The notes under the pieces are model-generated. The model did not search any database. It was given only the letters and a program-made list of their open reading frames with translations, and had not been told where the DNA came from. A stretch of DNA of 64,000 nucleotides, taken from positions 1 to 64,000 of the forward strand of contig JAEUHH010000011.1 of assembly GCA_016795505.1 (NCBI GenBank). Reading direction: 5' to 3'. Source of the stretch: Verrucomicrobiales bacterium (GTDB lineage: Bacteria > Verrucomicrobiota > Verrucomicrobiia > Verrucomicrobiales > DEV007). Shown piece after piece: positions 1 to 64,000 of this stretch (position 1 is its first letter; the number at the start of each line of letters is the position of its first letter). The translations under genes and the position numbers were made by a program.

Positions 1-135
1 TCCAAGATCCAAGATCCAAGATCCAAGATCCAAGATCCAAGATCCAAGATCCAAGATCCAAGATCCAAGATCCAAGATCCAAGATCCAAGATCCAAGATC
101 CAAGATCCAAGATCCAAGATCCAAGATCCAAGATC
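1..135. repeat. 7-bp tandem repeat (TCCAAGA)n
   Basis: About 19 uninterrupted copies of the heptamer TCCAAGA run from the first base of the window to about position 135, ending 60 bases before the start of the peptide-binding lipoprotein gene. The true length is unknown because the window starts inside it. A perfect 7-mer array is a likely slippage hotspot. No open frame or promoter is seen in it. Confidence 0.95.
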
Positions 136-194
136 CCCGCCCCTCCCACGATTTGCCATTTGAATCGGCCCGACAATCGGACACACTGATCCCG

Positions 195-1826
195 ATGCTT
201 CGCCGCCCCTTCGTCTTCGCCGCCCACACCCTGCTGGCAGGGATCGCTCTGGCGGCGATTGGTTGCGACGGACGCCCCCCCATCGACCGAGCCACTGAGC
301 AGGGCATCCTCGTCCGCGGAAACTCCGCCGAACCGAAAGGACTCGACCCCCACCTCGTCTCCGGGGTCATCGAAGACAACATCATCCGCGCGATCTTCGA
401 AGGCCTCTGCGTCAGCCACCCCAGCGAGGATGGCGTCGCCGTGCCGGGAGTCGCCGAACGGTGGGAGCACAACGAGTCCTTCACCGAATGGGTCTTTCAC
501 CTCCGCCCCGACGCCGTATGGTCCGATGGCCAGCCCCTGACGGCTCACGATTTCACCTTCGCCTACGAGCGCATCCTCTCTCCGGCTCTTGCGGCCGAGT
601 ATGCCGGCATGCTGCACTACATCGAGGGCGCTCAGGCCTTCAACGAGGGAAAAACGAAGGACTTCTCCACCGTGGGGGTGAAAGCCGACGACGATCACAC
701 GCTGCGCGTCAAGCTCCGCGGTTCCATGCCCTTCCTTCCCGAACTCACCAAGCACTACACGTGGTATCCGGTGCCCCGGCATGTCGTGCTCGCGCATGGA
801 AAGATCGACGACCCGTTCTCCGAGTGGACCCGCCCGGGCAACCTGGTGTCGAATGGCCCCTTCGTGCTCAAGTCCTGGCGGCTCAATGACCACATCGAAG
901 TCGTGAAGAATCCGCGCTACTGGGACGCCGGCACCGTTTCGCTGAATGGCATCCGATTCCTGCCCGTGGTCAACGGCTACACCGAGAGCCGCATGTTCTT
1001 CAACCGCCAGCTTCACCTCACCTACGCCCTGCCCTCCGAACTGATCGATCATGCGTTGGAGCGATTTCCCGGAGAAGTCAGACAGGAACTCTACCTCGGC
1101 ACCCTCTTCCTGCGCTGCAATACCCGTCGTGGTCCCCTCGGCGATGTCCGGGTGCGCCAAGCTCTCTGTCTGGCTCTCGATCGCGAATCGCTCATCTCCA
1201 ATGTCGTCCAGGGAGGACAAAAGCCGGCCCTCGGGATCGTCCCGCCGTTTGGCGACTACCAATCGCCCGCTCTGGTGCGCCACGATGCCGACGAAGCCAG
1301 GCGCCTCCTCGCGGAAGCCGGATTTCCTGAAGGACGCGGTTTCCCCGAGTTCAAATTCCTCATCACCGATCGCGACACGGCCAAACGGCTCGGCGAAGCG
1401 ATTCAGGGCATGTGGCGCGACACCCTGGGCATCCGCGTGCGCATTGAGCAGATGGAGTGGGGTTCCTACCTCCAGTCGCAGTTCGAAATGAACTACGATC
1501 TCGCCATGGGTGGCTGGATCGGTGACTACCTCGACCCCACCACCTTCCTCGACATGTGGGTGACCAACAACGGCAACAACAACACCGGCTGGTCCAGCCC
1601 CGACTACGAAGCCCTGCTCACCCGTAGCGAAAACACCTCCGATCCCACCGAGCGGCTCCAGGTCCTCCAGCAGGCCGAGACCCTCTTCCTCCAGGATCGC
1701 CCCGCCATTCCCATCTACTGGTACACCACCAATTACCTCCTGCATTCCTCAGTCAAGAACTGGAACCCCATGCTGCTGAGCCACCAGCCCTACAAATTTG
1801 TGAGGTTGGAGCCCGACCATGAGTAA
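195..1826 (+). CDS. oppA: Oligopeptide ABC transporter, periplasmic binding lipoprotein (SBP family 5)
   Basis: Captures peptides outside the inner membrane for the permease encoded downstream. The ATG at 195 is chosen over an in-frame ATG at 153 because it begins a clean lipoprotein signal: two Arg, a hydrophobic stretch, then the lipobox AAIGC with Cys24 as the lipidated residue. The mature protein of about 520 residues has the SBP_bac_5 hallmarks: EPKGLDPH near the N terminus, a YTES/MFFNR region in the centre, and a C-terminal segment around NNNTGWSSPDYEAL typical of OppA/MppA. It is the first gene of a complete five-gene importer operon (195-5841). Whether the substrate is peptides or a related ligand cannot be read from the sequence. 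Confidence 0.9.
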   Translation: MLRRPFVFAAHTLLAGIALAAIGCDGRPPIDRATEQGILVRGNSAEPKGLDPHLVSGVIEDNIIRAIFEGLCVSHPSEDGVAVPGVAERWEHNESFTEWVFHLRPDAVWSDGQPLTAHDFTFAYERILSPALAAEYAGMLHYIEGAQAFNEGKTKDFSTVGVKADDDHTLRVKLRGSMPFLPELTKHYTWYPVPRHVVLAHGKIDDPFSEWTRPGNLVSNGPFVLKSWRLNDHIEVVKNPRYWDAGTVSLNGIRFLPVVNGYTESRMFFNRQLHLTYALPSELIDHALERFPGEVRQELYLGTLFLRCNTRRGPLGDVRVRQALCLALDRESLISNVVQGGQKPALGIVPPFGDYQSPALVRHDADEARRLLAEAGFPEGRGFPEFKFLITDRDTAKRLGEAIQGMWRDTLGIRVRIEQMEWGSYLQSQFEMNYDLAMGGWIGDYLDPTTFLDMWVTNNGNNNTGWSSPDYEALLTRSENTSDPTERLQVLQQAETLFLQDRPAIPIYWYTTNYLLHSSVKNWNPMLLSHQPYKFVRLEPDHE

Positions 1827-1909
1827 AAAGTCGAAAGTAAAAAGTGAAAGACTCCCCTGACCGGCCGACTGAAATCTGAGATCGTAAGACTGAAGACTTC
1901 CCCCAAGAA

Positions 1910-2842
1910 ATGCTCCCCTTCCTCACCAAACGCCTCTTCCAAGGCCTGATCGTGCTGTTTGCGCTGTTCACGATCACGTTTTTCCTGGCCAAAGCCATGC
2001 CGGGAGAGCCGTTTACGACCGAGAAAAATGTTTCCGAGTCGATCAAGGAAAACATGCGGAAGAAGTTCGGACTCGATCAGCCGGTCTTGAAGCAATATGG
2101 GCGCCGGCTGGCCAATTTCGCCACCGGTGACTTCGGCATTTCGCCCCGGAAAAACCGGCCCGTGCTGGAAATCATCGCCCAGTCGTTTCCCGCCTCCCTG
2201 GTGCTCGGACTTGGCGGACTCGTCGTGGCGGTGGGCATCGGCATTCCCATGGGCATCGTCTCCGCGATTCGCCGGAATGGGTGGATCGACCATGGGGCGA
2301 TGGCTTTTGCCATGATTGGCATCTGCGTGCCCGCTTTTGTCATCGGACCACTGCTGCAGAGCGGCGTGGCGATGCGCCTCGATTTCCTCAAAGTGGCCGG
2401 TTGGGATCAGCCGATCGACATCCTGCTGCCCGCCATCACCCTCGGCCTCGGCACGGCGGCCTACCTCGCCCGGCTGACCCGCTCGGGCATGCTCGAGATC
2501 CTTTCCCAGGATTTCATCCGCACCGCCCGAGCCAAGGGCGTGCCGACGGGCCAGATCATCGTCCGCCATGCCCTCCGTGGAGGGCTGCTGCCCTCGGTCG
2601 CCTTTCTCGGCCCGGCTTTCGCATATCTCATCTCCGGCTCCTTCGTCGTGGAGACCCTGTTCCAGGTGCCCGGCATGGGACAGCACTTCGTCAATGCCGC
2701 CATCGACCGCGATGAGTTCCTGCTGCTCGGCGTCGTCATGTTCTACGGCTTTCTCATCGTCGTGATGAACCTCGCCGCCGACGTCGTCCAAGCCCTGCTC
2801 AATCCCCGCGTGCGCCTGTCCGAGACCGCCGCCGCGGATTGA
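1910..2842 (+). CDS. oppB: Oligopeptide/dipeptide ABC transporter permease (DppB/OppB type)
   Basis: Inner-membrane subunit of 310 residues. The N terminus MLPFLTKRLFQGLIVLFALF is the first transmembrane helix, typical of DppB/OppB, followed by a periplasmic segment with GLDQPVLKQYGRRL and the BPD_transp_1 core. The cytoplasmic EAA-like loop (RTARAKGVPTGQIIVRHALR) that contacts the ATPases lies at about residues 203-222. The 83-base gap after the binding-protein gene contains the A-rich stretch AAAAAGTGAAAG, a type of intergenic sequence also seen near 12.8-13.0 kb. Confidence 0.92.
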   Translation: MLPFLTKRLFQGLIVLFALFTITFFLAKAMPGEPFTTEKNVSESIKENMRKKFGLDQPVLKQYGRRLANFATGDFGISPRKNRPVLEIIAQSFPASLVLGLGGLVVAVGIGIPMGIVSAIRRNGWIDHGAMAFAMIGICVPAFVIGPLLQSGVAMRLDFLKVAGWDQPIDILLPAITLGLGTAAYLARLTRSGMLEILSQDFIRTARAKGVPTGQIIVRHALRGGLLPSVAFLGPAFAYLISGSFVVETLFQVPGMGQHFVNAAIDRDEFLLLGVVMFYGFLIVVMNLAADVVQALLNPRVRLSETAAAD

Positions 2843-2873
2843 TACCCCGTCCCGCCTTTCTTCCCCACTACCC

Positions 2874-3824
2874 GTGACTCACCCCAAACTGGACCGCAGC
2901 TTCGAGAAAGGCGCCTCTCTGGGCCGCGATGCCTGGCTGCGGCTCCGGAAGAACCGTCTCGCCGTCGCCAGCATGGTTGTCCTCATCGCGATGTTCGCCC
3001 TCTGCTTCATCGTCGCCGGCTGGTTCCCGGATCCCAACGCGCAGAATCTGACCAACAAGTTCGCCTCGCCTTCCGCCGGCCACTGGTTTGGCACCGACCA
3101 CCTCGGGCGCGATCTCCTTTCCCGCGTCCTGTTTGGCGGACAGGTCTCCCTGCTGGTCGGACTCGTCGCCACCGCAGTCGCCCTCACCATCGGCATCGTC
3201 TACGGCTCCATCTCCGGCTATGCCAGCACCCGGATCGACGATTTCATGATGCGCGCCGTCGACATCCTCTACGCCATCCCCTTCCTCGTGCTCGTCATCC
3301 TGCTGAAGGTCGTGATCGCCGGCGAGATGGATGTCCTCAGCGCCCGCATGACCACCGACTGGGGCTGGGATGCGGATTTCGTGGGTCGCTTTGCCAATAT
3401 CGTGCCCCTGTTCCTCGCCATCGGCGCCCTCGGCTGGCTCACCCTGGCCCGCATCACCCGCGCCCAGGTGCAGGATATCCGGCGCCGGGAGTTCGTTGAG
3501 GCCGCCGTCTCGCTGGGGCTCGGCCGGCTGCGCATCCTGTTCCGGCACATCATTCCCAACACCCTCGGCACCGCGATCGTTTACACCACCCTGACCATGC
3601 CCGGCTTCATCATGTTCGAGGCCACCCTCTCCTATCTCGGACTCGGGATCGAGGCGCCCAACAGCTCCTGGGGCATTCTGATCAAGGAAGGTGCCAACTA
3701 CATGGAGACCCAGCCCCGCCTGCTCGTCATCCCGGCCCTGTTTTTCTCCATCACCCTGTTCGCACTCAATTTCCTCGGCGACGGCCTCCGCGACGCCCTC
3801 GACCCGAAAGCCTCCAAAGACTGA
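2874..3824 (+). CDS. oppC: Oligopeptide/dipeptide ABC transporter permease (DppC/OppC type)
   Basis: Second permease subunit, 316 residues, starting with GTG at 2874. The N terminus has the OppC_N pattern (WLRLRKNRLAVASMVVL, first helix) followed by HWFGTDHLGRDLLSRVLFGG, the characteristic DppC/OppC sequence. A BPD_transp_1 domain with an EAA loop (EFVEAAVSLGLG...ILFRHIIPN) follows, and the C terminus is the typical NFLGDGLRDALDPK. It lies 31 bases behind the first permease gene and 11 bases before the first ATPase gene, consistent with one transcript. Confidence 0.93.
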   Translation: MTHPKLDRSFEKGASLGRDAWLRLRKNRLAVASMVVLIAMFALCFIVAGWFPDPNAQNLTNKFASPSAGHWFGTDHLGRDLLSRVLFGGQVSLLVGLVATAVALTIGIVYGSISGYASTRIDDFMMRAVDILYAIPFLVLVILLKVVIAGEMDVLSARMTTDWGWDADFVGRFANIVPLFLAIGALGWLTLARITRAQVQDIRRREFVEAAVSLGLGRLRILFRHIIPNTLGTAIVYTTLTMPGFIMFEATLSYLGLGIEAPNSSWGILIKEGANYMETQPRLLVIPALFFSITLFALNFLGDGLRDALDPKASKD

Positions 3825-3835
3825 TCCTCCTCCCG

Positions 3836-4834
3836 ATGCCCCTGCTCTCCGTCGAAGACCTCCGCGTCAGCTTTCACACCCGCAACGGCATCGTGCGGGC
3901 CGTGGATGGCGTCTCGTTCACCGTCGAACGCGGCCAGACCGTCGGCATCGTCGGCGAGTCCGGTTCGGGAAAATCGGTCACCTGCTACTCCCTGCTCGGC
4001 CTCATTCCCAAGCCCCCCGGGCGCATCGAGGGCGGCCGTGCCATCTTCGACGGCACCGACCTGCTCCAGCTTTCCGACCCACAACTCAATACCGTGCGGG
4101 GCCGGCGCATCGGCATGATTTTTCAGGATCCGATGACATCCCTGAATCCCTACCTGCGCATCTCGGCCCAACTCGTCGAGCCTCTCATCCTCCACGAGGG
4201 ACTCTCCCGCGCCGCCGCGCTCGACCGAGCCATCGCCGAGATGGCCGCCGTGGGCATCCCGCGTCCCGCCGACCGCATCCATGCCTACCCGCACGAGTTC
4301 TCCGGCGGCATGCGGCAGCGCGTCATGATCGCCATGGCGCTCATCACCCGGCCCGAGATTCTCATCGCCGACGAGCCCACCACCGCCCTCGATGTCACCA
4401 TCCAGCGGCAGGTGCTCGATCTGATCAAAGCCCGTCAGGCCGAACTGGGCACGGCCGTCATTTTCATCACCCACGACCTCGCCGTCGTCTCCGAGGTCTG
4501 TGATCAGGTGAATGTCATGTATGCCGGCCGCTTCGTCGAGCGGGCGCCGGTAAATGAGCTGTTCACCTCGCCACTCCACGCCTATACCCGGGCGCTCCAG
4601 GCCTCCATCCCCGCCCTCCAGACCAAGGGTGAGGACCTCTACACCATTTCCGGCCGCCCACCGGACCTCAGCCGTCCCATTCCAGGCTGCGCCTTCGCCC
4701 CGCGCTGCGAGACTGAGACCCGCGACCAGTGTCTCACCGATCGGCGCCCCGAACTCGTCGAGAAATCCCCCAATCATTGGGTCCAGGACTGCCCCGGATG
4801 CCTTGGGCCCCTTCGGGGAAATCCTCAATCCTAA
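3836..4834 (+). CDS. oppD: Oligopeptide ABC transporter ATP-binding protein (DppD/OppD type)
   Basis: Cytoplasmic ATPase of 332 residues. Walker A is GESGSGKS at residues 40-47, the ABC signature FSGGMRQR lies near residue 155, and Walker B ILIADEP near 176, followed by the H-loop FITHDLAVV. The C-terminal oligo_HPY extension with its Cys-containing PGCAFAPRC is complete. It pairs with the second ATPase gene at 5044 to drive the two permeases. The intervening 209 bases hold a repeat-like spacer annotated separately. Confidence 0.94.
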
Positions 4835-5043
4835 GCTCGAAATCCGAAACAAATTCAATTCTTCGAATCGCCAATTTTCCAAACCGGGGATCTCGCAGCG
4901 CCCATCCCAGATCGCAAATCCCAATTCCCCTGTCCAAATTTTCCAGCCTCTGCGCCTCTGCGCCTCCGCGTGAGATTTCCGCCCTTTCCCCATTCCCCTG
5001 CCCAGAGAACTGAAAACTGACAGCCAATCACTCTCCACTCCCC
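4835..5043. repeat. Intergenic repeat-like spacer inside the peptide-transporter operon
   Basis: This 209-base gap between two genes that are normally adjacent is AT-richer than its neighbours and made of low-complexity phrases such as CTCGAAATCCGAAAC and CCTCTGCGCCTCTGCG. Phrases of this kind recur between genes in several planctomycete and verrucomicrobial genomes (recollection, not checked here). It looks like inserted non-coding repeat DNA. Short open frames exist in it but none has a supported start or homology. Confidence 0.45.
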
Positions 5044-5841
<798 letters not shown>

Positions 5842-5860
5842 CGCTCGGCATTTCTCTGGC

Positions 5861-6781
5861 TCAGGGAGCCGGCGGCAAGGGCGGCGGCGGGATGCGCGTG
5901 TCCGATCCCGGAGCCGATGGAGGCGGCGGGATCCGTGTGTCCGTGCCCTTCGGCACCTCCGGACGCCCGGTTGCCGTTGGTGCCGGCTCAGGCTCCAGTT
6001 CCGGACGCGGTGGCAAAGCCGGCATCGGCGGCGCACCTGGGCCCGTTCCCGTCGCGGGCGGACTCAGTGGATCGGGCTCACCCGCCGGATCGAATTTCCT
6101 CAAAGCCGGCCCCGAACCCGTCGTCTGCTGACGCATCCCGTCCGATCCACCGCCACCCGCCTGCGGCGCCGCCGAGTCCAGCACCAGCGGCCCGCCATCC
6201 GGCCGTCCGCGGCTGCCGCGGTAGATCCACACCGTGCGCAGCACATCGCCGTTGTCGCCCGAGATATAGACTTTGCCCACCAGATTGCCGCCCGCGTCCA
6301 CCAGTTCCAGCGTCCAGATCGGCTCCCGGGAGAATTCCCGGCACCGCAGGAAGTAGTTCAGCCGGTCAAAGCCCATCCGCGCCTTCCGCGCCTCGCCCTC
6401 GGCGATGGTGAAGGCCGCCTTGCTCCCCAGTTTCAGGTCAGCCGAACGGAAGTAACCAAACGGCGAGCGGTCCGGGAAAAAGTCCGTCGCCGCTCCCTCG
6501 TTCGTCGCCTCGCCCTTGCCGGCCCAGTATTCCCGCACCAGGTAGCGCGAGTCCGGATCGTAAACAAAAATCTCCCACTCCTCCGGCTCCGGCACGCCGT
6601 CGTAGCCGCGCATCTCCACGATCCAGTTCACCCGTTCGTCGCCGAACTGCCGGCCCAGATAGTCCAGCGCCTCACGCGCCGGCAGACCGTTGTCCTGCGC
6701 CGCCAGAGGCGGCAGGGTCATGCCCGTCAGGGCGGCCGCCACCGCGCCCGCACCGATCATCCAGTAGCTGTTCCGTTTCAT
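5861..6781 (-). CDS. Exported protein of unknown function with Pro-rich C terminus
   Basis: 306 residues if started at the ATG at 6781, which begins a good signal peptide (MKRNSYWMIGAG... ending near LPPLAAQ, cleavage about residue 28). An upstream in-frame start would place non-signal residues in front and is not preferred. The central part, about residues 30-210, contains EWEIFVYDPDSRYLVREYWAGKGE and looks like a folded beta-rich domain; no family is recognised. The last 90 residues are Pro, Gly and Ala rich and contain the phrase DTRIPPPP twice. It is probably periplasmic or outer-membrane associated. Confidence 0.75.
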   Translation of the reverse strand: MKRNSYWMIGAGAVAAALTGMTLPPLAAQDNGLPAREALDYLGRQFGDERVNWIVEMRGYDGVPEPEEWEIFVYDPDSRYLVREYWAGKGEATNEGAATDFFPDRSPFGYFRSADLKLGSKAAFTIAEGEARKARMGFDRLNYFLRCREFSREPIWTLELVDAGGNLVGKVYISGDNGDVLRTVWIYRGSRGRPDGGPLVLDSAAPQAGGGGSDGMRQQTTGSGPALRKFDPAGEPDPLSPPATGTGPGAPPMPALPPRPELEPEPAPTATGRPEVPKGTDTRIPPPPSAPGSDTRIPPPPLPPAP

Positions 6782-6796
6782 GGTAGTGACTTTGAC

Positions 6797-6818
6797 GCCT
6801 AAAATTGCCCCTTTAGGC
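6797..6818. other. Short perfect inverted repeat between two minus-strand genes
   Basis: GCCTAAA and TTTAGGC, separated by eight bases, form a 7-bp stem 16 bases upstream of the exported-protein gene start and downstream of the phosphoesterase gene. There is no T tract on either strand, so a standard intrinsic terminator is unlikely; it may be an operator or an mRNA hairpin. Confidence 0.35.
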
Positions 6819-6844
6819 ACATCTTCAAATCCCAAAAGCCGGAC

Positions 6845-7678
6845 CTACACCCGCTCCGGCGCCCGCAGCGTGATCAGTGCGATCTCCGGCGGACAGCAAA
6901 AGCGCACCGGCACCCCCAGCGACCCGATGCCCCGCGTCACGTAGAGCCGGGACTCGTCCCGCTCGAACAGGCCCGCCACGTAGCGTTCGCCCAGATGCGG
7001 CAACTGGATCGCTCCATAAAAAGGCGCGCAGACCTGCCCGCCATGGGTGTGCCCCGCCACCTGCAGCAGCACCCGCCGATCCTCCAGCCAGTCCCACGGG
7101 TCCGGCTCATGCCAACCCAGCAGCACCGGGTCGTCCGACGCGATGCCCCGCAGCATGGCATGCGGATCCGGCCGGCCCGCCCAGGCGCTTTCCAGCCCCG
7201 CCACGTGGAACCGCTGGCCCGATGGCGCCCGCAGCGTCGTCACCGCATTGCGCAACACTGGCACCCCCGCCTTTTCCAGCTTCCCCGCCACCGCCTCGCT
7301 GCGCCGCGACCACTGGTCGTGATTTCCCAACATCGCGAACACCCCCAGCCGCGCCCGCAGACCCGCCAGGTGCACCACCAGCGCGTCCATGCCCGCCACG
7401 TCGCGGGAGATGAAGTCCCCCGGCAGCATCACCACGTCCGGCTCCAGCGCATTGGTCGCCTCGATCGCCCGCGCCATCAGCGTGTCGTCGTGAAAGTCAT
7501 CGTGGTGAAAGTCCGACATCGCCGCCACCCGCAGGCCATCCAGCTCCGCATGCCGCTCCGGCAGCCGGCAGTCCACCCGCTCCACCACCGGAAACCGCCG
7601 CTCGATCAGCGACCCATAGCCGAACATGCCCGCCCCCGAGCCGAAAAAGCCCAGGCTCACGAACTTCCGCCGATTCAT
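6845..7678 (-). CDS. Tat-exported metallophosphoesterase (YaeI/YkuE type)
   Basis: A calcineurin-like phosphoesterase with all metal-ligand blocks in order: SDFHHDD, LPGDFIS, GNHDQWS, GWHEPDP and AGHTHGGQ. The ATG at 7678 is preferred over one six codons upstream (7696) because it gives a short N terminus with the twin-arginine pattern NRRKFVSLG and a hydrophobic stretch, as in YaeI-like enzymes that fold in the cytoplasm and act outside or at the membrane. Members hydrolyse phosphodiesters or lipid-linked phosphates such as UDP-diacylglucosamine; the substrate here is not determined. It is 63 bases upstream of the exported-protein gene on the same strand. Confidence 0.85.
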   Translation of the reverse strand: MNRRKFVSLGFFGSGAGMFGYGSLIERRFPVVERVDCRLPERHAELDGLRVAAMSDFHHDDFHDDTLMARAIEATNALEPDVVMLPGDFISRDVAGMDALVVHLAGLRARLGVFAMLGNHDQWSRRSEAVAGKLEKAGVPVLRNAVTTLRAPSGQRFHVAGLESAWAGRPDPHAMLRGIASDDPVLLGWHEPDPWDWLEDRRVLLQVAGHTHGGQVCAPFYGAIQLPHLGERYVAGLFERDESRLYVTRGIGSLGVPVRFCCPPEIALITLRAPERV

Positions 7679-7841
7679 CGTCTGCCAAAAAGCCATCCTG
7701 TTTCAGTCGTTCGCCCGTTGGCGCCTTCACGCCACGAGCCGGTTTGTGTCCAGCGCCGCCCGCCCGTTCGCCGGCAGCTTTTCACACTCTACGCGCCGCC
7801 GCCGCCCCGTCTTTCAAGCCCTCCAGCCGCGGATCGATTTC

Positions 7842-7906
7842 GATCAGACAGGGTTGTCTCTCCGATCCAACAGGGTCTCATCGCCGGACAGACCCTCTTT
7901 GATCGG
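7842..7906. repeat. 22-bp GATC palindrome array, locus 1 (three units)
   Basis: Units begin at 7842, 7864 and 7886, exactly 22 bases apart. The middle unit GATCCAACAGGGTCTCATCG is the clearest; the third has the inverted centre (ACCCT). The array lies in the divergent gap between the phosphoesterase gene and the permease gene, 79 bases before the permease start. It belongs to a family with five other loci at 17625, 30798, 35761, 43484 and 54905. Confidence 0.85.
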
Positions 7907-7984
7907 TTTGCAAAACCCGCCGAACGCGGTCACGATACCCGCGATTCGCCCACCCGGCACGCATTTCCTCCCTTTTCGCCCCTG

Positions 7985-8968
7985 ATGGACACCCCTCCCG
8001 GACTCAATCCGTTCACCGATTTCTGCTACCTGTTCCTCAGCATCGTGCTGGAGGGGGCGCCGTTCATCTTCTTCGGCACCCTCATCTCCGGCTTTATCGA
8101 TGCCTACCTGCCATCCGGCCTGATCGACCGCTGGCTGCCAAAGAAGCGCCCCCTCGCCGTCGTCGTCAGCGCGCTGCTCGGCGCCGTCTTTCCCGTCTGC
8201 GAGTGCGCCGTCGTCCCCGTCATCCGCCGCCTCATCCGCAAGGGCCTGCCAGTCTCGTGCGCCATCACCTACATGCTCTCGGCGCCGATCATCAATCCCA
8301 TCGTCGTCATCAGCACGATGAACGCCTTCAGCACCGAGGCCGGAAAGTTCATGCTCCGCGAGGTCGAAAACACCGGTCAGGAAGGCCCCGTCTTCGTCAC
8401 CCTGAGCCGGCTCATCATCGCCTTCATCGTCACCGTCGGCACCGGCTGGGTGGTGCTGAAAATGCGCCGCGAGTCCGTGCTGCGACCCGAGATCTACGCC
8501 GGCGTCACCGAATCCGGCGCCCCCGAGGGCGGTCCGGGCGGCACCACCTCCGGCAGCGGTGTGCCGAAGGGTGACCGCCTCGTCCACGCCATGCGCACCG
8601 CCATGGGCGACTTCGTCGACACCGCCATGTATTTCAGCATCGGCGTGGCCATCACCTCGCTCTTCAAGGCCTACGTGACCCAGGATGTCGTGGTGCTCTT
8701 CAACCAGAGCGAATACATCGGCATCAACCTCATGATGGTGCTCGCCTTCGTCCTGTCGCTGTGCAGCACCTCCGACGCCTTCATCGCCGCCAATTTCCCC
8801 GTGCCGCTCTCCGCCAAGCTCGCCTTCCTCGTCTTTGGTCCGATGATGGATGTGAAGCTCGTCTTCATGTATCTTTCCGTCTTCCGCCGCGCCTTCGTCG
8901 CCGGCATGGCCATCACCCTGTTCATCGTCATCGGCGCGATCTGTTATTTCTGGATGCACGTGCTGTGA
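7985..8968 (+). CDS. Permease of the YraQ/YcgR (DUF318, ArsP_2) family
   Basis: Multi-pass inner-membrane protein of 327 residues. The frame stays open far upstream, but the ATG at 7985 starts the recognisable protein (MDTPPGLNPFTDFCYLF) and lies just after a repeat array. The family signature FPVCECAVVPVIRRL and the helix motif ITYMLSAPIINPIVVIST are present, as is LCSTSDAFIAANF in the second half. Members are implicated in export of metal or metalloid species, mostly by association. It is followed after 21 bases by a His-rich DUF1980 protein, the same pairing as ycgR-ycgQ in Bacillus. Confidence 0.85.
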   Translation: MDTPPGLNPFTDFCYLFLSIVLEGAPFIFFGTLISGFIDAYLPSGLIDRWLPKKRPLAVVVSALLGAVFPVCECAVVPVIRRLIRKGLPVSCAITYMLSAPIINPIVVISTMNAFSTEAGKFMLREVENTGQEGPVFVTLSRLIIAFIVTVGTGWVVLKMRRESVLRPEIYAGVTESGAPEGGPGGTTSGSGVPKGDRLVHAMRTAMGDFVDTAMYFSIGVAITSLFKAYVTQDVVVLFNQSEYIGINLMMVLAFVLSLCSTSDAFIAANFPVPLSAKLAFLVFGPMMDVKLVFMYLSVFRRAFVAGMAITLFIVIGAICYFWMHVL

Positions 8969-8989
8969 GATCCCACCCCGCCCGCCGCC

Positions 8990-10207
8990 ATGAAAGCCCG
9001 CACTCTGCTCACCTACCTGTCCATCGCCGCCCTGCTCGTCTGGGGCAGCGTCTTCGTCTATTTCTACCTCACCGGACGCATCGAAAAACACGTCGATGTG
9101 AATTTCCGCACCTGGGCGCTGGTCTCCGGACTCGGCCTGTGCGTCCTGGGCCTCTTCAATCTCGCCACCGCCCGCGAGTCCGCCGGCTGCTGCGGGCATG
9201 ATCACGACCACGATCATGACCACGGCCATTCCCATGATCACGATCACGACCACGATCACGCCGGCTGTTGTGGGCACGACCATTCTCACGATCACTCCCA
9301 CGACTCCGCCCCGGCCGCCCACGGCGAACCCGGCCACGTCCACGGCCCCGGCTGCGGTCACGATCACGCCGAGCACGGGCATTCCCATCATCATCACCAC
9401 CACGCCGAAGCCGGTCACGGGCACAGCCACAGCCACGACGACGCGCACGACCATCACCACGAGCAGCCCGCCTCGTCGCTCGTCACTGCCGTCATCATCC
9501 TCATCGTGCCGCTGCTGATGGCCGCGCACTACTCGCAGGATCGTTTCAGCTCGGAGTACGTCGCCAAATGGGGCAAGATCGAGCGCCAGATTTTCCAGAT
9601 GCGCCTCGCCGAGCAGCGCGCCGCCGCCAAAGCCAAAGCCGGCCAGGGTGCTCCCGCCTCAGCCGCCGGAGCCCCCACCGATGCCGCCCAGACCGTCGCG
9701 AGTGCCGACGCCCCGCCTGCCGGTGATGGCAAAGCCGCCCCCGGTGCCGCCGACACCCCGCCCGCCGGCGACGGCGCTGCCGGCGGAGCCGAGTGGGGCG
9801 CCTTCACCATGGCCGATCTCGAGCGCATGGTGCCCAAGAACGAAGCCGGCAACTTCCTGCTCGACGTGCCGCAGCTCTTCTACACCGCCGGCGACGAAGA
9901 GTTGATGAAAGTGATGGAGGGCATCCGCGTCGAGACCACCGCTCAGGTAATGGAGGAGACCCTCAACAATCCCAAGGGCACGCGGCTGAAGCTGTTCCGG
10001 CTCTTCGTGGAGTGTTGCGCCGCCGATGCGCGCCCCCTGTCCGTGCCGATCGACTTTGGCAAAGCCCCGCCCACCTACGAGGAAATGGGCTGGGTGAAAG
10101 TGACCGGCAAGATCCATTACGCTGAGGAGGAAGGGAACATCGTCCCCCTGATCCTGGTCGAGACCATGGAAGCCACCGCCGAGCCGACCGACATGATGCT
10201 TTATTGA
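8990..10207 (+). CDS. His-rich DUF1980 (TIGR03943/YcgQ-type) membrane protein
   Basis: 405 residues: two N-terminal transmembrane helices (about 6-26 and 41-60), a very His/Asp-rich region at about 64-160 with long HDHDHD runs and Cys pairs (CCGHDH twice), a third helix at about 163-183, a Pro/Ala/Gly linker, and a C-terminal soluble domain at about 270-400. The soluble domain has the DUF1980 signature RLFVECCAADARPLSVPI. The His/Cys cluster is an evident metal-binding segment and is far longer than a usual linker. Coupled to the permease upstream, it is inferred to bind or meter a divalent metal for that transporter. Confidence 0.82.
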   Translation: MKARTLLTYLSIAALLVWGSVFVYFYLTGRIEKHVDVNFRTWALVSGLGLCVLGLFNLATARESAGCCGHDHDHDHDHGHSHDHDHDHDHAGCCGHDHSHDHSHDSAPAAHGEPGHVHGPGCGHDHAEHGHSHHHHHHAEAGHGHSHSHDDAHDHHHEQPASSLVTAVIILIVPLLMAAHYSQDRFSSEYVAKWGKIERQIFQMRLAEQRAAAKAKAGQGAPASAAGAPTDAAQTVASADAPPAGDGKAAPGAADTPPAGDGAAGGAEWGAFTMADLERMVPKNEAGNFLLDVPQLFYTAGDEELMKVMEGIRVETTAQVMEETLNNPKGTRLKLFRLFVECCAADARPLSVPIDFGKAPPTYEEMGWVKVTGKIHYAEEEGNIVPLILVETMEATAEPTDMMLY

Positions 10208-10246
10208 GGCTCTCCGGATCCTTCATACAGTGCCCCATGATTTCAC

Positions 10247-10340
10247 CCCCTCATGATTCTGTCTCCCTGAGGCAGTAGTGAACCCTGCGGTCCTTTAGGG
10301 GAGCCACTGAGGCAAAGGAGAAGACAAAATCAGGGTGGGG
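10247..10340. repeat. Imperfect ~95-bp inverted repeat
   Basis: Left arm CCCTCATGATTCTGTCTCC and right arm GGAGAAGACAAAATCAGGG pair imperfectly around a centre holding two copies of CTGAGGCA. It sits between two convergent genes, so it could end transcription of both or be a small non-autonomous element. Intergenic sequences with GACAAAATCAT-like phrases are common in some bacteria (recollection), so it may be a degenerate family member. Confidence 0.4.
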
Positions 10341-10374
10341 TAATACGATGATTCCCCGCCCACTCAAATTTGTC

Positions 10375-11649
10375 TCACTCATAGATCAGATACGGCTGAC
10401 GCTCGCGGCGGAAGGCCTCGTGTGCGCCCTGCCAGGAGGCGATGATCTTGGCGGGATGCACTCCGCGGGGCAGGTCCCGCTCGATACTGGTGCTGCCGTA
10501 GACTTTGTAAAACACGTCCTTGTTGTTCGCCGAGGTGCGAACAAAGAGGTTACGCTGGCCGATGCGGCGGTTGACGGCGTCGATGAAGATCAGGTTCAAG
10601 CCGGCGAGATCGACCGGAGCGTTGGCATCGATGGATACCCGGGCACCGGAAAAGCTGTTGCGGGTGTAAGGGGTGAACCGCACACCGGGCAGTCGCAGGG
10701 AATTGAGGTAGGCGGTGAACTCATTCGCGTCAAAGCCGGGGCCGCCGACATACTCGAAGGGACCGTCTGATCCGATACCGATGTCACTCCCGCTCAGGCT
10801 GCCGAGGATTCCGGTCGCGGCGTAGTAGCGGGGCGAACTGGGCTTCGGAATGTTCGGTGACGTCGGCACCCAGCGCAGCCCGGTGTGTTCCCAGCTCATG
10901 GCCCGGTTCCACCCCAGCACGGGCACCACGGTGAGACGGCAGGGCCGGGCGATCCAGCCCTTTCCATTGGCCATCTGCGCCAGCTCGCCGGCGGTCATGC
11001 CATGGATGTAGGGCGTCGGCACCTGACCGACAAAACTGATCCACTGACTCTCGATCGGCGGCCCCTGCACCCGGAGCCCGCCGAGGGGATTGGGGCGGTC
11101 GAGCACGACGAACTCCTTGCCATTCTCGGCACAGGCCTCCATCGCGCGGATCATCGTGGAGATGTAGGTGTAGCTGCGGGAGCCGATGTCCTGCAGGTCG
11201 AAGAGCATCACATCGATGCCGGCGAGCATTTCCGGCGTGGGTTTGCGGGTCGGCCCGTAGAGGGAGTAGGCGATGAGGCCGGTGAGTGGATCGCGGCGGG
11301 TGTCGATGTGGACGGCGGCTTTCTCCGTGCCCTCGAGGCCATGCTCGGGGGCGTAAAGGGCGGTGAGATTGACCTGCGGCGCCCGTTTCAGGACGAGCCG
11401 GGTCTTTTCCCCGCGTCGATTGACGCTGGTCTGGTTGGTGATGAGTCCGACCCGCTTGCCGCGCAGCAGGTCGAAGCCGTTTTCCTCCAGCACATCGATG
11501 CCGAACTTCACCGGCCCGCGGTAGGTGGCGACCTGGCCCTTCACCCGGCTGGCGCCTCCGGCCGGCGTGGTCTCGCAGGACAACAGCGCCACTAAAACGA
11601 TGGTGGCGGCAAGGGCGGCGGCGAAAAAGCTTTTGTATTCGCGAATCAT
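10375..11649 (-). CDS. namZ: Exo-beta-N-acetylmuramidase NamZ family (DUF1343) lipoprotein
   Basis: 424 residues with a lipoprotein signal ending in LVALLSC (Cys25). The mature protein is a full DUF1343 domain: GKRVGLITNQTSV, LYAPEHGLEG, FDLQDIGSRSYTYISTM, VVLDRPNPLGG. NamZ (YbbC) of Bacillus subtilis releases N-acetylmuramic acid from the non-reducing ends of peptidoglycan fragments and works with NagZ. A nagZ-type gene starts only 58 bases away in the opposite direction, which strengthens the assignment. Outer- or inner-membrane anchoring on the periplasmic side is expected. Confidence 0.88.
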   Translation of the reverse strand: MIREYKSFFAAALAATIVLVALLSCETTPAGGASRVKGQVATYRGPVKFGIDVLEENGFDLLRGKRVGLITNQTSVNRRGEKTRLVLKRAPQVNLTALYAPEHGLEGTEKAAVHIDTRRDPLTGLIAYSLYGPTRKPTPEMLAGIDVMLFDLQDIGSRSYTYISTMIRAMEACAENGKEFVVLDRPNPLGGLRVQGPPIESQWISFVGQVPTPYIHGMTAGELAQMANGKGWIARPCRLTVVPVLGWNRAMSWEHTGLRWVPTSPNIPKPSSPRYYAATGILGSLSGSDIGIGSDGPFEYVGGPGFDANEFTAYLNSLRLPGVRFTPYTRNSFSGARVSIDANAPVDLAGLNLIFIDAVNRRIGQRNLFVRTSANNKDVFYKVYGSTSIERDLPRGVHPAKIIASWQGAHEAFRRERQPYLIYE

Positions 11650-11707
11650 GGCTGCTTAACTGGCTCTTCGGGCTTTTCGCCCCGTCTCACTCATCCCCTT
11701 TTTTTCC

Positions 11708-12814
11708 ATGGAAGAGCGCTTGCTTGGTCAATTGTTGTTAACGGGTGTCCCCGGTGCGGAACTCGATGCGGACACGGCCCGCCGATTCAAAAAACTACAG
11801 CCAGGAGGATTTATTTTATTTGGCCGTAATATCCACTCCCCCGAACAATTGCGCAAGCTGATCGACGACTTGCGGGATCTCTCGGACATCGAGCCCTTCA
11901 TCACCATCGATCAGGAGGGCGGCCGCGTGTCCCGGCTCCGTCTGATCGGCTCGGAACCGCCGAATGCCCAGCAGCTCCGTCAAAAGGGCGACCTCGGCCT
12001 GATCAAGCGCCACGGCGAACTGACCGGCAAGGTCTTGCGCATGTTCGGCTTCAATGTCGACCTGTGTCCGGTGCTCGACATTTCCTATGATGACGAGGCG
12101 GATAACTCCCTGAAAGGTCGCTGCTACGGCACCTCGCCCAAGGAGGTGATCGACAACGCCAGCGTCTTCAACCACGCGCTGCGCAAGGAAGGCGTCCTGA
12201 GCTGCGGCAAGCACTTCCCCGGCTACGCGTCGGCGGCCTGTGACCCGCACCACGAACTGCCGGTCATCCACAAAACCCTCGCCGAGATGGAAGCCACGGA
12301 ACTCATCCCCTTCCGCGCCCTGCTCGACGATCTGGACAGCCTGATGACCTGCCACTCCCACTTCCCCTGTTGGGACGCGGATCGTCCGCGCTGGCCGGCT
12401 TCGCTTTCGAAAAATGTGATCGGCCAATTCCTCCGCAACCAACTCGCCTACGAGGGCCTGGTCATGACCGACGACCTCGACATGGGGGCGATCCTGAACG
12501 AAGTGACCTTTGAGGAGACCATCATCGCCTGCATCGAAGCCGGCAACGACCTCGCCATGATCTGTCATCGGGTCGAACTGGTCGAGGAAGCCAAAACGCA
12601 TCTGACCAAAGTCCCCTCACCCATCCTGCACGACGCGCTCCGCCGCATTGAGAAAACCAAGAAGCGTCTGGTCAATCCCTACCCCTGGTCCATCGACCGC
12701 TTCCGCGAAATCGACGCCCAGATCTGGGACCTCCGCGTCGCCACTCTGGGCGAAGAACGGGCTCAGGTGCTCAGCGTGGAAGACGGCAAGCGGTCGCCAG
12801 TGGAAATTTACTGA
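11708..12814 (+). CDS. nagZ: Beta-N-acetylhexosaminidase, glycoside hydrolase family 3 (NagZ type)
   Basis: 368-residue single-domain GH3 enzyme without a signal peptide, so probably cytoplasmic. Conserved blocks are GFILFGRNI, TIDQEGGRVSRL, the KHFPG segment carrying the dyad Asp/His loop (here KHFPGYASAACDPHHELP), and the nucleophile motif MTDDLDMGAI with Asp near residue 255. In the classical motif KHFPGHG the His is Tyr here and the loop differs, but the downstream DPHH keeps a His for catalysis. It removes GlcNAc from GlcNAc-anhydroMurNAc or cell-wall fragments. The divergent namZ gene suggests a shared control region of 58 bases. Confidence 0.85.
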   Translation: MEERLLGQLLLTGVPGAELDADTARRFKKLQPGGFILFGRNIHSPEQLRKLIDDLRDLSDIEPFITIDQEGGRVSRLRLIGSEPPNAQQLRQKGDLGLIKRHGELTGKVLRMFGFNVDLCPVLDISYDDEADNSLKGRCYGTSPKEVIDNASVFNHALRKEGVLSCGKHFPGYASAACDPHHELPVIHKTLAEMEATELIPFRALLDDLDSLMTCHSHFPCWDADRPRWPASLSKNVIGQFLRNQLAYEGLVMTDDLDMGAILNEVTFEETIIACIEAGNDLAMICHRVELVEEAKTHLTKVPSPILHDALRRIEKTKKRLVNPYPWSIDRFREIDAQIWDLRVATLGEERAQVLSVEDGKRSPVEIY

Positions 12815-12835
12815 GGGACTGCGGGGAGATGCCAT

Positions 12836-13012
12836 TAAAAAGTGAAAAGCAAATAGTGAAAAGTTAAGCGTATGTATTAGCCGATCGATCCACAACGCAT
12901 TAGCATCATACAAAGTAACAAATTTCCAATATTTACCCCACTTTTCTCACCGCAAAAGCCTTCACCAATAGCATCCCTCCTCTCATCACTTTTCACTTTT
13001 CACTTTTTACCT
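12836..13012. repeat. Inverted A/T-rich repeat AAAAGTGAAAA ... TTTTCACTTTT
   Basis: AAAAAGTGAAAAGCAAATAG with a second GTGAAAAG copy (12836-12867) faces CACTTTTCACTTTTCACTTT (from about 12979) across a 110-base AT-rich spacer. The whole 223-base gap between nagZ and the zinc-ribbon gene is much AT-richer than its surroundings. A related phrase lies at 1826-1851. It could form a large hairpin acting as a terminator, or be a dispersed intergenic repeat. Confidence 0.5.
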
Positions 13013-13037
13013 TCTACCCCTACCACCCCCGCCATTC

Positions 13038-13745
13038 ATGCTCCCCGCTATTGCCAAATTACTCATCATCCAGGACCGCGACCTGAAGATCCGGGCGATC
13101 GACAAGGAACTCGACCATCTGCCCGTGGAGGAGGATGACGCCCGCGACAAGCTGGCAGGCGACCGGCGCCGGGTCGAGGCCGCCAAGCTGGCCATGCAGG
13201 AGAACGAGGTGGCCATGAAGAATCTGGAGCTGGACATCCAGACGCGCCGCGACTCCATCGCCAAACTCAAGATTCAGCAATACGAAACCCGGAAGAACGA
13301 CGAATTCCGCGCCATGGGGGGTGAGATCGAACGCTATGGCAAGGAAGTATCAGAATTGGAGGATCGCGAGCTGGTTTTGATGGAGAAAGGCGAGCAGCTC
13401 AAGCAATCTCTCGCCGATGCCCAACTCAAACTGGAGGCCTCCCAGCGCCTCGTCGATGAGGAACTGGCCGACATCGCCACCCGGCGGGACAATTTGACTG
13501 CCGAAAAGGCCGAATTGCAGTCCAATCGCCAGGAATCGGAGAAAGACGTCGATGCCGACGTGCTGGACATCTACAACCGCCTTTTCAAAAGCAAGGGCGG
13601 ACTGGTCGTGGTGCCTTTGGTGAACGGGCAGTGCAAGGGCTGCCACATGAAGGTGGTGAAGTCGACCGTCGTGGCGGTGAAAGCCGGCCGCGAAGTCACC
13701 CACTGCGAGAGTTGCGGTCGTATCCTCTACTGCGGCGACGAGTGA
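13038..13745 (+). CDS. Zinc-ribbon coiled-coil protein (COG1579, CT398-like)
   Basis: 235 residues. Residues 1-175 are Glu/Lys/Asp-rich heptads forming a long antiparallel coiled coil; the C-terminal 45 residues are a C4 zinc ribbon (GQCKGCHMKVV ... HCESCGRILYC, two CxxC pairs). This is the architecture of COG1579 proteins such as chlamydial CT398/Cdsz and Helicobacter HP0958, which bind secretion or flagellar ATPase partners or RNA. No secretion genes are nearby, so the partner is unknown. The next gene is 15 bases downstream. Confidence 0.85.
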   Translation: MLPAIAKLLIIQDRDLKIRAIDKELDHLPVEEDDARDKLAGDRRRVEAAKLAMQENEVAMKNLELDIQTRRDSIAKLKIQQYETRKNDEFRAMGGEIERYGKEVSELEDRELVLMEKGEQLKQSLADAQLKLEASQRLVDEELADIATRRDNLTAEKAELQSNRQESEKDVDADVLDIYNRLFKSKGGLVVVPLVNGQCKGCHMKVVKSTVVAVKAGREVTHCESCGRILYCGDE

Positions 13746-13760
13746 CGCCCGCGTCGAGCC

Positions 13761-13946
13761 ATGTCCGATACCGCCCCGGTTGTCTGTCCCAGTTGCTTTG
13801 AAACCTTCGAGGTCGCTGTACCGCCGCCCGGCGAGACGCCCTGCGAGGTGGACTACGACTGCGAGGTCTGTTGCCGGCCGATGCTGATCGTGTTCGAGGA
13901 CGACGACGGCGATGTGGCCGCCTGGGCACGCGGCCTGGGCGAATGA
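13761..13946 (+). CDS. CPXCG motif-containing Cys-rich mini-protein
   Basis: 61 residues with CPSCFETFEV near the N terminus and CEVCCRPMLIVFEDDDG at the centre: two CxxC knuckles likely binding one zinc, followed by an acidic tail. Matches the small CPXCG family widespread in proteobacteria and PVC bacteria, whose function is unknown. Located 15 bases after the zinc-ribbon protein, probably co-transcribed. Confidence 0.8.
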   Translation: MSDTAPVVCPSCFETFEVAVPPPGETPCEVDYDCEVCCRPMLIVFEDDDGDVAAWARGLGE

Positions 13947-14057
13947 TCCCGGCTTTGCTCTCAAGCGCCGATCAGTCGTCGATCGGCGTTGAAAGGCCTG
14001 GTTTTATGGAAATTTTGCCCAATCGCCGCCCAAAACCCGGTCTTTTTTCCTTTTCAT

Positions 14058-14072
14058 CCCGCTCAGAGCGGG
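14058..14072. other. Hairpin CCCGCTC/GAGCGGG upstream of the Nudix-like gene
   Basis: A perfect 7-bp stem with a single central base (physically a 5-bp stem and 5-base loop) 25 bases before the ATG at 14097. No T tract follows, so it would be a 5' UTR structure rather than a standard terminator. Confidence 0.3.
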
Positions 14073-14096
14073 CCATGTAGTCCGACCCTTCCACCC

Positions 14097-14714
14097 ATGT
14101 CCCGCTATCCCGACGAAAACATCCTGGTGATCCCGCGCGCCTTGTTCGACGAACTCGGCGCCTTCCAAGGCCTCTGTCTGGAGCCGGAGAGATATCTGCC
14201 CGCCATTCTCAACCCGGCCAACAATCTCTTCATTCCCCGCGACGACGCGGAGGAAGACCCGGGATACAAGCAGATCATCCCCTACGCGATTTTCCGATTC
14301 CAAGACCGGTATCTCCACTACGTCCGCGGAGGCGGCTCCGGGGAAAAACGGCTTGCCGCCAAAGGCTCCATCGGGATCGGCGGCCACATCAATGCCGAGG
14401 ACTACCACGCCCAGTCGCACCTCGACAAGGACACCTACACCATCGGCGTCGAGCGGGAAATCGATGAGGAACTGAACCTCACCGGTCCCCTGACCCAGCG
14501 CATCGTCGCCCTGATCAATGACGACTCGAATCCCGTCGGCCAGGTCCATCTCGGCGTGGTCCACCTGTTCGACTTGTCCTCCCCGGAGGTCACCTCCAAC
14601 GAGGACAACATCACCGAACTCGCCTTCCTCAGCCTCGACGAATTGACCGCCCGCCGCGACCGCCTCGAGACCTGGTCCCAGCATTGCCTCGACGGCCTCG
14701 CCCGCCTCGGCTGA
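14097..14714 (+). CDS. Nudix-superfamily predicted phosphoesterase (COG4112 type)
   Basis: 205 residues from the ATG at 14097; the frame is open upstream but those residues are not protein-like. The second half of a Nudix box is clear (VEREIDEELNL, matching REUxEExGU with Asn for Gly), while the Gly-rich first part (GIGGHINAED) is separated from it by about 15 extra residues. This split Nudix box is what I know from the COG4112 group of predicted phosphoesterases. The substrate is unknown, probably a nucleoside-diphosphate derivative. Confidence 0.7.
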   Translation: MSRYPDENILVIPRALFDELGAFQGLCLEPERYLPAILNPANNLFIPRDDAEEDPGYKQIIPYAIFRFQDRYLHYVRGGGSGEKRLAAKGSIGIGGHINAEDYHAQSHLDKDTYTIGVEREIDEELNLTGPLTQRIVALINDDSNPVGQVHLGVVHLFDLSSPEVTSNEDNITELAFLSLDELTARRDRLETWSQHCLDGLARLG

Positions 14715-14763
14715 CTTCCGTTTCCTCCAATCCATTCCCCGCTCCCGGCTTTTCACCCACGCC

Positions 14764-16032
14764 ATGCCCCGAGTCCCCATCGTCCTGCCCCAATTGGGAG
14801 AGTCCATCGCCGAAGCCACGATTCGCGAGATCGACATCGCGATCGGCCAGGAAGTGCGGGCCGATCAGGAGATTTTTCAAGTCGAGACCGACAAGGCCAT
14901 GATGGGCGTCACCACCCCGGCCACCGGCGTCGTGCTCGACATCGTGGCTCATGTCGATGAGAAATGCGCCGTCGGCGCCACGCTGGCCTACCTCGATGTC
15001 ACCGATGAGGAAATGGTCCGCGCCGGACTCGCCCGACCGGGTGACCCCGATGCCGCCGATGCCACATCCCCGAACGAGATCGCCGATGAATCCGTCGCCA
15101 GCGAGGACGGAGGCGCAGCCCAGGAAGGCCTCCACTTTGCCATCGACGAGAAAGAGATGATCAATCCGGTCCGGCCCGAAGTCCGCCCGACCATCGAAGG
15201 CTTGCCCGTCCCTGCCAGCGCCACCGGAGCCTCCTACCTCAGCCCGCGAATGAAGGCCCGCATGGAAGAACTCGGCCTGAACGCCGCCGACCTCGCTGGC
15301 GTGCCGGGCAGCGGCGCCGGCGGTCGCGTGACGATCGAGGATTTTGAGAAATTCATCCTCGAGATCGAAGCCTGCAAAATGACCGAGGCCTCTCCGATGC
15401 GCATTGCCGTGGCGGACTCGATGCGCCGCAGTTGGTCGCGCCCCCTCGCCACCGTCGGCGTGCCCGTGGCTCTGGACCGCATCATCGGCCACCGCCGCGA
15501 GCAACCGATCAAGCCCGGCATCGCCCTCTACACCATTCGCGCCCTCGCCCTCGCCATCGCCGAGAATACCGCCGTGGCCGGACGCCTCATCGGCGAGCGC
15601 ATCGTCCACCCCCTCGCCATCGACATCGGCTTCGCCGTGGAAGTCGACGACGGCGTCCTGGTGCCTGTCATCCGCGATGTGGAACGGCACACCCTGTCCG
15701 AACTCACCGAGAAATACGACACCCTCGTCCAACAGGCGCGGAAGCGGCGGCTCCCCCCCGAAGCCCGAGGGGCCGGCATCGCGACGGTGACCAATTTCGG
15801 CACCTTCGGCATTGTCTGGGCCACCCCCATTCCCCTGCCGGAACAGAATCTCGTCCTCGGCCTCGGAGCCGGGCGCAAAGTGCCCCGCTGGTGCGATCAA
15901 AGCCAGACCTTCCTGCCACAGACCGAGGCCCAGCTCACCTTGAGTTTCGACCACCGCATCCTCGACGGCGGCGCCGCCGGCCGCCTGCTACAGCGCATCG
16001 GCGATCTCCTTCAGGAGCCGGAAACGCTCTGA
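14764..16032 (+). CDS. Dihydrolipoamide acyltransferase (E2) of a 2-oxoacid dehydrogenase complex
   Basis: 422 residues with three domains: N-terminal lipoyl domain (about 1-80, lipoyl Lys44 in VETDKAMMGV), an acidic Ala-rich linker, a peripheral E1/E3-binding domain (about 155-198, YLSPRMKARMEELGL ... GAGGRVTIEDF), and the catalytic acyltransferase core ending in the active-site FDHRILDGG near residue 395. No E1 or E3 gene is adjacent, so pyruvate, branched-chain or another 2-oxoacid cannot be chosen; the flanking genes are unrelated. Confidence 0.9.
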   Translation: MPRVPIVLPQLGESIAEATIREIDIAIGQEVRADQEIFQVETDKAMMGVTTPATGVVLDIVAHVDEKCAVGATLAYLDVTDEEMVRAGLARPGDPDAADATSPNEIADESVASEDGGAAQEGLHFAIDEKEMINPVRPEVRPTIEGLPVPASATGASYLSPRMKARMEELGLNAADLAGVPGSGAGGRVTIEDFEKFILEIEACKMTEASPMRIAVADSMRRSWSRPLATVGVPVALDRIIGHRREQPIKPGIALYTIRALALAIAENTAVAGRLIGERIVHPLAIDIGFAVEVDDGVLVPVIRDVERHTLSELTEKYDTLVQQARKRRLPPEARGAGIATVTNFGTFGIVWATPIPLPEQNLVLGLGAGRKVPRWCDQSQTFLPQTEAQLTLSFDHRILDGGAAGRLLQRIGDLLQEPETL

Positions 16033-16634
16033 TTTCCCGCTCCGAATCGGGGGAAGACGCGAGAAAAATGTACAAAAAGCGGGGGCGGCCGCATATCCTC
16101 TCCAAGGTTCACGGCGCCCCCTATCTTCCAATGGACGGAGGAACCACCCAAACGCCCTTCACGGAAGATGGCGGTATTTATGACGCCAGACTTCCATCCG
16201 TCCACCTAAAAATTTCCTAAAATCCTTTACACACCAGTAAGTAAATCCTTTAGCCTTGTAAAAACGCACCAGTTCCTGCTCCACAGCCATTTCGGCAATC
16301 CCCGGCTCCCTTTTCCCCCATATTCCCTGACGGAAGCCAGAGATCCCCTGGCTTTCCTGAAAACAGAGGGAGCCTCCGGTTCCCCCCAAGGCCCCGGAAG
16401 CTCCCAAACTGGATGATTGGCCCGGACTTCCACCCGAAAAGCCGCTCATCGAGTCTTGGACGCGAGGCTACAGCAAAAGCGCATCGCCTGTCGATCCTTA
16501 AGTGAAGGCCGCCGAGACAGAATCGCGCCAACCTCATCACCCGGGCGGCGGGAATGAACGCCACTCCCTTGCGTCCACCGCGCAAGCATGGCACCCTCCG
16601 CCGGCCGTCCGCACGGTCATCCCGGCCTCCCCCC
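16033..16634. other. 602-base intergenic region without a supported gene
   Basis: Upstream of the Hsp70 gene. It includes an AT-rich patch near 16205-16265 with the direct repeat AAATCCTTTA (in ...AAATCCTTTAC and ...AAATCCTTTAG). A 96-codon minus-strand frame (16159-16449) is open but has Gly/Ser-rich, unfamiliar content and no family match. It may be a degraded gene, an sRNA region or just promoter DNA. Confidence 0.4.
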
Positions 16635-18539
16635 ATGAGCGATTCCCTCCCCATCATCGGCATTGACCTCGGCACCACCCACTCGCTCGTCGGTGTGGTG
16701 GATGCCGGGTTTCCCATTTTGCTGGCCGACTCGGGCGGCGACCGCCTGCTGCCGTCGGTCGTCCACTATCAGCCTGACGGATCGGCCCCACTCACCGGCC
16801 AACCCGCCGCCCGGATGCGGGCACGTCACCCCAGCCGCACCATCGGCTCGGTGAAGCGTCTCATGGGCCGGCGATTCGATGAACTCGCACCTGACGACAC
16901 GGCTGATCTCGGTTACCGGGTCGTGGCCAGCCCCTCCGGCCGGGCCGCCATCGATCCCGGCGCCGGGGATAACCGCCAGATTTCTCCCGAGGAGGTCTCC
17001 TCAGAGATCCTGCGAGCACTGAAAGACCGGGCCGAGGAGGCGCTCGAACTCGCCCCCGGATCGCTGACCCGCGCCGTGATCACGGTTCCGGCTTACTTCA
17101 ATGACGGACAGCGCAACGCCACCAAACGGGCCGGCGAACTGGCCGGTCTAACCGTCGAGCGCATCCTCAACGAACCGACCGCCGCCGCCCTCGCCTACGG
17201 TCTCGACAAACTCGACGAGCGCAGCCGCGTCGCCGTCTATGATCTCGGCGGCGGCACCTTCGATCTTTCCATCCTTGAACTGCGCGACGGCGTCTTCCAG
17301 GTCATCGCCACCGACGGCGACACCCGACTCGGAGGTGACGACCTCGACGCAGCCCTGGCCGACTGGCTGCGGGAGAAAATGGACCTGCCCGACCCGCTCG
17401 ATGCCATTCAGCAGACCACCCTGCTGGCCGAGTCCCGTCGGGCAAAGGAGGCTCTCAGCACTGTCGCCTCGGTCACGGTGTCCCTGCCCTTTTTCGACGG
17501 CCCGCGGAGCTACTCGACCGAAGTCAGCCGCGAGGAATTCGAAGCGATCGCCCGGCCATGGATCGACCGGACCCGCGCCCACTGCCTGCGCGCGCTGGGC
17601 GCGGCGGGGTGCCTCGCGGTTTCCGATCCAACCCTGTTTGATCGGCGATCCAACCCTGTTTCATCGGAAATCACCGGCATCGACCGGGTCATCCTCGTCG
17701 GCGGCAGCACGCGCATCCCGCTGGTGCGGCAGATCGTCGCAGAGATTTTCGGCCGGGAGCCGGATGTCTCGCAGCATCCCGACGAGGCGGTCGCGCTCGG
17801 CGCCGCCATTCAGGCCGGCATCCTCTGCGGCCGGGTGCGGCAGGTGCTGCTGCTCGATGTGACGCCGCTGTCGCTCGGCATCGAGACTTTCGGTGGCTTG
17901 ATGAATGTCATCATCCCGCGCAATACGACGATCCCGGCAAAAGCCGGTGAGATGTTCACCAATGCGATCGCCGATCAGGCTTCCATGCTGGTCCGGGTGC
18001 TTCAGGGCGAGCGGGAGATGGCCCGCGACAACTGGGAGCTGGGGCGCATCACCCTTGACTTCCCCCCCGGCCCGAAAGGCAGCGCGCGCGTCGGCGTGCA
18101 ATTTTCCATCGATGCCGACGGCATTCTCACCGTGCTGGCTCGCGACACCGCCACCCAGACGGACCGCGTGCTGGAGATCCGGGATTCGGCGGTGGATGTG
18201 GACGACGCACGGGTGGAGGAGATGATCGCGGAGTCGGTCGATCATGCGTTTGCCGACATGAACGAGCGGGTCTGGACGGAGGCCCGCCTGAAAAGCGAGG
18301 AATTGCTCCCAGCCGTGGAACTGGCCCTGGCCCAGGCGGGCGATGCCCTGACGCCAGAGGAAATGGCCGCAATCAAATCCGCTGCCACAGCAGTGCGCGA
18401 ACTGCTGGCCGATCCCGGCCTGCCGGCCCAGCGCCTGCGGATGGCGAATCAGTCCCTCGATGACGCCACGGAGACGCTGGCCGCCATTCTGGTGGAGCGG
18501 GCGCTCGAAAGAGCCCTCGGGGCCGGATTGGGGGCGTAA
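16635..18539 (+). CDS. Hsp70-family chaperone (HscA/DnaK-like) with repeat-encoded insertion
   Basis: 634 residues from the ATG at 16635 (upstream frame is not conserved). The nucleotide-binding domain is complete: [68 protein letters not shown]. The linker and substrate domain start at [14 protein letters not shown], and the lid is shorter than DnaK's and lacks the usual acidic tail, so it is closer to HscA/HscC size. Just before VILVGGSTR there is an extra segment of about 18 residues (about 331-348, [15 protein letters not shown] and flanks) encoded by two 22-bp GATC palindrome units at 17625-17667. No isc or dnaJ/grpE genes are adjacent. Confidence 0.9.
17625..17667. repeat. 22-bp GATC palindrome array, locus 2 (two units, inside hsp70)
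   Basis: Units GATCCAACCCTGTTTGATCG at 17625 and GATCCAACCCTGTTTCATCG at 17647, 22 bases apart, lie in frame inside the Hsp70 gene. They encode most of an insertion absent from DnaK/HscA at the loop before VILVGGSTR. The asymmetric centre ACCCTGT is the reverse orientation of the ACAGGGT form at 43484. Confidence 0.9.
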
Positions 18540-18558
18540 ATTCCGGCGGTTTCTGTCA

Positions 18559-18572
18559 TTTTTTTGTCACGG
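18559..18572 (+). promoter_or_regulatory. Motif TTTTTTTGTCACGG upstream of the cyclase-repeat gene
   Basis: Lies about 135 bases before the start at 18705. A near-identical TTTTTTGTCACAAA lies on the minus strand about 122 bases before the paralogous gene starting at 45639, and TTGTCACGAAAAT lies 64 bases before the gene at 45891. The shared sequence and distance suggest a common promoter or regulator site; TTGTCA could be a -35 element but no convincing -10 was found at standard spacing. Confidence 0.35.
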
Positions 18573-18704
18573 AAAATTCGGTTTTGAGGCAATATCCGTC
18601 TGAAATATCGGGGAACCCGCTTTCACCACCCTTAGTGGAGAGAGCGCGTGTCCCCTGACTGACGCCCCCTGCTCGTTTCCATCCGCTAGTTCCTTCCCCC
18701 CACC

Positions 18705-20930
18705 ATGGCCCAAGAAATCGCCCTCCTCGAAAAAGCGCTTCAAGCGTCGCCCAGCAATTGGCAGGTCCGCCGGTCGCTCGCGACTTTTTATGTGAATCAC
18801 GATCGCAGTGCCGATGCGGCGCGCCTGATGCTGGAAGCGCCGTCCATCCCCGCGGGAGAGAAAGATCAGGTCTTCGCGGCGCAATTGATGGCCGAAACAG
18901 ATGCCGGTGCTGCTCACCGCCTGCTCGACGCCTTTCTGGAGGAAAATCCGGCCAGCGGACAGGGACATCTGCTGAAAGGCCGGCTTTTCCGGGCCGCCGG
19001 CGATGCCGCCAGTGCCGAGTCGCATTTCACCGTGGCCGCCATTCTCGATCCCTCGATCGATATCGCGGCGGAACTGGCCACCTCCAAGGACGAGTCGATC
19101 GCCGTGATGGAGGTGGTCGAGGAAGAACCCGCCGCCGAAGTCGTGGCCGCCGTTGTCTCCGATTCCCAGCCCGAGCCGGTGGCGGAAGTGGTCGCCGTCC
19201 CGGCACCGGTGCCCCTGACGCCCCGTCCCCTGGCTCCGCCTCCGGCCGCCGCGGAAGCGACGCCCCCGCCGCCCGCGCCCGCTTCTCCTCCCGAGTCGAT
19301 CGCCGTCCCCGAGCCAGCCGCTGTCGCCGTACCGGCGGCAGCCCCGGTCATCGCAGCTCCCTCGCCAGCCATTGCCGCGCCCATGGCGGTCGTGCCTTCG
19401 CTGGTGGACGAAGCCGACGCGGAGGTCGTCACCTACGACGAAAACGGCGAACCGATGACCGGGGTGCGGTCGCTGGTGATCGAAGAGGGCGGTGAGATGA
19501 TCCACGCCCACGAGAAAAAGGCGGACACCAAGGAGAAACTGTCTGCCATCACCACGGCCATCGTGGTCCACCTCGTCATCGGTCTGCTCGCGACGCTTTA
19601 CGCGGTCTCGGTGCCCCGTCAGGAACCGCCGCTCATCGCCGCCGTGGCCACCAACGACACGGGCGAGGAGAGCATGCAGAACCAGACGGTGACCAAGATG
19701 CAGCAGCGCACCGCGCAGGCGGTGGCAACGGCGACTCCGGTGGTCAGCGCGGCCGGCTTTTCGAACATCGCCATTCCCCAGGTCGACATGTCCTCGAATC
19801 TCACCATGGTGAGTATGTCCGACGGCGACACCGGCATCGGCATGTCGATGAGCGGTTTCGGCGATGTGTCGAACATGGGCGCCATCCCGCCGGCGATGCG
19901 CTCGCGATGCAGCATGTCCGAGCGGATGAAGCGTCTGCGCGAAAGCGGCGGCGAAGACCGTGCGGAGAAGGCGGTGCGAAATGCCCTCGAATTCCTCGCC
20001 AGCAAGCAGAATGAAAACGGCTCCTTCGGGAAGAAATACTATCCAGCGATGACCGGTCTCACCCTGCTGGCTTTCCTGGGCCATTGTGAAACGCCGGAAT
20101 CGCCGAAATTTGGCGAAGCCGTCGTCGGCTCGGCACTTTACCTGATGGAGGTCGCCAAGAAGAACGACGGTCTGATGTGGAATGGTGAAGGCGGCAACCA
20201 TCAGGCCTACGAACACGCCATCGCCACCTACGCTCTGTGTGAGCTGTTCACCATGACCAAGGAGAGTGGCAAGCCGGTGCCCGGCTTGGAGTCGATTCTG
20301 AAAAGGGCCGTCGACCGCATCGTCGAAGGCCAGACCAAGGGTGGAGGCTGGGCCTATGGTTACGCCCAGAACCCTGAAGCCGACGACATGTCCGTGGCCG
20401 GCTGGCAGATCCAGGCCCTGAAGGCGGCTTACAACACTGGCAAGCGCTTTTCCGGCGTAGAGAAGTCGCTCGACAAGGCCATGGAATACATGAAGAGCAT
20501 CCAGGACGCCAAGGGCGCCTTCAAATACCGCCCCAAAGATGCCGATGGCAAACCCACCCTCACGGGCGCGGCTCTGCTCGGCATGCAAATCTGGAACGAA
20601 ATGGAATCGGCCGAGTACAAGAAAGGCATGGCTTATCTGACACAGGCCTATGCCAATCCGGCACCGGGCACCAATTTCTACGCGCCCTATTACAATACCC
20701 AGGCCTTCTTCCTGCATGGCGGAACCGAGTGGGAGACTTACAACAAGAAGTTCGCCCCGAAGCTCCTCGATGCGCAGAACCCCGATGGTTCCTGGACCAA
20801 GGATGGCGTGGGCGGTCACGGCGCCGAGGACGCCCTGATCATGAACACGACCTGGGGTTGCCTGATGTTGGAGGTTTATTACCGCTACCTGCCCACCACG
20901 GACAAGGTGCAGGGCTTGAAACCGCGATGA
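18705..20930 (+). CDS. Membrane protein with TPR-like N terminus, one TM helix and squalene-cyclase-like repeats
   Basis: 741 residues. Residues 1-125 are a helical-repeat region (IALLEKALQASPSNWQVRRS, YVNHDRSADAARLMLEAP). A Pro/Ala/Val-rich linker follows (about 130-260), then a signature HAHEKKADTKEKLSA and a transmembrane helix near 282-303. Residues 400-741 form a prenyltransferase/squalene-oxidase-type alpha/alpha barrel with repeated motifs (FLASKQNENGSFG, GGGWAYGYAQNPEADDMSV, LLDAQNPDGSWTKDG). It probably is a scaffold or binding domain outside the membrane rather than a true cyclase: the DxDD motif was not found. The first two-thirds of the layout is shared with the genes at 21042 and 45639. 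Confidence 0.8.
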   Translation: MAQEIALLEKALQASPSNWQVRRSLATFYVNHDRSADAARLMLEAPSIPAGEKDQVFAAQLMAETDAGAAHRLLDAFLEENPASGQGHLLKGRLFRAAGDAASAESHFTVAAILDPSIDIAAELATSKDESIAVMEVVEEEPAAEVVAAVVSDSQPEPVAEVVAVPAPVPLTPRPLAPPPAAAEATPPPPAPASPPESIAVPEPAAVAVPAAAPVIAAPSPAIAAPMAVVPSLVDEADAEVVTYDENGEPMTGVRSLVIEEGGEMIHAHEKKADTKEKLSAITTAIVVHLVIGLLATLYAVSVPRQEPPLIAAVATNDTGEESMQNQTVTKMQQRTAQAVATATPVVSAAGFSNIAIPQVDMSSNLTMVSMSDGDTGIGMSMSGFGDVSNMGAIPPAMRSRCSMSERMKRLRESGGEDRAEKAVRNALEFLASKQNENGSFGKKYYPAMTGLTLLAFLGHCETPESPKFGEAVVGSALYLMEVAKKNDGLMWNGEGGNHQAYEHAIATYALCELFTMTKESGKPVPGLESILKRAVDRIVEGQTKGGGWAYGYAQNPEADDMSVAGWQIQALKAAYNTGKRFSGVEKSLDKAMEYMKSIQDAKGAFKYRPKDADGKPTLTGAALLGMQIWNEMESAEYKKGMAYLTQAYANPAPGTNFYAPYYNTQAFFLHGGTEWETYNKKFAPKLLDAQNPDGSWTKDGVGGHGAEDALIMNTTWGCLMLEVYYRYLPTTDKVQGLKPR

Positions 20931-21041
20931 GTCCGGTATCCCCGTTTTTCCCCGCTCCGGACACCCCGGTCGGAACCCAGATCCCACCGATGTAACTGAT
21001 GGCTAGGGGCCGGTTTCAACCGGACGCCGAGGAACCTGACC

Positions 21042-23030
21042 ATGGCTGACGACGAAACCACCCTGACAGAAGCGCTGATCGACCGACCGGAAGACTGGAT
21101 CAGTCGGATCGGCCTTCTGGAATGTCTGCTCAACCGGGGTGATACATCGGGAGCGGCCCGGCTGCTCTATGAGGCACCCACGGCGGTAGATGACGAGGCG
21201 CAACTCCAGGAAGTCATCGCTCGCACGCAGCATGTGCCCGAACTGGCCGCCGCCCTGCGCCAGACCCTGGCGTGGTTCATCGGAGCGAATCCCCAGTCCG
21301 GCCTGGCCCGGTTGCTTCAGGCACGCATCACCTACCGCTCTGGCGATTTTGAGACGGCGCTGGCCCAATACCGCACGGCGCGACGGCTGGATGCCTCGCT
21401 GTCTGATTCCGACCTGGAATTGCTCAATCAGGCCGCCCTCGCCCGGGTGGCGGCTTCGGTGGTCCCGGCAGCGGCCAAGTCGGGGGCCCGAAGCACTCCC
21501 CAACCGGTTCTGCCCGCGCAGTCGCCGCGGAGATTCCCCGTTCCCGTCCCGCCCAAGCCTGCGGCACCCGAGCCGGAGCCAGTGCCAGCAGCAGAGGCAG
21601 CCACGATTTTCGCACCAGCCGACACTCCACCGGCGGCCATTGCTCCCCAAGAGGAGCTGATTTCGCCCGAGGCAACTGAGCTGACCGAGCTTTCTCACGA
21701 TTCTCACGAAATCGAGGCCCCATCCACCCCCGAGGAGCCCGCGCCGTCCTCGACCGGGCCGGTCGCTGAGGACGAGCCGGCTCCCTCAGATTCGGAGAAG
21801 GCGGAAACGTCTGCCACAGCTCCCTCGATCGACATGGCAGCCGACTCCGGTCCAGCCATCGCCGAGGCCAAAACGGGTTCTGGAGCCGCTTCGGAGTCCC
21901 ACGTGGAACTCATCGTCACCGAGGGCGAGATCGCGCACGCACACTCGAAAGACCCGGATACGCGCGAGAAACTCACCGCCGTGATCGTGGCCATCGCCGC
22001 CCATTTGGCCGCGGGAATCGCCTTTGCGCTGCTGGTGGTCTCCCAGGCCCGGGAAACTCCGCCGCAGATGATTTCTTCCCAAATTTCGGAAGCCGCCGAA
22101 CAACCGACCGACCGGCCCAAGGTGGAGAAGATCCAGCCCGCCTCGATGCCAATGGCCGGCACGCCGGCTCCAATCCTTTCGGCGAATGCGTTTTCCAGTG
22201 TGGCGATGCCGCAGATCGAAGCTCCTCTGTCCACCACGAATCCCCTCGGTCTGGGAGACGCCTTCGGCCCCAGCCTGTCTCTCGGCGTGGGCAAGTCGGG
22301 CGGCGCGGTTTCCTTTTTCGGTTCCAAAGCCAAGTCCAAGAAGCTCGTCTTCGTGGTCGACTTCTCGGCATCCATGGGTGGATCGAAGGATGAATTGATG
22401 CGGAAGGAACTCACCAAATCGATCCGCGCCCTGCCCACCGGCGTGCAGTATCAAGTGATCCTCTTCGCGGGCCCGGCTTGGTATGCCGGTCAGAAAGTGG
22501 GCGTCTCCGCAATGAATGACAAATGGGTCGCGAACGTGGTGCAGGACGGCTCCCAACGGCACGTGTGGTACGAGGGATGGGACGAGAAGGAGCGCCACAC
22601 CGGGAATCTGATGACGGCTCTCTACCACTACGCCGAGGGCCAGGATCGCCTGCCGCGGGCCAGCTACATCTCGGCGAACCGGGCCGCGATTGACAGAACG
22701 ATCAAACAAATCGAGGACACGCCGCTGGTTTACGGAACCGACTGGCGGTGGCCGCTGCGCATGGCGATGAATCTGCGGCCGGACACCATTTTCTTCATGA
22801 CCGACGGTGCCTTCACCACTGGCAACGGCGTCAGCAAAAAGGAGATGATCGACGAGCTGCTGGACTACAACCGCAAGATGGGCAATGCCCGGATCAACAC
22901 CATCTGCATGATGGTGCTCCAGGCCCGCGAAGAATTGGAGCAACTGGCCGACGGCAGCCGCGGCGAGTTCACCCTCGTGCAGCAGGACGGCACCGTGGTG
23001 CGGGGCGGCGCACTCGACCGGGTCGATTGA
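21042..23030 (+). CDS. Membrane protein with TPR-like N terminus, one TM helix and von Willebrand A domain
   Basis: 662 residues. The N terminus (TLTEALIDRPEDWISRIGLL, RGDTSGAARLLYEAP) matches the helical region of the gene just upstream. After a Pro/Glu-rich linker comes HAHSKDPDTREKLTA and a transmembrane helix near 312-334. The C-terminal vWA domain begins near 434 with KLVFVVDFSASMGGSKDE, an intact DxSxS metal site, and contains FFMTDGAFTTGNG. vWA domains bind proteins through a metal ion; the target is unknown. It follows the cyclase-repeat gene by 111 bases, probably in one operon. Start ATG has a GAGGAA sequence upstream. Confidence 0.82.
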   Translation: MADDETTLTEALIDRPEDWISRIGLLECLLNRGDTSGAARLLYEAPTAVDDEAQLQEVIARTQHVPELAAALRQTLAWFIGANPQSGLARLLQARITYRSGDFETALAQYRTARRLDASLSDSDLELLNQAALARVAASVVPAAAKSGARSTPQPVLPAQSPRRFPVPVPPKPAAPEPEPVPAAEAATIFAPADTPPAAIAPQEELISPEATELTELSHDSHEIEAPSTPEEPAPSSTGPVAEDEPAPSDSEKAETSATAPSIDMAADSGPAIAEAKTGSGAASESHVELIVTEGEIAHAHSKDPDTREKLTAVIVAIAAHLAAGIAFALLVVSQARETPPQMISSQISEAAEQPTDRPKVEKIQPASMPMAGTPAPILSANAFSSVAMPQIEAPLSTTNPLGLGDAFGPSLSLGVGKSGGAVSFFGSKAKSKKLVFVVDFSASMGGSKDELMRKELTKSIRALPTGVQYQVILFAGPAWYAGQKVGVSAMNDKWVANVVQDGSQRHVWYEGWDEKERHTGNLMTALYHYAEGQDRLPRASYISANRAAIDRTIKQIEDTPLVYGTDWRWPLRMAMNLRPDTIFFMTDGAFTTGNGVSKKEMIDELLDYNRKMGNARINTICMMVLQAREELEQLADGSRGEFTLVQQDGTVVRGGALDRVD

Positions 23031-23077
23031 CGACTCCGCCAGCCGGGCGCATCGTTCGGAGAGCCACTCGTTCAGTC

Positions 23078-23671
23078 ATGTCCCTCCGTCTCGAAAATTT
23101 CCACGGTCCCGATCTGGAACCCCATCTCGACGCCCTAGGTGCCCTCCGCATCGCCGTATTCCGTGAGTATCCCTATCTCTACGACGGCACACTCGACTAC
23201 GAACGAGCCTACCTGAGAACCTATCTGGACTCGCCCCGCAGCCTGGTGGTGCTGGCTTTCGACGGAGACTCCGTAGTCGGCGCCACGACCTGCGTGCCCA
23301 TGGCGGACGAGGGGCCGGAATTCCGCGCTCCCTTCGAGGCGGCGAGCTACGACATCGGTGGCATCTGCTACTTTGGTGAATCCATCCTGCTGCCATCCTA
23401 CCGAGGCCATGGCATCGGCAAGGCCTTCTTTGATCGTCGCGAAGACCACGCCCGCACCCTCCCCGGACTGCGGCACACCACTTTCTGCGCCGTCGACCGG
23501 CCCGACAGCCATCCGCTCCGACCGGCGGACTATCGGACGCTCGACGCCTTCTGGATCAGCCGCGGTTACAAGCGCCGCCCCGAACTGCGGTGCGAATTCC
23601 ACTGGAAGGAAATCGGCGAGACCGAATCCACCGGCAAGAAGCTCACCTTCTGGGTGAAAGAGTGGACCTGA
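23078..23671 (+). CDS. GNAT-family N-acetyltransferase
   Basis: 197 residues from the ATG at 23078, 47 bases after the vWA gene. The acetyl-CoA binding motif is LPSYRGHGIGKAFFDRREDHA (R/QxxGxG/A type), preceded by the beta strands SLVVLAFDGDSVVGATTCVPM. The C-terminal part RGYKRRPELRCEFHWKEIGE completes the fold. It is full-length for a single GNAT domain. Substrate unknown. It converges on the RNase G gene, which ends 45 bases downstream. Confidence 0.8.
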   Translation: MSLRLENFHGPDLEPHLDALGALRIAVFREYPYLYDGTLDYERAYLRTYLDSPRSLVVLAFDGDSVVGATTCVPMADEGPEFRAPFEAASYDIGGICYFGESILLPSYRGHGIGKAFFDRREDHARTLPGLRHTTFCAVDRPDSHPLRPADYRTLDAFWISRGYKRRPELRCEFHWKEIGETESTGKKLTFWVKEWT

Positions 23672-23716
23672 CAGCCCAACTCTTTCCCCCTGCCGATTTT
23701 CCACTGCCCGTGACCG

Positions 23717-25282
23717 TCAGCTGGTGACCTCCTGACCCGTCTTGGGATCGAGAAAGACCAACTGCTCCCGGTGGAAGGTGGGATCGCTGCGGAAAGTCAG
23801 TCGGGCGTGGTTGCGCCGCTCCAGCTCGACCAGCAGTTCGCTGTCCTTGGTGCGGAGTCGCTCCAACACGTCCGGGTGGACGATCACGATGAGTTCGTGC
23901 AGGCGGTCGCGGTGATTGGCGAAAAGGGCTGAGATCCGCCGCTGCAATTCGACGCTCATTGAGGTGGCCGATTTCACCACTCCGCGGCCCTGGCAGTAGT
24001 GGCAATTCTCGTTCACCGTCACACTGAGGCTCTCGCTGAGCCGTTGGCGCGTCATCTCCATGAGACCCAGCTGGGAGATCGGCAACACCTGGGTCTTGGC
24101 GCGGTCCCGCTTGAGCCGGTCCTTCATCGCCTTGTAGACCTGTTGCTGATCCTTGCGGTTCTTCATGTCGATGAAGTCGACCACGATGATCCCGCCGATG
24201 TTGCGCAGCCGCAGTTGCCGCGCCACTTCCACCGCCGCTTCGACGTTGGTTTGCAGGATCATTTTGTCCTGATTCTTGGCGCGGCCGGTGTTCACGTCAA
24301 TGGCGATGAGCGCCTCGGTCTCGTCGATCACGAGGTAGCCGCCGCTGGGCAGCCACACCTGTCGGTAGAAGGCATCGTCAATCTGCCGCTGAATGCCGAG
24401 TTTCTCGAAGATGGGCTGCTGGGTCTGAAAGTGGGTGATGCGGTTGCGGGAGCGTCGGGAGATGATTCCGGCCAATTCGCGCATCCGTTCGGCCGCCTCG
24501 GCATTGTCGCAGAGGACTTCGTCGATCTCCTCGGTGAGAAAGTCCCGCACCGTGCGCTCGATCAGATCCGGCTCGCGGAAGGCACACACCGGCGCCCGAT
24601 TCGACTTGGCCACTTCTTCGATCTCACGCCACTGGTCCACCAGAATGCTCAGGTCCCTCACGAAGTAGCGGTATTTCTGACCGGATGACACCGTTCGCAG
24701 GATGATACCCATGTTTTCCGGGACGGTCAGCTTCTCCATCAGCTTGCGCAGCCGGGTACGCTCCTTGGGGTCTTCGATCTTCCGGGAGATGCCGAACTGG
24801 TCATTGCGGGGCATCAGCACCATGTAGCGGCCTGCCAGAGAGATGTTGGTGGTGATACGCGGTCCCTTGGTCCCGATCGGCCCCTTCGTCACCTGCACCA
24901 GCACTTCCGAGCCGACGGGATACAGGTCGGGAATGTCCTTCGCCTGGATCCGCTTCTGGCTCTTTTTCTTTCCGGATCGATGGATCTCCTCGAGCCCGGC
25001 ATCGAGCGCCTCGGGGATCGCATCCCAAAAGTGAAGAAACGCGTTCTTTTCGATCCCGATGTCCACGAACATGGCCTTCAGGCCCGGCTCGATGTTCCGG
25101 ACCACACCCTTGAAGATCGAGCCGACGATGTTCGTGTCGTCGGTGCGCTCGACGTTGTATTCCTCGAGCGATCCATTCTCCAGCAGCGCGACCCGGGTCT
25201 CCAGTTTTTCACAGTTGAGGACGATCTTGTTGCCATCGGTCAGTTTCTTGGGACCGAACCATCTACGAATTTTGCTTAACAT
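23717..25282 (-). CDS. rng: Ribonuclease G/E family endoribonuclease
   Basis: 521 residues, the size of RNase G without the long RNase E scaffold tail. The S1 RNA-binding domain is at about 35-125 (FKGVVRNIEPGLKAMFVDIGIEKNAFLHF). The catalytic DNase I-like domain holds the metal-binding aspartates in IAIDVNTGRAK and VVDFIDMKNRKDQQQV. The zinc-link CHYCQGRG near residue 430 has the two cysteines for dimerisation. It processes and decays RNA in the cytoplasm. It follows the mre/mrdA cluster on the same strand, as cafA/rng follows mreBCD in many proteobacteria. Confidence 0.93.
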   Translation of the reverse strand: MLSKIRRWFGPKKLTDGNKIVLNCEKLETRVALLENGSLEEYNVERTDDTNIVGSIFKGVVRNIEPGLKAMFVDIGIEKNAFLHFWDAIPEALDAGLEEIHRSGKKKSQKRIQAKDIPDLYPVGSEVLVQVTKGPIGTKGPRITTNISLAGRYMVLMPRNDQFGISRKIEDPKERTRLRKLMEKLTVPENMGIILRTVSSGQKYRYFVRDLSILVDQWREIEEVAKSNRAPVCAFREPDLIERTVRDFLTEEIDEVLCDNAEAAERMRELAGIISRRSRNRITHFQTQQPIFEKLGIQRQIDDAFYRQVWLPSGGYLVIDETEALIAIDVNTGRAKNQDKMILQTNVEAAVEVARQLRLRNIGGIIVVDFIDMKNRKDQQQVYKAMKDRLKRDRAKTQVLPISQLGLMEMTRQRLSESLSVTVNENCHYCQGRGVVKSATSMSVELQRRISALFANHRDRLHELIVIVHPDVLERLRTKDSELLVELERRNHARLTFRSDPTFHREQLVFLDPKTGQEVTS

Positions 25283-25385
25283 GATTCAAAAGAAGTTGTT
25301 GGATTGAGCTGCGTGTCCGCCTCTCTCTTCCGGCTGTCCGGTCGGTCTCCCGTCCGTAAATTTCCGTGTCCTTGCACATAAAGGT

Positions 25386-27563
25386 TTAACGCCTGATGCC
25401 CAGGGCTCTGAAGAGGCGGAATTTCCGCCGGTTGTCGGTGTTTTGACCGGAAACCGATCCCTCGGCATCCGCTTTGTTGCGGATCGAGGGTTTCGCAACC
25501 CCGGCACTGGGCTGGGAGCTGCGTTGACGCAATGAGGCGGGGACGATATCGCCCACGTTCACGTTGTCGGGATCATCGGCGCTGGCGATTACCACGCCCT
25601 CGCCTTCGAAAGAGACGGATTGATAGAAATCGAGGTTCCCCTTCGCCTCGGTCATCTGGGTCAGCTTGATCTCATGCTGCCCCTTCCGCATCGCGATGGT
25701 CTGCTCGATGATGTTCTTGGCGATCGGAGACGCGACCCCGCCACCGGAGTGTCCGTTCTCGACAAAGACGCACACCGCCAGTTCCGGCTCATCATAAGGC
25801 GCGAACCCGATGAACCAGGCGTTGGTGGGCTGGCTCAGGATGCCCGTCTGGGCCGTGCCTGTCTTTCCTGAAAGAACCGTGATCTTCGACGCCGAGCGAC
25901 CGGCCGTGCCACCGCCCTCGTTCACCACCCGCCACATGCCTTTCTTCACGATTTCGATCTGAGCGGCCGTCAGTCCCTCCTTGAGGAGATCGTGGCGGGG
26001 CACCGGCGGCTCTTCCCAGACGATTTCGCCATTGCGCCGCATCACCTTTTTCACAATGCGGGGCGTGAAGACCTTGCCCCCGCTCGCCACCGTCGCCGTC
26101 ACGCTGGCCATCTGCAGCGGAGTCGCCTCGACAAAGCCCTGGCCGATACCCGACATGGCGGTGTAGCTCTCCGTCCAGACCAGGCCCTGCATCCGCATCC
26201 ACTCCGGACCCGGGGCATTCCCGGGCTGTTCACCCGTGATCTGAATGCCGGTCGGACGGCCCAGTCCGAGGATGTTGGACATGGTCTGGATGTTCCGGAT
26301 GCCGGTGTGGTTGGCGTAGCGGTAGAAGAAGCCGTTGCAGGACACCTTGATGGCCTCCCCCAGGTCGGGCGAGCCGTGGGTGTAGCCCTTCGATGCGCAC
26401 CAGCATTTCATGAACTTGTTCCCATACTGCGCCCCCCCGCCGCAGGTGAAACGCTGCTGCCACGACTTCGACAGACAACCGGCGAGGGCGATCGGAATCT
26501 TGTAGGTCGAGCCGGGCGCATTGGGATTCACCGCCCGGTTGAACATCGGACTCGTCTTGTCCTGGGTGTAGCGATTCCAGTCGTCCACCGAGATCTCGGG
26601 GATGAACACATTCGGATTAAATGACGGCACCGAGGCCATCGCCAGGACATCTCCAGTCTGCGGATCGATCACCACCGCCGCTCCTCGCCCGACTTTGCGC
26701 AGGGATTCCTCGGTGATGGACTGGATTTTGGCGTCAATCGTCAGATACACGTCCGCGCCGGCAGAGGGCGCCACGTAGTTGTCGTCCTCCTCGCTGATGA
26801 ATTTGCCCTTCTCATCCTTCACCAGCACCCGCTTGCCCGGCACGCCCTGGAGGTAGTGGTCCATCGCCTTCTCCACCCCTTCCACACCATAGTCGTCCCC
26901 GACGTAGTAGCGAAACTCGCTCCGCTTTTCCTCGGGCACCTTGTCGATGTCCGGCAGGTTCACCCGCCCCAGGATGTGGCAGGCGAGAGAATCGTAGATG
27001 TAGTTCCGGCGACCATTCACCGACACGGTCACCCCGGGCAGACCGATGTTGTGCTCGGCGAACGAGGCAAAATCCTCGAAAGTCAGGTCCCGGCGATAGG
27101 TGAAAGGCACCACCCCGCCCGTGCTGCGGAAGTGGACCCGCATCTGGTTGGCGTTGTAGTCCTCCAACAGCCCCAGTTCCGCCAAGCCCGGAAAGACGAG
27201 GCTCTCCACGATGGCCACGATGTCCGTCTCCTCCTCCTCGACCGGCTGCGCGCCCCGGTAGCGCACCCATTTCCGCTTCGGCACGGTGTTGTGGCGCTTG
27301 ACGTATTCGTCCCGGATCGCCTTGAGATCGAAGCGCACCTCATAGTTCGACACATTCTGCGCCAGCAGGACCCCGTTGCGGTCGCGGATCTCGCCCCGGA
27401 TGCCGGGGATGCGCACCGTCTCGTATTTGCGCCCCGGCAGCTTCTGCACGTAGACATCGTGCTCGATGATCTGCACCCGGTACAGCCGCAGCACCAGCAC
27501 GGCAAAGCCGGCCAGAATGCAGAGCGCCAACAAATACAGGCGCAGTCTAAAGCGAGTCACCAT
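25386..27563 (-). CDS. mrdA: Penicillin-binding protein 2, peptidoglycan transpeptidase
   Basis: 725 residues; the ATG at 27563 begins the cytoplasmic tip and membrane anchor (MVTRFRLRLYLLALCILAGF). The dimerisation domain contains RGEIRDRNGVLLAQN. The transpeptidase domain has the active-site SxxK in NAPGSTYKI near residue 352, and the KTG triad in LSGKTGTAQTG near 565. A Cys-containing insertion (FTCGGGAQYGNKFMKCWCAS) near residue 372 is seen in many PBP2 proteins. It elongates the side wall with MreB. The start overlaps the end of mreD by 17 bases. No rodA gene follows; rng does. Confidence 0.93.
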   Translation of the reverse strand: MVTRFRLRLYLLALCILAGFAVLVLRLYRVQIIEHDVYVQKLPGRKYETVRIPGIRGEIRDRNGVLLAQNVSNYEVRFDLKAIRDEYVKRHNTVPKRKWVRYRGAQPVEEEETDIVAIVESLVFPGLAELGLLEDYNANQMRVHFRSTGGVVPFTYRRDLTFEDFASFAEHNIGLPGVTVSVNGRRNYIYDSLACHILGRVNLPDIDKVPEEKRSEFRYYVGDDYGVEGVEKAMDHYLQGVPGKRVLVKDEKGKFISEEDDNYVAPSAGADVYLTIDAKIQSITEESLRKVGRGAAVVIDPQTGDVLAMASVPSFNPNVFIPEISVDDWNRYTQDKTSPMFNRAVNPNAPGSTYKIPIALAGCLSKSWQQRFTCGGGAQYGNKFMKCWCASKGYTHGSPDLGEAIKVSCNGFFYRYANHTGIRNIQTMSNILGLGRPTGIQITGEQPGNAPGPEWMRMQGLVWTESYTAMSGIGQGFVEATPLQMASVTATVASGGKVFTPRIVKKVMRRNGEIVWEEPPVPRHDLLKEGLTAAQIEIVKKGMWRVVNEGGGTAGRSASKITVLSGKTGTAQTGILSQPTNAWFIGFAPYDEPELAVCVFVENGHSGGGVASPIAKNIIEQTIAMRKGQHEIKLTQMTEAKGNLDFYQSVSFEGEGVVIASADDPDNVNVGDIVPASLRQRSSQPSAGVAKPSIRNKADAEGSVSGQNTDNRRKFRLFRALGIRR

Positions 27564-28122
27564 AGCTGAATCTCCGGGTGATGCCCTCCAGGCGGATGCG
27601 GTACCCACACCACTTGGCTAGCCGGCTCAGGAGCAACAGGATCAGGGGAGACGCCAGCATCGAAAAGAGGGACGTCATCAGCATCTGGAACCACATCTCC
27701 GTGGAAAGGTACAGCCCACCGCGGTGAAAGCTGATCACTAGGTATTGAATCACCAGACCCGCGAAAGTGCAAATCCCGATAAAGATGACGGGCAATTCCC
27801 ACCGCCCCCGCCGGAACAGGGGCCTCACCCCCTGAATCACCGATCCGAAAAGGCCAAACAACAGCATGGTGAAGCCAAAAGCCAGCTCCGCCTGATCCGA
27901 TCCCGTCTGGTGGACCGGCACGTAGTAGCGCGCATCCCATAGGAATCCGGTCGCCGCCGCCAGCAGCAGCATGACGGGATACGGCACCGTCACCGCCACG
28001 CAATAAAAAACGGTATGCACCAGCAGCAGCCGCGCGTAGTAGGCCCACTCGATCGCCGGGAGGAACTCCTGACCGACGAAGCTCAGTGCCAGCAGCACCA
28101 CGATGATCGGAAAATACATCAT
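27547..28122 (-). CDS. mreD: Rod shape-determining membrane protein MreD
   Basis: 191 residues with about five or six transmembrane helices (YFPIIVVLLALSFV at the N terminus, LAFGFTMLLFGLFGSVI, ELPVIFIGICTFAGLVIQYL, MLMTSLFSMLASPLILLLL). MreD is poorly conserved; the call rests on topology and position between mreC and mrdA. It starts with ATGATG and overlaps the mreC stop by four bases, showing translational coupling. Confidence 0.88.
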   Translation of the reverse strand: MMYFPIIVVLLALSFVGQEFLPAIEWAYYARLLLVHTVFYCVAVTVPYPVMLLLAAATGFLWDARYYVPVHQTGSDQAELAFGFTMLLFGLFGSVIQGVRPLFRRGRWELPVIFIGICTFAGLVIQYLVISFHRGGLYLSTEMWFQMLMTSLFSMLASPLILLLLSRLAKWCGYRIRLEGITRRFSYGDSL

Positions 28123-29036
28123 GGCTCGATCGGTGTGGCCCGGCCTCCGCCTCCCTCCTCCCCCTTGGCTTTGGCCGCTTCCTCGGCGTCCTCCACGGCC
28201 TTGGCGGCTTCAGGCGAAGCTGGTTCCGGGAGGATCACGAACACGTTCGTCAGCACATCGAAATTCACCGCCGGTTCCACCGTCGCCTCGCCCGTCAGCG
28301 GGCCGGAGGTGAAAGTCTTCACCCGGCCCAGCAGCAGATTCCCCGGGAAAAGCCCCCCGGCACCCGATGTGATGACCAGACGCCCTTCCGGCACCACCGC
28401 ATCTTTCGACAGATAGCCGAGATTCAAGTCGGGCATCACCCGCAGCGCTCCCCGCTGGCCGGAAAGGATCCCCTGCTCCGCCGTCCCCTCGATCCGCGCC
28501 GATACTTTGCAGACCTCGTCCGACAGCAGGATCACGACCGATGAATCGTCGCCGACCACCTCCGATACCTTGCCCACCAGGCCGGCCTGGTCTCCGATCG
28601 GGACGATCACCGGGCTGTCCGGAGCCACATTCGCCGCCCGCCCCTTGTCGATGACCAGCGTATTGTACCAATTCGACGGCTTCCGGCTGATCACCCGCGC
28701 CGGCACCAGCTTCAGTGGGGAATTCTCCACATAGTTGAGTGCCCGACGCAGCGCGTCATTCTCAGCCACCAGTTCATCCAGCCGCAGCACCTCGAGCCGC
28801 AGCCGGTCGCGCTCCAGTTCCGCCGCCTCCAGCCGCGCGCTCAGTTCCACCACCGACAGCGTCTCCTTGCCCAGTCCCGTCACCACCTCCTCGACCTTGT
28901 TGGCCCCGGAAATGACCGGGTTGAAGGCGGACTGCGCCCCGCGCTGGATGCGGGCCACCGTGTCCTGGCCGAACAGGAATACCCAGATCAACAGACCGAC
29001 AAAACCGATCAGGACTATGACATTGACGCGGCTCAT
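28119..29036 (-). CDS. mreC: Rod shape-determining protein MreC
   Basis: 305 residues from the ATG at 29036, which directly precedes a transmembrane helix (VNVIVLIGFVGLLIWVFLFG). Then comes a coiled coil at about 45-95 (LSARLEAAELERDRLRLEVL) and the two beta-barrel lobes with VISRKPSNWYNTLVIDKG and VIVPIGDQAGLVGKV typical of MreC. The C-terminal 30 residues are Glu/Ala/Gly rich. MreC links MreB, MreD and PBP2 in the elongasome. Located 91 bases after mreB. Confidence 0.93.
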   Translation of the reverse strand: MSRVNVIVLIGFVGLLIWVFLFGQDTVARIQRGAQSAFNPVISGANKVEEVVTGLGKETLSVVELSARLEAAELERDRLRLEVLRLDELVAENDALRRALNYVENSPLKLVPARVISRKPSNWYNTLVIDKGRAANVAPDSPVIVPIGDQAGLVGKVSEVVGDDSSVVILLSDEVCKVSARIEGTAEQGILSGQRGALRVMPDLNLGYLSKDAVVPEGRLVITSGAGGLFPGNLLLGRVKTFTSGPLTGEATVEPAVNFDVLTNVFVILPEPASPEAAKAVEDAEEAAKAKGEEGGGGRATPIEP

Positions 29037-29127
29037 CCGGCCTGCTCCTTCTCTACTGGGGAAAAACTCATGGGTTGTCGATCGTTCATCGCCCGGCTGA
29101 CGCACCGGAAAGAGACCTGACCAGCGC

Positions 29128-30249
<1,122 letters not shown>

Positions 30250-30421
30250 TTATTCGAAAAGCTATACTGTCACCCTTTTCAAAAGAACTGTAAAGCGATG
30301 GATTTAGCGAACCGAAGACTCCTCCTCACTCCGGCCGTGGCGTATCCAAGCGATTTCCCGGCAAGAAATCGAGAAGATTTTTCGTAATTTTCACGCTATT
30401 TGCCTATTTTTCGCCTCTCCC

Positions 30422-30814
30422 ATGGATTCTGCCCCGTCATCCGAGCCTCTCTACTACGCCTGCCAGCGCTGCGCCAACTGCTGCCGCTGGCCGGGGGAGG
30501 TTCCGGTGACGGAGGCCGAGATCGCCCGCCTCGCCGACCATCTCGGCCTCGACGAGGCGGAATTCATCGACCGCTACACCGCCCTGCGCCTCAACCGCAC
30601 CGGCCTGACCCTGATCGACCACCCCGACGGCAGTTGCATTTTTCTCGAGGGCAATCACTGCCTCGTCAATCCGGTAAAGCCCGCCCAATGCGCCGGCTTT
30701 CCGAACCGGTGGAATTTCCCCGGCTGGCGGGACATCTGCGAAGCCATCCCCATCTACGGCGGCGGCGAATCCCCTGCGGCTGGCGGGCCGGAATCCCGAT
30801 CAGACCCTGTTTGA
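30422..30814 (+). CDS. YkgJ-family cysteine cluster protein
   Basis: 130 residues. The N-terminal cluster YACQRCANCCRWPG and the later Cys residues in GSCIFLEGNHCLVNPVKPAQC and RDIC fit the UPF0153/YkgJ family, which binds zinc or an Fe-S cluster through a conserved Cys8-type set. The function is unknown. The last residues (SRSDPV) and the stop codon are contributed by the repeat array at 30798, so the native C terminus may have been replaced. It converges with the deformylase gene. Confidence 0.82.
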   Translation: MDSAPSSEPLYYACQRCANCCRWPGEVPVTEAEIARLADHLGLDEAEFIDRYTALRLNRTGLTLIDHPDGSCIFLEGNHCLVNPVKPAQCAGFPNRWNFPGWRDICEAIPIYGGGESPAAGGPESRSDPV

Positions 30815-30861
30815 TCGCCGATCAGACCCTGTTTGATCGCCGATCAGACCCTGTCTCATCG
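30798..30861. repeat. 22-bp GATC palindrome array, locus 3 (three units)
   Basis: Three tandem units beginning at 30798, 30820 and 30842; the first two are GATCAGACCCTGTTTGATCG and the third ends in CTCATCG. Each can fold into an 8-bp stem with a 3-base loop. The TGA of the YkgJ-like gene (30812-30814) and the TGA of the convergent deformylase gene (30856-30858, minus strand) are both inside the array. It is well placed to act as a bidirectional transcription stop. Confidence 0.92.
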
Positions 30862-31425
30862 CGACCGGTTCGCCGCTTCCCACTCGCGCTGCATCTCGCG
30901 CAGCCATTTCTGGATGCTCAGCTTCTTGGCCCGGCTCATCCGGTCGATGAACAGCTTTCCGTTCAGGTGATCGACCTCGTGCTGGATGGCGCGGGCCAGC
31001 AGGCCGTCGCTCTCCACCTCCAGGGTCTCGCCCGTGAGCAACTCCAGCCGGGCACGGATCTCGGCCGGTCGTGTGATCTCGCCTCGCAGGTCGGGAAATG
31101 ACAGGCAACCCTCCACTTCGGTCTCGGTTTGGCGGCTTCCCTCGACTTCGGGATTGATGAAAATCAGCGGCGAGATCTCGGCGAGGCTGCATTCCACGCC
31201 GTTCACCCGCAGATAGGTCACGCAATCCTCATCGTGCGACACATCGACCACCGCAAGTTGCAGGGACTGGCCCACTTGGGGAGCGGCGAGTCCGACGCCA
31301 TGGGCATCGCGCATCGTCTCGACCATGTCATCGGCGAGTTGGCGGATCTCGGGCGTCACGGAGGTCACCCGGTCGCCTTTGCGGCGCAGCACGGGATCTC
31401 CGAATAGAACGATGGGGCGGATCAT
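30856..31425 (-). CDS. def: Peptide deformylase
   Basis: 189 residues with all three catalytic motifs: GVGLAAPQVG, EGCLSFPDL (Cys metal ligand) and QHEVDHLNGKLF (His-Glu-His). It removes the formyl group from nascent proteins in the cytoplasm. The C terminus (about residues 170-189, LSIQKWLREMQREWEAANRSR) is helical; the stop codon lies inside the palindrome array. No fmt gene is adjacent. Upstream, 54 bases away, ends the ExbD-type gene on the same strand. Confidence 0.95.
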   Translation of the reverse strand: MIRPIVLFGDPVLRRKGDRVTSVTPEIRQLADDMVETMRDAHGVGLAAPQVGQSLQLAVVDVSHDEDCVTYLRVNGVECSLAEISPLIFINPEVEGSRQTETEVEGCLSFPDLRGEITRPAEIRARLELLTGETLEVESDGLLARAIQHEVDHLNGKLFIDRMSRAKKLSIQKWLREMQREWEAANRSR

Positions 31426-31479
31426 GGTGCGGGGATTAAACCACAGCTTCGGCCACCTGCCATGGGAAATGGCCGGTCC

Positions 31480-31905
31480 TCACCGCCCGCCGGGCTGCAC
31501 CTGGATGCGCAGGGGGATCTCGTCGATTTTCACCTCGGCCTGGCTGGCGGCGTCCCAGATTTTCACCAGCAGGCCGATGGGCACCTCCTGGTCGGCTTTC
31601 AGTTCCAGCTTGTCGTTCGGACGCGCGGCTTTGAACTGCCTCAGCGCCTCGGCGAGCCCCTCGATGGGCACGGCCTGACCTCCCAGATGGATGGTCTCCT
31701 CCTTCGTCACAGTCAGGGCGACGCGGCGAATGGGCTCGGCGCCGGCTTTCATCTGGCTCGACTGGGGCAGGTTCACATTGACCAGTGACTCGCGCTTCTT
31801 GAAGGTGGTCGTGGCGATGAAAAAGATCAGCAGGATCGCCAGGATGTCGATCAGCGACACCAGCGGGATCGTCGGGGTGCGATGCCTGGAGACGTAGAAT
31901 TTCAT
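31480..31905 (-). CDS. exbD: ExbD/TolR-family biopolymer transport protein
   Basis: 141 residues: a short cytoplasmic N terminus, one transmembrane helix with the essential Asp (PLVSLIDILAILLIFFIATTTF) and a periplasmic domain (about 45-141). It forms the proton-driven motor with the ExbB-like protein; their genes overlap by four bases (ATGA). The Asp in LVSLID corresponds to the proton-carrying residue of ExbD/TolR. Confidence 0.9.
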   Translation of the reverse strand: MKFYVSRHRTPTIPLVSLIDILAILLIFFIATTTFKKRESLVNVNLPQSSQMKAGAEPIRRVALTVTKEETIHLGGQAVPIEGLAEALRQFKAARPNDKLELKADQEVPIGLLVKIWDAASQAEVKIDEIPLRIQVQPGGR

Positions 31906-32624
31906 TCCATCTCCAGCGCGGGATCACTCAGCACCCCGGCCTCGCGACGGGCCTGGGCGGCTTCGACCTCATAGAGCACGCGGCCGCCGTTGCGGTGAAA
32001 GGCATTGAGCAGGTGGCTGATGAGGATCTCCAGCCGCGCGGCGAGCGCCTCGATCCGTTTCTGCAAAAAGCTGTGCACGATCACGGTCGGCACGGCCACG
32101 GCGAGGCCGCCGATGGTGGTATTGAGCGCCTCGGCGATGCCCCCGGCGATGGCGGTCGGGTCATCCACATTGGCCGCCGATCCCAAGGCGGCAAAGACCG
32201 ATACCAGGCCGCTCACCGTACCCAGCAGGCCGAGCAAAGGGGCGATGGTAATGACCACCTCCAGTGCGGAGAGACCGGTCTGGAGCCGCACAACCTCCTC
32301 GCGGGCGGTCGCCTCCACCGCGATGTGCGCCTCCTCGCGTGTGGCGTGCTCGGGCAGCATGGCCACGCAGGCGATGCGACCCAGGGGCGTGTCGCTGCCA
32401 TCCAGGAGGCGAAACAAATCCGCCGCGCGCCCCTGACGGAAGCTCCGCTCGGCTCCCTCGACCTGCTCCACGATCTCCGGGGGCAACACCGCGCGCCACC
32501 GCAATGAAATCAGCCGGTGAATCGCCACCGCCAGCGCCACGAAGGAGCAAATCGCGATGAAGCCCATGAAAATGCCGCCGGAGAGCAGGAAATTCCACAA
32601 TTTCTCGTTGGCAGATTCGTCCAT
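31902..32624 (-). CDS. exbB: MotA/TolQ/ExbB proton channel family protein
   Basis: 240 residues with three transmembrane helices: GGIFMGFIAICSFVALAVAIHRL near the N terminus, APLLGLLGTVSGLVSVFAAL and GIAEALNTTIGGLAVAVPTVIVHSFL. These are the MotA_ExbB signatures. Works with the ExbD-like protein and the TonB-like protein encoded by the neighbouring genes to pass proton-motive energy to the outer membrane. No TonB-dependent receptor is encoded in the window. Confidence 0.92.
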   Translation of the reverse strand: MDESANEKLWNFLLSGGIFMGFIAICSFVALAVAIHRLISLRWRAVLPPEIVEQVEGAERSFRQGRAADLFRLLDGSDTPLGRIACVAMLPEHATREEAHIAVEATAREEVVRLQTGLSALEVVITIAPLLGLLGTVSGLVSVFAALGSAANVDDPTAIAGGIAEALNTTIGGLAVAVPTVIVHSFLQKRIEALAARLEILISHLLNAFHRNGGRVLYEVEAAQARREAGVLSDPALEME

Positions 32625-32657
32625 GGGCAGTCGGGGAAAGCGGAACGCGGGTCGGGA

Positions 32658-34103
32658 TCAGTAAACGATCACATCATACGTGATCTCCAGGCCCGATGGC
32701 CCCAGCAACGAGGCGATGTCCTCGGGCATGGGCGGGATGTCGGCATCGAGCACGGCCCGCAGGGTGAAATCGGCCATCACCGAGTTGGCCTCGTTTTTCA
32801 CGATCTTCAGCCCGCGCGGCGTGCCGTCCTTGTCGACGCGGAACTTCACCTTCAGCGTGCCGTAGGTGACGAACTGACCATTTTTCTCGCGATAGCGATG
32901 CCATTGCCGCTCGACCGCCTGGGTGACCTGCTTTTTGTACCGCCCCAGCGCCGAGGCCTCGACATTGAACGACGGGGTGTTCCCCACATTGTCCACATTG
33001 CCATTCATCGACCGGGCCCGCGTCTCGGGGGTGAAAGCCGGGGCATCCGAGGGCGGCTTGGGGCTCGGCGGGATGTCGGCGCCGGGCGCACCGGGCGTCG
33101 CGGCGGCCTGGGCCGGCGTCGGAGGCGTCGCCGGGGTCTGTTGCGCGGGAGGAGCCGGCGATGGCAGAAAGGGCCGGGCCACCGGCAGGGCCGATGCCGG
33201 CATCGGGGTCTCGGGCGCAGCTGCCTCGCCCTCGGTTTCGGTCTTTTCGCGCGCCTCGGCCTCACGGTCGGGTGTCTCGGTGGGCCGGGCCATGGCCACC
33301 GGCTCGGCGGCAAAGGGCGTCTCGACGCTTTCCTCCCGCTCGGCCATCACGGAGCGGTCGGTGAGGGTCAGCGCCCGTGGCTGGGTCGACTGGTCCGCGG
33401 CCCGCTCAGGCGGAGTATCGGCTTCGGCCGGGCGCTCGGGCCGGGCTTGAGGTGCGTCCTTCGGCCGGTCGGCGGGATCGGCCTCGTTTTTCAGCGATTC
33501 TTCGGTCGGCTGTTCCGATGGATCGCGGATCAGCGTCGGGCGGTCGGCCGCCATCAGCTCAGTCAACGTCAGGGCCGGCTGGCTGTTGGCGGGAGTGCCC
33601 GGAGCCGGAGCAGCCGCCGCGGCCTGACTGGCAGCGGCACCGGGCTGACCGGGCGCGCTGGCGGCCGATCGGTCGAGAAATTCGCCATCGACGAATTCCC
33701 GGTCGCGGATCTCCAGAAAGGGCAGATCCGTCCGGCCCTCCACGCTGGGCGCATCGAGATCGGAAGACGGGTCGGGCGGGCGCTGGCTCGTCGCGAGGGT
33801 GTTGCGGTCGGAGTGAAAGGGCGCATTCTCCGGCTTCACCGCCGACTCCTGATCCGGATCGGTCCGCATGTACTGCTGGGTCAGCTCCTTCGGCGTCAGT
33901 TGGACCGGCTCCAGCCGCTCCATCAGGTCGGACAGCAGAATGGTCACCTCCTGCGGCGGCGGCTCGGCCGGCACCGCGGCGCGGCTGGACTGCGGCCCCA
34001 TGAAGCTGGAAACCGCAAAGAGCAACGCCAACAACAAGAACAGGAGCAAGTGGCCCACCACCGCTCCGACGATCGCGAATAGGACTTTTTGTCTTTCCGT
34101 CAT
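32658..34103 (-). CDS. TonB-like periplasm-spanning energy transducer
   Basis: 481 residues: one N-terminal transmembrane helix (AIVGAVVGHLLLFLLLALLFAV, about 10-31), a very long Pro/Ala/Glu-rich periplasmic linker (about 40-370), and a C-terminal TonB/TolA-like domain (about 385-481, VTQAVERQWHRYREKNGQF ... GTLKVKFRVDKDGTPRGLKIV). It is about twice the length of E. coli TonB because of the linker. It heads the tonB-exbB-exbD operon read on the minus strand. A TolA-like role in envelope integrity is possible instead of receptor energisation. Confidence 0.8.
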   Translation of the reverse strand: MTERQKVLFAIVGAVVGHLLLFLLLALLFAVSSFMGPQSSRAAVPAEPPPQEVTILLSDLMERLEPVQLTPKELTQQYMRTDPDQESAVKPENAPFHSDRNTLATSQRPPDPSSDLDAPSVEGRTDLPFLEIRDREFVDGEFLDRSAASAPGQPGAAASQAAAAAPAPGTPANSQPALTLTELMAADRPTLIRDPSEQPTEESLKNEADPADRPKDAPQARPERPAEADTPPERAADQSTQPRALTLTDRSVMAEREESVETPFAAEPVAMARPTETPDREAEAREKTETEGEAAAPETPMPASALPVARPFLPSPAPPAQQTPATPPTPAQAAATPGAPGADIPPSPKPPSDAPAFTPETRARSMNGNVDNVGNTPSFNVEASALGRYKKQVTQAVERQWHRYREKNGQFVTYGTLKVKFRVDKDGTPRGLKIVKNEANSVMADFTLRAVLDADIPPMPEDIASLLGPSGLEITYDVIVY

Positions 34104-34163
34104 GCGATCAGTCCCGGACTCTGCCGGGCCAAAAGCCCACCGGCCGCTCGGCCGGGAGCTTCA

Positions 34164-35051
34164 CTAAAACGTCTTTCGGGCGAAATGAAAGAGGTATTGC
34201 TGCGCATAGCCGGCATGCGGACCGAAGTGAGCCTCCGCCCAGGCTTGCAGCTCCCTCGGCTTCAGCGTTTTCCGCTTCCGCGGCCCGAAATAGCGCTCCC
34301 TCAGGATGCGGTCCATCCACACATCGATGGGAAAGGCCCCGTGGCGCCCGCAGCCGAAGAGCAGCACGCAATTCGCGATCTTTTCCCCCACCCCATGAAA
34401 GCGCATCAGCCATTCCCGCGCCTCGGCGTCGTCCAGCGCGTCCAACTCCGCCAGATCGGCATCGCCCGCAGCCAGGGCCGATGCCGTGCGCCACAGCCCC
34501 ACCGCCCGATAGCCCAGACCACAGGCCCGCAGTTCCGCTTCCCCCGCCGCCGCCAGGGCTGCCGGCGTCGGATAGGCAAACACGGTCTGACCCGCGATCT
34601 GATGCGGGACACCGAAACGCCGCCTCAAGGTCAGCGAAATCTGCCGGATGTGGGCCACCTGTTTCAGCGATGAGGTGATGAACGTGGCGAGACATTCCCA
34701 CACCGGCTGACGGATCAGACGCAGCCCCGGGCACCACGCCACCGCCTCGGCCAGCACGGCATCATCAGCCGGGAAAGTCGCATGCAGCCGCGCGATCGGC
34801 TCATCGATGCCAAGATAGTGCGCCACGCGCGCCGCCTCACCCGCGGGACAGACGACCGTCACCGGATCGGGTTGGGCCAGCCACACCGGCTCGTCCCCGA
34901 GACAGCCGATCCACACCGGCTGGCCGTCGAGGCTGCCCGTTTCCCAGTGAAATACCTGCCCCGAGTCGAGCACCTGCCCGAGATCGAACGGCCCGCCCGT
35001 GTCGATCCGGGCGATCTTCACATTGCCTCCCGGCTTTGGCTTCCTGCCCAC
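34164..35051 (-). CDS. OGG1-type 8-oxoguanine DNA glycosylase/lyase
   Basis: 295 residues from a GTG at 35051; a GTG at 35018 with GGAGG four bases upstream is an equally good start (284 residues). The N-terminal beta domain (FDLGQVLDSGQVFHWE) and HhH-GPD domain match eukaryotic-type OGG1. The helix-hairpin-helix MRFHGVGEKIANCVLLFGCG contains the catalytic Lys in GVGEKIA, and the catalytic Asp is in AFPIDVWMDRIL. It removes 8-oxoguanine and cleaves the strand. OGG1-type enzymes are less common in bacteria than MutM. It ends 60 bases from the tonB gene start and follows rex by seven bases. Confidence 0.85.
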   Translation of the reverse strand: MGRKPKPGGNVKIARIDTGGPFDLGQVLDSGQVFHWETGSLDGQPVWIGCLGDEPVWLAQPDPVTVVCPAGEAARVAHYLGIDEPIARLHATFPADDAVLAEAVAWCPGLRLIRQPVWECLATFITSSLKQVAHIRQISLTLRRRFGVPHQIAGQTVFAYPTPAALAAAGEAELRACGLGYRAVGLWRTASALAAGDADLAELDALDDAEAREWLMRFHGVGEKIANCVLLFGCGRHGAFPIDVWMDRILRERYFGPRKRKTLKPRELQAWAEAHFGPHAGYAQQYLFHFARKTF

Positions 35052-35057
35052 CTGCGC

Positions 35058-35678
35058 TCAGCGAATGAAATAGCTCAGGCTCTCCAGCTCGATGGCCAGG
35101 TCCACATTGTTCACGTAGACGTTGTCCGGCACCTCCAGCACCGTCGGAGAGAAATTCAGGACTGCCTGCACCCCGGCCGCGACGAGTTGATTCGCCACCG
35201 TCTGCGCGTGGGTCGCCGGCACGGCCAGAATGGCCATCTTCACCGCATGGGAGGCGATGTAGGACGCCATCTCGGCCGCATCGTAGAGCGGCACCCCGGT
35301 GCCCCGGACCCGCTCCTTCACCGGATGGCTGTCAAAGGCCGCGATGACCTCGAAGCCCTCCTTTTTGAAGCCGCTGTAGTGCAGCAAAGCCGAGCCCAGG
35401 TTCCCCACCCCGACCAGCACCACCGGCTGGAGCCGGGTCGAGCCCAGCGCCGCCGTGATCGCCTCGCCCAGCGTCTCCACGCTGTAGCCCAGCCCGCGGG
35501 TGCCGAACTGACCGACATAGCCGAGATCCTTGCGCAACTGCGTCGACTTCACCCCGGCCGCCTTCGCCAGTGCCTCCGAGGACACGGTTTCGACGCCATT
35601 TTCCCGGAGCCTCTGCAAACATCTCTGGTAGACCGACAGTCGATAGACGGCCTTGCGGGGGATTTCGATTTTTTCCAC
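35058..35678 (-). CDS. rex: Redox-sensing transcriptional repressor Rex
   Basis: 206 residues, GTG start at 35678. The winged-helix DNA-binding half has IPRKAVYRLSVYQRCLQRL and SSEALAKAAGVKSTQLRKDLGYVGQFGTRGLGYSV, the classical Rex N terminus; the Rossmann half has VVLVGVGNLGSALLHYSGF for NAD(H). Rex senses the NADH/NAD+ ratio and represses respiratory and fermentation genes. A near-palindrome resembling a Rex site overlaps the region just before its own start codon, suggesting autoregulation. Confidence 0.93.
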   Translation of the reverse strand: MEKIEIPRKAVYRLSVYQRCLQRLRENGVETVSSEALAKAAGVKSTQLRKDLGYVGQFGTRGLGYSVETLGEAITAALGSTRLQPVVLVGVGNLGSALLHYSGFKKEGFEVIAAFDSHPVKERVRGTGVPLYDAAEMASYIASHAVKMAILAVPATHAQTVANQLVAAGVQAVLNFSPTVLEVPDNVYVNNVDLAIELESLSYFIR

Positions 35679-35694
35679 TTGTGAAATTTCGCAA
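35679..35694. promoter_or_regulatory. Candidate Rex operator TTGTGAAATTTCGCAA
   Basis: A 16-base near-palindrome with one mismatch, immediately upstream of the rex GTG. It has the TTGTGAA half-site of known Rex sites, but only two bases separate the heptamers instead of the usual four, so it is a candidate only. Confidence 0.4.
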
Positions 35695-35760
35695 AAATCC
35701 CCAGCAAATCAACCGGCCACTTGGCGCATTTCGCTTGGGGAGAAATGGCCGAACGATTCC

Positions 35761-35802
35761 GATGACACCCTGTCTGATCGGCGATCCAACAGGGTCTCAT
35801 CG
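35761..35802. repeat. 22-bp GATC palindrome array, locus 4 (two units)
   Basis: Units at 35761 (GATGACACCCTGTCTGATCG) and 35783 (GATCCAACAGGGTCTCATCG), 22 bases apart, with opposite centre orientations. The pair lies between the end of the ccsA gene and the rex gene, both read on the minus strand. Confidence 0.85.
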
Positions 35803-35855
35803 AAAACCGCGCCACGCCCGCCCGCCCGCTCTGACCGGTCGGGAAAAGCCAGCGA

Positions 35856-37934
35856 TCAAGCCGGCTGGGCGGCGGAACCGCCGGGCTTGGGCTTCTTGCG
35901 GCCCGAGGGGGCGGCATTTTGCTTTTCCTGCCGATCCGCCCGCTCCCGCAGCCAGAGGGGCAGACCACAGAACATCACCGCTCCACAAATCGCCCAGGAG
36001 ATCAGGAGCCACTTCCAGACGCCGTCGGTGAAGCCGTAGCTGTGGAGACCGACGCCGAGATTGTTGACCCCCCACCAGGAGAAGGTCACGATGACACCGA
36101 GCAGCACGGCATTCACATTGATGCCGATCTCGCGCAGGTAGCCGCCCATCCGCCCGTGGAGGATGACGAGCGTCCAGAGACAGATCATGAGGGCGCCGTT
36201 TTCCTTCGGGTCCCAACCCCAGAATCGGCCCCAGCTGTAGTTGGCCCAGATGCCGCCGAGCACGGTGCCGACGAGCGAGAAAAAGAGGCAGAAACAGATC
36301 ACGCCGTAGTTCATCCGGTTCAGCACCCGGTAGAAATCGCGATCGCCTTTCCGGAGGCCCGAGATCCGCCCCACCAGATAGACGGCCCCGAGGATGGCGG
36401 AGAGAATGCCGGCGGCGTAACCGATATTGATGATCGTCACGTGGGTGGCGAGCCAGAAATTGGTATCGAGCACAGCGACAAGCTGCCCCATGGTGTCGGT
36501 GGCCTCCTTGGCCTCGTACTTGATCGACAGGAACATGCCGATGACGCCGGCCACGGTGCCGACGAACAGCCCGACGCCGATCCGCGTCATTCGCTCGAGG
36601 ATGAGCGCGAGCAACACGCCGGTGCCGGTGATGAAAATGACGGTGTCGTAGAGATTCGTGATCGGCGGCCGGTGACGGATCAGACAGCGCAGGGTGATGC
36701 CGTAAACATTGTAGAAAAGGCCGATGACCAGACAGCCGACCACGCCCCAGGTGAGGTATTTGGAAAATGCCGAGCCCGGTGCCAGCCAGCTCACCGCCAG
36801 CAACACGAAGGCGAGGACGAACCACGCGAGCGAGTTGGTGAAGTAGTTGCCCTGGTAGAGCTTCACCTCCATCTCGGACCGGTCGCCTTCACCCCGCCCG
36901 CGACCGTCGGCTTCGGCATGATGGTCATCGGCGAATTTCTTCAACGCGGCGGAAAAGGTGGCGCCATCCTTGGTGCCGGCTTCGACGAGGGCTTTCACCT
37001 CGTTCATCCGCTCGATCGCCCAGGGCCTCATGTCTTTTTTCTCCAAGCCGGTCAGCATCACATCGCCGATGCTCATCCACTCCTCGGTTTCCTTCGCCGG
37101 GGGCGGGAAAATGGAGAAGCCACGACCCGAACTGGCGTGGAAGAAGAAGAGCTGCATCGCCGACTTCAACATGGCCTGATCGTCGTCCGGCGCGGCGGGC
37201 GCCTGGACGGCCTGGACGAGTTGGTTCACCGTCATCTCCGGCATCTTGTCGAGCATCTCGGTCATGTCGAGACGCTTGGCGAGTTCCTTGAGTTCGGCAG
37301 GCAGCACCGACTCGTGGGTGAGGGCCTCGCCTTTGCGGGCAAAGCCGAACTGGCTCATCAGATACTCGAAATTGCTCACATTCTGCCCCAGCACCAGCAC
37401 CATGCCCTCGATGCGGTCCAGCTCGTACTGCGGATTTTTCTCCGAGTCGTCATACTGTTGCTTCTTGCGGGCGTATTCCGCGGTCAACTCAGCCAGCTTC
37501 GATCGACCGGGCAACAAGTCGTTGTAGGAATAGCGGTCGCGCTTTTCCTTGGGCTCCACGCCGATCCGGCTGACGGCCTCGGAGTCGTCGACGACAAAGA
37601 TCGGGAGATCGGCGGAGAGTTGCGGGCGGAACAGGGTGTCGAGCAGCCAGGCGACGGCTTCGGCGTTGTGGGACTGTCCGTCCTTGGACTCAAAGGTGAC
37701 TTTCGACCGACCGCTGAACTGCATCAGCATGAATCGGGCGTAGGTGTGGACCGGCTTCACCCGGCCGCCTTCCTGCACCAGCATCTGGCGGAAGGTATCG
37801 GTGACTTCGGCCGGCCACTCGGGGTAGGTGTCGAAGGGCACGGACACATCCTTGGCTTGGACACCGGCCGGGCCGGCGGTCGCCATGGCCAGCACGGCGG
37901 CGGCGAGGGCGCGGAAGCGTTTCACAGTTTTCAT
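35856..37934 (-). CDS. ccsA: Cytochrome c biogenesis protein CcsA (ResC type) with long N-terminal domain
   Basis: 692 residues from the ATG at 37934, which begins a signal-like segment (MKTVKRFRALAAAVLAMATAG). Residues 30-360 are a periplasmic domain not found in plain CcsA (PVHTYARFMLMQFSGRSKV, LLPGRSKLAELTAEYARKKQ). The C-terminal 320 residues have about eight helices and the haem-handling WWD motif SWGRFWGWDPKENGAL with flanking His residues. Together with ResB (next gene upstream, 46 bases away) it attaches haem to apocytochromes c. This fits the c-type cytochromes encoded at 40.2 and 57.7 kb. Confidence 0.88.
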   Translation of the reverse strand: MKTVKRFRALAAAVLAMATAGPAGVQAKDVSVPFDTYPEWPAEVTDTFRQMLVQEGGRVKPVHTYARFMLMQFSGRSKVTFESKDGQSHNAEAVAWLLDTLFRPQLSADLPIFVVDDSEAVSRIGVEPKEKRDRYSYNDLLPGRSKLAELTAEYARKKQQYDDSEKNPQYELDRIEGMVLVLGQNVSNFEYLMSQFGFARKGEALTHESVLPAELKELAKRLDMTEMLDKMPEMTVNQLVQAVQAPAAPDDDQAMLKSAMQLFFFHASSGRGFSIFPPPAKETEEWMSIGDVMLTGLEKKDMRPWAIERMNEVKALVEAGTKDGATFSAALKKFADDHHAEADGRGRGEGDRSEMEVKLYQGNYFTNSLAWFVLAFVLLAVSWLAPGSAFSKYLTWGVVGCLVIGLFYNVYGITLRCLIRHRPPITNLYDTVIFITGTGVLLALILERMTRIGVGLFVGTVAGVIGMFLSIKYEAKEATDTMGQLVAVLDTNFWLATHVTIINIGYAAGILSAILGAVYLVGRISGLRKGDRDFYRVLNRMNYGVICFCLFFSLVGTVLGGIWANYSWGRFWGWDPKENGALMICLWTLVILHGRMGGYLREIGINVNAVLLGVIVTFSWWGVNNLGVGLHSYGFTDGVWKWLLISWAICGAVMFCGLPLWLRERADRQEKQNAAPSGRKKPKPGGSAAQPA

Positions 37935-37980
37935 GGAAATCAGGAGGGAGCGTGGGTTGGAGAAATGCGATTCGGAAAGA

Positions 37981-39282
37981 TCAGGCGGCGGCAGCTTCTC
38001 CGGCGGGTGCGGCAGCGGCATCGCGGCGGGGACGGGAGGTGTGGTCGAACAGGCGCATGCCAAAATGGATCATCAGGCCGGCCGTGGTGATGAGCAGCGA
38101 GTAGAGTGGCCACTGGTCGGCGGGATTGTTGTGCACGGCGAACTGGGAATACATGGCATCTCCGGGTGCGGCGTTGGCGGGTCCGAACGACTCCTGGAAA
38201 AAGGTGAAGCCGGCGTAGCGCATCGGCTCGTTCATCTTGATCTCCAGCGGCCGCTCGGCTCCGGACTCGATGCGGGTGATGCGGCTCTCGTAGTTGCGCG
38301 CCATGCTGACGCCGGGGTGGCGCTCGAAGATGAACTTGTCGAGGCGCACGGCGAAGGGTACCGGCCAGTTTTCCTTCACCATCCGGGCGGCGAAGCGCTT
38401 GCCATCGATCTCGAAGCCAAAAGCCATCGCCCCGTCGCGCGGGTCGAAATTCGCCGACCTCGCGGAGAGGATGGTCTCGACGGACTCGCCAGCCCCGGAT
38501 TTGGGCCGGAAGGTGGCAATGACGGCGGGCAGGTTCTGCTCGGCTTCCTTCGACGGCTTTTGCACCAGCAGTTTGAAGCCGCCGACCTCGCGACCGGTCG
38601 CCTGAGCCGAGATCGGCGCCGAAACGGGCACCGGCACGGCGTTTTTCGTGTAATCGCTGATCACGATGTCAAAGGGCAGGTCGGCGGCTTTGAACTCGCG
38701 TCGCTCGCCCTCGCGGATGGTCTCGAGGTCGTGATAGGGAATCGTCAGTGCCTTGTCGGCTTCGCCGGCCTCGTTGAGCGGCAGGATTTCCAGTTGCCAG
38801 GTGCGGTAGCTCTCGACCCGGCTGCCGGTCTGGCCTTCGTAGAGCGCCATGTAGCCCTCGCGATTGAATGCAAAGGTGACGAAACCGCTGACGAGCAGGA
38901 AGATCATCCCGAAATGGGCGATGAGCATGCCGATGCCTTTCTTGCGCTTCCGCACCTTGATGATGGCCCCGATGGAGAGGTTGATCGTCAGCAGCAGCAT
39001 CAGCAGGAAGCCACCCGGCATCGGCAGCGGGATGGTGCCGATCCACTCCAGAGACGGAGGCAACGGCATGCCGTCGCGGAGGTAGTGCAGCAGGAACCAG
39101 GAGTGGAAATATTTCTGCTTCGCCGCGAACAGCCCGTGATCCACCTGGTAAAGCGTGCCGAACAGGGTGATCAGCGTCATGAAAATGAGCACCACCATGG
39201 CGAGCCAGTACGAGGAAAACAGGCCCACGAGCAGGCGGGGCAGGTTCTTGGGTTGGAAGTCTTCGGCCGTGAGTTGACTCAT
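37981..39282 (-). CDS. resB: Cytochrome c biogenesis protein ResB (Ccs1)
   Basis: 433 residues with three N-terminal helices (YWLAMVVLIFMTLITLFGTLY, GGFLLMLLLTINLSIGAII, GIGMLIAHFGMIFLLVSGF), a large periplasmic beta-rich domain, and a final helix (LYSLLITTAGLMIHFGMRLF). This is the ResB/Ccs1 topology. The sequence RYAGFTFFQESFGP near the end of the periplasmic domain is typical of the family. Partner of CcsA in system II cytochrome c maturation; both are on the minus strand. Confidence 0.87.
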   Translation of the reverse strand: MSQLTAEDFQPKNLPRLLVGLFSSYWLAMVVLIFMTLITLFGTLYQVDHGLFAAKQKYFHSWFLLHYLRDGMPLPPSLEWIGTIPLPMPGGFLLMLLLTINLSIGAIIKVRKRKKGIGMLIAHFGMIFLLVSGFVTFAFNREGYMALYEGQTGSRVESYRTWQLEILPLNEAGEADKALTIPYHDLETIREGERREFKAADLPFDIVISDYTKNAVPVPVSAPISAQATGREVGGFKLLVQKPSKEAEQNLPAVIATFRPKSGAGESVETILSARSANFDPRDGAMAFGFEIDGKRFAARMVKENWPVPFAVRLDKFIFERHPGVSMARNYESRITRIESGAERPLEIKMNEPMRYAGFTFFQESFGPANAAPGDAMYSQFAVHNNPADQWPLYSLLITTAGLMIHFGMRLFDHTSRPRRDAAAAPAGEAAAA

Positions 39283-39342
39283 GGGACGGGGGAGGTTCTG
39301 CGTTCAGGAAAACGGGTTCGGGATTGGGTCGGCCAGACGGCA

Positions 39343-40020
39343 TCAGCGGGGCTGCAACGAGGCGCAGAAGGCGTCGAATTGGGTCTGGTTCGCGGCGACG
39401 AGTTCGGCCGGGCCGGTGAGTTTGACAAACACCGCGCCGGCATCGGACGAAACGATCACGCCGAGCATCCGGTAATTTTCCCGCACCGGTCCGCCGCCCA
39501 TGCCGGAGAAGGTCCCGGCGATGTCGACAAACGTCCCCTGGAGACCGAACATCGGCTTCTTCGGCAGGGCGATGATCTCGGCCTCTGTCAGCGGATCGAG
39601 CCCCATCTGGCCGCGCCAGCGGTTCACATTGGCCACCAGGCCGCCGCCGGCACCGGGCAGACGGCTCAGATAGCACTCGCCCTCACCATTCGGGCCGAAG
39701 GCAAAGCTCAGATCGCGCATCGGCGCCTGCGGCTGCTGGGTCCAGCCTTCCGGTGTGGTCCAAACAAAGGGCAAAGCCCCTCCCCCGCCCGCAGCGGCGG
39801 CCTCGCCACCACCGGCACCGCCCGCTGCGGCCGCACCGGCGCCGCCGGCCATCTCCGACGGCATGCGGAACCGCTGCGCGGGCGATTCAACGATGTTGAT
39901 CTTCCGCTCGTCGGCGGACAACTCGCGCACGCCGGTGATCTCGCGCGGGCCTTTCGACTTCGAACAGCCGGTCAGCGCCGTCGCGGCGGCCAGCAAACAG
40001 AGGGGGAAAAAACGCATCAT
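39343..40020 (-). CDS. Lipoprotein of unknown function near cytochrome biogenesis genes
   Basis: 225 residues from the ATGATG at 40020/40017. The lipoprotein signal is RFFPLCLLAAATALTGCSKS with the lipidated Cys at about residue 18. A Gly/Ala-rich spacer precedes a C-terminal domain of about 140 residues (WTTPEGWTQQPQAPMRDLSF ... YRMLGVIVSSDAGAVFVKLTGPAELV). Similar lipoproteins accompany ccsA/resB in verrucomicrobia (recollection). It lies 60 bases upstream of resB, likely co-transcribed. Function unknown. Confidence 0.72.
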   Translation of the reverse strand: MMRFFPLCLLAAATALTGCSKSKGPREITGVRELSADERKINIVESPAQRFRMPSEMAGGAGAAAAGGAGGGEAAAAGGGGALPFVWTTPEGWTQQPQAPMRDLSFAFGPNGEGECYLSRLPGAGGGLVANVNRWRGQMGLDPLTEAEIIALPKKPMFGLQGTFVDIAGTFSGMGGGPVRENYRMLGVIVSSDAGAVFVKLTGPAELVAANQTQFDAFCASLQPR

Positions 40021-40200
40021 GAAGCAGAGGGAAGCGGATGGAGGTCTGGAAAAGTTACGAAACGCACCCGTGACACGATTCACCGAAGCGATTCATTACG
40101 GAAGCGAGCGCCCCATGATCGCGCCATGGAGCCGAATCGCAAGGCAGCATCCCCGCGGACCCGTGGCCGATGCGTCCGTTCCAGAGCCGTCCAGTCGGCA

Positions 40201-42144
40201 TCACGGCTTGGGCTTCGCCGCCTCGGGCGCGGGTGCCGCCGGGGCTGGAGCGGGCGCCGGTGTCGGGGCGGCTGGCTTGGGTGCGGCTTTCTTCGGCTCT
40301 TCCTTCTTCGGCTCGGCCTTCGGAGCGGGGGCTGGCGCCGGCGCGTCTTTCTTCGGCGCGTCTTTCTTCGGCTCTTCCTTCTTCGGCTCGGCCTTCGGAG
40401 CGGGGGCTGGGGTCGGAGCGGCCGGTTTCGGCGCGTCTTTCTTCGGCTCTTCCTTCTTGGGTTCCGCTTTCTTGGGCGCGTCTTTTTTCGGCTCCGCTTT
40501 CTTGGGCTCCTCCTTCTTAGGCTCGCCGACGATGGGGCGTTCGGGAGTCGGCGGTGGCGGATTTTCCAATTCCGTGCCGATATTCACCTCCAGGCTCATG
40601 CTGCGTTGGAAGGCCTTGGCGGCCGAGGCATCCACCTTTGTCTGCCAGAGATAGAGCTTGCGGAGATTCCGCAGGGGAGCCAGCGACTCAAAAATCGCCG
40701 CCGTCACCGGGGTGCCATAAAGATTGAGATACTCCAGCTTTTCGAGCCGGCCCAGTTCGGCCACGCCGGCATCGGTGATCTTTGTGCCTTCCAGATGGAG
40801 CCGCTCCAGTTGGCGCATCCGTCCCACCGTCTTCAGGCCCGCATCGGTCACCTGGCTGCGCGCAATATCCAGCCACACGACGCGCTCGGCCACCGGCTCC
40901 AGCACGGCCAATTGCTCGTCGCCAAACTCTTTGGCCGCATTCACGACATTCACTTTCAAGCGATCGTCCTCTGCCGAAATCGGCATCACGGAAAAGTGGA
41001 AGTGCTCCGCGGCTGCCATCACCGCGTCGAGGCGCTCCTTCTTCACCTCGGGCGAGAGGAGATCCCACTCGCTCACCGCCGGACCCGCCTCCGCGATCGC
41101 CGCGGCGGCCTCCTTGTCGCCCGCGAGACCGGCCTGCACCGCCAGCAGCGCCTGATTCAACGCATCGTCGGCCTCCAGCGCTGCCACCGTCGCGTCTTTC
41201 GACGCGCCTTTGTCGATCCACCAGCGCAGCACACGGATCTCCTCCGGGGTCAGCGGTTCCTTGCCATCCGGGGGCATGAATTCATCATCATCCGCCGGCA
41301 GCAACACCCTCACGATCAGTTCACTTTCCTCGGAATTGCCCGCCATCACCGTCGCATAATCCGATCCCTCCGAGCCAGCCATCATCATTTCGTGCGTATC
41401 AAGGCGCAACTTGCCCTTCGTCTTGTTTTCATTGTGGCACTCGTTGCACTTCGCCTCCATGATCGGCATCACGAAATCGGTGAAGACCACCCGGTCCGCC
41501 AGCGGCACCTCAGGCGGAGCAGCCGCCGCCTCTGCCGCCACCTCCGCCTCCGCCGGCTTTACCTCCCCGAGACCGGCCATCATCAGCGGCTTGAGCGGTT
41601 CCGGCGCGTATTTGGCCAGATACTCCGGCCCATGCACCAGCGCGCCTCCGTAGTGGCCCGCCAGGCTCAGGACCGCCACCGAAAGCCCCAGGCAGCCCAG
41701 ATAGAGAATGACCTGCCCCTGCAGCCGCAGCGCCAGCGTCGCAAAAACGAGCACGCCAAAGCCCAATCCCGTCCACAAATGCTTGTCCATCAGCGGGCTG
41801 GAGATCTGCTCGCCCTCCATCAGCAGATAGCCCACCACCGTCGCGCCGATCGTGCTCAGCGCCGTGAGCCAGAGCAGCACCGGCACACTCTCCCGCAGAT
41901 GCCCCCGGCCCGGCCACCGGCCCAGCACCTCCAGAATGGGCACGATCAACAGCAGCCCGATCGGCACGTGCACCACCAGCGGATGGAACCGACCCATAAA
42001 GATCCACCAGTCGCTCGGCGTCTCGTCCGCCCCCGGCTTCAGCTTCCACAGCGCGGCCAGCAGCCCCGCCCAGCCGATGGCCGCCAGCAGGACAAGAAAG
42101 GGAAAACGCGGCCCGGTTTTTTCACCACGGGAATTGGCACTCAT
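40201..42144 (-). CDS. Membrane-anchored c-type cytochrome/leucine-rich-repeat fusion with Lys/Pro/Glu tail
   Basis: 647 residues from the ATG at 42144. Six or so N-terminal helices (about 10-190, with RFHPLVVHVPIGLLLIVPIL as in DUF2231-type proteins), then a planctomycete-type cytochrome domain with CNECHNENKTKG near residue 231 and MPPDGKEPLTPEEI, then leucine-rich repeats at about 405-500 (LDIARSQVTDAGLKTVGRM, LHLEGTKITDAGVAELGRL, LNLYGTPVTAAIFESLAPL), and finally about 110 residues of KKEEPKK/AEPKKDAPKK repeats with PAPAP. The haem domain needs the CcsA/ResB system encoded next door. The combination suggests an envelope electron-transfer or binding scaffold; no precise role can be given. 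Confidence 0.78.
   Translation of the reverse strand: MSANSRGEKTGPRFPFLVLLAAIGWAGLLAALWKLKPGADETPSDWWIFMGRFHPLVVHVPIGLLLIVPILEVLGRWPGRGHLRESVPVLLWLTALSTIGATVVGYLLMEGEQISSPLMDKHLWTGLGFGVLVFATLALRLQGQVILYLGCLGLSVAVLSLAGHYGGALVHGPEYLAKYAPEPLKPLMMAGLGEVKPAEAEVAAEAAAAPPEVPLADRVVFTDFVMPIMEAKCNECHNENKTKGKLRLDTHEMMMAGSEGSDYATVMAGNSEESELIVRVLLPADDDEFMPPDGKEPLTPEEIRVLRWWIDKGASKDATVAALEADDALNQALLAVQAGLAGDKEAAAAIAEAGPAVSEWDLLSPEVKKERLDAVMAAAEHFHFSVMPISAEDDRLKVNVVNAAKEFGDEQLAVLEPVAERVVWLDIARSQVTDAGLKTVGRMRQLERLHLEGTKITDAGVAELGRLEKLEYLNLYGTPVTAAIFESLAPLRNLRKLYLWQTKVDASAAKAFQRSMSLEVNIGTELENPPPPTPERPIVGEPKKEEPKKAEPKKDAPKKAEPKKEEPKKDAPKPAAPTPAPAPKAEPKKEEPKKDAPKKDAPAPAPAPKAEPKKEEPKKAAPKPAAPTPAPAPAPAAPAPEAAKPKP
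40235..40525. repeat. Imperfect coding tandem repeats (KKEEPKKAEPKK-type)
   Basis: CTTCGGCTCTTCCTTCTTCG-like phrases recur many times, encoding the Lys/Glu/Pro/Ala tail of the cytochrome/LRR protein. Internal direct repeats of about 100 bases (TCGGCCTTCGGAGCGGGGGC occurs twice, at about 40312 and 40388) point to recent slippage or unequal exchange; tail length should vary between strains. Confidence 0.7.
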
Positions 42145-42312
42145 AGAGACTGGGATATCGACGAAAGGACTAACGCAAAAACATTGCCATCGTCCTGAAA
42201 AAGCCTCGCTTTCGGCCCCACAGGCGGCAATGCGCGCAAACGCGTAGCCACGAAAGCCGTAAGAGCAAGCGCTTGTTTTCCGCCACGGCGCCACTCCGGA
42301 CAAACCACATCG

Positions 42313-43305
42313 TCATCCCGCGCGCGCCGCCCGGCGCTTGGCCACCGCCCGACGGATCAGTTCGTCCGCGATCACCCCGATCAACAGCACCGCCCCGATC
42401 ATCAGGTATTCCATGCTCTGTTGCCGTGGGAAGACGATCGTGATCATCTGCCGCAGCAGTTGGATCAGCGCCGTGCCGATCACCACCCCCGCGATCGTCC
42501 CCGTGCCACCCCGCAGGCTGCATCCCCCCAGCACCGCCGCCGCGATCGCGAACAACTCAAAGAAATTCCCCGCCGTCGCCGGCTGTTCCAGCCCCACATC
42601 CAGGATGTGCAGCAGCCCCGCCAGCCCGGCCAGCACCGAGCAGATCACATAGGCCAGCACCGTCAGCCCGGTCGTGTTGATCCCGCTCAGCCGCGCCGCC
42701 TCCTCGTTGTTGCCCAGAGCCATCAGGTGCCGCCCCATCACCGTCTTGTTCAAAAACAACGCCGCCAGCCCAGCCACCCCCAGCATCAGCAGGAACGGCA
42801 CCGGCAGCGCGAAGCCATCCATCAGCGGCACCGGCACCTCCCCCTTCGCCAGTTGGCGCAGCCCGCCGAACTGGGTGCCGAATCCCGCCGTCTGATCCTG
42901 CGTGAATCCCCGCGTGATCCCCCGGTACATCAGCAGCCCGCACAGCGTCACCACGAAGGGAGGCAGATGAATCCGCGTCACCAGCAGCCCGTGGAACAGC
43001 CCGATCCCCGCCGATACCAGCAGCGCCGCGACCAATACCAGCCACACCGGCCAGCCCACCGTCACCAGCAGCCACGCCGTCCCCACCCCCACCAGACAGA
43101 CCAGCGAACCCAGCGAGAGATCGATCCCTCCCGTGATGATGACGAACGCCACCCCGATCCCCAGGATGCCGATCGGTGCGATGCGCCGCAGCAGATTCTG
43201 CTGGGCATAGGACGACAGGAAATCCGCCCCCACCTCCGCCGCCATGATCGCCGTCGCCACATAGACGACCAGAAAAAGAATGAGGATGCCGAGGATGCGT
43301 TTCAT
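42313..43305 (-). CDS. Sugar ABC transporter permease (RbsC/XylH family)
   Basis: 330 residues, eight to ten helices. Family motifs are GIVFVIITGGIDLSLG-like (here GVAFVIITGGIDLSLGSLV), GLFHGLLVTRIHLPPFVVTL, MALGNNEEAARLSGINT and LGGCSLRGGTGTIAGVVIGT. These belong to the ribose/rhamnose/autoinducer-2 BPD_transp_2 group. No binding-protein or ATPase gene is adjacent, so it is either an orphan or its partners lie elsewhere. Ribose, rhamnose or another monosaccharide are all possible. Confidence 0.88.
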   Translation of the reverse strand: MKRILGILILFLVVYVATAIMAAEVGADFLSSYAQQNLLRRIAPIGILGIGVAFVIITGGIDLSLGSLVCLVGVGTAWLLVTVGWPVWLVLVAALLVSAGIGLFHGLLVTRIHLPPFVVTLCGLLMYRGITRGFTQDQTAGFGTQFGGLRQLAKGEVPVPLMDGFALPVPFLLMLGVAGLAALFLNKTVMGRHLMALGNNEEAARLSGINTTGLTVLAYVICSVLAGLAGLLHILDVGLEQPATAGNFFELFAIAAAVLGGCSLRGGTGTIAGVVIGTALIQLLRQMITIVFPRQQSMEYLMIGAVLLIGVIADELIRRAVAKRRAARAG

Positions 43306-43483
43306 GGAGCGGGGATAAAAGCCGGAGATCCGCAGACTACAACGAAACTTTCGCCCCTGGCGATGGCTTTCTCGCGGAAACCCGTGGCTGCCCGGGCGCC
43401 ATCAGTCCGCCTCGGCGAGGTCAGCACTTGGGGTAAAGCCCAAGCGACTCCCCAGTGTGGCCCTTGGCGTCCCGACCGATTCC

Positions 43484-43525
43484 GATCAAACAGGGTTCGA
43501 TCGGAGATCCAACAGGGTCTGATCG
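43484..43525. repeat. 22-bp GATC palindrome array, locus 5 (two units)
   Basis: Units GATCAAACAGGGTTCGATCG at 43484 and GATCCAACAGGGTCTGATCG at 43506, 22 bases apart. The array ends seven bases from the stop of the entericidin-like gene, in the gap between it and the sugar permease gene, both read on the minus strand. Confidence 0.9.
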
Positions 43526-43531
43526 GAAATC

Positions 43532-43687
43532 TCAATACCGGTCGCCAGAGTAAACCTGGTCGGCTTTTTGCTCCATTTTCTCCCCGAGGATTTGCAGGTC
43601 CTCGCCCAGGCCGCCGACGGTGTTGCAGCCGTTGAGAGTCAGGGCCAGAGCCAGCAGGATGGCGGATCGGAACAGGTGGTTTCTCAT
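43532..43687 (-). CDS. Entericidin-like small lipoprotein
   Basis: 51 residues from the ATG at 43687. Signal peptide with lipobox ALTLNGC followed by NTVGGLGEDLQILGEKMEQKA, the characteristic entericidin A/B pattern. Entericidins are tiny lipoproteins of unclear function, in E. coli linked to stationary-phase lysis. A palindrome array lies immediately downstream. Confidence 0.78.
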   Translation of the reverse strand: MRNHLFRSAILLALALTLNGCNTVGGLGEDLQILGEKMEQKADQVYSGDRY

Positions 43688-43764
43688 GGGAGCATCGTAG
43701 CGAAATCCGGCGCCGGAGACAATCAAAACTCTGCCCGCCCGCTATCCGCGGCGGCGGCACGCCT

Positions 43765-45639
43765 TCACTCGCGGCCGGTGACGTTCTGGAGAGCCGCCAG
43801 ACCGCGGAGCAGCTTGAACTTCCCGTTGTTTTTGCGAGTGAGGTTCTGGAAATGGTCCTTCGTCTGGTCGTCCATCGGCTCCTCCTCCCCGAGGAAAGCC
43901 ACCAGATGCAAGGAGGGCGGCTCGACGCCGGACTCGCGATGGTATTGCTTCACCGCGTTGCGGATGAGTTTCTCAATATCCTCGGGCACATACGGTTCGC
44001 GGCCCGGCATCTGGGCGCCCGGAGTGCCGCCGGTGGCCTGCGGCGGGGTGGCTCCGGTGATTTCCTGGACCAACTGGCCGAAATTGAGCACCACTTTGGG
44101 CGGCAGGCCCTTTTCAGCACGGGCGGCATTCTCTTTTTGCAACCACTCGCGGGTGCGTTCCTGGGCCTTGTTCCAGGCCTCGCGGTCGCGCGGATCGACG
44201 GTGCCGGGCGTGCCGGGGTTCCGCTCCAGATCTTTGCGGTAGGCCTCCATCTCCTCGGGAGTCAGCGACCGCCGCAGGGTCCGGTAACCGGCGGAGATGC
44301 AAAAAATGGCGCTGGCCTCCCACTCGATGGCTTTCTGGATGGCTTTCGGGTAATGGGCGAGGTCGCGGGCCGGGATGGGCTCGATGTCGCCGGCGAGTTC
44401 GATCGCGACACCTTCCTGGGCGCCCAGTCCGAGTCGCTCGTAGTCGCGGTTCAGCGGTTGCAGCCACTCCACCGCCATCCGCAGGGCCGACGGCATGGCG
44501 ACGACGGGCTCATCGGCAAAAGCCAGCAGGCGACCGCCCTGGTAGAGCAGGATGTTGAACCGGGTGCCGCGATTCAGGCCAGCCAGCATGATGCCGATCT
44601 CGTTTTTGACCTTGTCGTAGGCATACATGCCGCCCTTTTCGTCGACCAGCATCTCCGGGGTGGCATCGATGATGAACACGATGCGTTTCCCGCCCGCGCT
44701 CATGCCGAAGAAGTTCACCTGCGAGGTCTCGCGGGCGTCACCGGAAAAGCTCAGCCCCTCGCCCAGCGGCGCCACGCCATTCATGAGGGAGGTGACATCG
44801 ACGGACTGGGTCTGGTCCATCTCGGGGATGGCCACGGGCGACTCGGCGAGTGCGCCGATGACGTTCGGCAGCATGCCGGAGGCGGCGGCGGTCTTGGGAT
44901 CGCTGCTTTTCGGCTTCGGGGGGACGGGAATGGGCTCCGTCGACGGATCGGGCACCTCCACGGCGGCGATGAACTGCGGCGGCGCGATGTGCGGGACGCT
45001 GACGACGATGAAGCCGACCAGAAATGCCGTCGCGACATGCACGAGCAGGGCAAGGCTGAAGGCGGACAATTTCTGACCCGCCTGGGAACGCCGCTGACGC
45101 TGTGTCTGCCCCTGCACGGTCTCCAGCAGCACCTTGGCGCGCAGGTGCTCCCATTTGCGTCCGCGTTTCTCGCGCAGTCGCTTCAGATTGACCGGCACGG
45201 GCGCGGGTCGCGGGGCGCCGGGAGTTGGCTCGGTGGCTTTGGGCTTTTCCGGCTCAGCCGGATTCGGCCGAAGAAAGAGTTTCAGTTCATCGTCGGGAGC
45301 GGACAGGGCTCTCGCGGATTTGGGCTCGGCGCGGGGCTCTTCTTCCCGCCTCTCCGGCTGAGGCTCGGCCGGCTTCTCGACCACATGCGGCTCGACCGGT
45401 GCCTCCTCTCCGAACAGGGCGAACGCCCCGCGACCGTGCACCAGCATCGTGTGCAGCCGGTATTGCAGGTCGGGCGGGAGCGGAGACTCATCCGGAGATT
45501 CGCGGACGTAGCGTCGGGCTTCCGCCATGTCGTCGCGCCTGACCGCGGCCTCAATGAGACGGATGCGCAGCGACCAATCCTCGGGATGCCGGGCAAGCCG
45601 GGCCTCCATATCGGAAAGGCTGGGGGGAGCGTCGGTCAT
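43765..45639 (-). CDS. Membrane protein with TPR-like N terminus, one TM helix and degenerate vWA-like domain
   Basis: 624 residues from the ATG at 45639. N-terminal helical region (SDMEARLARHPEDWSLRIRL, RRDDMAEARRYVRESP) parallels those at 18705 and 21042. A Pro/Glu-rich linker and a basic patch precede the helix LSAFSLALLVHVATAFLVGF near 195-215. The vWA-like fold starts near 317 with KRIVFIIDATPEML, so the DxSxS metal site is lost (DATPE). A charged linker and a C-terminal tail (residues 480-624) with RVPEDIEKLIRN-like helices follow. Probably a pseudo-vWA binding module in the envelope. Confidence 0.78.
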   Translation of the reverse strand: MTDAPPSLSDMEARLARHPEDWSLRIRLIEAAVRRDDMAEARRYVRESPDESPLPPDLQYRLHTMLVHGRGAFALFGEEAPVEPHVVEKPAEPQPERREEEPRAEPKSARALSAPDDELKLFLRPNPAEPEKPKATEPTPGAPRPAPVPVNLKRLREKRGRKWEHLRAKVLLETVQGQTQRQRRSQAGQKLSAFSLALLVHVATAFLVGFIVVSVPHIAPPQFIAAVEVPDPSTEPIPVPPKPKSSDPKTAAASGMLPNVIGALAESPVAIPEMDQTQSVDVTSLMNGVAPLGEGLSFSGDARETSQVNFFGMSAGGKRIVFIIDATPEMLVDEKGGMYAYDKVKNEIGIMLAGLNRGTRFNILLYQGGRLLAFADEPVVAMPSALRMAVEWLQPLNRDYERLGLGAQEGVAIELAGDIEPIPARDLAHYPKAIQKAIEWEASAIFCISAGYRTLRRSLTPEEMEAYRKDLERNPGTPGTVDPRDREAWNKAQERTREWLQKENAARAEKGLPPKVVLNFGQLVQEITGATPPQATGGTPGAQMPGREPYVPEDIEKLIRNAVKQYHRESGVEPPSLHLVAFLGEEEPMDDQTKDHFQNLTRKNNGKFKLLRGLAALQNVTGRE

Positions 45640-45760
45640 CGATCCGGTGGCTGACTGGGCAAGGAAAACAGGAACGGGGCGGCGGTTGTCGGCGGGAAGG
45701 CATTCAACCCCAACGCCCTCTGATCGGTTTCTGTGGTGAGATTGCCGGACCGGAAGCCTC

Positions 45761-45774
45761 TTTGTGACAAAAAA
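45761..45774 (-). promoter_or_regulatory. Motif TTTTTTGTCACAAA upstream of the degenerate vWA gene
   Basis: On the minus strand about 122 bases before the start at 45639. It matches TTTTTTTGTCACGG at 18559, about 135 bases before the paralogous gene at 18705. In the same divergent gap, TTGTCACGAAAAT (45815-45827) faces the aldolase gene, so the two motifs form an interrupted inverted pair. Confidence 0.35.
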
Positions 45775-45890
45775 GGCCCCGTCCCGTCCGACACGGGAGC
45801 CCATCGGAGTCGCCTTGTCACGAAAATACCCGATTGTCCCCCACCCCGGCCCGTGCTAGAGGCAAGTCATAGACTTTTCCCACCCGCCAC

Positions 45891-46682
45891 ATGAGTAAAT
45901 CGAAACGCCTTTCCGCCTTCCTCCAGCGCGATCAGCGCACCGTCATCGTCCCCATCGATCACGGCACCGCCATTCCCGTTCCGGGGCTGGAAAATACCGG
46001 CGCGCTGATCGAGGCCCTCGCGCCCCATGCGGATGGCTTTGTGGTCAATCTGGGAGTCGCCCAGGCCTACCGCGACGTGCTCGGCGACAAGGGCGTCTGC
46101 CTGCGCACCGACTGCTACAAGCCCGCCCACGGGACCAATGAGGACTTCGGCTCCTACCGCCTCTACGGTGCCGACGAGGCCGAGGAAGTCGGCGCTCAGG
46201 CGATGATGAACATGCTTTACATCCATCATCGCAACGAGGTGGAGATCTTTCGCGAGTGCGCCGAGTTGATCGCCGAGAGCCTGGAGGCGGAGATCCCGGT
46301 CATCGTCGAGACGCTGCCGTTCGGGATCGGCCGGCCAGACGACTACACCGTGGAGAACATCGGCTTCGCCGTCCGCGCCGCGGCCGAACTGGGCGCCGAC
46401 ATCGTGAAGACGGCTTACCCCACCGGGGCGACCGTCGACCAGTTCAAAGCCATCGTGGACGCGTGTTTCGTCCCGGTCATCGTGCTCGGCGGCGCCGCCA
46501 TGGGCGATGATGCCGCCCTGCTCACGATGGTGAAAAATGCCATCGACGCCGGTGCCGCCGGCATCGCCGTGGGCCGCAATGTCTGGCAGCATCCCGCCCC
46601 GGCCAAAATCACCGCCGCGCTCCATGCCATCGTGCATGACAGCGCCAGCGTCGACAGCGCGCTGAAGATCGTGAGGGCTTGA
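45891..46682 (+). CDS. DeoC/LsrF-family class I aldolase
   Basis: 263 residues, (beta/alpha)8 barrel. Motifs: TVIVPIDHGTAIP at the N terminus, ADIVKTAYPTGATV with the Schiff-base Lys near residue 173, VPVIVLGGAAMGDD, and GAAGIAVGRNVWQHP phosphate-binding end. This is the DhnA/LsrF/archaeal class I fructose-bisphosphate aldolase group. LsrF processes phosphorylated autoinducer-2 derivatives; others cleave sugar phosphates. Upstream neighbour genes are unrelated, so the substrate is open. The 251-base gap to the divergent vWA gene is the only promoter space. Confidence 0.85.
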   Translation: MSKSKRLSAFLQRDQRTVIVPIDHGTAIPVPGLENTGALIEALAPHADGFVVNLGVAQAYRDVLGDKGVCLRTDCYKPAHGTNEDFGSYRLYGADEAEEVGAQAMMNMLYIHHRNEVEIFRECAELIAESLEAEIPVIVETLPFGIGRPDDYTVENIGFAVRAAAELGADIVKTAYPTGATVDQFKAIVDACFVPVIVLGGAAMGDDAALLTMVKNAIDAGAAGIAVGRNVWQHPAPAKITAALHAIVHDSASVDSALKIVRA

Positions 46683-46712
46683 TGGCAGAAATAGGTGCGG
46701 GAGCCCGGCCGC

Positions 46713-47024
46713 TCATCCGACGGCCCGTTCGCGACGCAGTCGGCCATCCAAAGCGCGCTCGAAACTCACCAGGCGCCTCATCAGGGCGTTGTATCGGGAG
46801 TGGGCATCCACTCCGTGCCGTTTGCCCAACTGAAAATAGAGCTCGTGCTCCGGACACTCCGGAAATGCAAACGGCAGCGCAACACCCAAAGTCCTCAGCC
46901 GGGGAGCCCCGATCGCCACGAGCAGCGCCTCTGTCGAATCAAAAACACCGCGCTCTAGGTCGGCCAACCCCACGGTCACGAGCTCCGAGCCCGGCAGATC
47001 CGAATAAAAGTCAGGCGTCTTCAT
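46713..47024 (-). CDS. Small protein of unknown function, partner of a nucleotidyltransferase-like gene
   Basis: 103 residues from the ATG at 47024, which overlaps the stop of the upstream gene by 14 bases. Sequence (TPDFYSDLPGSELVTVGLADLERGVFD ... HGVDAHSRYNALMRRLVSFERAL) is not a family I recognise; it is predicted soluble and mostly helical. The tight overlap means the two proteins are made together, as in toxin-antitoxin or two-component DNA-protection modules. Confidence 0.65.
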   Translation of the reverse strand: MKTPDFYSDLPGSELVTVGLADLERGVFDSTEALLVAIGAPRLRTLGVALPFAFPECPEHELYFQLGKRHGVDAHSRYNALMRRLVSFERALDGRLRRERAVG

Positions 47025-47544
47025 TCTCAATCAGGCGGGTGACAGCGGCGCGCACCGAGTCGGGTTCTATGGCCGGATACCGGCTCCATTCACCGGGCGT
47101 CAACTGATCGCAGAGCTCCAGCAATCGCGTCGGCACGACCAGACCAACCCTGACCATCGCCGCCACATCGACGCGGTCTTTGGCATGATCTCTCTCCAGT
47201 TTCGACAGGGACTGGGTGTAAAAATCGAAGTGATAGAAATCGACCCTGTTAATCGTCGTGATCCATTTGGATCGCTCTCTCCACCCCGGGAGGGCGGGAA
47301 CGAAATCGTCCGGACTGGCCATCTCGATATTCACGTTCTGCCGGATTTTGAGCCCGGGAAGGCATTCAAAAATCCCTTCAGGTTCCGGGAAAAACTTCAG
47401 ATCCACATCGATGGTAGCCTGCCTCCATCCCAGAACCACCGCCGAGCTGCCTCCGGCAATGTAAACCGAGCCCGGCCCCCGACAGCTATTGCCGAGATCC
47501 TCCAACAGCCGCAGGATCTTCTCTCCATCAACGGGATCGCGCAT
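47011..47544 (-). CDS. DUF6036/AbiEii-like nucleotidyltransferase-fold protein
   Basis: 177 residues. The nucleotidyltransferase fold is suggested by VYIAGGSSAVVLGWRQATIDVDLKFF (GGS-type loop and D-x-D pair). The C-terminal half (RDHAKDRVDVAAMVRVGLVV) resembles the DUF6036/MNT region. AbiEii-family proteins act as toxins or antitoxins that modify tRNA or proteins. Coupled with the small gene downstream; no other defence gene is adjacent. Confidence 0.7.
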   Translation of the reverse strand: MRDPVDGEKILRLLEDLGNSCRGPGSVYIAGGSSAVVLGWRQATIDVDLKFFPEPEGIFECLPGLKIRQNVNIEMASPDDFVPALPGWRERSKWITTINRVDFYHFDFYTQSLSKLERDHAKDRVDVAAMVRVGLVVPTRLLELCDQLTPGEWSRYPAIEPDSVRAAVTRLIENEDA

Positions 47545-47769
47545 GGCGGGGAATCTAACGCGGAATCACATTTTCTCCACCCGGCAGCGCCCCCTCGTCG
47601 GAGCCATGGGAAATCCGATTCACACCGGTCCGTCCGATCCTTTCACCGATCCTCCCAGTACTGCACCGAGCCCAAACTTTACCGCACGTCTGTTTCCCGC
47701 TGAAATTCCGGATTCTTGACCTATTTTTCGCCCCAATTCACTTCCCTTCGCACGCCCTCTTAATTCACG

Positions 47770-49746
47770 ATGAAATCCCTCTGGTCCGATTCCGCAGCCC
47801 AGTCCTTCCCCGGCGACCTCGGCCGCCGCGTTTACACCTCGCGCCTGCTCGGCGCCAATCCCGAACTCGTCCTCCACGGCGGCGGCAATACCTCGGTGAA
47901 AATCCGGGAGACCGACTTCTTCGGCGATCCGGTGGATGTGCTTTATGTCAAAGGCTCGGGCTGGGACCTCGCCACCATCGAGCCGGCCGGCTTTTCTCCG
48001 GTGCGGATGCCGGCGCTGCTGAAGATGGCGGAGCTGAAAGCCCTCTCCGACGCCGAAATGGTGAAGCAGCAGCGGGCCGCCATGCTCGATCCGGGCGCGC
48101 CGACGCCGTCCATTGAGGCCATCCTCCACGCCGTCATCCCGCAGAAATACGTCGATCACACCCACGCCAATGCCGTGGTCGCGCTGACCAATCACGCGGG
48201 CGGACGCGCCGCCGTCGAGGAAGTCTATGGCGACCGCATGGTCGTGATCCCCTACGTCATGCCCGGCTTCGTCCTCGCCCTCGAGGTGGCCAAGGCGCTG
48301 AAGAAAGTCGATCCCTACGCCATCGACGGCTTGATCCTGATGAATCACGGCATCTTCACCTTCCACGACGATGCCCGTCGCAGCTACGAACTCATGATCG
48401 AGCACGTCAGCCGGGCCGAGACCTACCTCGCGTCGAAAGTCGGCAAGAAATTCAAGCTGCCCACCGCCAAGCCCGCCGAAGACCTCGCCAGTCTGGCCGA
48501 AATCCGCCGCCGGGTCTCCGCCCTGCGCGGCGTGCCTGTCATCGCCCGGCTCGACCAGTCGCCCGAGGCAGTCGGCTTTTCCTCCCGCCCCGATGTGGCC
48601 AGCCTCGCAACCCGCGGACCGCTCACACCCGACCACACCATTCGCACCAAGCGCATCCCGGTGGTGATCGGCGACGACATCGGCAAGTCGATCGACCGCT
48701 TCGCGGCTGACTACGCGAAGTATTTCGAAAAGCACCGCCAGGGCGAGACCATGCTCACACCCGATCCCCGCTGGGCGGTCTGGCCGGGCAAGGGCGTGAT
48801 CAGCTTCGGCGCCACCGTGGCCGAGGCCGACATCGTGCGCGACATCGCCACCCACACCTGGCGCACCATCCAGGTGACCGAGGCCGCCTTCCCCGGCGGC
48901 TGGAAGGCCCTGCCCGCCGCGAAGTTGTTCGAGATCGAATACTGGGAGCTGGAGCAGGCCAAACTCAAGAAAGGCGGTTCCGCCCCCGTGCATCAGGGCA
49001 AAGTCGCCATCGTCACCGGCTCCGCCGCCGGTATCGGCTTTGCCTGCGCCGAGACCCTCGCCGAACAAGGCGCCAAAGTCATCGGCATCGACCTGAGCCC
49101 GGAGATCGAGTCCCAGATGGCCGCCATCGGCGGCGTCGGCATCGTGGCGAACCTCACCCAGGACACCGCCGTTCTCGCCGCCATCGAAGGTGCCGTGCGC
49201 GACTTCGGCGGCATCGACATCGTCGTCAGCAATGCCGGCATCTTCACCGCCGGCGCCTATCTGGAGGATCTCGATTCCAACAACTGGGACAAATCCATGG
49301 CCGTGAACCTCACCAGCCATCAGAAGCTGCTGAAATACACCATTCCCTACCTGAAAAAGGGCGCCAAAGACCCCGCCATCGTCCTGGTCGGCTCGCGCAA
49401 CGTCAATGCCCCCGGCGCCGGCGCCGCCAGCTACTCCTGCGCCAAGGCCGGTCTCACCCAGCTCTGCCGCGTCGCCGCGCTGGAGTTGGCCCCCTTCCAG
49501 GTGCGCTGCAATATTATCCACCCCGACGCCGTCTTCGATACCAAGCTCTGGACCCCGGAGAATCTGCAACGCTCCGCCGAGCGCTACGGAATGACCGTCG
49601 AGGAATACAAGACGCGCAACCTGATGAAGACCGAGATCAAATCCAAGGACATCGGCCGCATGGTCGCCGCGATGGCCTCCGGCTTGTTCGGAAAAACCAC
49701 CGGCGCCCAGGTCCCCGTCGATGGCGGCAACGACCGCGTCATCTGA
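47770..49746 (+). CDS. Bifunctional class II aldolase/short-chain dehydrogenase (RhaD-SDR type)
   Basis: 658 residues. The class II aldolase/adducin domain (about 1-390) has GGGNTSVKIRE and the metal His motif DHTHANAVVAL, plus LMNHGIFTFHDDARRSYE. The dehydrogenase domain starts near residue 413 with VTGSAAGIGFACAETLAEQG (NAD site), VVSNAGIF and the catalytic YSCAK near 556. In rhamnose catabolism such fusions cleave rhamnulose-1-phosphate and oxidise the lactaldehyde. No rhamnose isomerase or kinase gene is next to it, so the sugar is an inference. 227 bases separate it from the divergent nucleotidyltransferase gene. Confidence 0.88.
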   Translation: MKSLWSDSAAQSFPGDLGRRVYTSRLLGANPELVLHGGGNTSVKIRETDFFGDPVDVLYVKGSGWDLATIEPAGFSPVRMPALLKMAELKALSDAEMVKQQRAAMLDPGAPTPSIEAILHAVIPQKYVDHTHANAVVALTNHAGGRAAVEEVYGDRMVVIPYVMPGFVLALEVAKALKKVDPYAIDGLILMNHGIFTFHDDARRSYELMIEHVSRAETYLASKVGKKFKLPTAKPAEDLASLAEIRRRVSALRGVPVIARLDQSPEAVGFSSRPDVASLATRGPLTPDHTIRTKRIPVVIGDDIGKSIDRFAADYAKYFEKHRQGETMLTPDPRWAVWPGKGVISFGATVAEADIVRDIATHTWRTIQVTEAAFPGGWKALPAAKLFEIEYWELEQAKLKKGGSAPVHQGKVAIVTGSAAGIGFACAETLAEQGAKVIGIDLSPEIESQMAAIGGVGIVANLTQDTAVLAAIEGAVRDFGGIDIVVSNAGIFTAGAYLEDLDSNNWDKSMAVNLTSHQKLLKYTIPYLKKGAKDPAIVLVGSRNVNAPGAGAASYSCAKAGLTQLCRVAALELAPFQVRCNIIHPDAVFDTKLWTPENLQRSAERYGMTVEEYKTRNLMKTEIKSKDIGRMVAAMASGLFGKTTGAQVPVDGGNDRVI

Positions 49747-49776
49747 TCGATCCCCGGCCCACTGAGCCGGACCGGC

Positions 49777-50199
49777 TCAGCGCGGCAGCGTCATCCAGAC
49801 CCAGACCCAATTCGCCAACACCAGCACCAGCCCCACCGCCCAGGCGGTGCGGCGGGACAGGCCGGTGACGGATACGGTCCACCCGGACAAGAGCCGGACG
49901 GCCAGAGCGAGCCCCCCGGCCAGCAGACTGATCGCGACGAGGGGATTCGTCATCAGGGCGAGCATCCACTCGCCTCGCAACAGGGCAAACGTCGTCCGGG
50001 TCCCCCCGCAGAGGACACACGGTTGATCCGTGACCAGCCGAAACAGGCACGGCGCGTAGTCGGTCCCGGCTCGACGATTGGCCCAAGCCAGCGCCAGCAG
50101 GGCTGCTCCCAGACAAGCGGCGGCCACCACCAGAGGGATCGAAAGCCCCTTCCTGGCCGGAAACCGCCGCCTTACTTTCCGGAATCCGATGCGGATCAC
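49777..50199 (-). CDS. DUF2752 membrane protein
   Basis: 140 residues: two or three transmembrane helices and the DUF2752 motif PCVLCGGTRTTFALLRGEWMLAL with NPLVAIS. Function unknown. Overlaps the upstream DUF4190 gene by four bases (ATGA), so the two are translationally coupled. Confidence 0.78.
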   Translation of the reverse strand: MIRIGFRKVRRRFPARKGLSIPLVVAAACLGAALLALAWANRRAGTDYAPCLFRLVTDQPCVLCGGTRTTFALLRGEWMLALMTNPLVAISLLAGGLALAVRLLSGWTVSVTGLSRRTAWAVGLVLVLANWVWVWMTLPR

Positions 50200-50480
50200 T
50201 GCGGCGTCGGGACCATCCCCTCGGACATGGCGGCCGCGCCAAAACCGAGGACCATCAGCAGCACCCAGATGATCACACCGACGATCATCAGAATCGTGGC
50301 GACGATCCCGCAGATTTTTCCGGCCTTGGTCAGCCCTTCGCCAGTGGGGTCCATTTGACCGGCAGCGATGGCCTTCAGGTCACCATTGCCCATCACCCAG
50401 GCAATGATGCCGCAGATGGGGCAAAGGACGATGCCCAGAATGCCGAGAACGAGGATGAGTGTGCCGCGATGAGGTTGCAT
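50196..50480 (-). CDS. DUF4190-type small membrane protein
   Basis: 94 residues with two hydrophobic helices (TLILVLGILGIVLCPICGIIAWVMG and ICGIVATILMIVGVIIWVLL), a pattern typical of DUF4190 proteins. Paired with DUF2752 downstream, a frequent bacterial combination. No enzymatic residue stands out. Confidence 0.75.
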   Translation of the reverse strand: MQPHRGTLILVLGILGIVLCPICGIIAWVMGNGDLKAIAAGQMDPTGEGLTKAGKICGIVATILMIVGVIIWVLLMVLGFGAAAMSEGMVPTPQ

Positions 50481-50717
50481 GATTCGAGTCGGTTGATTGT
50501 TTTTTGACTGTTTTTGATTCCTTCAACCCTGCCTTGTTAAGATTTTCGGCGCCTCTCGTCAATGAAATTCGCGGGTTCCCAAAACGGCCCGGATCGCCCC
50601 CTCCCCGCCTCCCCGGCAGGCCGTTTTTCACATAGGGGTTGACGGGTGGCGGATCGTATCGCAGCCGTGAGGCCCTTTTTCCACCGCCAATCCGCATCCT
50701 TTTCCAGCCACAATCCC

Positions 50718-53300
50718 ATGGGTAAAACGCTGATCATCGCCGAGAAACCAAGCGTCGCCACCGACCTCCAGCGCGTGCTGGGCTCGGAGCCTTCGGTCGG
50801 CAAATTCCAGAAGGACAAGGATTTCTTCGAGAACGACGGCTACATCATCTCCTCCGCCATCGGCCACCTCGTCGAGCAGCAGATGCCCATGACCGCGGAC
50901 GGCAAGACCCTGCCGTGGAAGTTCGAGTGCCTCCCGGTCATCCCCCAGACCTTCGACCTCCAGCCCATCGAAAAGACCAAATCCCGCCTCGCCCTGCTGA
51001 CCCGCCTGATGAAGCGCAAGGACGTCGACACCATCGTCAACGCCTGCGACGCCGGCCGCGAGGGCGAACTCATCTTCCGCTACATCCTGCAATACAGCGG
51101 CGTGAAAAAGCCCACCAAGCGCCTCTGGATGCAGTCGATGACCAACCAGTCCATCCTCGACGCCTGGCGCCAGCTCCGGGGCGAGACCGAGATGCAGCCC
51201 CTCGCCGATGCCGCCGTGTGCCGGTCCGAGAGCGACTGGCTCGTCGGCATCAACAGCACCCGGGCGATGACCGCCTACAATTCCCGCTACGGCGGATTCT
51301 CCAAGACCCCTGTCGGCCGCGTTCAGACCCCGACGCTCGCCCTCCTCGCCGAGCGCGAAGTCGATATCGCGAATTTCGTCCCCCGCGACTACTGGGAAGT
51401 CCATGGCGACTTCGCCGTCGCCGCCGGCCAATACCCCGGCCGCTGGTTCGACGAAGCCTTCACCAAAAACGAAGCCGATCCCCACGCCCGCCCCGAGCGC
51501 CTCTGGGACCGCGCCCGCGCCGAGGCCATCGTCTCCCGCTGCCGCGGCCAGGCCGGCGAGATCGAGGAAAAGAAAAAGCCCGCCCGCCAGACGGCGCCGA
51601 TGCTCTACGACCTCACCTCGCTCCAGCGCGAAGCCAACGGCCGCTTCGGCTTCAGCGCCCGCCGCACCCTCCAGCTCGCCCAGCGCCTCTACGAGACCCA
51701 CAAGGCCCTCACCTACCCGCGAACCGATTCCCGCTACCTCCCCGACGACTACGTCGCCACCACCATCGGCACCCTGAAAAAGATCGCCTCCGCCGGCGGC
51801 GGCGCCGTCACCAACCTCGGCCCCTTCGCCTCCCGCGCCATCGACCAGGGCTGGGTCACCGGCAAAAACCGCCGCATTTTCAACGGCGCCAAAGTCAGCG
51901 ACCACTTCGCCATCATCCCCACCGGCCAGTTCCCCACCAAACTCGATCCCGAGGAGCAAAAACTCTACGACATGGTCACCCGGCGCTTCGTCGCCGCCTT
52001 CTACCCCGCCGCCGAGTTCGAAGTCACCACCCGCATCACCCGCATCGGGCAGGATGCCTTCCGCACCGACGGCAAGATCCTCGTCGTCCCCGGCTGGCTC
52101 GAGGTCTATGGCAAGGAAGCCCAGCTCCCCGAGACCGCCGAAGCCGGCGATGACAGCGGCGAAGGCACCAGCGGCGGCGGCAAAAACCTCGTCCCTGTCA
52201 CCCCCGGCGAGCGCGGCCAGGCCCGCGACGTCCGCGTCGAGGACAAAGTCACCAAGCCACCGGCACGCTACAACGAAAGCACCCTCCTCTCCGCCATGGA
52301 GACCGCTGGCAAGCGCGTCGAGGACGACGAACTGCGCGAAGCCATGAGCGAGCGCGGCCTCGGCACCCCCGCCACCCGCGCCGCCATCATCGAGGGCCTC
52401 ATCGCCGACGACTACGTCAGCCGCCAGGGCCGCGAACTCTTCGTCTCGCCCCGCGGCCTGCGCCTCATCGACCAGATCCACGACATGGGCATCGCCGTGC
52501 TCGCCTCGCCCGAGATGACCGGAGAGTGGGAGTTCAAGCTCAAACAGATGGAGCATGGCCAGCTCTCCCGGCCCGCCTTCATGGCCGAGATCAAGCGCCT
52601 CACCCAGGACGTCGTCGAGACCGCCCGCGCCGCCGCCCGCGCCAGCGTCGAGCGCGAGCACCCCGACTTTCCCGTCCCCTGCCCCGTCTGCGGCGCCCCC
52701 ACCCTGGGCCAGGACGAAGGCCGCTACAAGTGCAAGCAGCCCGACTGTCGCTTCTCCCTGCCCAAGATGCTCGCCGGCCGCCCCTTCACCGAGACCGAAG
52801 CCCGGCAGCTCCTCACCACCAAGCTCATCGGCCCCCTCACCGGATTCGTCAGCCGTTTCAAAAAGCCCTTCGATGCCGCCGTCGAACTGCAGGAGGACAA
52901 AAAGACCGGCCTCAAAGCCGCCTTCGTTTTCGAGAAATCCGAGGGCGAGATCGCCGAAGCCGACTCCATCGTCCCCGAGAACAAGCTCTGCCCCTGCCCC
53001 GTCTGCGAAAAAGGCGACATCTACGAGACCCCCGTCAGTTACGTGTGCAGCGTCCGCGCCCAGGGCGGAAAATGCGCCGGCCGCCTGTCGAAGGAGATGT
53101 GCAAATACACCATCCCCCGCGAGCAGGCCCTGAAATTCTTCGCCGAGGGAAAGACCGACCTCATCGAGCAGTTCATTTCCAAAAAGGGCCGTCCTTTCAA
53201 GGCCCACCTCGTCTGCCTCCCCAAAGCCAAGCGCATCCTGAGCTGGGAATTCCCCCCCCGCGAAGCCGCGCCCAAGAAAAAAGCCGCCGCCAAGGCCTGA
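50718..53300 (+). CDS. topB: DNA topoisomerase III (type IA)
   Basis: 860 residues from the ATG at 50718. Toprim domain: [20 protein letters not shown] at the start and [19 protein letters not shown]. Active-site Tyr near 333 in [14 protein letters not shown]. The C terminus has two zinc-ribbon-like segments ([20 protein letters not shown] and [13 protein letters not shown] ... CAGRLS) and a basic Lys/Ala tail. It relaxes and decatenates single-stranded DNA regions. A 418-base gap separates it from the upstream DUF4190 gene start; downstream lies the repeat block. Confidence 0.93.
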
Positions 53301-53586
53301 GACGCCGCAGAGCCGATCTGGCAAGCCGCTGGGTATTCCCCGTCCCTCCGGGGCGTCGGTCAGACACACGTGGGAAGGACCATGGGTTCCCTTCGCGTGT
53401 CGGCGTTTCCGATTCGCGACATTCGTTTCATTCGTTTCCATTCGCGTTCAGACATCCGGGTAACGAGCGCCAATCCCTCCTCGCGCCCCTGCCGGGGCGC
53501 AGGTTATTGGGGGGATTCCTTCCGGGGGTTCCCCTCGTTTCACTCGGTCCACCCCCGGCTCATTTCCGTCGTCCCTCCGGGACGCA

Positions 53587-53634
<48 letters not shown>

Positions 53635-53665
53635 ACGGTCTATCGGTTCACATCCGATCCCGCCC

Positions 53666-54800
53666 GATTCCCCATTCGCGTCATTCGTTTCATTCCTTTC
53701 CATTCGCGTTCAATCATCCGTGCCTGGCCCCATTTCGCCCCATTCGCATTCATCCCCTCCAACCACCCCACGGCCTCGTACCACACCGTCGAAAAAAGCG
53801 CCAACGGCGCGCCCGCATACCAGCCCAGAGCAACGCTCTGGGTAACCGCCCACCCCTCTCAAGACGCCCTGTAGGGGCGTCGCATCCCCTGCTCTACCCG
53901 GCATCGCATTCGCCAGCCAGTGATTGCGGCGCCCCTTCAGGGCGCTTCCCGTGTTCTGGACCCGGCTCCCAGAGCGTTGCTCTGGGCTGGTATGCGGCGG
54001 GCCTTCAGCCCGATTTCTCGCGGATCATTCCCCCCATCACGCCCACTCGATTCCCCATTCGCGTCATTCGTTTCATTCCTTTCCATTCGCGTTCAATCAT
54101 CCGTGCCTGGCCCCATTCCATCCCATTCCATCCCATTCGCATACATCCCCTCCAACCACTCCACGGCCTCGTACCGCACCGTCGAGGAAAAGCGCCAACG
54201 GCGCGCCCGCATACCAGCCCAGAGCAACGCTCTGGGTAACCGCCCACCCCTCTCAAGACGCCCTGTAGGGTCGTCGCATCCCCTGCCCTACCCGGCATCG
54301 CATTCGCCAGCCAGTGATTGCGGCGCCCCTTCAGGGCGCTTCCCATGTTCTGGACCCGGTTCCCAGAGCGTTGCTCTGGGCTGGTATGCGCCGGGCCTTC
54401 AGCCCGATTTCTCGCGGATCATTCCCCCCATCACGCCCACTCGATTCCCCATTCGCGTCATTCGTTTCATTCCTTTCCATTCGCGTTCAATCATCCGTGC
54501 CTGGCCCCATTTCGCCCCCATTCGCAATCATCCCCTCCAACCACCCCACGGCCTCGCACCGCACCGTCGAGGAAAAGCGCTAACGGCGCGCCCGCATACC
54601 AGCCCAGAGCAACGCTCTGGGTAACCGCCCCCCCTCAAGACGCCCTGTAGGGGCGTCGCATCCCCTGCCCTGCCCGGCATCGCATTCGCCAGCCAGTGAT
54701 TGCGGCGCCCCTTCAGGGCGCTTCCCGTGTTCGGGACCCGGTTCCCAGAGCGTTGCTCTGGGCTGGTATGCGGCGGGCCTTCAGCCCGCTTCATGGCGGA
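53666..54800. repeat. Three tandem copies of a 385-395-bp repeat with internal inverted arms
   Basis: Copies start at 53666, 54049 and 54443, each opening with GATTCCCCATTCGCGTCATT and closing near GGGCCTTCAGCCCG. Each copy carries the inverted pair CATACCAGCCCAGAGCAACG (e.g. 53816) and CGTTGCTCTGGGCTGGTATG (ending 53994) about 150 bases apart, and small hairpins such as GACGCCCTGTAGGGGCGTC. Copies are highly similar but not identical, suggesting recent amplification of a palindromic intergenic element. The third copy is truncated. Confidence 0.85.
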
Positions 54801-54812
54801 CTCACTCCCCTG

Positions 54813-54915
54813 TCGTTCCAACCCGTTCCAACCCGTTCCAACCCGTTCCAACCCGTTCCAACCCGATCAGACCCGTTCCAACCCGTTCCAACCCGTTCCA
54901 ACCCGTTCCAACCCG
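54813..54915. repeat. 10-bp tandem repeat (CGTTCCAACC)n
   Basis: About ten copies of CGTTCCAACC; one unit is changed to CGATCAGACC, which resembles half of the GATC palindrome. The array runs straight into palindrome locus 6, so the two families may have recombined here. Confidence 0.9.
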
Positions 54916-54968
54916 GTCTGATCTCCGATCAAAGAGGGTCTGATCGGAGAGGAGACAGGGTTCCATCA
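54905..54968. repeat. 22-bp GATC palindrome array, locus 6 (three units)
   Basis: Units start at 54905, 54927 and 54949, again 22 bases apart. The central one, GATCAAAGAGGGTCTGATCG, is the best; the first is half-merged with the 10-bp array and the third (GAGGAGACAGGGTTCCATCA) is degenerate. Confidence 0.75.
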
Positions 54969-55074
54969 GCCCGACCGCCCGCCGGGAGGCTCCGTAGGAG
55001 GGCGGAAACGGCACCTTTGGCACAATTACCTTAAATTCAATCGCTTGCATCTCACCCACCCCCTTCGACGGCCA

Positions 55075-55348
55075 CTCCTCCAGCGACAAAAGGGACTCCT
55101 CCAGCGACAAAAGGGACTCCTCCAACGACAAAAGGACCTCCTCCAACGACAAAAGTAGGTCCTCCAACGACAAAAGGACCTCCTCCAGCGACAAACGGAC
55201 CTCCTCCAACGACAAAAGGAGGCTCCTCCAACGACAAACGGAGCCCCTCCAACGACAAACGGACCTCCTCCAGCGACAAAGGGACCTCCTCCAACGACAA
55301 AAGGACCTCCTCCAGCAACAAACGGAGCCCCTCCAACGACAAACGGAC
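55075..55348. repeat. 21-bp tandem repeat array (13 units)
   Basis: Thirteen units of CTCCTCCARCGACAAAAGGA-like sequence, 21 bases each, with one indel near 55220. Because 21 is a multiple of three, the minus strand reads as SLEEVLL heptads and the plus strand as SSNDKRT heptads, but the indel breaks each frame and no start fits. Best treated as non-coding satellite-like DNA or the remnant of a coiled-coil coding repeat. Confidence 0.85.
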
Positions 55349-55423
55349 CCAATTTTCAGCCCATTTTCAGCCCATTTCGCCTCTCACCGCCAGCTTCCCT
55401 GCGAGCGATCCCCTTCGAGTGGC

Positions 55424-55435
55424 TGACAATTGTCA
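55424..55435. promoter_or_regulatory. Perfect palindrome TGACAATTGTCA, candidate operator
   Basis: A 12-base perfect palindrome 64 bases before the AsnC-like gene start at 55499, the only regulatory-looking site upstream of this gene pair. It could bind the AsnC-like protein itself or another dimeric repressor. Confidence 0.4.
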
Positions 55436-55498
55436 ATCAGGCGGCAAATCCTGCACGCCACTTGCCGGGCAATGGGCTTTCGCCTACTTTGCCGGCCC

Positions 55499-56635
55499 AT
55501 GAGCAATCTCGCCGACAGTCCGGTCCCGACCGCCCACACCGACCCCCTCAATGCAAGGATTCTCGCCGTGTCCGAGGACTTGGTGGAGGGATTCCAGCGC
55601 TATCCTTTCCAACACATCGCGGAGAAATCGGGGGTGGATCTGGCCACGGTGATCGAGCGCATTCGCGCCATGACGGCCGATGGGGTGATCCGCCGCACTC
55701 GCCAGACCCTGCTGGCCACGAAGCTGGCCCATGGGGCCCTCTGCGCGTGGAAGGTGGATGGCGACAAGCTGGACGCGACGTTCGACTGGATGTTCCGCGA
55801 GGACCCGTTCAGCGGCCATGTGGTGACGCGCTCGACCGACCGGGAGATCTCGGGCAGCGACTACAAGCTGTGGACGACGCTGAAAGTGCCGCAGGGGGAA
55901 TCGCTGGAGGCCCACGGCGAGGCGCTGAAACGCATCACGGGCGCGAAGGATTTCATCCTCATGCCGGCCAAGGGCATTTTCGCCCTCGGGGTCGGCCATG
56001 TGCGCCGCAAGACGATGGAGCCCGGCGAAAAGTCGGATGATCCGGCAGTGATGACGAACACGGCAACGGTCGACCTGTCACCACGGGAGTGGGATGTGCT
56101 GCTGGCGATGAAGGAGGAACTGTCGCTGGATGAAATCTCGGAAAACCCGTGGGCCAGCCGCGCGGTCATCGCCGGGGTGGATCTGGATACCTTCTTCGAG
56201 GTGGCGGAGGAGCTGGACCGCAAAAAGGTGATCGGCCGCTTTTCGACCTTCCTGGAGCATGTGAAGCCGAGCAAATCGGGCGGCGAGCGGGTGACGCGGT
56301 TCAACGCGCTGTTCCACTGGAAGGTGCCCGAGGGCCTGCAGGAGCGCGCCGGCAGTGAGGTGGGACGCCACACCATCATGACACACTGCTACTGGCGCGA
56401 GGGTGGCCCGCAATTCGGCGGGGTGAACATCATGGGCGTGGTCCACGGCACCGACAAGGAACGGGTGCTGGCTCACAAGGCCGCCATCGACGCCCATCTG
56501 GCCGCCTGCGAGATCCCGCTGCTCTACACGAATGTCTTCTGGGGCGGTCGCAGTGAAATCAAGCCGTCCGAGATCTCACCCAAAATCTACCGGTCTTTCC
56601 ATGAGAAATGGGCCGGCAAATCCAACGTGATATGA
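55499..56635 (+). CDS. Duplicated Lrp/AsnC-type protein (AhbA/AhbB siroheme decarboxylase-like)
   Basis: 378 residues from the ATG at 55499 (MSNLADSPVP). It contains two similar modules, each a winged-helix followed by an AsnC-type alpha/beta domain: NARILAVSEDLVEGFQRYPFQHIAEKSGVD and LSPREWDVLLAMKEELSLDEISENPWASRA. AhbA and AhbB of the alternative haem pathway are single-module proteins that work as a heterodimer, so a fused pair fits an AhbA-AhbB-like enzyme; a transcription regulator is the alternative. The stop overlaps the next start by four bases (ATGA). Confidence 0.72.
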   Translation: MSNLADSPVPTAHTDPLNARILAVSEDLVEGFQRYPFQHIAEKSGVDLATVIERIRAMTADGVIRRTRQTLLATKLAHGALCAWKVDGDKLDATFDWMFREDPFSGHVVTRSTDREISGSDYKLWTTLKVPQGESLEAHGEALKRITGAKDFILMPAKGIFALGVGHVRRKTMEPGEKSDDPAVMTNTATVDLSPREWDVLLAMKEELSLDEISENPWASRAVIAGVDLDTFFEVAEELDRKKVIGRFSTFLEHVKPSKSGGERVTRFNALFHWKVPEGLQERAGSEVGRHTIMTHCYWREGGPQFGGVNIMGVVHGTDKERVLAHKAAIDAHLAACEIPLLYTNVFWGGRSEIKPSEISPKIYRSFHEKWAGKSNVI

Positions 56636-57582
56636 AAGCCACCAACCCCGTCGTCCTCCTCCTCGCCACCGCTCCCCTCGCTCTCTCCGCCCTGCTGACC
56701 GGCTGCAGTCCGGGTGCAGATGATGCGCCGCAGTCTTTTTCCGGTCTGGGCAAGCCAAAGGTCCAGGTGACCAATTACCCGCTGGCCTGGATGACCGGGC
56801 GGATCGGTGGGGACGCGGTGGAAGTGATCTTTGCGGCTCCGGAGGACGGCGACCCGGCTTTCTGGGAGCCGACCGAAGCGGAGGTGGCGGCGTTCCAATC
56901 CGCCGATCTGATCATCCGCAACGGTGCGACCTATGAGAAGTGGGCGGAAAAGGTGAGCCTGCCGGAGTCGACCCAGGTGGACACGTCGAAAGCCTTCGCC
57001 GGCTCCCTGATCACGGTGAAGGAGGCCCACACGCACAGCCACGGGTCGGAGGGCGAGCATTCGCACGGCGGAGTGGCTTTCACCACCTGGCTGGACCTGC
57101 GCCAGGCGATCCAGCAGGCCGATGCCATCCGCGGGGCGCTCGCGACGCTGCTGCCGGACAAGGCGGCGGCTTTCGAGGCGAATTTCGCCACCCTGCGCAC
57201 GGATCTGGAAGCGCTCGATGCGGAACTGGAAAAGGTCGCCCAGTCCATCGGACAGACGCCGCTGGTGGCGTCGCACCCGGTCTATCAATATCTCGCCCGT
57301 CGCTACGGGCTGAAGATCGAAGCGGTGCTGTGGGAGCCGGAAACGGTGCCGGACGACGCCGCGATGGCCGATCTGTCGAAGATCCTCGCCTCGCACCCGG
57401 CCAAGGTGATGCTCTGGGAGGGCGATCCGGCGGCGGAGTCGGTGCAGAAGCTCGACGCAATCGGTGTGAAGAGCCTGGTTTTTGATCCCTGCGGGAATCG
57501 GCCGGGTGAAGGCGCGGATTTCCTCTCGGTGATGCGGGCCAACATCGCCCAACTCGGCCAAGCCAAGCCCGCCGCCCCCTGA
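56632..57582 (+). CDS. Zn/Mn-type ABC transporter substrate-binding lipoprotein (ZnuA-like)
   Basis: 316 residues. Lipobox ALLTGC (Cys at about residue 25), then the ZnuA-like fold: TNYPLAWMTGRIGGDAVEVIF, SADLIIRNGATYEKW, a His-rich loop HTHSHGSEGEHSHGG near 130, the helix backbone, and VASHPVYQYLARRYGL. The usual first metal His after the PHD/PH motif is replaced (GDPAFWEP), so the metal site may be unusual. Coupled to the AsnC-like gene; no ATPase or permease gene follows. A haem- or metal-uptake role is inferred. Confidence 0.78.
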   Translation: MKATNPVVLLLATAPLALSALLTGCSPGADDAPQSFSGLGKPKVQVTNYPLAWMTGRIGGDAVEVIFAAPEDGDPAFWEPTEAEVAAFQSADLIIRNGATYEKWAEKVSLPESTQVDTSKAFAGSLITVKEAHTHSHGSEGEHSHGGVAFTTWLDLRQAIQQADAIRGALATLLPDKAAAFEANFATLRTDLEALDAELEKVAQSIGQTPLVASHPVYQYLARRYGLKIEAVLWEPETVPDDAAMADLSKILASHPAKVMLWEGDPAAESVQKLDAIGVKSLVFDPCGNRPGEGADFLSVMRANIAQLGQAKPAAP

Positions 57583-57743
57583 CCGATCGGGGCCCGGTGC
57601 GCCCGCCGCTTTTCCCCGCACGCAGGCGGCCCGAATCGTGCTGATCGGGTCGCTCCCGATGCGTCCCCTGCTTTTTCCCCCACTCCATTTCTTTTTCCGC
57701 CCAAGACATCTCGGCGCCACCCGTTTTTCCTCATTGTAAAGCC

Positions 57744-60734
57744 ATGCGATTCTCTTTTCCGCTCCTCGTCCTCCTGTCCCTGGCCTGTCTGGCGGCTCCG
57801 CTCCACGCCCAGGAGTCACCGCCCCAGCCCCACTGGATCTGGACCACCCAGCAGCCGGGTGAACAGGAGGAGATCTACCTGCGAAAGAGTCTGGCGGTGC
57901 CTTCGGACCTGAAGCGGGCCATCCTGATCGCCTCTGCGGACAACAAGGCCCAGGTGATGGTGAACGGCGACCGCCGGGGCTTCACCTGCGAGGATTGGCA
58001 GGCGCCGGTGATCGAGGACATCACCGACCGGCTCCTGCCCGGCGGGGACAATGTCGTCGCGGCCAAGGCGACGAATGCCGGGGGCGCCGCTGGCTTTCTC
58101 TGCCTGATCATCCTGGAGAACAAGGGTGGCCAAAAGACCTTCGTGCTCAGCGACGAGACCTGGCAGGCCAGTCCGCGGGCCGAAGCCGGCTGGAATCAGG
58201 TAGCCTTCACCCCGCAACCGGGCGCCTGGCAGCCGGCGGTGAAATTGAATGCGGCCGGCGAACCGCCCCGCGACAAGATTTCGCCGGCTTACCTCGCGAG
58301 TCTCCAGGACCTCCGCACGCCCTCGGCCACCGCGCCGGAGGAGATCAAGGCGGCCCCGGGGTTCCGCGTCGAACTGCTGTATTCCGTGCCCAAGCCCGAG
58401 CAGGGCTCGTGGGTGGCGATGACCGAGGATGACAAGGGCCGGCTGATCGTGTCGGATCAATACGGCGCGCTCTATCGCCTCACCCCGCCGGAATTGGGCC
58501 AGGATTTGCCGCCCGCGGCGATCGAAAAGATCGACCTCGATATCGGCGGTGCCCAGGGGCTGCTCCACGCGTTCGGCGCCCTCTATGTGGTGCTGAACAC
58601 CAACGAACACGGCGGCCGCGGCCTCTACCGGCTCCGGGACACGAATGGCGACGATCGCTATGACTCGAAGGAATTGCTCCGGAAGTTCGAGGAACAGGGC
58701 GGTGAACACGGTCCCCATGCGATCCTGCCCGGCCCGGACGGTAAGTCCCTCTACGTCGTGGTGGGCAACCAGACGCCCGTGACCGAGATGGCCCGGTCAC
58801 GGGTGCCCCGCGTCTGGGGCGAGGATCTGCTGCTCGACCGCATCTATGGCCGGGGTTTCATGAAGACGGTGATGGCTCCGGGTGGCTGGATCGCCCGCAC
58901 CGATCCTGAAGGCAAGGAGTGGGAGCTGATCGCGTCCGGCTTCCGCAATCAATACGACGCCGCCTTTGACCGGAACGGCGAGCTGTTCACCTACGATGCC
59001 GACATGGAGTGGGACATGAATACGCCGTGGTATCGGCCCACCCGCGTCAATCTGGTGGCCAGCGGGGCGGATTTCGGCTGGCGCAACGGCAGCGGCAAAT
59101 GGCCCGCCCACTACCCCGACAGCCTGCCGGCCGTGGTGGACATCGGCCCGGGCTCACCCACCGGCGTGACCTTCGGCCACGGGGCGAAATTTCCCAAAAA
59201 GTATCAGAACGCTCTCTACATCCTCGATTGGAGCTATGGGAAAATGTATGCCGTGCACCTGCGGCCCCAGGGAGCCGCCTATGCGGCCACGGTGGAGGAA
59301 TTCATCAGCGCCCAGCCGCTGCCGCTCACCGATGCGCTGATCAGCCGGCACGATGGCGCCATGTATTTCGCCATCGGTGGCCGCCGGGTGCAGTCGGGCC
59401 TCTACCGGGTCACCTATCTGGGCGACGAGCCGGTCGGTGACGATCAGGGTGAGCCCCTTTCGGCCCTCGCCCGCGAGCGCCTCGCTCTGGAGGCCTACCA
59501 CGGCCGAGTCGATCCCGCCGCCATCGATGCCGCCTGGCCCTATCTGGCTCACGAGGACCGCTACCTGCGCCACGCCGCCCGCACTGCCATCGAGCACCAG
59601 CCCATCGCCACGTGGCGGGACCGGGCGCTGGCCGAGACGCGCCCGGTCGCCGCCATCCAGATCGGCATTGCCCTCGCCCGCCACGGGCAGAAAGCCGATC
59701 AGGGTGCCCTGCTCGCCCTACTGAACCGCATCGACTGGTCCGCGCTGAATGATCTCCAGCGGGCCGACCTCGTCCGCGCCTACTCGCTCGCCTTTATCCG
59801 GCTCGGCGCGCCGGACGAGCCGACGCGTCAGGCGCTGGTCGCGAGCCTCTCCCCGCGGCTGCCCGGCAACCGGCCGGAACTCAATACCGGCCTGCACGAA
59901 CTGCTGGTCTATCTCCGCGACCCCGACGCCGCCGCGAAAGGTGTCGATCTGCTGAAGCACGCCCCCTCGCAGGAGGAACAGATCGCCTACGCCAAAAACC
60001 TCCGCCGCGTGGCCGATGGCTGGACGCGTGAACTGCGGGCGGACTACCTGCGCTGGTTCGTCCAAGCCGCCGCCTACAAGGGTGGCGCGAGCTTTGACCT
60101 GTTCATCGGCGAGATCAAACAGGAAGCCCTCTCCCACATGAGCGAGGAGGAAAAGACCGCCCTCAAGGACATCATCGAAGCCAAGCCGGCGGTCAATGTG
60201 CCGCAGTTCACCTTCGAGCCGCGCGAATTCCAAAAGAACTGGACCGTGGCCGACTTCGACGACGTGATCAATGTCGGCCTCGAAGGCGCCCGGGACTACA
60301 CCAACGGGCGCAAGATGTTCGGCGCGGCCAGTTGTTTCGCCTGCCACCGCTTCAACCAGGAAGGCGGCGCCGTCGGACCCGACCTCACCGGCGTGGCGGG
60401 GAAATTCAGCCCCCGCGACCTGCTGGAGAGCATCGTCGATCCCAACAAGGAGATCAGCGACCAGTATGGCTCGATGATTTTCACCATGCTCGACGGCACC
60501 CAGGTCATCGGCCGGGTCATGAACCTGAACGGCGACAACATCCAGGTGAATACCAACATGATGGCCCCCGACCAGACCGTGCCGGTCGACCGCAAGCAGC
60601 TCAAGGAGATGAAGCCCTCGCCCTACTCGATGATGCCGCCGGGCCTGCTCAATACGCTGAAAAAAGACGACGTGCTCGACCTGCTGGCCTACCTGCTCAG
60701 CGGCGGCAATCCGGAAGATCCGATGTTCAAGTGA
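57744..60734 (+). CDS. PVC-type cytochrome c protein with beta-propeller and HEAT-like region
   Basis: 996 residues with a signal peptide (FSFPLLVLLSLACLAAPLHAQ). Residues 30-180 form a carbohydrate-binding-like beta domain (APQ ... MVNGDRRGFTCEDW). Residues 190-560 are a glucose-dehydrogenase-like beta propeller (GPDGKSLYVVVGNQTPVTE, ITDPEGKEWELIASGFRNQYD-type blades). Helical repeats follow at 580-850. The cytochrome motif is SCFACHRFNQEGGAVGPDLTGV near residue 864, with distal Met likely in MMPPGLLNTL. This architecture is characteristic of planctomycete and verrucomicrobial membrane-bound dehydrogenase proteins. Substrate unknown. Confidence 0.85.
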   Translation: MRFSFPLLVLLSLACLAAPLHAQESPPQPHWIWTTQQPGEQEEIYLRKSLAVPSDLKRAILIASADNKAQVMVNGDRRGFTCEDWQAPVIEDITDRLLPGGDNVVAAKATNAGGAAGFLCLIILENKGGQKTFVLSDETWQASPRAEAGWNQVAFTPQPGAWQPAVKLNAAGEPPRDKISPAYLASLQDLRTPSATAPEEIKAAPGFRVELLYSVPKPEQGSWVAMTEDDKGRLIVSDQYGALYRLTPPELGQDLPPAAIEKIDLDIGGAQGLLHAFGALYVVLNTNEHGGRGLYRLRDTNGDDRYDSKELLRKFEEQGGEHGPHAILPGPDGKSLYVVVGNQTPVTEMARSRVPRVWGEDLLLDRIYGRGFMKTVMAPGGWIARTDPEGKEWELIASGFRNQYDAAFDRNGELFTYDADMEWDMNTPWYRPTRVNLVASGADFGWRNGSGKWPAHYPDSLPAVVDIGPGSPTGVTFGHGAKFPKKYQNALYILDWSYGKMYAVHLRPQGAAYAATVEEFISAQPLPLTDALISRHDGAMYFAIGGRRVQSGLYRVTYLGDEPVGDDQGEPLSALARERLALEAYHGRVDPAAIDAAWPYLAHEDRYLRHAARTAIEHQPIATWRDRALAETRPVAAIQIGIALARHGQKADQGALLALLNRIDWSALNDLQRADLVRAYSLAFIRLGAPDEPTRQALVASLSPRLPGNRPELNTGLHELLVYLRDPDAAAKGVDLLKHAPSQEEQIAYAKNLRRVADGWTRELRADYLRWFVQAAAYKGGASFDLFIGEIKQEALSHMSEEEKTALKDIIEAKPAVNVPQFTFEPREFQKNWTVADFDDVINVGLEGARDYTNGRKMFGAASCFACHRFNQEGGAVGPDLTGVAGKFSPRDLLESIVDPNKEISDQYGSMIFTMLDGTQVIGRVMNLNGDNIQVNTNMMAPDQTVPVDRKQLKEMKPSPYSMMPPGLLNTLKKDDVLDLLAYLLSGGNPEDPMFK

Positions 60735-60761
60735 CCCCGCCGGCCCCGCGGTTGCGGCGCG

Positions 60762-61691
60762 TCACAACTGCGCGAGATGGCGGTCGACCGTCTCGCGATC
60801 AGGGATGGGCCGCTGGGCACCAGGGCGCAGCGTCGTCAGCGCACCGGCGCAATTGGCCGCCAGCACCGCCTCCCAGAGCGTCTCGCCATGGGCCAGCCGG
60901 GCCGCGAAACAGCCCGCAAAGGCATCGCCCGCCCCCACCGTGTCGACCGGCACCACCGCCAGCGTCGGAGCCTCGAAGGCCTGCTCCGGACCGATCACCA
61001 GCGTCGGATCGCTGCCCCGCGTGACGATCAGGCCATTGACCCGCAGCCCCTTCAGGAAATCACGGATCTCGCAGTCATAGTCGAGCGCCAGCGGGATGTC
61101 CTCGAGGATCTCCTCTCCTTCGAATTCATTCACGATAAGATAGTCGATCTCCACCGACGCCCACGGGAAGGTCGGTCGCAGCGGGGACGGATTGACGATC
61201 GAGAGCACTCCGGCACGATTCGCGATCCGCAGGGCTTCGACCACCGCGCCCAGCGGCACCTCGAACTGCGCCAGCAGCACGTCCGCGTCCTCGATGTCGG
61301 CCTCCTGCGCCCGCACCTGATCGGCCGAGGTCATTCCGTTCGCCCCGGCGGACACCACGATGGTGTTCTCGCCCATCCCGTCAACATGGATGAAAGCCAT
61401 CCCCGTCTGCATCTTGCGCACCGCTCGGACTCCTTCGGTCTTGATGCCTTCGGCGCCGAGCGCCTTCAGATACCCTTTGCCATTGTCGTCCGTGCCGACC
61501 GATCCGATCATCCGCACCTGGCAGTCCTGCCGCGCCGCCGCGATGGCCTGGTTGGCCCCTTTCCCGCCGTGGACCATTTCCAGAGCCGTCGCCGGCACCG
61601 TCTCACCCGGCATGGGCAGGCGTCCCACGCGGGCCACATAGTCGACATTCAGGGAGCCGACGACGGTGACGAGAGGAGCTTTGTCTGACAT
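60762..61691 (-). CDS. rbsK: Ribokinase (PfkB family)
   Basis: 309 residues. PfkB signatures: VVGSLNVDYVARVGRLPMPGE, HGGKGANQAIAAARQ (N-terminal signature) and PVDTVGAGDAFAGCFAARLA (C-terminal signature with catalytic Asp in GAGD). It phosphorylates ribose to ribose-5-phosphate. It converges with the cytochrome gene; no ribose transporter ATPase is adjacent, but the RbsC-like permease at 42.3 kb could be functionally linked. Confidence 0.9.
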   Translation of the reverse strand: MSDKAPLVTVVGSLNVDYVARVGRLPMPGETVPATALEMVHGGKGANQAIAAARQDCQVRMIGSVGTDDNGKGYLKALGAEGIKTEGVRAVRKMQTGMAFIHVDGMGENTIVVSAGANGMTSADQVRAQEADIEDADVLLAQFEVPLGAVVEALRIANRAGVLSIVNPSPLRPTFPWASVEIDYLIVNEFEGEEILEDIPLALDYDCEIRDFLKGLRVNGLIVTRGSDPTLVIGPEQAFEAPTLAVVPVDTVGAGDAFAGCFAARLAHGETLWEAVLAANCAGALTTLRPGAQRPIPDRETVDRHLAQL

Positions 61692-61859
61692 GGGATGGGG
61701 AGCTTCGCCACCCTAGCTCCCGCCTCTCCGGGAGGCAATGGCATCTTTCCCGGCGACGGCACGGCTGGATATCACGAAAGATTGTCCCTTTATCGGTCGT
61801 AAGGATGAATGTAACTTTCCCCGCGTCCGTCTCTTCCACCGTTCCCCATCCTTCCCACC

Positions 61860-62624
61860 ATGTTTTTCTCCTCCCCCCGCCTCTCCCGCCGCCACTGGCT
61901 CGCCACCCTCGGCAGCGGCCTCGCCGCCTCGACCGGTTTCGCCCAGGAAAAAGGGACCAAATCCCTCGACCAACTGAACGCCGAGGAAGTGCTGCGCCTG
62001 GTGCGATACAGCTACACCCTGTTCGACCGCGATTTCGTTGGCCGACTGCGCAAGGACAAGACCGAGGTGCCCTTCACCCTCTCGCTTCAGCCTCAGTACA
62101 TCCGCTTCAAGTTCGACAATCCCCCGCAGATCATCCATCTCAACACGTCGAACAACCAGTTCTTCCTCAAGGAGGTCGCCGCCGGCAAGGACGCGCCGGT
62201 CGATCCCGCCCGCTATGGCGAACCCATCCGCAGCACGGATGTCACCTATGACGATCTCTCGATGCGATTCCTCTATTGGCCCGCCGCCAAGATCATCGGA
62301 GAGGAAAAGGTGAAGACCCGCGACTGCTGGATCGTCGAGGTGCGGAATCCCGACGGCCACGGCCAGTACGGCACCGTCCGCGTCTGGGTGGACAAAGGCA
62401 GCGGCGGCATGATGACCATGGTCGGCTACAACAATCAGGGCCAGGCCATTCGCGTGTTCGAAGTGCTCCACGGCAAGAAGATCGAGGACATCTGGATGGT
62501 CGACCAGATGCGCGTGGAGACCTTCGACCCCGCCACCCGCAAGCGCGTTTCCCACACCTACATCGAGATCCTCGATGCCGCGCCCACCATCCGCGTGGAC
62601 AAGGCCGGTGCCGGGAAAAAGTAA
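61860..62624 (+). CDS. LolA-like outer-membrane lipoprotein-sorting protein
   Basis: 254 residues with a Tat-type signal (LSRRHWLATLGSGLAASTGF, cleavage about residue 28). The mature domain (FDRDFVGRLRKDKTEVPFTL, FDNPPQIIHLNTSNNQF, WPAAKIIGEEKVKTRDCWIV) resembles LolA/LolB-type lipid-binding beta sandwiches. It lies convergent to a MacB/FtsX-type exporter, so a role in lipid or lipoprotein traffic is plausible. Tat export of a LolA-like protein is unusual. Confidence 0.72.
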   Translation: MFFSSPRLSRRHWLATLGSGLAASTGFAQEKGTKSLDQLNAEEVLRLVRYSYTLFDRDFVGRLRKDKTEVPFTLSLQPQYIRFKFDNPPQIIHLNTSNNQFFLKEVAAGKDAPVDPARYGEPIRSTDVTYDDLSMRFLYWPAAKIIGEEKVKTRDCWIVEVRNPDGHGQYGTVRVWVDKGSGGMMTMVGYNNQGQAIRVFEVLHGKKIEDIWMVDQMRVETFDPATRKRVSHTYIEILDAAPTIRVDKAGAGKK

Positions 62625-62651
62625 GCTCAGCGATCCCTCCCCGGCCTGCAT

Positions 62652-63842
62652 TCAGCCTGTCAGCAGCCGGACCAGCACCGGAGCGGCCCCTTTCAGCACC
62701 ACCGCCAGCAGCGCGGCGGCCACGGCACTCGCCGACAGCACGAAGACGCCCTCAAACGCCACCAGCAGCCGGATCGTGCCCGGATCAGCGCCGATCTGGC
62801 GCAGACTGCTGAACTCCCGCGCCCGCAGCCGGTTCGACAGTAAAAAAACCAGCAGCGCCATCGCCAGCGCCGCCACCCCCACCAGCACCAGCGCCGCCAC
62901 TACGAGTCGCTGCACCTGGAAGACCGTGTCGAACAGGTCGTCCATCACCGCACCCGGCTCCACCAGTTGCACGCCCAGCCGGTCGGCATCCTGATAGCGT
63001 CCCAGCAGGATGGTGCGGCTCTTCTCATCCCGCGGCACCACGATCGCCGCCGTGATCGGAAACGCTCCCGGATCGCCGTGGAAATGAAAATTCGCCAGAT
63101 TCGACTCCGTCACCTCGTTGTATTCCACCACCGAGGCATTCAGCTTCACGTTGCCACCGTCCGGCTCCTGCCCCAGCACCTGTGACTCGTCGACCTGCCG
63201 CGCGTCATCGTGACCGTGCGCCAGCCCCTCGATGATCCACGTCGTCTTCACGTCGGCAAAGATTGCCCGGTCATCCGGCGTGCCCGTGGGGGACAGCACC
63301 CCGGTCACCCGCATCTTCAGCGGATACACCCCCGCCAGGTCGAACACCGCCTCCGGCGACGACACCACCGCATCGCCCGGCCGGATGCCGGCCGCTTCGG
63401 CCACCGCATGGCCCACCACGCAGTCGCCCAGCCGCGCGAAAGGCCGGCCCTCCCGCAAGTCCAAGCCCCGCAGCCGGAAGTAATCCAGCGTCGTCCCCAC
63501 GATCCGGTGCCCTTGGGCGGAAAACCGCGCATACACCGGGATCACCGTTGCCAGCCCATCCCGTCCCGCCGCATCGGTCTCCTGTCGCGGCCGTGTCGCG
63601 ATCTCCGGCTTGGTGAAATACAGCCCGTTGAACACCAGTTCCAGCGCACTGCCCCGCGCCCCCAGCAGCAGCGGCGTGCCCGCCGCCCGCGACCGCAGGT
63701 GCGTCTCCGCCTCGCCCACCAGCACCGTGATCGCCACCGGCAGCAGCAGCGCCACCGTCAGTGCCCCCGTAAGCAGCAGCGTCTTGGCCCGCTGCCGCCT
63801 TAGATAAGCCAGCCCCAGATAAAAACTGCCCGCCAGATTCAT
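62652..63842 (-). CDS. MacB/FtsX-type ABC transporter permease
   Basis: 396 residues. One N-terminal helix, a large periplasmic domain (about 45-270) and three C-terminal helices (LVVAALVLVGVAALAMALLVFLL, LLVAFEGVFVLSASAVAAALLAVVL). This is the FtsX/MacB permease topology for lipoprotein or small-molecule export. Its start overlaps the stop of the upstream ATPase gene by four bases (ATGA). Confidence 0.85.
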   Translation of the reverse strand: MNLAGSFYLGLAYLRRQRAKTLLLTGALTVALLLPVAITVLVGEAETHLRSRAAGTPLLLGARGSALELVFNGLYFTKPEIATRPRQETDAAGRDGLATVIPVYARFSAQGHRIVGTTLDYFRLRGLDLREGRPFARLGDCVVGHAVAEAAGIRPGDAVVSSPEAVFDLAGVYPLKMRVTGVLSPTGTPDDRAIFADVKTTWIIEGLAHGHDDARQVDESQVLGQEPDGGNVKLNASVVEYNEVTESNLANFHFHGDPGAFPITAAIVVPRDEKSRTILLGRYQDADRLGVQLVEPGAVMDDLFDTVFQVQRLVVAALVLVGVAALAMALLVFLLSNRLRAREFSSLRQIGADPGTIRLLVAFEGVFVLSASAVAAALLAVVLKGAAPVLVRLLTG

Positions 63843-64000
63843 GCCGCGTCGGGGGTTCGATCCAGCAGGTCCGGCAGCCGCACCACGCGGTCAAAGCCGT
63901 CCAGCACCTCCGGATCGTGCGTCACCATGATGAGCGCCGCGCCCGCCGCACCCGCCTGTTCGCGGAGCAGCGCCACGCTGCGCGCCTGATTCTCCGGATC
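63839..64000 (-). CDS. MacB/LolD-type ABC transporter ATPase (C-terminal fragment)
   Basis: Only the last 53 codons are in the window; the rest lies beyond position 64000. The sequence DPENQARSVALLREQAG and LIMVTHDPEVLDGFDRVVRL contain the H-loop His and switch region of ABC ATPases of the LolD/MacB type. It partners the permease whose start overlaps its stop. Confidence 0.8.
   Translation of the reverse strand, partial: DPENQARSVALLREQAGAAGAALIMVTHDPEVLDGFDRVVRLPDLLDRTPDAA

Follow-up and report, generated by a model that had tools for sequence, protein, structure and literature searches.

The array between the ykgJ-like gene and def

The window, a stretch of 64,000 nucleotides, carries a pair of convergent genes, the first encoding a protein of 130 residues that we take, following the first-pass annotation, to be YkgJ-like and the second presumably def (peptide deformylase). 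Their 3' ends meet in an array of three dyad units, with a single spacer base between neighbouring units (Table 1). Tandem Repeats Finder places this array at 30796-30862 with a period of 22, 3.0 copies and 95% matches, and it is the top-scoring 22-bp array that the program reports in the window. The first-pass annotation had put the stop codons of both genes inside the three units, and the coordinates bear this out. It had also derived the last six residues of the YkgJ-like protein, SRSDPV, from the repeat; this holds for RSDPV, whose codons are repeat sequence from unit 1, but of the serine codon TCC (30794-30796) the last base alone falls within the Tandem Repeats Finder unit. On the opposite strand the last codon of def, CGA (Arg), is repeat sequence from unit 3.

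Table 1. Positions of the arrays and of the genes flanking the central array, numbered from the start of the window
Feature	Position	Strand	Remarks
Array, 3 units	7841-7905		inside a called ORF
Array, 2 units	17624-17666		inside the DnaK/Hsp70-like gene 16635-18539
YkgJ-like gene, 130 aa	30422-30814	+	TGA 30812-30814 within unit 1
Array, 3 dyad units of 21 bp, 22-bp spacing	30797-30861	.	core ACCCTGT on + in all three
Units 1 and 2	30797-30817, 30819-30839		identical, CGATCAGACCCTGTTTGATCG
Unit 3	30841-30861		CGATCAGACCCTGTCTCATCG, two changes relative to units 1 and 2
Core heptamer, unit 1	30804-30810	-	ACCCTGT on +, ACAGGGT on -
Core heptamers, units 2 and 3	30826-30832, 30848-30854
def, 189 aa	30856-31425	-	TGA 30856-30858 within unit 3
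Array, 2 units	35760-35802		intergenic, tandem genes
Array, 2 units	43483-43525		intergenic, tandem genes
Array, 3 units	54904-54968		outer units degenerate; abuts CGTTCCAACC minisatellite

The array at 54904 grows out of the CGTTCCAACC run. Unrelated tandem repeats are clustered around it, at positions 53587-55377: an 8-bp GGGCAGAC repeated 6 times, a 394-bp unit repeated 3 times, CGTTCCAACC repeated 10 times and a 21-bp CTCCTCCAACGACAAAAGGAC repeated 13 times. The contig end (1-136) consists of a perfect TCCAAGA heptamer repeat in 19.4 copies.

Genomic abundance and distribution

With up to 3 mismatches allowed, the 21-mer has 639 matches in the 6.55-Mb source genome (G000) and 0 in the reversed control, so the array between the ykgJ-like gene and def is not a chance occurrence. 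All of the genomes compared here are draft assemblies, those of the three congeners (G001, G002 and G003) corresponding to MAGs, and the family was sampled in 864 kb of G000 together with listed coordinates elsewhere. The 864-kb sample holds 223 units in 106 groups, including 66 pairs and 21 triples; extrapolation from the 104 to 106 groups in this sample gives some 700-800 arrays per genome, or one per ~9 kb. An array consists of 2-4 units, each a dyad around ACAGGGT/ACCCTGT. A search among known RNA families gave no significant match.

To follow the family in other genomes we have employed a reduced element, two cores 22 bp apart (ACMSKGT-N15-ACMSKGT). Exact pairs of this kind number 699 in G000 (1 in the control), 321, 321 and 161 in the three congeners; they reach 952 in a second genus of the same taxonomic family and 640 in a third, the controls giving 0-5 across genomes. 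Elsewhere in the class, in the other genera, families and orders that were sampled, the counts are close to background. The source genome also has 17 Y1_Tnp matches; none of them is consistently flanked by arrays, and some lie at contig ends.

Organization of the repeat unit

In every genome sampled a core-to-core distance of 22 bp dominates: G000 has 114 core pairs at this distance and, multiples of 22 aside, 1-2 at any other, and the corresponding numbers at 22 bp are 91 in G035, 81 in G080 and 55 in G003. The genus g11, to which G013 and G035 belong, also uses 32-33 bp, or about three helical turns, as its next most common spacing. At three G013 loci (L105-L107) some arrays consist of two unit pairs 32 bp apart (21+11), besides the 22-bp spacing. 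The orientation of the core is free, since units occur either way round and in all combinations in the 864-kb sample.

The core and the 22-bp spacing are thus constant across three genera, whereas the arms differ by lineage: CGATC/GATCG in G000, where the consensus flanks are TTTC-array-GAAA, GACCC/GGGTC-like in G003, TGT/ACA beside the core in G080, and CGAAC/GTTCG in G035. Complementary arm pairs show no excess over column shuffles, for units or for whole elements, in any of four genomes (z between -4.4 and +1.8); positions 4/16, for example, are paired in 88 cases against 102 expected, and in G035 arm pairs are significantly fewer than expected (z -4.4). Units do not resemble each other more within an array than between arrays (8.98 against 9.04 of 14 positions), and whole arrays resemble each other as much as independent draws from the motif do (43.6 against 43.0 of 51). 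Copies, and units within one array, thus share no similarity beyond the motif itself, and neither a tandem duplication of units within arrays nor a recent copying between loci is supported. The lack of excess arm pairing and the lack of likeness beyond the motif are both easier to reconcile with independent half-sites of a DNA-binding protein than with a stem formed by RNA or a single strand, or with an element that was copied recently.

Conservation of array positions between species

All three congeners retain the convergent ykgJ-def pair; the two genes are separated by 16 bp in G001, 28 bp in G002 and 178 bp in G003, and none of these gaps contains an array of the family. By this comparison the array is specific to the source species, and to this extent the suggestion that it landed between the two genes is supported, as a lineage-specific presence. 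It had further been proposed that the array replaced the ends of both genes, and here the two differ. The tail of the YkgJ-like protein after CEAIP has 20 residues, against 9-14 in the congeners, and for this gene the proposal stands. With respect to def, the number of residues after the conserved REMQ(R/Q)(E/D)W is equal in all four genomes, so that its end has not been displaced. The alignments thus point to a ykgJ-like gene that gained a new tail and a def that terminates where its orthologs do. In G002 a family array lies 51 bp before the start of def, with none after its end, which is best read as a local relocation.

Other sites have a longer history. The array in the DnaK-like gene matches an insertion of 17-18 residues relative to E. 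coli DnaK, and G001, G002 and G003 all have a two-core array at this site, with other arms and with the first core inverted relative to G000. A contig from an outgroup, Verrucomicrobiales bacterium SS_bin_30, also has an array there, with CGAA/TTCG arms and a protein of native length; G013 has no array at this site. On the SS_bin_30 contig (JABDJT010000508.1; L225, 5014-9272) we noted three "+-" arrays in 10.8 kb. The source genome shares a site in a DnaE-like gene with G001 and G002, and it shares an intergenic site with G002 and G003. At the DnaK-like and DnaE-like sites and at C9:95080, the position is shared across species while the arms have been rewritten to the lineage consensus and the core orientation flipped. 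It follows that positions can outlast species splits, with their arms rewritten. None of the three congeners has an array at the moaA site or at the ykgJ-def site (the names moaA and DnaE come from reading the translations and not from database results), and therefore other sites come and go.

Spacing along the chromosome

The distances between arrays of at least 2 units were measured on six contigs of G000. The 84 intervals have a mean of 9.27 kb, a coefficient of variation (CV) of 0.51 and a minimum of 3.27 kb, so that none is shorter than 3 kb, against ~22 expected. Three null models (uniform placement, intergenic placement by length and intergenic placement by gap) were each simulated 3000 times, and no simulation matched the data. 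An independent set based on exact-pair coordinates (C2, the end of C3, and C5-C8) gave 26 intervals with a CV of 0.38 and again a minimum of 3.27 kb; the absence of intervals below 3 kb in this set has a probability of about 2e-4. The tendency is visible in smaller samples from other genomes: G003 has 1 interval below 3 kb (1.25 kb) against 6-9 expected, and in G035, where arrays are twice as dense, 2-7 intervals fall below 2 kb against 10-19 expected; the spacing sample of G080 was too small for such an analysis. A looser pair search in G000 yielded four pairs closer than 3 kb against 30 expected, and the closest two, 75 bp apart, probably belong to a single compound array. In the samples examined, then, arrays almost never lie closer than ~3 kb to each other.

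Gene context and stop codons

According to our own simple codon-usage gene calls, on which the context rests, 76 of 92 arrays (82%) are intergenic, with 39 between tandem, 20 between convergent and 17 between divergent genes; the remaining 16 of 92 lie inside called genes, and a few of these could be native coding sequence that happens to resemble the motif. Per junction, arrays are as frequent between convergent genes (20 of 120, 0.167) as between divergent ones (17 of 115, 0.148; Fisher p 0.72), and convergent junctions exceed tandem ones (0.091; p 0.03). No T-tract follows the stems, the G000 consensus having GAAA there; the sequence 3' of the ykgJ-def array is CGACCGGTTC, and a terminator scan of the region gave 1 match against 0.9 expected, which is the chance level. 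The ykgJ-def array itself is predicted to fold strongly as RNA on both strands (z -6.7 and -3.6), because its units are nearly identical, and this copy, if transcribed, may thus have a local effect on 3' ends. The first-pass idea that it was selected as a bidirectional terminator nevertheless finds no support in these data, and the family corrects that reading of the site: convergent and divergent junctions are equal, 16 of 92 arrays lie in genes, there is no T-tract, the scan is at chance and the arms lack compensatory pairing.

As to the stop codons, TGA occurs in 98 of 207 units on the + strand and in 99 of 207 on the - strand. In the 864-kb sample, arrays are concentrated in short gaps, of the 79 gene ends that face an array 13 lie inside it, and a second convergent pair (C3:66015-66057) has both of its stops inside an array. 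In view of the TGA counts, the crowding and the overlaps with gene ends, the repeat-supplied stops at ykgJ-def look like a by-product of the position of the array and of the frequency of TGA in its units. Nor are they new in kind, since REPs that provide stop codons, and REPs within genes, have been described (PMC3733652). We also considered a stop-codon cassette, which could close all frames as 22 mod 3 = 1, and rejected it: most arrays keep at least 1 frame open per strand.

Possible functions

Our preferred reading, to which we would give not quite an even chance, is that the arrays are phased operators of a putative lineage-specific DNA-binding factor, acting chromosome-wide and probably in an architectural role. 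As operators should, the dyads lie at whole helical turns (22 bp, and 32-33 bp in g11) and their half-sites vary independently. Each 21-bp unit (two 9-bp arms and a 3-bp centre) would bind a dimer of one lineage-specific protein; neighbouring dimers would be aligned along one face of the helix, 22 bp being exactly two helical turns; the sites would be distributed over gaps and over gene loops that tolerate them, at about one per 9 kb; and the arrays would probably anchor loops or domains in the organisation of the nucleoid or of its supercoils. Protein binding, the dimeric state and the use in chromosome organisation are what we infer from this pattern. It is also possible, though we lean against it, that the some 700-800 arrays, at roughly regular distances of 3-15 kb, form a chromosome-wide ruler with a putative co-evolving binder and domains of ~9 kb. 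A ParB/Noc paralog was sought as the binder and discarded, none being specific to array-bearing genomes. Literature searches on regularly spaced nucleoid sites, and on such repeats in Verrucomicrobia, returned nothing that matches. If the operator reading is correct, phased and evenly spaced sites that hold their positions while the arms drift by lineage would offer an unusual way to read the domains of a bacterial chromosome from sequence. The arrays could also represent a novel type of genome signal, with none like it for the phylum in the literature searched; the family predicts a dimeric binder confined to three genera and contact domains of ~9 kb.

An unlikely, but the best surviving, alternative is a mobile palindrome of the REP/BIME/RPE kind, non-autonomous, moved by a transposase in trans and inserting between genes or, in frame, into them, whose target immunity could also yield the even spacing. 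Hundreds of dispersed palindromic copies, 82% of them intergenic and the gene-internal ones with open frames, would fit such an element, as would the species-specific presence at ykgJ-def and moaA, the 17 Y1_Tnp matches and the precedent of REPs that supply stop codons and occur in genes (PMC3733652). However, 1 of 14 Y1_Tnp genes has an array within 1 kb, which is about chance, the per-genome consensus lacks the GTAG/CGTC tag, the stems do not covary, and copies and same-array units are alike in the motif alone. Moreover, the arms change together while the positions stay fixed, and divergent junctions are not avoided. The covariation test, the tags, the RAYT flanks and the gene context have led us to reject a hairpin/REP reading.

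Rather improbable, in our estimate, is a DNA uptake signal, recognised by a receptor and built up through biased uptake and recombination, with dialects in different lineages. The arrays do have a conserved core with dialects at hundreds of sites, they are evenly spaced, and positions are kept while the dialect shifts; for DNA uptake sequences an even spacing is on record (PMC1939737), and lineage dialects are known for DUS and USS (PMC3630211). But each known signal is one short word, non-palindromic and often located in genes, whereas our arrays are 2-4 dyads phased at 22 bp and mostly intergenic.

Finally, selection between convergent genes for a bidirectional terminator, or for an element that stabilises mRNA 3' ends, is very improbable and was dropped as a role for the family: the strong predicted fold of the ykgJ-def copy, the closeness of many arrays to stops and the excess over tandem junctions speak for it, but the junction rates, the gene-internal copies, the lack of T-tract and of compensatory pairing (with the significant deficit in G035) and the chance-level scan speak against it, and it does not predict the even spacing.

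Comparison with known systems

The matS sites of MatP and the Noc sites are palindromes scattered over a chromosome and bound by a dimeric protein, numbering tens per macrodomain or region. The arrays are similarly palindromic and dispersed over the chromosome, but they are some 700-800 evenly spaced multi-site arrays, and no extra ParB-type gene was found with them. The ends of Tn7 and Mu carry tandem 22-bp sites for transposase binding, and these elements have target immunity, which would space their copies. They share with the arrays several putative protein sites of ~22 bp in a row; unlike them, the arrays are not at the ends of a cargo element and their units are dyads.

The REP/BIME repeats, including the Rickettsia RPE, are likewise short grouped palindromes in hundreds of copies, mostly intergenic, some in genes and some supplying stops (PMC3733652). 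In contrast to these, the arrays have no GTAG/CGTC tag, RAYT flanks or stem covariation; they are strictly phased at 22 bp, free in core orientation and evenly spaced, with lineage arms rewritten in place, and they use divergent junctions as often as convergent ones, whereas REP/BIME repeats occupy tandem and convergent gaps and avoid divergent ones. The DUS of the Neisseriaceae and the USS of the Pasteurellaceae share with the arrays the hundreds of copies, the even spacing and a core with dialects (PMC1939737, PMC3630211), but they are single short non-palindromic words, and the arrays are phased dyads that lie mostly between genes.
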